Shown here piece after piece: positions 1-20,686 of a stretch of 20,686 nt of DNA; the first letter of the stretch is position 1, and each line of letters opens with the position of its first letter. The position numbers were made by a program, and so were the translations under genes. The notes below the pieces were generated by a model. It saw only the letters and a list, made by a program, of their open reading frames with translations, was not told the origin of the DNA and ran no database searches. Source of the DNA: a virus; the IMG/VR virus record IMGVR_UViG_3300031851_000248, positions 1 to 20,686 of that record; one strand, written 5' to 3'.

Positions 1-1
1 A

Positions 2-583
2 GTAGAAGAGCGTACTGGTATACATATTCAACAGACTGTATCAGGTCTTGAGAGACACTACGCTTCATACGAAATACTAGGTAGAATGCTCACAGAGTAT
101 AGCAAGAACACTATCTTTGCTACAGGTACCCATAATACTGATATTAGGGCTGAGTTCTTTTGGGCTAATAAGAACACCAACAAGTCTGCGTTTCATATGC
201 CACACTCGCATCAATTAGATGGGTACATGTGGACAGGCGTATATTTTCCTACGTCTGGTTGGCGAGACGGTGTTGCTATCTCTAAGTCACAGAACTTAGA
301 TGAGATGGTAGATATTACCTCAAGAACTCAGCCTGAACCTGGTAGTCTGACGATACTAGATCCGTTACAGTTTGTGAAGACGGGTGTTGCATCAAAGAAG
401 ACTGATCGATATCCATATTGGGGTAACCCAATTACGATCAAACCAAAAGAGGGGACTGTTGTATTGTTCCCAACATATTTACCTCATCTAGTAACACCAA
501 CTGAAGAAGATAATTTTACTAGATTAAGCATCGCTTTCTATGTGAGAGTTCACACGGGAGACGGTGGTATTGATAAGTTTTAA
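2..583 (+). CDS. 2OG-Fe(II) oxygenase family protein, 5'-truncated by window edge
   Basis: The frame is open from base 2, so the gene starts before the window and the Met codon at 86 is probably internal. The visible 193 residues match the phage-type putative 2OG-Fe(II) oxygenase fold (TIGR02466-like). A His-rich metal-binding stretch (FHMPHSHQLDGY) is followed by a beta strand (TGVYFP), and a distal half reads GTVVLFPTYLPHLVTP then TRLSIAFYV. The His of LPHLV is the likely second-shell or third iron ligand, and the Arg of TRLSIAF fits the 2-oxoglutarate carboxylate binder. Such enzymes hydroxylate proteins, nucleic acids or small molecules using Fe(II), O2 and 2-oxoglutarate; they recur in T4-like marine phages, usually with unknown substrate. 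The small ORF at 564-686 overlaps its 3' end. Family assignment is fairly sure; substrate unknown. Confidence 0.8.
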   Translation, partial: VEERTGIHIQQTVSGLERHYASYEILGRMLTEYSKNTIFATGTHNTDIRAEFFWANKNTNKSAFHMPHSHQLDGYMWTGVYFPTSGWRDGVAISKSQNLDEMVDITSRTQPEPGSLTILDPLQFVKTGVASKKTDRYPYWGNPITIKPKEGTVVLFPTYLPHLVTPTEEDNFTRLSIAFYVRVHTGDGGIDKF

Positions 584-686
584 GAAAACGTTAAAACGAA
601 TTGGCTTACTAGCCTTTTTGTTTTTTCTCATTAAAGGTATTGTGTGGCTATTGTTAGGTTATCTAGTTTATGTCGGTATATACTGA
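564..686 (+). CDS. Small membrane protein (about 38-40 aa), non-ATG start
   Basis: A short open frame overlaps the oxygenase end by up to 20 nt and runs 24 nt into the 3' end of the convergent gene. Possible starts are GTG at 564 or TTG at 570. GGGAG at 556-560 is a good ribosome binding site, with better spacing to the TTG. The product begins with a basic patch (SFKKTLKRIG) followed by a hydrophobic run (LLAFLFFL, then IVWLLLGYLVYVGIY), giving one or two membrane segments with the N-terminus inside. I recall tiny KR-then-hydrophobic membrane proteins as common in T4-like marine phages, but no function is known. The non-ATG start and the small size are the main doubts. Confidence 0.55.
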   Translation: MVLISFKKTLKRIGLLAFLFFLIKGIVWLLLGYLVYVGIY

Positions 687-1175
687 ACGTCTGATGTCTA
701 ACACTTTAGATACAGGATATGTGTCATAAGAAACTTCGTCATCTTGGTTACCACCTAGTATGACGTAATGATCTTCACCTTCTATCGACACTGGATAGAT
801 ATAGAACCCTACGTGACCTTGCCAGCCTTGGTTACCTCTAGAGAATACAACTATATCGCCTAGTCGTGGTTCATCAACTGGCTCTCCCCAAAAGAGAAAG
901 CTACGTGCCATGAACGGATAGTCGTTGACACTATCAGAGCCTGGGATTTGATTAACCCGCAGAATTGCGTTTACGAAAGCGGCGCACCACTCGTATGAGA
1001 CTGGGTCAATCTTTAATAAAGTCCTTAGATCATTCCTGTTTGCAGTCTCGTTAAAGCCAACAAACGCATCAGCAGTTTTGAGATAGTGTGGGTATGACGG
1101 GATTGGTTTATTAAAGGATTCTATAGCGGTCGTATCACAAGCACATAGTAAAAGGAATACTATTATCTTCTTCAT
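663..1175 (-). CDS. Putative lipoprotein cysteine peptidase/amidase (TIGR02594/CHAP-like)
   Basis: From the Met at 1175 (MKKIIVFLLL) the protein has 170 residues. A short hydrophobic signal is followed by LCAC, which can serve as a lipobox with lipidated Cys13; Asp14 at +2 would favour inner-membrane retention in enterobacterial rules. The body resembles TIGR02594/NlpC-P60-CHAP-type peptidases: catalytic Cys64 in EWCAAFVNAIL, a GDIVVFSRG strand, His121 in WQGHVGFY, and Asn143 in VILGGNQ as third residue. These families cut peptide or amide bonds in peptidoglycan. The gene stands alone on the reverse strand and overlaps the small membrane ORF at its 3' end. An upstream in-frame ATG at 1181 exists, but neither start has a Shine-Dalgarno; a TATAAATA octamer lies at 1181-1188. 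A role in lysis, entry or superinfection exclusion is inference. Confidence 0.7.
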   Translation of the reverse strand: MKKIIVFLLLCACDTTAIESFNKPIPSYPHYLKTADAFVGFNETANRNDLRTLLKIDPVSYEWCAAFVNAILRVNQIPGSDSVNDYPFMARSFLFWGEPVDEPRLGDIVVFSRGNQGWQGHVGFYIYPVSIEGEDHYVILGGNQDDEVSYDTYPVSKVLDIRRSVYTDIN

Positions 1176-1180
1176 ATACA

Positions 1181-1188
1181 TATTTATA
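1181..1188 (-). promoter_or_regulatory. T4-late-like promoter octamer TATAAATA
   Basis: The reverse strand reads TATAAATA, the T4 late consensus. With T4 geometry (octamer at -13 to -6) transcription would start exactly at base 1175, the A of the ATG of the peptidase gene. This is consistent with the absence of a ribosome binding site. A few chance octamers are expected in AT-rich DNA of this length, so support is moderate. Confidence 0.4.
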
Positions 1189-1205
1189 CATTAAGGAGTG
1201 TAATT

Positions 1206-1388
1206 ATGAACGATACAGTTGAAACAAAGACTCACGATTCTGTGAGCGAAAAGTCTCTAGATGAGCTACTAGAAGAAGTAGAACAGGTCGAGCGTGACTT
1301 TAGATTGGGTAAAATCGAAGAAAAAGACGTAGAAGAGTATATGATAAAAGTTGCAAAATTCCTATCAATACCTACAGAAAGCCCTTGA
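1206..1388 (+). CDS. Hypothetical acidic helical protein (60 aa)
   Basis: An ATG at 1206 is preceded by AAGGAG (1194-1199) at good spacing. The 60-residue product is very acidic with a Leu/Val/Glu-rich centre (SLDELLEEVEQVERDFRLGK) that should form an amphipathic helix or short coiled coil. There is no signal peptide or membrane segment. I do not recognise a family. It is divergent from the peptidase gene, with only 24-30 bp between the two starts, and I see no clear sigma70 promoter for it. Its TGA stop lies inside the -35 box of the promoter of the next gene. Confidence 0.7.
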   Translation: MNDTVETKTHDSVSEKSLDELLEEVEQVERDFRLGKIEEKDVEEYMIKVAKFLSIPTESP

Positions 1389-1413
1389 CATCTGATTCCA
1401 AATCGGTTATACT
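1385..1413 (+). promoter_or_regulatory. Sigma70-type promoter
   Basis: TTGACA (1385-1390), 17 bp, TATACT (1408-1413). The -35 hexamer contains the TGA stop of the upstream gene. Transcription should start near 1420 and serve the genes at 1442 and 1744. Confidence 0.85.
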
Positions 1414-1441
1414 ATACAAGTAATCAAAAAGAAAGAATCAA

Positions 1442-1720
1442 ATGTTTAGAATTCCTAATGCTTATAAAGAAACTATTAACTTTTCTCAAGCCTGGGACGC
1501 TATGATCTCGTTCGGACGGGGTGATGCACTTGAAGGTATGAGTGCTATGCAACGTGTCTGGACTGAGCATTGTGAATCAGATGTCGGGTTTAATGTCCGA
1601 TTCTCTGATGATAGCGATTTCTTTGAGCATTACCAATATGAGTGTAATGCTTACAATAGAATTTACAATTATATGTCAAGATTGTTTGCTGATGATATAA
1701 GTAAGATTGTGGGTGCTTAA
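1442..1720 (+). CDS. Hypothetical protein (92 aa)
   Basis: This is a 92-residue soluble protein, acidic, with aromatic residues spread throughout and no cysteine-pair or nucleotide-binding motif that I can name. It starts MFRIPNAYKETINF and contains a helical middle (AWDAMISFGRGDALEGMSAM) and a Tyr/Asn-rich end. The start at 1442 lies about 22 nt after the predicted transcription start of its own consensus promoter and has only a weak AAGAA ribosome binding site. The next gene follows after 23 nt, so both are probably one early transcript. Function unknown; that it is a gene is well supported by promoter, length and spacing. Confidence 0.7.
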   Translation: MFRIPNAYKETINFSQAWDAMISFGRGDALEGMSAMQRVWTEHCESDVGFNVRFSDDSDFFEHYQYECNAYNRIYNYMSRLFADDISKIVGA

Positions 1721-1743
1721 CTTTCAAAACAAGGGGTACTAAT

Positions 1744-1968
1744 ATGCTTGAAGAAATACAAGAACCAGAACCAATTATCATCCGAGCAAGTCGTGGAGAT
1801 AGATTGGAGAGATCAGAAGCGGCACGAAGTCGCAGACGAACGGTCAAGCAAGTTAAAACTGTAACTCAAATTAAGGAAGACAAAGACGCTAAAGATCGTG
1901 TAAAAGCGAAGAAGCGTTTAGAAGCACAAAAGCGAAGGGCAAGAAAAAAACTAAAATTAGTTAAATAA
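1744..1968 (+). CDS. Hypothetical highly basic protein (74 aa)
   Basis: AAGGGG (1730-1735 region) precedes the ATG at 1744. The protein has a short acidic head (MLEEIQEPEPIIIRASRG) and then a long Lys/Arg/Ala-rich segment ending KRRARKKLKLVK. Such composition suggests a single helix that binds nucleic acid or ribosomes, as in many small early phage proteins that act on host machinery. There is no membrane segment. It follows the 92-aa gene in the same presumed transcript. A consensus promoter starts only 5 nt after its stop codon. Function is not recognised; nucleic-acid binding is inference from charge alone. Confidence 0.65.
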   Translation: MLEEIQEPEPIIIRASRGDRLERSEAARSRRRTVKQVKTVTQIKEDKDAKDRVKAKKRLEAQKRRARKKLKLVK

Positions 1969-1972
1969 GCCC

Positions 1973-2001
1973 TTGACACTGAGGCACAAACCAGTTATAG
2001 T
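1973..2001 (+). promoter_or_regulatory. Sigma70-type promoter of the tRNA/RNA region
   Basis: TTGACA (1973-1978), 17 bp, TATAGT (1996-2001) within GTTATAGTG. It lies upstream of the 48-aa gene, the 2178-2280 structured element and the tRNA genes, and is the only strong promoter I see for them. Confidence 0.85.
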
Positions 2002-2029
2002 GTACTAGTAATCAGAAAGAGTGAGACGC

Positions 2030-2176
2030 ATGTACAAAGTAACATATACTATCTATCGCAAGTATCACCATGAAAAAATCTTCGATGACTACCAGTCTGC
2101 AAAAGGTTTCTTCTACGGTATATCTCGCAAGTGCCGAGGTTCAAAAGTAACAAAGGCGGAGTTGATCTGCCTTTGA
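2030..2176 (+). CDS. Small basic protein (48 aa)
   Basis: An ATG at 2030 opens a 48-codon frame ending with TGA at 2174-2176. AGAAAGAGTGAG just upstream gives a weak ribosome binding site, and its own consensus promoter ends 28 bp before the start. The product is Tyr- and Lys-rich (MYKVTYTIYRKYHHEKIF, DDYQSAKGFFYGISRKCRG, then SKVTKAELICL) and looks like a small beta-alpha domain with two cysteines. No family is recognised. The last codons form a 10-bp hairpin (2151-2175). The RNA-like element begins 2 nt after the stop, so this ORF may be the 5' part of a mixed mRNA/tRNA transcript. Confidence 0.6.
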   Translation: MYKVTYTIYRKYHHEKIFDDYQSAKGFFYGISRKCRGSKVTKAELICL

Positions 2177-2177
2177 T

Positions 2178-2280
2178 TACACAAATTTATAATACACACC
2201 AGAGTAGATACACCTGCTTTCTAGTGTATGAGACGAGGACTCACAAGGTCACAAGTGAGTGTGTATTATAAATTAGTGTA
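2178..2280 (+). ncRNA. Candidate structured RNA: long-helix three-way junction abutting tRNA-Leu
   Basis: Bases 2184-2199 (AATTTATAATACACAC) are perfectly complementary to 2259-2274. After one A-A mismatch the pairing continues with TACAC (2178-2182) against GTGTA (2276-2280). This gives 21 pairs enclosing about 59 nt. Inside lie two more hairpins: ATACAC (2208-2213) with GTGTAT (2224-2229), and ACTCAC (2239-2244) with GTGAGT (2255-2260), the last sharing two bases with the long helix. There is no ORF. The first base of tRNA-Leu is 2282, so the helix ends 1 nt before it. It could be an RNase III or RNase P processing signal, a separate small RNA, or a decayed tRNA or intron remnant. It does not match a hammerhead core. 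Confidence 0.6.
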
Positions 2281-2281
2281 T

Positions 2282-2366
2282 GCGAGTGTGGTGGAATTGG
2301 TAGACACGCTAGATTTAGGTTCTAGTGTCGCAAGACGTGGAGGTTCAAGTCCTCTCACTCGCACCA
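2282..2366 (+). tRNA. tRNA-Leu (anticodon UAG)
   Basis: Acceptor arm GCGAGTG (2282-2288) pairs with CACTCGC (2356-2362). The anticodon arm is CTAGA-TTTAGGT-TCTAG, giving anticodon TAG, which reads CUA. There is a long variable arm as in class II tRNAs, a T arm GAGG-TTCAAGT-CCTC, and ACCA encoded at 2363-2366. All arms are intact. Confidence 0.95.
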
Positions 2367-2384
2367 AGAACAAGGATTAAGTAG

Positions 2385-2555
2385 ATGTGGGTGTTATATA
2401 TAGTATCGATAATTAGTTTCGGTCCAGACGTTGGAGAACTAAGATTTACTAAATATGATACTTATGATACTGAGTACAATTGTAAGATTACAGAAGCTAT
2501 ATTAAGTGATAGCTTTAGTGAAGACGAAGAAACTCAGTGTAGGTCAGTCTGGTAG
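2385..2555 (+). CDS. Small secreted or membrane protein (56 aa) ending inside tRNA-Pro
   Basis: The ATG at 2385 has AAGGA (2372-2376) at 8 nt spacing. The frame runs 56 codons to a TAG at 2553-2555, so the last 7 codons and the stop lie within tRNA-Pro (from 2533). The N-terminus MWVLYIVSIISFGPDVG is hydrophobic and could be a signal or anchor. The rest is acidic with two cysteines (TEYNCKITEA, EETQCRSVW). I recall short MW-aromatic-start proteins with paired cysteines as common in marine T4-like phages. Good ribosome binding site and composition support a real gene; overlap with a tRNA is the odd point. Function unknown. Confidence 0.6.
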   Translation: MWVLYIVSIISFGPDVGELRFTKYDTYDTEYNCKITEAILSDSFSEDEETQCRSVW

Positions 2556-2609
2556 ACCGCTACGTTTGGGACGTAGATGTCGGTGGTTCGAATCCATCCA
2601 CTGAGACCA
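2533..2609 (+). tRNA. tRNA-Pro (anticodon UGG)
   Basis: Acceptor CTCAGTG (2533-2539) pairs with CACTGAG (2599-2605). D arm is GGTC/GACC, anticodon arm CTACG-TTTGGGA-CGTAG (anticodon TGG), T arm GGTGG-TTCGAAT-CCATC with one G-U pair, and ACCA is encoded at 2606-2609. The stop of the 56-aa ORF falls in the D-arm region. Confidence 0.95.
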
Positions 2610-2954
2610 GATTTCTCTGCTACGATTAAGTAGTGGGGACAGAGAGTGTGTGTTTGGGTTGTTTAACCATTCTCTGATAATATGAAACAACCTACGCTCT
2701 GATTGCCCGTCGATCAGGAGAAGAGTAGAATACTTTATTATACCAAAAGTATAGGGCGGGCCATATTCAAAGTTTTTACTCGACGGAGTAAGATCGTGGT
2801 GACTGAATAATACGTGGTCGTGCGTATAAAGTATTTCTGAAGAGGGTAGCGCCCTGTCCTAGCGGATGCAAGAAAGTTCGAAAGCCAGTTTGACGGGAGC
2901 GTCCAGTGCGAGTAGATGTAGGTACTCCCAAGTCCTACCCACACATTTATATCT
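2610..2954 (+). ncRNA. Candidate large structured RNA between tRNA-Pro and tRNA-Arg
   Basis: No forward ORF of note lies in these 345 nt, but hairpins are dense. TCTCTG+CTAC (2614-2623) pairs with GTAG...CAGAGA (2630-2645). GGTTGTTT (2657-2664) pairs with AAACAACC (2685-2692). CTGAT (2699-2703) pairs with ATCAG (2713-2717). ATACTTT (2730-2736) pairs with AAAGTAT (2746-2752). TTACTC (2776-2781) pairs with GAGTAA (2786-2791). GAGTA (2910-2914) pairs with TACTC (2923-2927). Loop-loop matches include CCGTCG (2707-2712) with CGACGG (2781-2786), and loop GTAGG (2918-2922) with CCTAC (2934-2938), a pseudoknot. TGTGT-TT-GGG (2649-2658) can pair with CCCACACA (2938-2945) to close the domain. Some pairings exclude each other. 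It resembles no RNA class I can name by sequence; GOLLD-like phage RNAs are a contextual comparison only. Confidence 0.5.
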
Positions 2955-3030
2955 GCGCCTGTAACTCAGCGGATAGAGTATCGGTCTACGAAACCGAAGG
3001 TCATATGTTCGAATCATATCAGGCGCACCA
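2955..3030 (+). tRNA. tRNA-Arg (anticodon ACG)
   Basis: Acceptor GCGCCTG (2955-2961) pairs with CAGGCGC (3020-3026). D arm is ACTC/GAGT, anticodon arm TCGGT-CTACGAA-ACCGA (anticodon ACG), T arm ATATG-TTCGAAT-CATAT, and ACCA is encoded at 3027-3030. A34 would need deamination to inosine by host TadA to read CGU/CGC/CGA. Confidence 0.95.
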
Positions 3031-3053
3031 CAGCAAGGCTGTATCACTTCTAA

Positions 3054-3061
3054 TATAAATA
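3054..3061 (+). promoter_or_regulatory. T4-late-like promoter TATAAATA for the tail fibre gene
   Basis: An exact TATAAATA octamer lies 35 bp before the fibre start codon. The predicted start of transcription is near 3067, giving a 29-nt leader that holds AGAAGG as ribosome binding site. Position, strand and the late class of the gene all agree. Confidence 0.65.
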
Positions 3062-3095
3062 GACATATAACTATTTACCAAGAAGGTCTAAACAC

Positions 3096-6000
3096 ATGAC
3101 ACTACCATCATCTGGAGCAATATCAATTGGTGATTTGCGAACTGAGTTTTACTCAGGTAGAAGTTCTGCTCAAATAACTTGTGTACAAATAGGCGATAAC
3201 CTCGAAGAACGTTTACGCAACGGATATATGTCTGGTCATATCGCAGGTTCAACTGAAATAGCAGGGAATCTAGTACGTGGTAAAGCAAAGCCTGAGTTCT
3301 TTAGTATGGTTGTATCTGCTGAAGATGGTGATAAAGTCGATGAAGGCATGGCGATATACGCACACGATAATACTGGCTTTGATTATCTCAATAGAAGTCA
3401 AGGCTTTGGTGGACAATTCAGTGATGACCAAACGCTATACAAAAATATAGCTGTCGGCGCACAACTTGTAACTAAGTATCGAACAGGGTATCAAAACACT
3501 AGTGGTAATTGGGTTCTTGTCTTCACAATGCCTACGATAGCACACAATTTCGAATACTCTCTTCCCTTAACTGTACCAAATTCTGCTGGTAATATAGTCA
3601 ATAGTGTTAATTTTGATACAACAACAGTAGACAGAGAAACTGGTGTTGAGTCAGTAGAAAGAAAAAATATTATACCAACAAGAACAGGTACGGGTACTTG
3701 GGATATTTGGAGTTGGGTTAGAGGTAAGTCATTCACATTAGGACCTCCACGTGAATTAGAACATTTTGTTAGACGTACTGAAACAGCAAATGCTTACCTA
3801 TGTTTATGGGATGACGATAACAATGTTCCTTCCATACTTACAAGCAGTCAAGTTGGTATGCATACTAACATTCCAAACTCGTTTATTCTACCTGGTGGTA
3901 ACACAGACAATATTCCTGCGTACGGTACCACAGGTCTAAGTCTATCTGATTATCGTGGTCAAGGTGAGAATCAAACTTTTATAATCGATCAAACTTATCA
4001 AGAATTAAACTTATTCGACTGGGCTGTCGCAGAAGGATGGAATCAAACAACTCCTCTTACAGTTACAATCAGAGAAAAAGATAATGCTGGTAATGATATA
4101 TGGTTGTACTCAGATGATACTACTAAAGGTGGACTCATTATAGACGGAGACTTTCCGACTTCACAACCCGTTATTATAATCAACAACGGAAAAATCGCTG
4201 GTAAAGGTGGAGACGGTGATAGTAATTCTGGTGGTCCAGCTTTACAAGTTCTATCTGGTGGACCTACTAGTCTAAGTATCATTAACAACTCGACAGGATT
4301 TATAGCTGGAGGTGGTGGCGGAGGCGCTAGTACGCTTGGCGGTGGTGGTGCAGGAGGCGGCACTGGTGCAGGAAACAATCCTAATTTTCCAAATCGTGGC
4401 ACACCTGGTGAAATCGGAGAAGCAGGTGCTTTTGGTGATGCTTGCGGTGGTCGGGGAGGTAACACTCAAAATGGTACTCCTGGCGCTGGCGGTGGGCGAA
4501 TTCTATCTTCAACATTCAATACACCTGGCGGCACAAACGTAGAAAATACAGCAGGCAACGGTGCAACTGGTGGGGGAGCGTGGGGTAAAGCCGCTGTGTT
4601 TGGTGGAGCAGGTGGACTGCCTATTACGCAAGCAACTGGTACTACAATTACACTAACAGATAATGGTACAATCTACGGACCTGATCCTGCTCCTGTAACA
4701 GGAGATGTGCCACCCGTACCATTCTGGAACTTTCCTGATCAGACTTTAATTAATGGTAGCACTTGGACTAAACCTTCTTCTATAGGTAATGATGACTGGG
4801 TTGTATTCTATCTAATTGGCGCAGGCGCAGGAAACAACAGTGCTGGAGGAGATTCCTTTGGCGGAGCAGGTGGTGCGTATCTGATCGCAGTAAAGGGTAG
4901 CGAAGTTCCTTCTAGTGTAAATTATTCAATTGGTGCCGCAGGTACAAGTGGAGATTACGGTCTTATTGGTTCTGGTGAAAACGATCCTATCACTGATGGT
5001 GGAGATACTTCAGTAAGTCTTCAGTCAGGTGGAAGTTTAACAAACTTTGTTGCTCTTGGTGGATCAAAACCAGTAGGCACCACTCAACATATTCCGAGTC
5101 AGAATGAACCAGCTTTTAATCGTGGTGGTACAGGTGGGGCAGGTCGGCTTTACTGGAGAGACTCTTCTGGTACAGTAACTAACGCTATTGCCTTCACAAA
5201 TATATCAGCGCAGAGTTTACTACAGTTACCTAGTGGTAGCAATTCACCAACATTACTAAGAGGTGGTGAAGGTGGAAGTACTGAAGGACCACAATACGGA
5301 ACTCCAAGTAGTGGAAACTTGCCAGGTGGTAACTCAGATTGGGGCGGCGCAGGATATAGTGAATTATCAACTACTGGTGTTTCTACATTTGGTAATGCAG
5401 GTGGCAGTGCTGAAAACGGTAATATAAGAATTTACTGGGACTTCACTCCACCAGAAATTTTAACTCTTGATATTACAGACGGTAACTTTCGAAACGGAAC
5501 TGGCATTGCTAACGTAGTAGCTACTCAAACTATTGATACAATTGTTACACCTGTAGCAACATCAGATGAATGGAGAATAAACTACAATCAGAGTCAAGGT
5601 GGCGGAGCATACATAAGAATTTTTTATGAAGGAAATTTAGTATATACTGGTAGTTTAATAGCAGACGTATCTGCTGTAGAGGGTATCACTGAATTAACAG
5701 TTGATGTGGGCGGAACAGATATAACTTTTGTTAAAGGCACTCAGTTCAGGCTTGATGAGTCACTGGCTACAGGTGCTATCACAGAGAGAGGCTATGCTAT
5801 TTCTAGAAATGTTACTTCGTTTACTCCCACTAGAACTGGTAGAGCCGCAATCGTAGCATTAGGTGCTGGTGCAAGCGGCGCTTGCAGACTAGTAAGATTA
5901 GATGGAAGACAAAATGAAAATGCCGCATGGGGCGGTGGAGCAGGTGGTATGGCAGTAATATTTATGGATGTTACAACTTCAATGACCTTTAATTGCTCTA

Positions 6001-6539
6001 TTGGTTTCGGTGGTGAGGCTAAAGCCTTGAACACTACAGGACAGAGTTTATTATTCTCTGATGGTGATGATGGTGGAGATACTACAGTTAGTGGGAACGG
6101 TATTAATCTAAAAGGTTATGGTGGTAAAAAAGGCGTACACGCTCAAGTTACTAACAGCGGTACTGTTAGTAGAACAGTCTTGGGTGGCATCGCAGAAGGC
6201 GGGCTGTATAATATACAAGGTGGGCAAGCAGGAGATGAGCCATCTATATTAGTAGGCACACACGGAGGTTCACCCGCACAACCTGACTACAGAGAGTACC
6301 AAGGGTATGCAATCCAACAACTATCACTACCCTCTCCTTTTGAAGGCGGTCATTTAGGTGTAATCACTGGTGTCGGCGGCGCAGGTGGAAAAGCTATTAA
6401 CGGATCTGTTCCCGCTGGTGGAGGTAGTAACTACGGTGCAGGCGGAGGTGGATTCGCACGTTCTTCACGTGAAGCAAACATATCTGGTGTAAGCGGCGCA
6501 GGTACTGACGGAGTGATTCATATAGTATACTTCGATTAA
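3096..6539 (+). CDS. Glycine-rich tail fibre / receptor-binding adhesin (1147 aa)
   Basis: This is a structural protein for host adsorption. The N-terminus MTLPSSGAISIGDLRTEF is a phage-fibre start I recall from many marine myoviruses and probably docks the fibre to the baseplate or a neighbouring fibre. Three glycine-rich blocks follow. Block A is at about residues 365-510, with GGGGGG and GGGGAGGG runs after a beta-helix-like NNGKIAGKGG stretch. Block B is at about 541-783, from FWNFPDQTLINGSTWTKP to NIRIYW. Block C is at about 907-1147, from RTGRAAIVALGAGASG to the end DGVIHIVYFD. B and C share the plan 'strand, GAGAG, GGAGG, strand, SIG.GG, many Gly, terminal IRIYW/IHIVYFD', as in phage glycine-rich domains that may form polyglycine-II sheets like the S16 gp38 adhesin. 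Ribosome binding site AGAAGG. A late gene with its own TATAAATA. Exact receptor unknown. Confidence 0.85.
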   Translation: MTLPSSGAISIGDLRTEFYSGRSSAQITCVQIGDNLEERLRNGYMSGHIAGSTEIAGNLVRGKAKPEFFSMVVSAEDGDKVDEGMAIYAHDNTGFDYLNRSQGFGGQFSDDQTLYKNIAVGAQLVTKYRTGYQNTSGNWVLVFTMPTIAHNFEYSLPLTVPNSAGNIVNSVNFDTTTVDRETGVESVERKNIIPTRTGTGTWDIWSWVRGKSFTLGPPRELEHFVRRTETANAYLCLWDDDNNVPSILTSSQVGMHTNIPNSFILPGGNTDNIPAYGTTGLSLSDYRGQGENQTFIIDQTYQELNLFDWAVAEGWNQTTPLTVTIREKDNAGNDIWLYSDDTTKGGLIIDGDFPTSQPVIIINNGKIAGKGGDGDSNSGGPALQVLSGGPTSLSIINNSTGFIAGGGGGGASTLGGGGAGGGTGAGNNPNFPNRGTPGEIGEAGAFGDACGGRGGNTQNGTPGAGGGRILSSTFNTPGGTNVENTAGNGATGGGAWGKAAVFGGAGGLPITQATGTTITLTDNGTIYGPDPAPVTGDVPPVPFWNFPDQTLINGSTWTKPSSIGNDDWVVFYLIGAGAGNNSAGGDSFGGAGGAYLIAVKGSEVPSSVNYSIGAAGTSGDYGLIGSGENDPITDGGDTSVSLQSGGSLTNFVALGGSKPVGTTQHIPSQNEPAFNRGGTGGAGRLYWRDSSGTVTNAIAFTNISAQSLLQLPSGSNSPTLLRGGEGGSTEGPQYGTPSSGNLPGGNSDWGGAGYSELSTTGVSTFGNAGGSAENGNIRIYWDFTPPEILTLDITDGNFRNGTGIANVVATQTIDTIVTPVATSDEWRINYNQSQGGGAYIRIFYEGNLVYTGSLIADVSAVEGITELTVDVGGTDITFVKGTQFRLDESLATGAITERGYAISRNVTSFTPTRTGRAAIVALGAGASGACRLVRLDGRQNENAAWGGGAGGMAVIFMDVTTSMTFNCSIGFGGEAKALNTTGQSLLFSDGDDGGDTTVSGNGINLKGYGGKKGVHAQVTNSGTVSRTVLGGIAEGGLYNIQGGQAGDEPSILVGTHGGSPAQPDYREYQGYAIQQLSLPSPFEGGHLGVITGVGGAGGKAINGSVPAGGGSNYGAGGGGFARSSREANISGVSGAGTDGVIHIVYFD

Positions 6540-6553
6540 GAGAAAGGAATATC

Positions 6554-6877
6554 ATGAAATATTTGATAGCAGTAATTGCAGTACTGTGTACAACTAACAT
6601 AGGTACTGCGCAAGAGAATAATGCTGTGCCACCGTTTTTTTCGGCACAAAAATGCTATACGCTTCAAGAGTTAGCGGCTAGTGCGAAACAATTTGACGAA
6701 GCAGTTCTATTCAACGGAAAGATAGTACAGCAACACGCAAGCGGTCAATACGTAAATTCTGAATTCGTATTTACTGTGAATCAAGACTCAGGTACTTGGT
6801 CTTTAGTATCACTATTCCCTAATGGGTGGGCTTGCCAAGTTGCTAGTGGTTATGACTTTGAGCCATTCGTAGATTAA
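6554..6877 (+). CDS. Small secreted protein (107 aa)
   Basis: AAAGGA sits 7 nt before the ATG, and the gene follows the fibre gene by 14 nt, so it is probably co-transcribed. The N-terminus MKYLIAVIAVLCTTNIGTAQ is a clear Sec signal peptide with cleavage after TAQ. The mature part has about 88 residues with two cysteines (AQKCYTL, GWACQV), a predicted helix (LQELAASAKQF) and a beta-rich end (NQDSGTWSLVSLFPNG). Similar short periplasmic-looking proteins with a VNQDTGTWS-type motif occur, from memory, in marine T4-like phages; no function is known. A terminator follows the stop by only 2-3 nt. Confidence 0.75.
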   Translation: MKYLIAVIAVLCTTNIGTAQENNAVPPFFSAQKCYTLQELAASAKQFDEAVLFNGKIVQQHASGQYVNSEFVFTVNQDSGTWSLVSLFPNGWACQVASGYDFEPFVD

Positions 6878-6879
6878 AA

Positions 6880-6899
6880 AAGGGAGCCGAAGCTCCCTT
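6880..6899. terminator. Bidirectional intrinsic terminator between convergent genes
   Basis: AAGGGAGC (6880-6887), loop CGAA, GCTCCCTT (6892-6899): an 8-bp stem. On the reverse strand the loop is C-UUCG-G and is followed at once by TTTTTT, a strong terminator for the reverse operon. On the forward strand the trailing T-rich part (AATCTTTTTCTTT) is offset, so termination there may be weaker. Confidence 0.9.
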
Positions 6900-6920
6900 A
6901 ATCTTTTTCTTTATGTGTTA

Positions 6921-7271
6921 TTATTTGTTTGCAGAGTATGCGTTAGCACCAAAGAATACTGATACTAGTGCAGAGATTGCAACAAAGTAAGTCGGTGCAA
7001 TATCACCAATCAACCCTGATGCTTCATCTAGTCCTAGCCATGATGTCAAAGCAATACCCGCTGGATACAAGAGCATTCCAAACAAAGCAAACCAAGTCAT
7101 CTTACGCATAGCGTCACGTTGAGCATCTTCATCCTCAAGGCGCTTACGTTTAAACTCTAAGTGCATTGCCATCTCATCTGCTGAGATGTGACCATCGCCA
7201 TTAGCATCGATCTGTGCCGCCGCTTCTGAATCAATGGTAGTTGTGCCTTCTTCTAACTTCTTACCAGCCAT
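6921..7271 (-). CDS. EF-hand membrane protein (116 aa)
   Basis: A canonical EF-hand loop DANGDGHISADE occupies residues 22-33, with Asp/Asn/Asp at positions 1, 3, 5, Ile at 8 and Glu at 12, so calcium binding is likely. A charged helix (about 34-58) leads into two hydrophobic segments (about 60-80, WFALFGMLLYPAGIALTSWL, and about 92-112). There is no cleavable signal, so it should sit in the inner membrane with both ends on the same side. The start at 7271 directly abuts the TAA of the upstream small membrane gene, indicating coupling. It is the last gene before the UUCG terminator. I recall similar EF-hand plus two-helix proteins in cyanophage-like genomes, always without known function. Confidence 0.8.
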   Translation of the reverse strand: MAGKKLEEGTTTIDSEAAAQIDANGDGHISADEMAMHLEFKRKRLEDEDAQRDAMRKMTWFALFGMLLYPAGIALTSWLGLDEASGLIGDIAPTYFVAISALVSVFFGANAYSANK

Positions 7272-7433
7272 TTATTTTTCCTTTTTAAACAGTGTAATAG
7301 CGCCCCATCCAATTGCGGCATAAGCGGCAATCTTAGCGAATGGACCTGCGAGAATGATTACAAGACCAACGCCGATTAGTACTACGCCGTCTAGTGATGT
7401 TCTTTCTGTAAATCTATTTTTTAACCAGTTCAT
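7272..7433 (-). CDS. Small two-helix membrane protein (53 aa)
   Basis: An ATG at 7433 follows AAAAAGGAGAAATAA, a strong ribosome binding site. The 53 residues start MNWLKNRFTERTSLDG and continue with two hydrophobic stretches (VVLIGVGLVIILAG and AKIAAYAAIGWGAITLF), ending KKEK. The TAA at 7272-7274 is immediately followed by the ATG of the EF-hand gene, so the two are translated together and may act as a pair in the inner membrane. The 'RTSLDGVVLI' start is, from memory, shared by small proteins of other marine T4-like phages. Function unknown. Confidence 0.75.
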   Translation of the reverse strand: MNWLKNRFTERTSLDGVVLIGVGLVIILAGPFAKIAAYAAIGWGAITLFKKEK

Positions 7434-7446
7434 TTATTTCTCCTTT

Positions 7447-7548
7447 TTATATGAATAATAGTCCTATAATAAAACCAATATTCAACCCTATTGAACAAAC
7501 TAATATAAAGTTCTTAGTGAATGATACTTTCTCGTATTCGATTATCAC
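7447..7548 (-). CDS. Tiny single-pass membrane protein (33 aa)
   Basis: A GTG at 7546-7548 overlaps the TGA of the upstream ORF (GTGA), a classic coupling arrangement. The product has a short polar head (MIIEYEKVSFTKN) and one hydrophobic helix (FILVCSIGLNIGFIIGLLFI) running to the end. The next gene starts 14 nt downstream behind a good ribosome binding site. Size and non-ATG start limit certainty, but the overlap and the clear membrane helix argue for a real gene in this membrane-rich operon. Function unknown. Confidence 0.5.
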   Translation of the reverse strand: MIIEYEKVSFTKNFILVCSIGLNIGFIIGLLFI

Positions 7549-7772
7549 GACTTTCTTCTTAGCTTTGCTTTGATGCTGTCAAGTTCTTTATTTCTTGCAG
7601 ACTTTCCCACATCTTGTGGCGGTCTCTCCATCTTTGTTGATCGATGTAGAGTTCTTTGTTGTGCCGTAGATGTGTAATTGGATCGCTCAGACCCTTCAAC
7701 GCAACTTCGTAGATAGGCAATCCGGGCTCGAATATCGAGGATTCTTTTTTGCCATTCGTCATAACTAATCAT
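7545..7772 (-). CDS. Hypothetical basic protein (75 aa); alternative frame possible
   Basis: The ATG lies within the last codons of the upstream gene (8 nt overlap) and the TGA overlaps the next GTG, so this frame fits the coupled style of the operon. The product starts MISYDEWQKRILDIRARIAY, a likely amphipathic helix, and ends in a basic helix (KELDSIKAKLRRKS). A second frame, 7559-7762, also gives a sensible 67-aa protein (MTNGKKESSIFEPG..., IDQQRWRDRHKMWES). By my hand count third-position GC is about 35% in the first frame and about 52% in the second, so I prefer the first. Either could be real. Function not recognised. Confidence 0.5.
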   Translation of the reverse strand: MISYDEWQKRILDIRARIAYLRSCVEGSERSNYTSTAQQRTLHRSTKMERPPQDVGKSARNKELDSIKAKLRRKS

Positions 7773-8043
7773 TCCCTTCTAGATCCTTGATACGCTTCTC
7801 AAGTTCATCAATCTTCTTGGTTACGTAAGGATATTTCTTTCGCCATGCGTCAGTTGGTTGTTCAAACCAAGTCCAACCCCAACGCTCTACTAAAAAGTCA
7901 AGTGTTTGATCTAACTTGGCATAACACCATAGACCAGCACGTGTGTCTTTGAAGTATGCTAAAAATGCGGCACCTAGTACTGATCCAGCGATAGCTGTGT
8001 ATATCCACAGTGTGTCGCCCATCATTCTGCTAAGTAAATCCAT
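7765..8043 (-). CDS. Membrane-anchored protein with C-terminal coiled coil (92 aa)
   Basis: TAGGAGAACTAAATG gives a good ribosome binding site. An N-terminal hydrophobic helix (DTLWIYTAIAGSVLGAAFLA, residues 10-29) should act as an uncleaved anchor. It is followed by a conserved-looking Trp/Tyr-rich segment (GLWCYAKLDQTLDFLVERW, then GWTWFEQP) and a charged helix (KKIDELEKRIKDLEGND). The topology suggests a cytoplasmic or periplasmic domain held at the membrane. I recall the 'DTR.GLW.YAK.DQ' pattern from marine T4-like phage hypothetical proteins. It lies between the transglutaminase-like gene and the small genes near the operon end, with tight spacing. Function unknown. Confidence 0.75.
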   Translation of the reverse strand: MDLLSRMMGDTLWIYTAIAGSVLGAAFLAYFKDTRAGLWCYAKLDQTLDFLVERWGWTWFEQPTDAWRKKYPYVTKKIDELEKRIKDLEGND

Positions 8044-8052
8044 TTAGTTCTC

Positions 8053-8511
8053 CTATCTCTTTATACCTTTTATTACTCTTACAATTTTACTGGTAAGCAT
8101 TTTAATTACAGTGAAGTGAAACAGTCCATGCCCGTACAGCCAATGGAATGTGTGGTTCTTTTCTATCTGATCTTTACCACCAAACTTACGAGTCCAGTTG
8201 TCTACGTACTCGCCTTTGTATCTTAGTACAGCGTGTGATATTTTAGACTTCGATGGTCCTACACAGCATATGCCTGCTTGTCTTGTAAGTAGCATCCACC
8301 ACATCTTCCAATCGTTCTGCCCGCAAAGTCGCCATAATAGCGACAAAGCGTAGTCTTCACAATCGCCTTCGAACTTACCATCTTCACTTTCGCTACGTAT
8401 AATCACCCAAGCATCAGAAGACCCGTATTGCTCTGAGTCGTATCTGTACTTCCATTTATTAGTAAAATCTAATGTAATGTTATCCCTTGTTTCTAGTTCT
8501 TCTCTAGTCAC
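8053..8511 (-). CDS. Transglutaminase-like cysteine protease (152 aa)
   Basis: The GTG start (8509-8511) overlaps the TGA stop of the upstream lipase gene (GTGA), so the two are coupled. The protein shows the pattern of bacterial transglutaminase-like cysteine proteinases: Cys51 in GDCEDYALSLLWRL, His93 in KISHAVLRYKGE and Asp104 in EYVDNW, in the right order and at close spacing. It would cleave or cross-link peptide bonds. At 152 residues it is a minimal domain. There is no signal peptide, so it acts in the cytoplasm or in the virion, unless exported another way. Further cysteines (ICC at 81-83) and a basic tail (KIVRVIKGIKR) are unusual. Target unknown. Confidence 0.7.
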   Translation of the reverse strand: MTREELETRDNITLDFTNKWKYRYDSEQYGSSDAWVIIRSESEDGKFEGDCEDYALSLLWRLCGQNDWKMWWMLLTRQAGICCVGPSKSKISHAVLRYKGEYVDNWTRKFGGKDQIEKNHTFHWLYGHGLFHFTVIKMLTSKIVRVIKGIKR

Positions 8512-9239
8512 TTTGTCTCCTTAGTGTATTTACAATAGTGATCCATTCCGTGATCGTATGCGCCATCAAAGGGCATACCTTTCTTCAATGCTCTCCAACG
8601 ACCACGCCATTGATCTTTTACTCTTTGCCAGTATGTAGCGGATCTAACGTTTCCGTAGTAATTGATGTATTGAGGCTTGCAGGTGTGTCTATATCCGAGG
8701 AAAGCGAAGGGTACTTTAGGTACAACGTCATTGTTATTAACAAAACGATAATGAGGTATGTGTTTAAAAGATTTGACAAATTTTCGTGTTCCTGCTCTCG
8801 GTGATCCATAAGTGTATAGTGCTGATACTCTATCACCTAATCTACTTGTTGCGATTGTCGCCATTGCACCACCTAATGAATGACCGCAAATTAATAGTGT
8901 TTTCTTCTCATGTAGTTTTAAGTCTACATGCTTCATAATGTCTTCCCAGATTTTATCTACTTCTGTTTGAAAGCCATTGTGTACCCAACCAGATCCGTTG
9001 TCTGCTTTATCAGGCATAGCATTTAAGTCTGCTTTGATATCAGAGAACTCACCTGGCTCTGTTCCACGAAAGCATAGTACTATCTGTTGTCCAGTCCAAA
9101 CTATATGACACTGAGCGCCATCTCGTTCAATGAATACGTGCTTTCTAAAACCGATTTCACGAAACTTAGGTCGTGCTTCTTCTTCGTCTAAGTATGCTAT
9201 AGAGGCGCATAACGCCATCTTGTGTGAGTTTTCTATCAT
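8508..9239 (-). CDS. Class 3 lipase (alpha/beta hydrolase, 243 aa)
   Basis: The catalytic triad is visible: Ser121 in ICGHSLGGAMA (nucleophile elbow), Asp171 in NNNDVVPKVP and His185 in YRHTCKP. The class 3 lipase signature VHNGFQ (residues 86-91) and the preceding FRGTEPGEFSDIKADLNA segment are also present. Such enzymes hydrolyse acylglycerols or phospholipids. There is no signal peptide; delivery to the envelope may need holin, lysis or virion packaging. Ribosome binding site AAGGAG with ATG at 9239. It is followed by the coupled transglutaminase-like protease. The pair is a plausible envelope-attack unit, acting on membrane lipid and protein. A GHSLGG hydrolase call is secure; the true substrate is not known. 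Confidence 0.85.
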   Translation of the reverse strand: MIENSHKMALCASIAYLDEEEARPKFREIGFRKHVFIERDGAQCHIVWTGQQIVLCFRGTEPGEFSDIKADLNAMPDKADNGSGWVHNGFQTEVDKIWEDIMKHVDLKLHEKKTLLICGHSLGGAMATIATSRLGDRVSALYTYGSPRAGTRKFVKSFKHIPHYRFVNNNDVVPKVPFAFLGYRHTCKPQYINYYGNVRSATYWQRVKDQWRGRWRALKKGMPFDGAYDHGMDHYCKYTKETK

Positions 9240-9248
9240 AACTTCTCC

Positions 9249-9866
9249 TTAATCTGCTAGTGGGTTATCTAATGCTTCTTGTATAGTTTCTTTTACATCT
9301 TTCTCAAGCGTATCCATATCAGTATCAAGGTTTGTTCTCAATTCACGCATTTCTTTACGTGTACCTTTTTCAGATTCACGTACAATGCTTTCTACTTCTC
9401 TTATACTAGAAGTCACATCTTTCTGTAATGTGTTCATCTCTGTTCTAATTTCTTTTAGCGTAGCATCAATCTCTTTCTTTGTTGAGTTGATGCTTGCTTC
9501 TGACTCATCTATCTTGTCTTCCAGTCTATCGATCTGTGCTTCAAGTTTGATGATATCATTTTTAAGGTCGCCCTTAATGTCTCTTGTGTAGTCTATGGCT
9601 TCGTCTAGTTTAGTCTCTATGACGTTGTTACGTGCTTCTATAGCGTCTGTGTCAACGTTCTGGATGATCTCTTTCATATCCATGTAATCTTTGTAGACTT
9701 CAAAGCCGCCGTAAAGACCGCCACCAATTGTACCAAGCAATGCAAACAACGCACCGATTGTAGTTGGTGTCATCGTAATACCAAAGAGTTTCATCTTTGT
9801 GTTTTTAAGGTTCTCTACTTCTTCTTCGAAGTTCTCTATTCCTTCACCTAAATCTTTATTAGCCAT
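9249..9866 (-). CDS. Membrane protein with long coiled coil (205 aa)
   Basis: GAGGTAAGGA precedes the ATG. Residues 1-30 are charged and cytoplasmic-looking. Residues about 35-56 (TTIGALFALLGTIGGGLYGG) form one membrane helix. Residues about 65-200 are an almost unbroken heptad-rich coiled coil (KLDEAIDYTRDIKGDLKNDI, IDRLEDKIDESEASINSTKK and onward) with no Pro until the last residues. This rod could span the periplasm or line the membrane, like spanin or tether proteins. I recall homologous-looking proteins in marine T4-like phages, annotated only as hypothetical. It is 9 nt from the downstream lipase gene and 9 nt after the upstream gene. A structural or spanin-like role is inference. Confidence 0.75.
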   Translation of the reverse strand: MANKDLGEGIENFEEEVENLKNTKMKLFGITMTPTTIGALFALLGTIGGGLYGGFEVYKDYMDMKEIIQNVDTDAIEARNNVIETKLDEAIDYTRDIKGDLKNDIIKLEAQIDRLEDKIDESEASINSTKKEIDATLKEIRTEMNTLQKDVTSSIREVESIVRESEKGTRKEMRELRTNLDTDMDTLEKDVKETIQEALDNPLAD

Positions 9867-9875
9867 TCCTTACCT

Positions 9876-10295
9876 CTAGTTCTCGAATTCTAACGTCTGC
9901 ATCTGTAGCAATTCACGTTCAAGTTTCATTACTTCGAGTCTCTTTTTTCTAAGTTCTAATTGATACAATTCATTACAATTTATTCTATTCTTTACTCTCT
10001 TACCAAGCGGAATTGTAATTCTTGCGTATACACCTATGTCTCTTGGACTATTCCCAAAACTTGTTGGGTCTCGTTGAGCAAACGGATCAGTATTCTCTCT
10101 CGATATGATACCTGTTACACCCATCTCCATCTTTGTTGCAGATCCAATTGCATTAGAGCAATCTAAATCTCCAGTTCTAAACTTGTCTGATTGATAGTTA
10201 CCTGGCATACTAGGCAGTGCTAAGTTCAAAGAACTAGAGTCTGCATACGCTTGCGTAGCCATCATTAATAAAACAATAATTAAGTATCTCATCAT
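9876..10295 (-). CDS. Secreted protein with C-terminal helix (139 aa)
   Basis: The protein starts with a Sec signal peptide (MMRYLIIVLLMMATQAYADS, cleavage after YAD or AYA). The mature region opens SSLNLALPSMPGNYQ, has a Cys at LDCSNAIG and a second at RINCNELYQLELRKKR, and contains the strand pair MGVTGIIS and IGVYARITIPLG. It ends in a charged helix (KKRLEVMKLERELLQMQTLE). I recall a near-identical layout, 'CSNAIG...GVYGRI.IPL...NRINCN.LYQLEL', in hypothetical proteins of T4-like cyanophages, so it is conserved across marine phages. Two cysteines could form a disulphide in the periplasm. AGGTGA precedes the tandem ATGs. Function unknown; it may work with the PapD-like and pilin-like neighbours. 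Confidence 0.75.
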   Translation of the reverse strand: MMRYLIIVLLMMATQAYADSSSLNLALPSMPGNYQSDKFRTGDLDCSNAIGSATKMEMGVTGIISRENTDPFAQRDPTSFGNSPRDIGVYARITIPLGKRVKNRINCNELYQLELRKKRLEVMKLERELLQMQTLEFEN

Positions 10296-10302
10296 TATTC
10301 AC

Positions 10303-10680
10303 CTATTTAACTTTGGAGCAAATGTTGGATGCAACAACAGATTGCCCGCCCCCTTTTAATAATTTTGATCGTGTGCAGATGTACTTAATTCTGCTTGCGT
10401 CACGATCTTTAAAGTATATTTCTAATCTTTTGCGTTCAAGATAGTTCATCTTGATAATTTTTTCAGCACTAGCAAAAGGTACTTTATTCCAATCTGCATC
10501 CCATACTTCAATCTGATAATAGTTCACATCTGCTCTTCTATTGAAGATAACCATTGTTGTAGTCAAAATGTTGTCGTACACCGACTGTTCCAGTTTGGGG
10601 TAGGTCGGAGTTAACTCATGCGCTTGCGCAACACAAGTTAACCCAAAAGACCAAAATAATAAAACAATAACAAAACGCAT
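10303..10680 (-). CDS. Secreted Ig-fold, PapD-chaperone-like protein (125 aa)
   Basis: A signal peptide (MRFVIVLLFWSFGLTCVAQA) is followed by a beta-rich domain: HELTPTYPKLEQS, then TTTMVIFNRRADVNYYQIEV, DADWNKVPFASAEKII and KRLEIYFKDRD. The alternation of strands and the 'IFN..ADV.YY.IEV.D..W' pattern look like the N-terminal half of fimbrial (PapD-type) chaperones, though only one Ig-like domain is present and the length is about half of theirs. Two late cysteines (IKYICTRS, SNICSKVK) may pair. Just upstream lies a secreted beta-sandwich protein that could be its client. The chaperone reading is tentative; secreted beta protein is firm. Confidence 0.7.
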   Translation of the reverse strand: MRFVIVLLFWSFGLTCVAQAHELTPTYPKLEQSVYDNILTTTMVIFNRRADVNYYQIEVWDADWNKVPFASAEKIIKMNYLERKRLEIYFKDRDASRIKYICTRSKLLKGGGQSVVASNICSKVK

Positions 10681-10690
10681 TTAGTTTACC

Positions 10691-11203
10691 CTATTTTGCG
10701 ATACACTCAGCAGTTACCATCGCTGTGTATGAGCCTGATGGAAACGATTTACCAACACCATATTCAGCACTTGATGAAATGTCAAACCAGACTGTACCAG
10801 CGGTATGAAGATCAAACTCAGTGATGTTATTGTATTCGATTTTATTTGTCTCGTAGTCTGACATAGCCGTGTCTGAGACTTCACCTACTTCAGTGATTCC
10901 AGCCCAAGTGACCGAATCAGTAAGTGATGGGCTACTTGAGAAAGAGTTTGGGTAACCGATCCTAGCTTCGTAGTATCCACCTTGAATGATATCATATCTG
11001 ATTCTTGGTTTAACACCACCATTGCCGCTTGCTGTACTAAGCTTATCAGGTGTAGGGTTACCATACACACCTTCTCTATCAGTAAAGATAGAGCATTTTG
11101 ACTCTACGTTACCTACGATTGGGGTGTCTTGTGCCATCGCTGAACTTGTGAATAATGCGCCACAAGTAAAAAAAGCAAAAGCTGTTAATTTAACTTTATT
11201 CAT
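10691..11203 (-). CDS. Secreted pilin-like / coat-like beta protein (170 aa)
   Basis: GGAG precedes the ATG. The signal peptide (MNKVKLTAFAFFTCGALFTS through SAMAQ) is textbook. The mature domain of about 145 residues is Ser/Thr/Gly-rich and beta-rich, with a Cys near the start (VESKCSIFTDREGVYGNPTP) and one at the very end (TAMVTAECIAK). That arrangement is seen in spore-coat-U and fimbrial subunits, where such cysteines form a disulphide. It contains no polymerisation donor strand I can define. It is followed after 10 nt by the PapD-like gene. A surface fibre subunit is one reading; a periplasmic binding protein is another. Family not recognised with certainty. Confidence 0.7.
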   Translation of the reverse strand: MNKVKLTAFAFFTCGALFTSSAMAQDTPIVGNVESKCSIFTDREGVYGNPTPDKLSTASGNGGVKPRIRYDIIQGGYYEARIGYPNSFSSSPSLTDSVTWAGITEVGEVSDTAMSDYETNKIEYNNITEFDLHTAGTVWFDISSSAEYGVGKSFPSGSYTAMVTAECIAK

Positions 11204-11218
11204 TTTTTATCTCCGTTT

Positions 11219-12127
11219 TTAGTTTTCATATTGTGAGCGTACCATATCTTTATGCACTTTATCAGTAGCGAATTGTCTCAAGGCTCTATTATTATCGTTT
11301 AGAATTCCATCATTTAGTGTGACCGCATCATTATACACTCCACCGTCTAAGGTAGCACTTGTATATAATTCAAACCTGGGTATTGTTGATAGTGCAGTGA
11401 TTATTGCATTTTGCGTAGCACCATCGACAAATTCGTCAATGTTGACTTCAGCATTTAGCATTTCAATACCTACGTCCTCATCAAGGTCCGTAGTATCTTC
11501 CCTAACCCTTTTCTCATCGTCATCTTCTGCATTATCTTCGCTATCTCTGTTCAGTTGAAACTGAACCCATTCATCGTAAAATGGATCATCTAAACTCGGT
11601 TCACTGTTTAGAAGCCCGTTGTCTAATAGGTACTGATAAAGTGCGTCCTGATAACCTGGACATTGTGGGTTACTAAGGGGAACAAAACACTCGTCAAACC
11701 TAAAACTGTATACTACCGAAGGATCTAAAACTTCACCTTCGCCTGTTGTTACTATTGATCCTTCACCCACAACTGTCTGTGAGATATTAGGTAAATCTAA
11801 TCTCTTATTAATTGTCGCACCAGGTAGCCCAGACCAATCGTCTGTCTCCTGTATAACATATCCAACACCATTAGCATACTCGTTTTGAATAGTTACTGTA
11901 AAATCATCTTCTGTTTCTTTATCTGCTGTGTACGTGTAAAACAATCCATTGAATGTTAGACCAGCTTGAGCAGGTAGAACACTAAACATGTTCCACGTAA
12001 ATCCGTCTGCGGCGGCGTTTCGTGTTGTGCCCGTTGTCTCTTGGGCAACTACCGAATTAGAGTAAGAGTAGAAGCAAGATGCCGCCAATAATACCACCAC
12101 CGAATAGGGTACTCTTGTTATCTTCAT
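11219..12127 (-). CDS. Large secreted acidic protein (302 aa)
   Basis: A strong GGGAGG site lies 7 nt before the ATG at 12127, inside the end of the upstream gene. The signal peptide MKITRVPYSVVVLLAASCFY (through VVAQ) is encoded by DNA that in another frame encodes the hydrophobic tail of the upstream protein. The mature protein has an N-terminal beta-rich half (FTWNMFSVLPAQAGLTFNGL), a Cys pair (DECFVPLSNPQCPG), a very acidic linker (about residues 190-220, rich in Asp/Glu) and a C-terminal helical part (NRALRQFATDKVHKDMVRSQ). No enzyme motif is visible. The acidic, disulphide-containing layout suggests an extracellular or periplasmic structural or binding role. Function unknown. Confidence 0.75.
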   Translation of the reverse strand: MKITRVPYSVVVLLAASCFYSYSNSVVAQETTGTTRNAAADGFTWNMFSVLPAQAGLTFNGLFYTYTADKETEDDFTVTIQNEYANGVGYVIQETDDWSGLPGATINKRLDLPNISQTVVGEGSIVTTGEGEVLDPSVVYSFRFDECFVPLSNPQCPGYQDALYQYLLDNGLLNSEPSLDDPFYDEWVQFQLNRDSEDNAEDDDEKRVREDTTDLDEDVGIEMLNAEVNIDEFVDGATQNAIITALSTIPRFELYTSATLDGGVYNDAVTLNDGILNDNNRALRQFATDKVHKDMVRSQYEN

Positions 12128-12650
12128 CTATAAACCTCCCTTTTGCATCAGGTTGCATATCTGGGTTTTCTTCCCATGCCGCCTTTGCTTGTGCGCCGAT
12201 CATGCCATCATATGGACAGGGTGTGCCTGCCATCATCATCGCTTTAAATACTCTTTTGTCACCACACATGGTGGAGACGGCGGCGACCTTCATCCCCATG
12301 TCATATAGGGTCTTTGCATTCTTAAGTCGCTCACAATTCATGTCTCTTACTGATTTACCAGCAGACAAACCTAAAATCTGTGTCTGCACTGCGCCTGACA
12401 TACCGACTGTACATAAGTCGGAGTTTGCTGTATTAATGTTTGGTGCAATTGCCGATGGTGGCGGTGATATCACTTTAGTCGTACTATCTGCACTAGTGTC
12501 TACAGTGCTATCTGTATTTGATATTGTACATATGTACCCTGTTGGGCATGATGGGTCTTCTGGTGTTGTTCCATCTTCTGTTGCTTCTTGTGCATGTACA
12601 AATCCTGTCACGAACACACTCATAACAAAAAGTAAAATTAGTCTAGTCAT
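12057..12650 (-). CDS. Secreted protein with C-terminal membrane anchor (197 aa)
   Basis: I chose the ATG at 12650 (MTRLILLFVMSVFVTGFVHA) because it gives a clean signal peptide and a GGA-containing ribosome binding site; the frame extends to a TTG at 12677, which lacks these. After a Thr/Ser/Asp-rich linker with a Cys pair (DPSCPTGYICTI), the core reads DLCTVGMSGAVQTQILGLSA, MNCERLKNAKTLYDMGMKVA and AVSTMCGDKRVFKAMMMAGT. I recall nearly this core from hypothetical proteins of T4-like cyanophages. It ends in FGGGIIGGILLLLLL, a tail anchor. The protein should be periplasmic and held by its C-terminus, with several disulphides. It is the first gene of the reverse operon. Function unknown. Confidence 0.8.
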   Translation of the reverse strand: MTRLILLFVMSVFVTGFVHAQEATEDGTTPEDPSCPTGYICTISNTDSTVDTSADSTTKVISPPPSAIAPNINTANSDLCTVGMSGAVQTQILGLSAGKSVRDMNCERLKNAKTLYDMGMKVAAVSTMCGDKRVFKAMMMAGTPCPYDGMIGAQAKAAWEENPDMQPDAKGRFIDEDNKSTLFGGGIIGGILLLLLL

Positions 12651-12694
12651 AGTTCCAATCCATATATTAATTTTCAAAAATCATATTACATCTT

Positions 12695-12702
12695 TATTTA
12701 TG
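12695..12702 (-). promoter_or_regulatory. Possible late promoter CATAAATA of the reverse operon
   Basis: The reverse strand carries CATAAATA, 7 of 8 with the T4 late octamer, about 45 bp before the start of the first gene of the reverse operon. No sigma70-type promoter is evident here on that strand. Tentative. Confidence 0.4.
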
Positions 12703-12712
12703 TAAACGTGCC

Positions 12713-12741
12713 TTGCCATTTTCGAAGGTTAGTGTTATAAT
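12713..12741 (+). promoter_or_regulatory. Sigma70-type promoter
   Basis: TTGCCA (12713-12718), 17 bp, TATAAT (12736-12741) in GTTATAATG. It precedes a 110-bp non-coding stretch with direct repeats and then a second promoter. Confidence 0.7.
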
Positions 12742-12779
12742 GTCACCTTACAGCAACTACTATATATAATATAGGATTG

Positions 12780-12826
12780 GGCTCGTAATTAGAAGCCCAT
12801 GTCATAGTTAGGCTTTTAATTAGAAG
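12780..12826 (+). repeat. Two 16-bp direct repeats upstream of a promoter, one within a hairpin
   Basis: GGCTCGTAATTAGAAG (12780-12795) and GGCTTTTAATTAGAAG (12811-12826) match at 14 of 16 positions with starts 31 bp apart, near three helical turns. The first copy also lies in a hairpin TGGGCT/AGCCCA (12778-12783 with 12794-12799). They could be binding sites for a regulator of the 12851 promoter, or repeated units in a short untranslated RNA from the 12713 promoter. Confidence 0.6.
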
Positions 12827-12850
12827 TAACCAAAAAATTGTATTAAGTAC

Positions 12851-12879
12851 TTGACACGTGAAGAAGTTTAGTATATACT
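12851..12879 (+). promoter_or_regulatory. Sigma70-type promoter
   Basis: TTGACA (12851-12856), 17 bp, TATACT (12874-12879). It drives the gene cluster from 12902 to 15211, whose genes overlap or nearly touch. Confidence 0.85.
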
Positions 12880-12901
12880 GTGACTAATATATGGAGAAAT
12901 T

Positions 12902-13198
12902 ATGGAATGGTTTGTAAAATTCATAAACAACACATTTGCTAATGTTGATGATGAAGAACTTAATCAATGGGAATATGCTGAAGGCGTTCCTGAGTCGTAC
13001 TTGGAGAGACCTATGTCACTAAAAGATACATTTTTAAAATACGTTGAAGCTACAAATGGTGCATACGCATCACAGAGCATGTTAGGTGCCGATCACAAAA
13101 GAACATCTGAATCTTTTGAAGACGCCAACACGTATAAGCGCAAGTTGTTAAACATGATAGAGGAAATTGAAAATAATGGCAATCAAACAAAAACCTGA
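12902..13198 (+). CDS. Hypothetical protein (98 aa)
   Basis: GGAG at 12892-12895 precedes the ATG. The 98-residue acidic protein begins MEWFVKFINNTFANVDDEEL and ends in a helical region (ANTYKRKLLNMIEEIENNGN). There is no signal peptide and no motif I can name. It is the first gene behind the 12851 promoter and overlaps the next start by 23 nt. Its mix of aromatic and acidic residues is typical of small early phage proteins, but I cannot assign a family. Confidence 0.7.
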   Translation: MEWFVKFINNTFANVDDEELNQWEYAEGVPESYLERPMSLKDTFLKYVEATNGAYASQSMLGADHKRTSESFEDANTYKRKLLNMIEEIENNGNQTKT

Positions 13199-13601
13199 GT
13201 ACGTAGTTGTTACATGTGTATCAACTTTTCGTAATCGATACGTAATACCTGTAGACGAACTACAGAGAATGAATCCAGATGAAGAAGTAGATCCTTCGTG
13301 GGCGCTTGATGCTGTCACGTGTGAAGATGTAAAAGAGTTTAGTCAACGTCATGTTGGTGAACAGATCATCGATGCACAAGTTTTACGTGAGCCAGAAGTT
13401 CTACAATTCTTTGATGCAGATAATGACTATCTAAAGGATTGGACAGAAGAGCAAAAGATTTCTTGGATTCATGACTGGCGTAATAGTAAGATGTCGCTTG
13501 CAGATGAAGTTGCACTACAAGAAAAGTTACGTGCAGAAAAGATGGTCGCTATGGAAGAAGAGAATAAGCAGTTCACAGAGGACTTAGCTAAAGATGCATA
13601 A
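13176..13601 (+). CDS. Hypothetical acidic protein (141 aa)
   Basis: I chose the ATG at 13176 (MAIKQKPEYVVVTCVSTFRN) over an upstream TTG. GAGG lies upstream within the preceding gene. The N-terminal part is beta-like (YVVVTCVSTFRNRYVIPVDE), the middle contains a Trp/Asp-rich patch (NDYLKDWTEEQKISWIHDWR), and the C-terminus is a charged helix. I recall phage proteins with a comparable 'VVTVSTFRxRYVIPVDEL' start in T4-like marine genomes, all of unknown function. It overlaps its upstream neighbour by 23 nt and its downstream neighbour by 8 nt, so it belongs to a tightly coupled operon. Confidence 0.7.
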   Translation: MAIKQKPEYVVVTCVSTFRNRYVIPVDELQRMNPDEEVDPSWALDAVTCEDVKEFSQRHVGEQIIDAQVLREPEVLQFFDADNDYLKDWTEEQKISWIHDWRNSKMSLADEVALQEKLRAEKMVAMEEENKQFTEDLAKDA

Positions 13602-13788
13602 TTGTCGACCAGAACCTCAAGAACGTTACTACGAATATATGCTTCGGCGTACACGTGAAGAGAATGCTAAAGAAAGACAGATGAGTGATCAAGCAATGAT
13701 TGATAAACTTAGAACTATGGCTCATTGGACTACTAAAGAGCCCTGGACTTCGATAGCAGATCGTTTAGAAGAATTGACTATGAAATGA
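13594..13788 (+). CDS. Hypothetical helical protein (64 aa)
   Basis: The start ATG overlaps the end of the previous gene (ATGCATAA) and its TGA overlaps the ATG of the glutaredoxin gene (ATGA). The protein is charged and mostly helical (RYYEYMLRRTREENAKERQM) with two Trp near the end (MAHWTTKEPWTSIADRLEEL). There is no membrane segment. The overlaps at both ends support translation of this frame. No known family is recognised. Confidence 0.65.
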   Translation: MHNCRPEPQERYYEYMLRRTREENAKERQMSDQAMIDKLRTMAHWTTKEPWTSIADRLEELTMK

Positions 13789-14033
13789 TTACGATTTATG
13801 GAAACTCTATCTGTCCAGATTGTGACAAAGCAAAAACACTTGCTGATCAGTATGGATTCGATTGGGAGTTTAAAAATGTTTCTCGCAAGGAATACATGGC
13901 AGAATTTCTGCAACGTTTTCCTGGTGTGAATAAAGTGCCTCAGATATTGTGGCATAATAAACCTGTTGGTGGATTATTACAATTCGCCAGTGAAATTGAA
14001 AATACGAGGAGTTATGGTGATGGACCAATCTAA
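13785..14033 (+). CDS. Glutaredoxin (82 aa)
   Basis: A small thioredoxin-fold protein with active site Cys10-Pro-Asp-Cys13 (IYGNSICPDCDKAKTL), the cis-proline in KVPQIL (Pro52) and the GG pair of the glutathione site (VGGLLQF, Gly62-63). Glutaredoxins reduce disulphides using glutathione. In T4-like phages they commonly supply electrons to ribonucleotide reductase, but no such gene is in this window. At 82 residues it has normal length for phage glutaredoxins. It starts within the ATGA overlap with the upstream gene and is followed by an overlapping small gene. The CPDC dipeptide is less common than CPYC but accepted. Confidence 0.9.
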   Translation: MITIYGNSICPDCDKAKTLADQYGFDWEFKNVSRKEYMAEFLQRFPGVNKVPQILWHNKPVGGLLQFASEIENTRSYGDGPI

Positions 14034-14277
14034 TGTAGTTGCCCTTATGAAAGAGGGCGTAGTGACAGTTGAATTTACAAAGGTCAATGGTGAATATCGT
14101 AAGATGGAAGCAACGTTGCAGTCAGACAAAATGCCTGAAGTCGTTGTTGAAATTGAAGAGAAGGCTCCCAAGAAGAAGAGTGATACATCTCTTTCTGTCT
14201 GGGATGTTAATGCTGAAGGCTGGCGTTCATTTCGATGGGATAAACTTCAGACAGTAAATGGTGAAGTTTTTGCCTGA
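14020..14277 (+). CDS. DUF2693-like small protein (85 aa)
   Basis: I placed the start at ATG 14020 (MDQSNVVALMKEGVVTVEFT) because AGGAG (14007-14011) is 8 nt upstream; an ATG at 14014 is too close to it and a GTG at 13966 has none. The pattern 'GVVTVEFTKVNGEYRKMEATL...WDVNAEGWRSFRWDKL' is one I know from phage proteins of the DUF2693 (SH3-like) type, frequent in T4-like marine genomes. It may bind nucleic acid or protein. It overlaps glutaredoxin by 14 nt and the glycosyltransferase start by 20 nt. Family fairly likely; function unknown. Confidence 0.75.
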   Translation: MDQSNVVALMKEGVVTVEFTKVNGEYRKMEATLQSDKMPEVVVEIEEKAPKKKSDTSLSVWDVNAEGWRSFRWDKLQTVNGEVFA

Positions 14278-15211
14278 ACTGAATGAGTTGAATAAGAAGT
14301 CCATGGGTGGTACTGAACTCATGGCACATAGAATCGAGAGGGACTGTAACAAGTCTCTCCTCGATCAATTTCAGATCATACATTCTAGGGTACGTGAACT
14401 AGATCCAAAGAGAAAGAAGATTTATGTTCTCCACGATCTACCACAAGATCCAGAAGTACAACATCTGAAAGATGGTGGTTGGCAAAAGTTCGATAAGTTG
14501 GTATTTGTATCTCATTGGCAACAAGAGATGTACAACTTATTTCTAGGTGTGCCATACTCAGCAGGCGTTGTATTGCGTAATGCGATTGAACCTATTGAGC
14601 AACATCAGAAGCCAGACCCCAAAGAAAAGATTAAACTTGTATACTTCTCAACACCACATCGTGGGCTTGATATTTTGTATGCAGTGTTTAGACAGTTAGC
14701 AGAAGAGTATGACAACGTTGAACTAAATGTGTATTCATCGTTCTTACTGTATGGATGGCCTGAACGAGATGAGCCATTCAAAGAACTGTTTAATAGGTTA
14801 CGTGAGCATAAGAAGATTAATTACTACAAGTCTGTTAGTAATGAAGAGATACGTGAAGTACTAAAGCAGTCTCATATCTTTGCTTACCCATCAACTTGGA
14901 AAGAGACATCTTGTCTCTGTCTAATGGAAGCAATGTCTGCGGGTTGTTTGAGCGTTCACTCATCACTAGCGGCATTACCAGAAACATCAATGGGACTTAC
15001 CTCAATGTATGGCTATGTAGAGAATGCACAAGATCATGCGAATCAGTTTTATTTAGAACTTAAGAATGCGATTGAAATACATCGTAACCCAAATGCGTAT
15101 CAGATACTACAAAATACGACTGGGAATATGCAAGCGTTAGCTAATTATCGCTTTAATTGGCAAAATCGTAAGATAGAATGGAACTCTTTCCTAAAAAACC
15201 TCTTGACATAA
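14258..15211 (+). CDS. GT-B glycosyltransferase, family 4-like (317 aa)
   Basis: The C-terminal half has the retaining GT4 signature: Glu216 and Glu224 in ETSCLCLMEAMSAGC form the E-x7-E motif that binds the donor nucleotide-sugar. It is preceded by a Rossmann strand (KIKLVYFSTPHRGLDILYAV) and followed by VHSSLAALPETS. The N-terminal half contains GGTELMAHRI, a GGxE-like loop, and KIYVLHDLPQDP. It would move a sugar from a nucleotide-sugar to an acceptor, perhaps phage DNA, a virion protein or host glycan. At 317 residues it is compact. It overlaps the upstream gene by 20 nt and lacks a clear ribosome binding site, so coupling is likely. Its last codons (Leu-Thr) form the -35 box of the next promoter. 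Confidence 0.85.
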   Translation: MVKFLPELNELNKKSMGGTELMAHRIERDCNKSLLDQFQIIHSRVRELDPKRKKIYVLHDLPQDPEVQHLKDGGWQKFDKLVFVSHWQQEMYNLFLGVPYSAGVVLRNAIEPIEQHQKPDPKEKIKLVYFSTPHRGLDILYAVFRQLAEEYDNVELNVYSSFLLYGWPERDEPFKELFNRLREHKKINYYKSVSNEEIREVLKQSHIFAYPSTWKETSCLCLMEAMSAGCLSVHSSLAALPETSMGLTSMYGYVENAQDHANQFYLELKNAIEIHRNPNAYQILQNTTGNMQALANYRFNWQNRKIEWNSFLKNLLT

Positions 15212-15231
15212 GTAAAGTTTCATGTTATAGT
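15203..15231 (+). promoter_or_regulatory. Sigma70-type promoter
   Basis: TTGACA (15203-15208), 17 bp, TATAGT (15226-15231) in GTTATAGTG. The -35 hexamer is the last two sense codons of the glycosyltransferase. It drives 15262 and 15819. Confidence 0.85.
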
Positions 15232-15261
15232 GATTCGTAACTTAAATGAGGAGTAGTCTAT

Positions 15262-15822
15262 ATGGCTCGTAAAAGCAAAAAATTAGAAATGCGTGAACAG
15301 TTTGCGAAAGAACGTGGACCTGTAAAGAAGATCCGCAAGAAGCGTAAGCCTATGTCTGAAGAGCAAAAAGCGGCGGCTGTCGAGCGTCTAGCGAAAGCAC
15401 GTGAGGCTCGTTTAGCAAAGCAAGGTGGACCTAAGAATGTTCACCCAGATGTCTTAGCATTAGGCGATGATGAAACATTGTCTCTGAAGAATGTTCGCTC
15501 TTGGATTAAAACGCAGAAAGATATGTTAGCGGCGGCTAAACAAGAAGTTCGAGCAAACGCCAAAGGTGCTGTTGCGAAAGTAGCACGTATCGAAGGGTAT
15601 GTTCGTAACCTTGAACGATACATCAAGAATGGTGTCTACTTAGACATGTTCTATGGTGAGCATCAACAGAGTAGAATTAAAACATTCTGTGTAGCGATGG
15701 CTTATCATCCAGACGGTACACCTAAGCGTAGCTATGGTGTTTACTATTCTGACTTAGGTGGGGTTTATATCTCAGATACTAAAATAGAGGTCGATGGGAA
15801 GATAGTCGAATATGAACAATGA
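15262..15822 (+). CDS. Hypothetical protein with basic N-terminal tail (186 aa)
   Basis: GAGGAG upstream is a strong ribosome binding site. The first 60 residues are extremely Lys/Arg/Ala-rich (KKIRKKRKPMSEEQKAAAVE), suggesting nucleic-acid binding. Then a helical region (SLKNVRSWIKTQKDMLAAAK and KVARIEGYVRNLERYIKNGV) leads into a small beta-rich C-terminal domain (FCVAMAYHPDGTPKRSYGVY, then YSDLGGVYIS). I recall this C-terminal pattern from T4-like marine phage hypothetical proteins. It is coupled to the next gene through an ATGA overlap. DNA or RNA binding is inference from charge; no enzyme motif is visible. Confidence 0.75.
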   Translation: MARKSKKLEMREQFAKERGPVKKIRKKRKPMSEEQKAAAVERLAKAREARLAKQGGPKNVHPDVLALGDDETLSLKNVRSWIKTQKDMLAAAKQEVRANAKGAVAKVARIEGYVRNLERYIKNGVYLDMFYGEHQQSRIKTFCVAMAYHPDGTPKRSYGVYYSDLGGVYISDTKIEVDGKIVEYEQ

Positions 15823-16163
15823 GTAATAATATCGTAGACTTCAATGCTGTACGTGCAAAACGAATACAGGATAGAATGGATGAACTGGGTGAAGAGCAAG
15901 AGATCGTAGAGAACTTTGCAGGGGACTTCGCCCTTAATGCTATGATGGATGTAGTAGAAGCATTAGAAGAGATGGGCGTTGATCTCTTCGAAGACCCCAA
16001 TTGTATTAAAGATATATTAGCTGGAGTCGAATCAATCAGAGCTATCATCATGCGTTCTCATGGAGAACAAACTGAGTTTCAAAAGGTAACTGATAAAGTA
16101 TTCGATAATATCAAAGAGCCTACTAAGGCTTTATCCAATTTTTTAAACGAATTTTCAAATTAA
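15819..16163 (+). CDS. Hypothetical acidic helical protein (114 aa)
   Basis: It starts in the ATGA overlap with the stop of the upstream basic protein. It is acidic and helical (RAKRIQDRMDELGEEQEIVE, NAMMDVVEALEEMGVDLF) with no membrane or signal segment. Its charge is opposite to its partner, and coupled translation would make equal amounts, so they may form a complex. The gene ends 3 nt before a consensus promoter. Not assigned to a family. Confidence 0.7.
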   Translation: MSNNIVDFNAVRAKRIQDRMDELGEEQEIVENFAGDFALNAMMDVVEALEEMGVDLFEDPNCIKDILAGVESIRAIIMRSHGEQTEFQKVTDKVFDNIKEPTKALSNFLNEFSN

Positions 16164-16166
16164 GAC

Positions 16167-16195
16167 TTGACATATTGATAAAAGTGTAGTATTAT
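16167..16195 (+). promoter_or_regulatory. Sigma70-type promoter
   Basis: TTGACA (16167-16172), 17 bp, TATTAT (16190-16195), 3 nt after the stop codon of the preceding gene. It drives RNase H and the genes to 17676. Confidence 0.8.
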
Positions 16196-16224
16196 ATAAC
16201 TTATATCAAATATGGAGAAATATA

Positions 16225-17076
16225 ATGATACTAGTAGATTTAAATCAGGTGATGATAAGTAATATGATGGCTCAGATCGGCAATCATAAAAACATGCCTA
16301 TTGACGAAAACATGTTGAGACATATGATTCTCAACACACTAAGAGCCAATCGTAAAAAGTTCAATGCCGACTTTGGCGAACTAGTCATCTGTTGTGATGA
16401 CAAGAACTATTGGCGCAGAAATAACTTTGCGTATTACAAAGCTAATCGTAGAAAAGCACGTACTGAGTCTGAACTAGACTGGTCTGCAATCTTCAATGCT
16501 TTGAATAATATTCGTGATGAGATTAAAGTATACTTCCCTTACCGTGTTATTCAGATTGAAACTGCTGAAGCAGATGACATCATTGGTACAATCGTACATC
16601 ACGAAGGTACTCTACTGAATACTGGTGAGCCTATCCTAGTCTTGTCTGGTGATAAAGATTACATTCAATTACACAAGTATGCGAATGTAAAGCAATACGA
16701 TCCCACACGCAAGCGTTGGATTACACACTCATCTCCTGAGAAGTATCTTTGTGAGCATATCATTAAAGGTGATACTGGTGATGGTGTACCTAACATCTTA
16801 TCTGCTGATAACTGTTTAGTTGTTGGTGAACGTCAACGTCCTATTACTAAGAAAAGACTAGAAGGTTGGCAAGACATAAATACTATGACAGAAGATGTTA
16901 AAAGAAACTACTTGCGTAATAAGTCTCTTATCGACTTAGAAATGATACCTGATTATATTAAAGATCAGATCATGGACATTTGGTTAAATGAGCCTGCAAA
17001 AGATAGATCGCAGTTGTTAAACTATTTCATCAAGAACAAGTTAAAAAATCTTATGGAAGTAATATCGGAGTTTTAA
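16225..17076 (+). CDS. rnh: T4-type RNase H, 5' to 3' exonuclease (283 aa)
   Basis: The protein has the FEN-1/T4 RNase H layout: Asp5 in MILVDLN; Asp58 in ICCDDKNYWRR, followed by YYKANRRKAR, the conserved Tyr-Lys-Arg stretch of the helical arch; the acidic cluster Glu115/Asp117/Asp118 in ETAEADDIIG; Asp143/Asp145 in VLSGDKDYIQL; and a helix-hairpin-helix-like IKGDTGDGVPN (180-190). T4 RNase H removes RNA primers and flap DNA during lagging-strand replication using two metal ions. The length (283 against about 305 in T4) fits. GGAG is a good ribosome binding site behind its own promoter. The next gene starts directly after its stop codon. Confidence 0.92.
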   Translation: MILVDLNQVMISNMMAQIGNHKNMPIDENMLRHMILNTLRANRKKFNADFGELVICCDDKNYWRRNNFAYYKANRRKARTESELDWSAIFNALNNIRDEIKVYFPYRVIQIETAEADDIIGTIVHHEGTLLNTGEPILVLSGDKDYIQLHKYANVKQYDPTRKRWITHSSPEKYLCEHIIKGDTGDGVPNILSADNCLVVGERQRPITKKRLEGWQDINTMTEDVKRNYLRNKSLIDLEMIPDYIKDQIMDIWLNEPAKDRSQLLNYFIKNKLKNLMEVISEF

Positions 17077-17496
17077 ATGTCTACAGAATCTTTGGCTGAA
17101 ATTATTAATACAGCCCGTGAAATGAAAACCAAAAAAGAGAAGATTGAATTTTTGCAAGCAAAGAACAGCAAGCCTCTGCGCAATATTCTCAAAGTAACCT
17201 ATGATAAGTCTATGGCGCTGAACATACCAAGTTCTGCTCCACCTTATGAGCCATCTGTCATGCCTGATTCGCATGGGATGCTGTTTAGAGAAACACGAAA
17301 ACTTCCCTACTTCGTTAAGGGATTTGATGGTGATAACATTCATCCAATTCGTAGAGAAGCATTGTTTATTCAAATGCTAGAAGCAGTAGATCCTGAAGAT
17401 GCAAAATTACTATGCGAAGTGATTAAGCAAAAGCCTTTCAAGGGCTTGACTCTTGCTTTAGTCAAAGAAGCATTCCCTGGTTTAATTTCGGAGTAG
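17077..17496 (+). CDS. DUF6433-like hypothetical protein (139 aa)
   Basis: The ATG follows the RNase H stop with no gap, and CGGAG in the end of that gene serves as ribosome binding site. The protein begins SLAEIINTAREMKTKKEKIE, has a Pro-rich centre (LNIPSSAPPYEPSVMP) and ends in AKLLCEVIKQKPFKGLTLAL and VKEAFPGLI. I remember this arrangement from the DUF6433 family of T4-like marine phages, where it usually sits close to replication genes. It has been likened to short helical adaptor proteins, but no function is established. No membrane or signal segment. Family name is from memory. Confidence 0.75.
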   Translation: MSTESLAEIINTAREMKTKKEKIEFLQAKNSKPLRNILKVTYDKSMALNIPSSAPPYEPSVMPDSHGMLFRETRKLPYFVKGFDGDNIHPIRREALFIQMLEAVDPEDAKLLCEVIKQKPFKGLTLALVKEAFPGLISE

Positions 17497-17511
17497 AGTG
17501 AGTAATCTAAA

Positions 17512-17676
17512 ATGTCGAAACGTAAGAACTTCCGTGACTGGTGTGAGGAAGATGAATGGGGCGATAAAGAGCCCCGTTTTAAAAAGCAAGATAGCAAACG
17601 CTATGACAAAAAAAGAGCCAAGATCCAAAAGGCTCGTAAGCAAAAAGCTAAACAAAAAAATTCATTCTTTTCCTAA
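17512..17676 (+). CDS. Small Lys-rich protein (54 aa)
   Basis: An ATG at 17512 opens a 54-codon frame: MSKRKNFRDWCEEDEWGDKE, then a Lys/Arg-rich helix (KKRAKIQKARKQKAKQKN), ending FFS. The mixed DWCEEDEWGD head followed by a basic tail is one I recall from small marine phage proteins. A competing frame from a GTG at 17498 gives a less convincing Ser/Lys-rich peptide, so I prefer this one. It lies 15 nt after the DUF6433-like gene, with GAG-type sequence ahead of the start. Its stop is 8 nt before the next -35 box. Function unknown. Confidence 0.6.
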   Translation: MSKRKNFRDWCEEDEWGDKEPRFKKQDSKRYDKKRAKIQKARKQKAKQKNSFFS

Positions 17677-17684
17677 TTAACCAC

Positions 17685-17713
17685 TTGACAACTGAGCGAA
17701 TCAGTGTTATAGT
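17685..17713 (+). promoter_or_regulatory. Sigma70-type promoter
   Basis: TTGACA (17685-17690), 17 bp, TATAGT (17708-17713) in GTTATAGTGTA. It serves the HAD gene; the terminator at 18350 would end this transcript. Confidence 0.85.
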
Positions 17714-17743
17714 GTATGTGAAATTAAGAAAGTGAGTTAAATT

Positions 17744-18322
17744 ATGAATAAAGATAAAGTGATATTAGTTGATTGTGATGGTGTTCTCTTAGATTGGGAA
17801 TACTCATTCGATTACTGGATGAAAAGACATGGGTATGTCAAGACTGGTGTATGTGAATACGACATGTCTATTTGTTACGATATGCCTAAAGATGAGATCA
17901 AAAGACTCATCAGGATGTTCAACGAGAGTGCGGCTATCAGAAAGTTGCCACCTCTCAGAGATGCAATGAAGTACGTTAAGAAGTTACATGAAGAACATGG
18001 ATATATCTTCCATGCGATTACTAGCTTAAGTAACGATCAGTATGCACAGCATCTAAGGACTAAGAACCTTAGAGAGTTGTTTGGTGACACTGCTTTTGAG
18101 AAGTATGTCTACTTAGATACTGGTGCTGATAAAGACGAAGAGTTACTACCCTACAAAGACAGTGGGTGTATGTGGGTCGAAGATAAGCCCGAGAATGCAG
18201 TAGTTGGTCTTGAGTTAGGATTAGATAGCTATCTAATCAATCATCACCACAATGCAGATTTTCACAATGATGATGTAACAAAAGTTGACAACTGGAAAGA
18301 AATATACGAATTAATTGTATAA
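17744..18322 (+). CDS. HAD-superfamily phosphatase / 5'-nucleotidase-like (192 aa)
   Basis: Motif I is DCDGVLLDW with nucleophile Asp10 and acid/base Asp12. Motif II is the AITSLSN stretch (Thr93/Ser94), motif III is likely Lys138, and motif IV is MWVEDKPENA (Glu146/Asp147). These place it in the HAD superfamily, most like phage and bacterial (deoxy)ribonucleotidases that remove phosphate from nucleoside monophosphates. A role in nucleotide salvage or pool adjustment during infection is likely but inferred. AAAGTGAG before the ATG is a modest ribosome binding site. It has its own promoter and is followed by a strong terminator, so it appears to be a single-gene unit. The His-rich end (INHHHNADFHNDD) could bind metal. 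Confidence 0.85.
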   Translation: MNKDKVILVDCDGVLLDWEYSFDYWMKRHGYVKTGVCEYDMSICYDMPKDEIKRLIRMFNESAAIRKLPPLRDAMKYVKKLHEEHGYIFHAITSLSNDQYAQHLRTKNLRELFGDTAFEKYVYLDTGADKDEELLPYKDSGCMWVEDKPENAVVGLELGLDSYLINHHHNADFHNDDVTKVDNWKEIYELIV

Positions 18323-18325
18323 ATA
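18318..18325 (+). promoter_or_regulatory. T4-late-like octamer TATAAATA at the HAD stop codon
   Basis: An exact TATAAATA overlaps the TAA stop of the HAD gene. Predicted late transcription would start near 18331, 19 nt before an intrinsic terminator. It may be a late promoter for 18392 onward, or chance in AT-rich DNA. Confidence 0.4.
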
Positions 18326-18349
18326 TCAACAGTGATAAGACAGTTATGA

Positions 18350-18377
18350 GGCAGTCCATCACGGACTGCCTTTTTTT
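18350..18377 (+). terminator. Intrinsic terminator
   Basis: GGCAGTCC (18350-18357), loop ATCAC, GGACTGCC (18363-18370), then seven T. A perfect 8-bp GC-rich stem with an ideal U tract. It ends the HAD transcript. Confidence 0.95.
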
Positions 18378-18391
18378 ATAGGAGAGCATAA

Positions 18392-18640
18392 ATGCCAATG
18401 TATTCGTTTCATGATACTAAGACTGATGAAAAGTATGATATGTTAATGAAAATTGCAGATAGGGAAACCTATCTCAAAAAGAACCCCCACATCAAACAGA
18501 TTATTACCGGGGCACCATCAATTGGTGATCCACACCGAATGGGTATCGTTAAGACACCTGATTCATTCAATTCACTACTCAAACACATTAAAAAAGGAAA
18601 CTCAAAGGGTATCACGGACTCCACAATCAAAACCAGATAA
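18392..18640 (+). CDS. FmdB-like protein lacking zinc-ribbon cysteines (82 aa)
   Basis: AGGAG lies 8-9 nt before the ATG. The start MPMYSFHDTKTDEKYDMLMK resembles the first strand pair of FmdB-type regulatory proteins ('MP.Y.F.C..CG..F'), and KNPHIKQIITGAPSIGDPHR matches the form I recall for its relatives in T4-like marine phages. It contains no cysteine at all, so the zinc ribbon of true FmdB proteins is lost. It directly follows the terminator with no obvious sigma70 promoter, so it depends on readthrough or on the TATAAATA at 18318. Regulatory function is doubtful. Confidence 0.65.
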   Translation: MPMYSFHDTKTDEKYDMLMKIADRETYLKKNPHIKQIITGAPSIGDPHRMGIVKTPDSFNSLLKHIKKGNSKGITDSTIKTR

Positions 18641-18663
18641 TAACAATAAGGATTGATTCAACA

Positions 18664-19416
18664 ATGCCTGCACACGAAAAACGTCTGACTAAAAGACAGA
18701 GAAGAGTACTGAGACAACAAGGTATTCTAGACAACGAAAACAAATTATCGACCGTATTCCAAATTGACCGCAACATTAAACCCATGACTGAAAATCAAAG
18801 GGTCGCCTTTGAGAGTTGGGGTGAGGGTTACAATCTAATGCTACATGGGATCGCAGGAACAGGTAAAACTTTCCTAGGTCTACACTTCGCAATCAGTGAA
18901 GTGATGAAGCAGAATAGCCCACACGAAAAAGTGTTTATCGTAAGATCAACAGTACCAACTAGAGACCAAGGTTTTATGCCTGGTAATCAAAAACAAAAAG
19001 AGGCTGTATACGAAGAGCCTTACTATGATATCGCAACCAAGTTATTTAATCGTGGTGATGCTTATCAAATTCTCAAACAAAAACAAATCGTCAACTTTGC
19101 ATCAACCTCGTATCTACGTGGGTGTACATTCGAAGACTGTATTATCGTTGTAGACGAAGTACAGAATATGAGTGCAGGCGAATTACACACAGTGATGACA
19201 CGTGTTGGTGAGAACAGCCGAATCATTTTCTGCGGTGATGTTAAGCAAGACGACCTAACATCTGAGCGTAAGAAAGAGATGTCTGGTTTAAGAGATTTTA
19301 TGAGGATTATAAATAACATGAGAGAATTTGACTTTATAGAGTTTCAGATCGGAGATATTGTTCGAAGTAAACTTGTTAAGTCGTACATTATTAATAGGGA
19401 TAAGTTAGGTTTGTAA
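18664..19416 (+). CDS. phoH: PhoH-family ATPase (250 aa)
   Basis: Walker A GIAGTGKT (62-69, in LMLHGIAGTGKTFLGLHF), a PTRDQGFMPGN segment (98-108) typical of PhoH, Walker B CIIVVDEVQN (159-168) and sensor GDVKQDD (191-197) are all present. The ring ends with GDIVRSKLVKSYI. PhoH proteins are P-loop NTPases related to the motor domain of SF1 helicases and are widespread in marine phages; their role, often linked to phosphate stress or RNA handling, remains unsettled. The first 40 residues are basic (EKRLTKRQRRVLRQQG) and could bind nucleic acid. AAGGA precedes the ATG. The stop overlaps the next start (TAATG). Length is normal for the phage type. Confidence 0.92.
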   Translation: MPAHEKRLTKRQRRVLRQQGILDNENKLSTVFQIDRNIKPMTENQRVAFESWGEGYNLMLHGIAGTGKTFLGLHFAISEVMKQNSPHEKVFIVRSTVPTRDQGFMPGNQKQKEAVYEEPYYDIATKLFNRGDAYQILKQKQIVNFASTSYLRGCTFEDCIIVVDEVQNMSAGELHTVMTRVGENSRIIFCGDVKQDDLTSERKKEMSGLRDFMRIINNMREFDFIEFQIGDIVRSKLVKSYIINRDKLGL

Positions 19417-19595
19417 TGCAAAATAATTATATTGGTGAAGTTGTTGAAGGTGAAGATGGGGAAACGATGATACAACTCCCCATCGAACTTCTAGGCTCAA
19501 TGGGCTGGGATGAACAAACTCTATTAGAATGGATCATAGAAGAAGAGACAATCGTTTTAAAGGAAACTGAAAATGTCAGAGAAACCAAGACTTAG
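19416..19595 (+). CDS. AbrB/MazE-like small protein (59 aa)
   Basis: The start overlaps the phoH stop in TAATG. The 59 residues include LPIELLGSMGWDEQTLLEWI and EEETIVLKE, which match the swapped-hairpin AbrB/MazE pattern ('LP.ELL...GW.EGD.LE....D..I.L'). Such domains dimerise and bind DNA, in antitoxins or regulators. No toxin gene is adjacent, and the protein has few basic residues, so DNA binding is uncertain. It overlaps the next ORF by 23 nt. Too short to verify without comparison, but coupled position and motif support a gene. Confidence 0.65.
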   Translation: MQNNYIGEVVEGEDGETMIQLPIELLGSMGWDEQTLLEWIIEEETIVLKETENVRETKT

Positions 19596-19698
19596 AGTAT
19601 TTGAAGATGCAGAAGGTAAACGCTTTGTGCGCCAGCTAACCGAAGCTGAGACTACAGTGTATCTTGCCGCAAACGATACAGTTACACTGGTAAGATAA
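19573..19698 (+). CDS. Tiny hypothetical protein (41 aa)
   Basis: An ATG at 19573 within the end of the AbrB-like gene opens MSEKPRLRVFEDAEGKRFVR, QLTEAETTVYLAANDTVTLV, R and stops with TAA immediately before the ATG of the PAAR gene. AAAGGA lies about 14 nt upstream. The composition (beta strands RVFEDAEGKRF and TVYLA) looks like a real mini-domain. The exact abutment with the next gene supports translation. Function unknown. Confidence 0.55.
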   Translation: MSEKPRLRVFEDAEGKRFVRQLTEAETTVYLAANDTVTLVR

Positions 19699-20199
19699 AT
19701 GCCTTTAGTAGCATTTGCGAATGCACAAAGCAATGTCGCCTGTGCGGATGGAACGCAGAATGGTGTATGCGCAACAAACCCAACCAAGTATACTTGGAGT
19801 TCGGCGCTGACATCAACATCTGGATCCGTCACAGTTTCGAAGACATATGTTGAGACTAAGAGACCTGTAGTTAAGGGCGATGCTATGACTGCACACCCAA
19901 ATGGCGAGCCTTGTGTTGTCGCACCTGTGAACCATACACCTATTTGTAGCTCTTATTCGCCTAAAGTGTTCATCGAAGGATCTCAGATGGCTAGAATTGG
20001 TGATAAGTACAATCGAAGTCACAATGGCTTTGATCATGAGATAAGCACAGGTGCATCTAAAGTGTATGCAGAAGGTGGAGTGACATCTGAATCAGTTGTA
20101 GTTGACACATCTGTTACTCCTAATACATCAACCACTACTACAACTACAACCGATAGTGAAGGTAATACAACATCAGTAGTAGTAGTCGAAGAACTGTAA
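19699..20199 (+). CDS. PAAR-like spike-tip protein (166 aa)
   Basis: The pattern fits PAAR-repeat spike proteins: KRPVVKGDAMTAHPNGEPCV, VAPVNHTPICSSYSPKVFIE, GSQMARIGDKYNRSHNGFDH, then EISTGASKVYAEGG. The 'GS..ARIGD...' and 'ISTGAS.VYAEG' repeats and the His/Cys residues are those that shape and bind metal at the tip of PAAR cones in phage spikes and type VI systems. A low-complexity Thr/Val tail (NTSTTTTTTTDSEGNTTSVV) follows. It would cap the central baseplate spike and help pierce the outer membrane. It is in an early-type operon next to phoH, an unexpected place for a virion protein. The start ATG abuts the previous stop. Confidence 0.8.
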   Translation: MPLVAFANAQSNVACADGTQNGVCATNPTKYTWSSALTSTSGSVTVSKTYVETKRPVVKGDAMTAHPNGEPCVVAPVNHTPICSSYSPKVFIEGSQMARIGDKYNRSHNGFDHEISTGASKVYAEGGVTSESVVVDTSVTPNTSTTTTTTTDSEGNTTSVVVVEEL

Positions 20200-20217
20200 A
20201 TAAACCTAAATAAACCC

Positions 20218-20246
20218 TTGACAAGTGGTTGACAACCCGCTATAAT
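20218..20246 (+). promoter_or_regulatory. Sigma70-type promoter
   Basis: TTGACA (20218-20223), 17 bp, TATAAT (20241-20246). A second TTGACA at 20229 is only 6 bp from the -10 box and is not used in this alignment. It drives the nuclease at 20274. Confidence 0.9.
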
Positions 20247-20273
20247 ATAGTCTGAATTAAAAGGTATTATACT

Positions 20274-20686
20274 ATGTTTAACCATGTTGCAATGAAAGCA
20301 TTGCCTGAACTTGAATGCGAAACTCTACCTACGGGCAGAACGTATATCACACCCGAGGGTAACAAATATCCCTCTATTACAACTGTTCTTGGAAATCTAT
20401 CTAAGGCAGGTATTCTAGCGTGGCGCAAGCGTGTCGGTGAAGAAGTAGCTAACAAGATTAGCACACAAGCCGCTACACGTGGTACAGCAGTACACACTCT
20501 AGCAGAAGACTATATCAATAATAAAGAAGATTGGTCAAAGGGTGCAATGCCCGCCAATATATTCTCATTCAATCAAATCAAAACTATCTTAGATGAAAGA
20601 CTTGATAACGTCTGGGCGCAAGAAGTGCCTTTGTACAGTGACAAGTTTAAGATCGCTGGTCGTGTTGACTGTATCGCAGAGTTCGA
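20274..20686 (+). CDS. PD-(D/E)XK family exonuclease, 3'-truncated by window edge
   Basis: The visible 137 residues open with an ATG at 20274 behind a consensus promoter. KYPSITTVLGNLSKAGILAW and ATRGTAVHTLAEDYIN carry the RGTxxHxxxE box common to RecB/Cas4-like phage exonucleases. KFKIAGRVDCIAEF places the first catalytic Asp in 'GRVD'; the (D/E)xK half lies beyond the window. Such enzymes degrade or process DNA ends in recombination, repair or host genome breakdown. The length is incomplete, so a helicase-nuclease fusion cannot be excluded. The assignment to the family is good; exact role is open. Confidence 0.85.
   Translation, partial: MFNHVAMKALPELECETLPTGRTYITPEGNKYPSITTVLGNLSKAGILAWRKRVGEEVANKISTQAATRGTAVHTLAEDYINNKEDWSKGAMPANIFSFNQIKTILDERLDNVWAQEVPLYSDKFKIAGRVDCIAEF

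Follow-up and report, generated by a model that had tools for sequence, protein, structure and literature searches.

The window, 20,686 nt long and identical with one entire IMG/VR virus record, carries at positions 2768–2948 what is, on the evidence of comparative sequence analysis, a real, conserved and divergent manA RNA, although its score lies below the Rfam cut-off. The manA family itself is already known; what is new is this variant of it together with the tRNA-array setting. We put the probability at roughly 0.6 that the RNA is a discrete phage ncRNA that is cut from tRNA precursors and acts in trans, and not a 5'-UTR switch. Across dozens of related marine phages a manA-type RNA adjoins tRNA genes and is probably a small RNA that is freed along with the tRNAs.

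The source phage is T4-like by gene content (2OG-Fe(II) oxygenase, a baseplate-hub lysozyme domain, a phrog_107 exonuclease and PhoH), and its tRNA array is short, with only three tRNA genes. The preliminary description of this DNA had noted a 345-nt non-coding gap between two of these genes with no convincing ORF in it, and both points hold, the gap being bounded by tRNA-Pro and tRNA-Arg. No terminator-like site is found within window positions 1300–3200. The elements of the array are as follows:

1973–2001, plus strand: likely promoter of the array transcript (a putative role), TTGACA-17-TATAGT, 11/12 consensus matches
2178–2277, plus strand: E95, a companion structured RNA of about 95–100 nt with a long closing stem (2184–2199/2259–2274)
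2282–2366, plus strand: tRNA-Leu (tag), first of the array
2533–2609, plus strand: tRNA-Pro (tgg)
2610–2767, plus strand: 5' spacer between tRNA-Pro and the manA RNA, foldable and lineage-specific
2768–2948, plus strand: divergent manA-family structured RNA of the window-type clade, delimited by RF01745 and model R1
2955–3030, plus strand: tRNA-Arg (acg), which begins 6 nt past the RF01745 match

When sub-threshold matches are shown, the Rfam manA model RF01745 aligns over its whole length (1–192 of 192) to window positions 2776–2948 with 48.1 bits and an E-value of 3.4e-11. This falls short of the curated gathering cut-off of 55.2 bits, so that the Rfam check proposed in the preliminary description does yield a family below the cut-off, while the default cut-offs report tRNAs alone and hide the manA match. 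The suggestion of an undescribed phage RNA gives way to this full-length match, and the structured RNA does not fill the whole 345 nt as had been supposed but is confined to the 3' half. Siblings from the same clade pass the cut-off (L086 and L154 with 63.1 bits each, L228 with 60.3 and record G011 with 65.2). Relatives were gathered by pattern scans of IMG/VR, and a covariance model, R1, was built from 16 window-type RNAs with the window sequence among them; it scores 190 bits at window 2768–2944, a value to be read as that of a training sequence, and recovers about 50 window-type loci, complete or partial. Classical cyanophage manA RNAs, which are absent from the training set, are found full-length by R1 at E-values from 4e-14 to about 1e-6. 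The relation between the window RNA and manA is thus reciprocal, since RF01745 matches the window type and R1 recovers classical manA.

The two types share the 5' GACG hairpin, the near-invariant GUGACUGAAUAA, the closing helix, the 3' hairpin and the loop-loop pseudoknot. Compared with classical manA, the window type has a shorter central domain, a UAGCGGAUGCA hairpin and, in a subset, a sarcin-ricin-like module, and the window RNA itself lies below the curated cut-off and in a tRNA array, not in a 5' UTR. When the stretch and window-type manA were compared by blastn with 50,697 phage records, only tRNA parts and short chance matches came back. There is also a third, strongly divergent manA clade (L633, L640, L648, L656, L659, L661 and L695), found by R1 at E-values from 3e-6 to 0.02, one member of which (L648) reaches 41.3 bits with RF01745. 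In a scan of bacterial and archaeal genomes with 100 loci tested, the sole clear classical manA was L376, the others being chance pattern matches; this copy, on a contig of a genome assembly, scores 172.4 bits, stands behind a strong promoter and is possibly a prophage or phage carry-over.

The fold of 2768–2948 rests on an alignment of 31 distinct rows, window-type and divergent, and its parts are:

2774–2793, plus strand: P1, 5' hairpin with invariant loop GACG (stem 2774–2781/2786–2793), two-sided changes in 8/8 pairs, 96% paired
2796–2942, plus strand: P2, closing helix (2796–2799/2939–2942), 100% paired in the 31 sequences, 3/4 pairs compensated
2799–2810, plus strand: near-invariant hallmark GUGACUGAAUAA
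2810–2827, plus strand: P3 hairpin (2810–2814/2823–2827), 100% paired, 4/5 compensated
2834–2875, plus strand: P4 stem (2834–2838/2871–2875), which encloses P4b and P4c
2843–2846/2852–2855, plus strand: P4b, with compensatory changes
2857–2859/2864–2866, plus strand: P4c, signature UAGCGGAUGCA, 100% paired
2878–2916, plus strand: P5 (2878–2879/2915–2916 and 2884–2885/2908–2909)
2880–2882 (GAA)/2911–2914 (AGUA), plus strand: putative sarcin-ricin-like module in P5
2892–2895/2900–2903, plus strand: P5b
2895–2929, plus strand: loop-loop pseudoknot of the P5b loop (2895–2899, GGGAG) with the P6 loop (2925–2929, CTCCC)
2918–2938, plus strand: P6, 3' hairpin (2918–2922/2934–2938), 100% paired, 3/5 compensated

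Two-sided compensatory changes are seen in 36 of the 42 base pairs and 89% of cells are paired in the 31 distinct sequences, and the covariation score of 0.596 compares with 0.20 in shuffles, none of 500 shuffles reaching the observed value; control slides of the same rows by 1–3 columns give scores of only 0.06–0.18. With both clades pooled (44 distinct sequences), 89.7% of cells are paired and 38/42 pairs are compensated, again with 0/500 shuffles. The compensation in P2 includes GC-to-AU swaps, and the hallmark GUGACUGAAUAA carries one substitution in L283/L284. P4 and P4b are compensated, yet just 63% and 70% of their cells are paired, which is due at least in part to register shifts in the alignment. 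The GAA and AGUA strands of P5 occur together in 13/31 sequences, and most of the others have a Watson-Crick helix instead; the name of sarcin-ricin-like module is our inference from these strands. As for the pseudoknot, which the original authors of the manA motif marked as uncertain (PMC2864571), at least 4 Watson-Crick pairs are possible in 20/31 sequences, against a mean of 12.9 and a maximum of 19 in 2000 sets of reshuffled loops, and relatives show the variants GGGA/TCCC, AGGA/TCCT, CCGA/TCGG and TAGGT/ACCTA. The comparison of loops supports a P5b–P6 kissing interaction that is not universal.

The covariation that the preliminary description had recommended looking for is therefore present in 2768–2948, and together with the conservation it upholds the claim of a structured, functionally constrained RNA in the tRNA array for the 3' part. 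Several of the individual pairings proposed there fare otherwise. The segments 2918–2922 and 2934–2938, described as a pseudoknot, are the nested stem of P6, fully paired and covarying, and the suggested closing helix 2649–2658/2938–2945 would break P2, which is paired in all 31 sequences. The loop match 2707–2712/2781–2786 would join sequence confined to the lineage to the GACG loop of P1, which is conserved throughout. The AAAGTAT repeats do exist, at 2746 and 2828, with no comparative support for the competing pairing ascribed to them. A pairing of GAGTA (2910–2914) with TACTC (2923–2927) was considered and rejected as it is lost in relatives, positions 2911–2914 being the AGUA strand of the GAA/AGUA module.

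Folding energy tells a different story from covariation. The whole 345 nt is structure-rich as described (z −2.4, 0/100 shuffles), but the energy signal is confined to the 5' part: the many hairpins seen across the gap come mostly from 2610–2767 (z −2.96 and 2/200 shuffles for 2610–2762) and not from the manA part (z 0.10 for 2763–2954). Energy alone would miss the manA RNA because of this z of 0.10, and it is covariation that proves the 3' part. The lack of unusual stability is the one point in favor of a decayed gene or a spacer that folds by chance, an explanation which the covariation and the conservation across many phages refute for 2768–2948 and which we regard as very improbable.

The upstream segment is of a different kind. 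L283 and L284, which are near relatives, have 2610–2767 at 98.7% identity (2 substitutions in 159 nt), while the flanking DNA is less conserved at about 93–96.5% identity (about 4–7% substitutions). Pattern scans for relatives beyond the phage's own lineage gave only the same lineage and short chance matches, and most other arrays have no comparable spacer upstream of the manA RNA. This segment could be an additional RNA, or else an insertion specific to the lineage. Since it places 158 nt between tRNA-Pro and the manA RNA, the 5' end of the latter is not set directly by tRNA-Pro.

The tRNA setting of the window RNA is shared by most of its clade. A same-strand tRNA lies at most 15 nt away in 40/52 window-type loci, where about 1% of positions would do so by chance, and the same holds for 18/26 RNAs that are distinct at 95%; the other 8/26 do not touch a tRNA, some of them standing at contig ends. 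No opposite-strand tRNA is found within about 30 nt in the 52 loci. The adjacent tRNAs are of nine amino-acid types, with six anticodon types upstream and six downstream, and the gaps are typically 0–5 nt on the upstream side and 4–13 nt on the downstream side. Side observations on such arrays include 195 nt of non-coding DNA between manA and tRNA-Arg in L046, and inter-tRNA non-coding spacers in the phage tRNA array of L091.

Outside this clade, the isolate S-CREM1 (OP535465) has its manA 1 nt past tRNA-Leu and touching tRNA-Asn; it is wedged between tRNAs like the window RNA, but unlike it is of the classical type (96.6 bits). The available text of the S-CREM1 paper (PMC9964418) lists manA as cis-regulatory with no remark on the tRNA setting, and our literature search found no mention of manA in tRNA arrays beyond that paper. 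The same S-CREM1 array (9745–10567, L612) also holds wcaG and abiF RNAs. In the tRNA-rich cyanophages S-PM2, S-CBWM1 and S-CRM01 manA was not found by a search that succeeded in other cyanophages. Whole-record searches gave exactly one manA copy in each of the 16 phage records with a match, and locus L072 holds two copies.

With the tRNAs packed so closely, neither a terminator nor a ribosome-site switch would fit, and this between-tRNA position is the reason for which we favor a discrete trans-acting RNA. In the mechanism that we propose, the promoter near 1973 would drive one transcript with the tRNAs and the manA RNA on it. RNase P, which would cut where tRNA-Arg begins, and processing after the upstream tRNAs would then free the manA RNA at a length of about 180 nt; in the window lineage 2610–2767 would also be removed, or retained as a leader. 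The freed, folded RNA would then bind a phage or host partner in trans; our guess is that this partner most likely has to do with tRNAs or translation. The strong conservation of the unpaired bases suggests that such a partner is a specific one.

The accepted reading of the family differs. The manA motif was rated a certain RNA, cis-regulatory and a possible switch (Weinberg et al. 2010, PMC2864571), and its Rfam type is Cis-reg; accordingly it could be a 5' leader, a riboswitch candidate, that controls the downstream transcript of tRNA-Arg and structural genes. The classical loci lend this some weight, as they often show the order of promoter, RNA and same-strand ORF: such an ORF follows in 73/86 copies and a tRNA in 5, and a terminator-like site lies within about 80 nt downstream in 18/69 copies where 2.8 are expected. 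Among 74 distinct upstream regions, taken from classical and window-type loci together, 42 have a sigma-70 promoter matching at least 10 of 12 positions (about 1 expected), nearly all of these strong promoters being classical, and the −10 box is at most 7 nt from P1 in all but one of the 42. Two arrangements, one with a tRNA 3' end and one with a promoter on the upstream side, therefore both place the beginning of the RNA at P1, although a promoter at P1 would be equally expected for a 5' leader, which is a counterpoint to the discrete ncRNA. Against a cis-acting leader, the window-type copies are flanked by one or more tRNAs with no terminator or ribosome site in the short gap to the downstream tRNA, and the window RNA is followed by tRNA-Arg and not by a metabolic, photosynthesis or chaperone gene for which it could be the 5' UTR. 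The neighbors also vary freely, from the nine tRNA types to regA/purL, ferredoxin, gp23 and an opposite-strand ORF in named cyanophages. We find a cis-acting leader possible for the classical copies and, for the window RNA, unlikely; the setting of manA argues against the accepted cis-regulatory label, with an ncRNA function as the candidate in its place. A limited search of the manA literature found no ligand.

In 41/84 classical copies (e.g., L021, L072, L043 and L085) the −35 box TTGACA falls within the loop of a hairpin that belongs to the upstream gene and resembles an intrinsic terminator, and a few such terminator-loop promoter elements precede other cyanophage genes too.

The precise packing between tRNAs would also suit a structural spacer or processing element that serves to mature the tRNA precursor and has no role after cleavage, and the long-stemmed E95, which occurs in similar junctions and as the intervening segment in permuted tmRNA genes, points the same way. 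Many array junctions have no manA RNA, however, members of the family are also found at a distance from any tRNA and behind a promoter of their own, and a pure spacer would hardly account for the conserved unpaired bases, so we give this explanation rather less credence than the leader.

Stable RNAs beside phage tRNAs have a precedent in RNAs C and D of T4 (species 1 and 2), which are 139 and 119 nt long, with gaps of 1–6 nt to tRNA-Arg and between the two. The setting appears analogous, not homologous; homology to rnaC/rnaD was rejected, R1 scoring no higher than 8.9 bits anywhere in the T4 cluster, and that at a place outside both genes. GOLLD and ROOL are phage and prophage RNAs near tRNA islands with unknown function (PMC12286853), and unlike the window RNA they are much larger and form RNA cages. 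The Rfam models of both give no match in the window up to an E-value of 10, so that the comparison with GOLLD drawn in the preliminary description is apt as it was meant, as an analogy without sequence match.

E95, which lies outside 2610–2954 but in the same array, may be a more novel item than the manA variant. Its site lies just upstream of tRNA-Leu and has a fold much more stable than those of its shuffles (z −4.98), R2, a model of E95 relatives, scores 96 bits at the window copy, and among the relatives 16/29 pairs are compensated and 95.5% of cells paired, with 0/500 shuffles. An Rfam search of 2178–2277 gave no credible match, and we know of no description of such an RNA. The relatives that bear it are uncultivated phages; a search of 289 alphaproteobacterial genomes, run without a positive control, returned none. 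In arrays of the L145 type the order is manA (4694–4869), E95 (4870–4968) and tRNA-Pro, whereas in L677 E95 stands alone between tRNA-Pro and tRNA-Asn. It is also the intervening segment, from CCA end to 5' end, of permuted alpha-type tmRNA genes (L616, L620, L622, L624, L627, L639 and L670). On these grounds we tentatively propose, at somewhat short of even odds, that manA and E95 are both discrete RNA genes of phage tRNA arrays, linked to each other and acting in trans, and that the enzymes which process tRNA and tmRNA release them. The published riboswitch candidate would then be a tRNA-array RNA, and E95 a new family common to the arrays and to the intervening segment of permuted phage tmRNA genes.

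From 2010 onwards manA has figured among the riboswitch candidates. Should a large share of its members instead be tRNA-array RNAs released by processing, looking for a ligand would be misdirected, and the useful course would be to map transcripts and to pull down partners. Since S-CREM1 and Synechococcus CB0101 are an isolated phage-host pair with manA between two tRNAs, the question is directly testable. E95 would connect tRNA arrays to phage tmRNA genes, and taken with T4 RNAs C and D, GOLLD and ROOL, these RNAs would support the idea of phage tRNA arrays as general RNA expression cassettes. In the third manA clade the manA RNAs are followed by E95 a few nucleotides downstream, and the contig L199, which has a tRNA-manA-tRNA array, also carries a permuted alpha-type tmRNA that is cut by the contig end.
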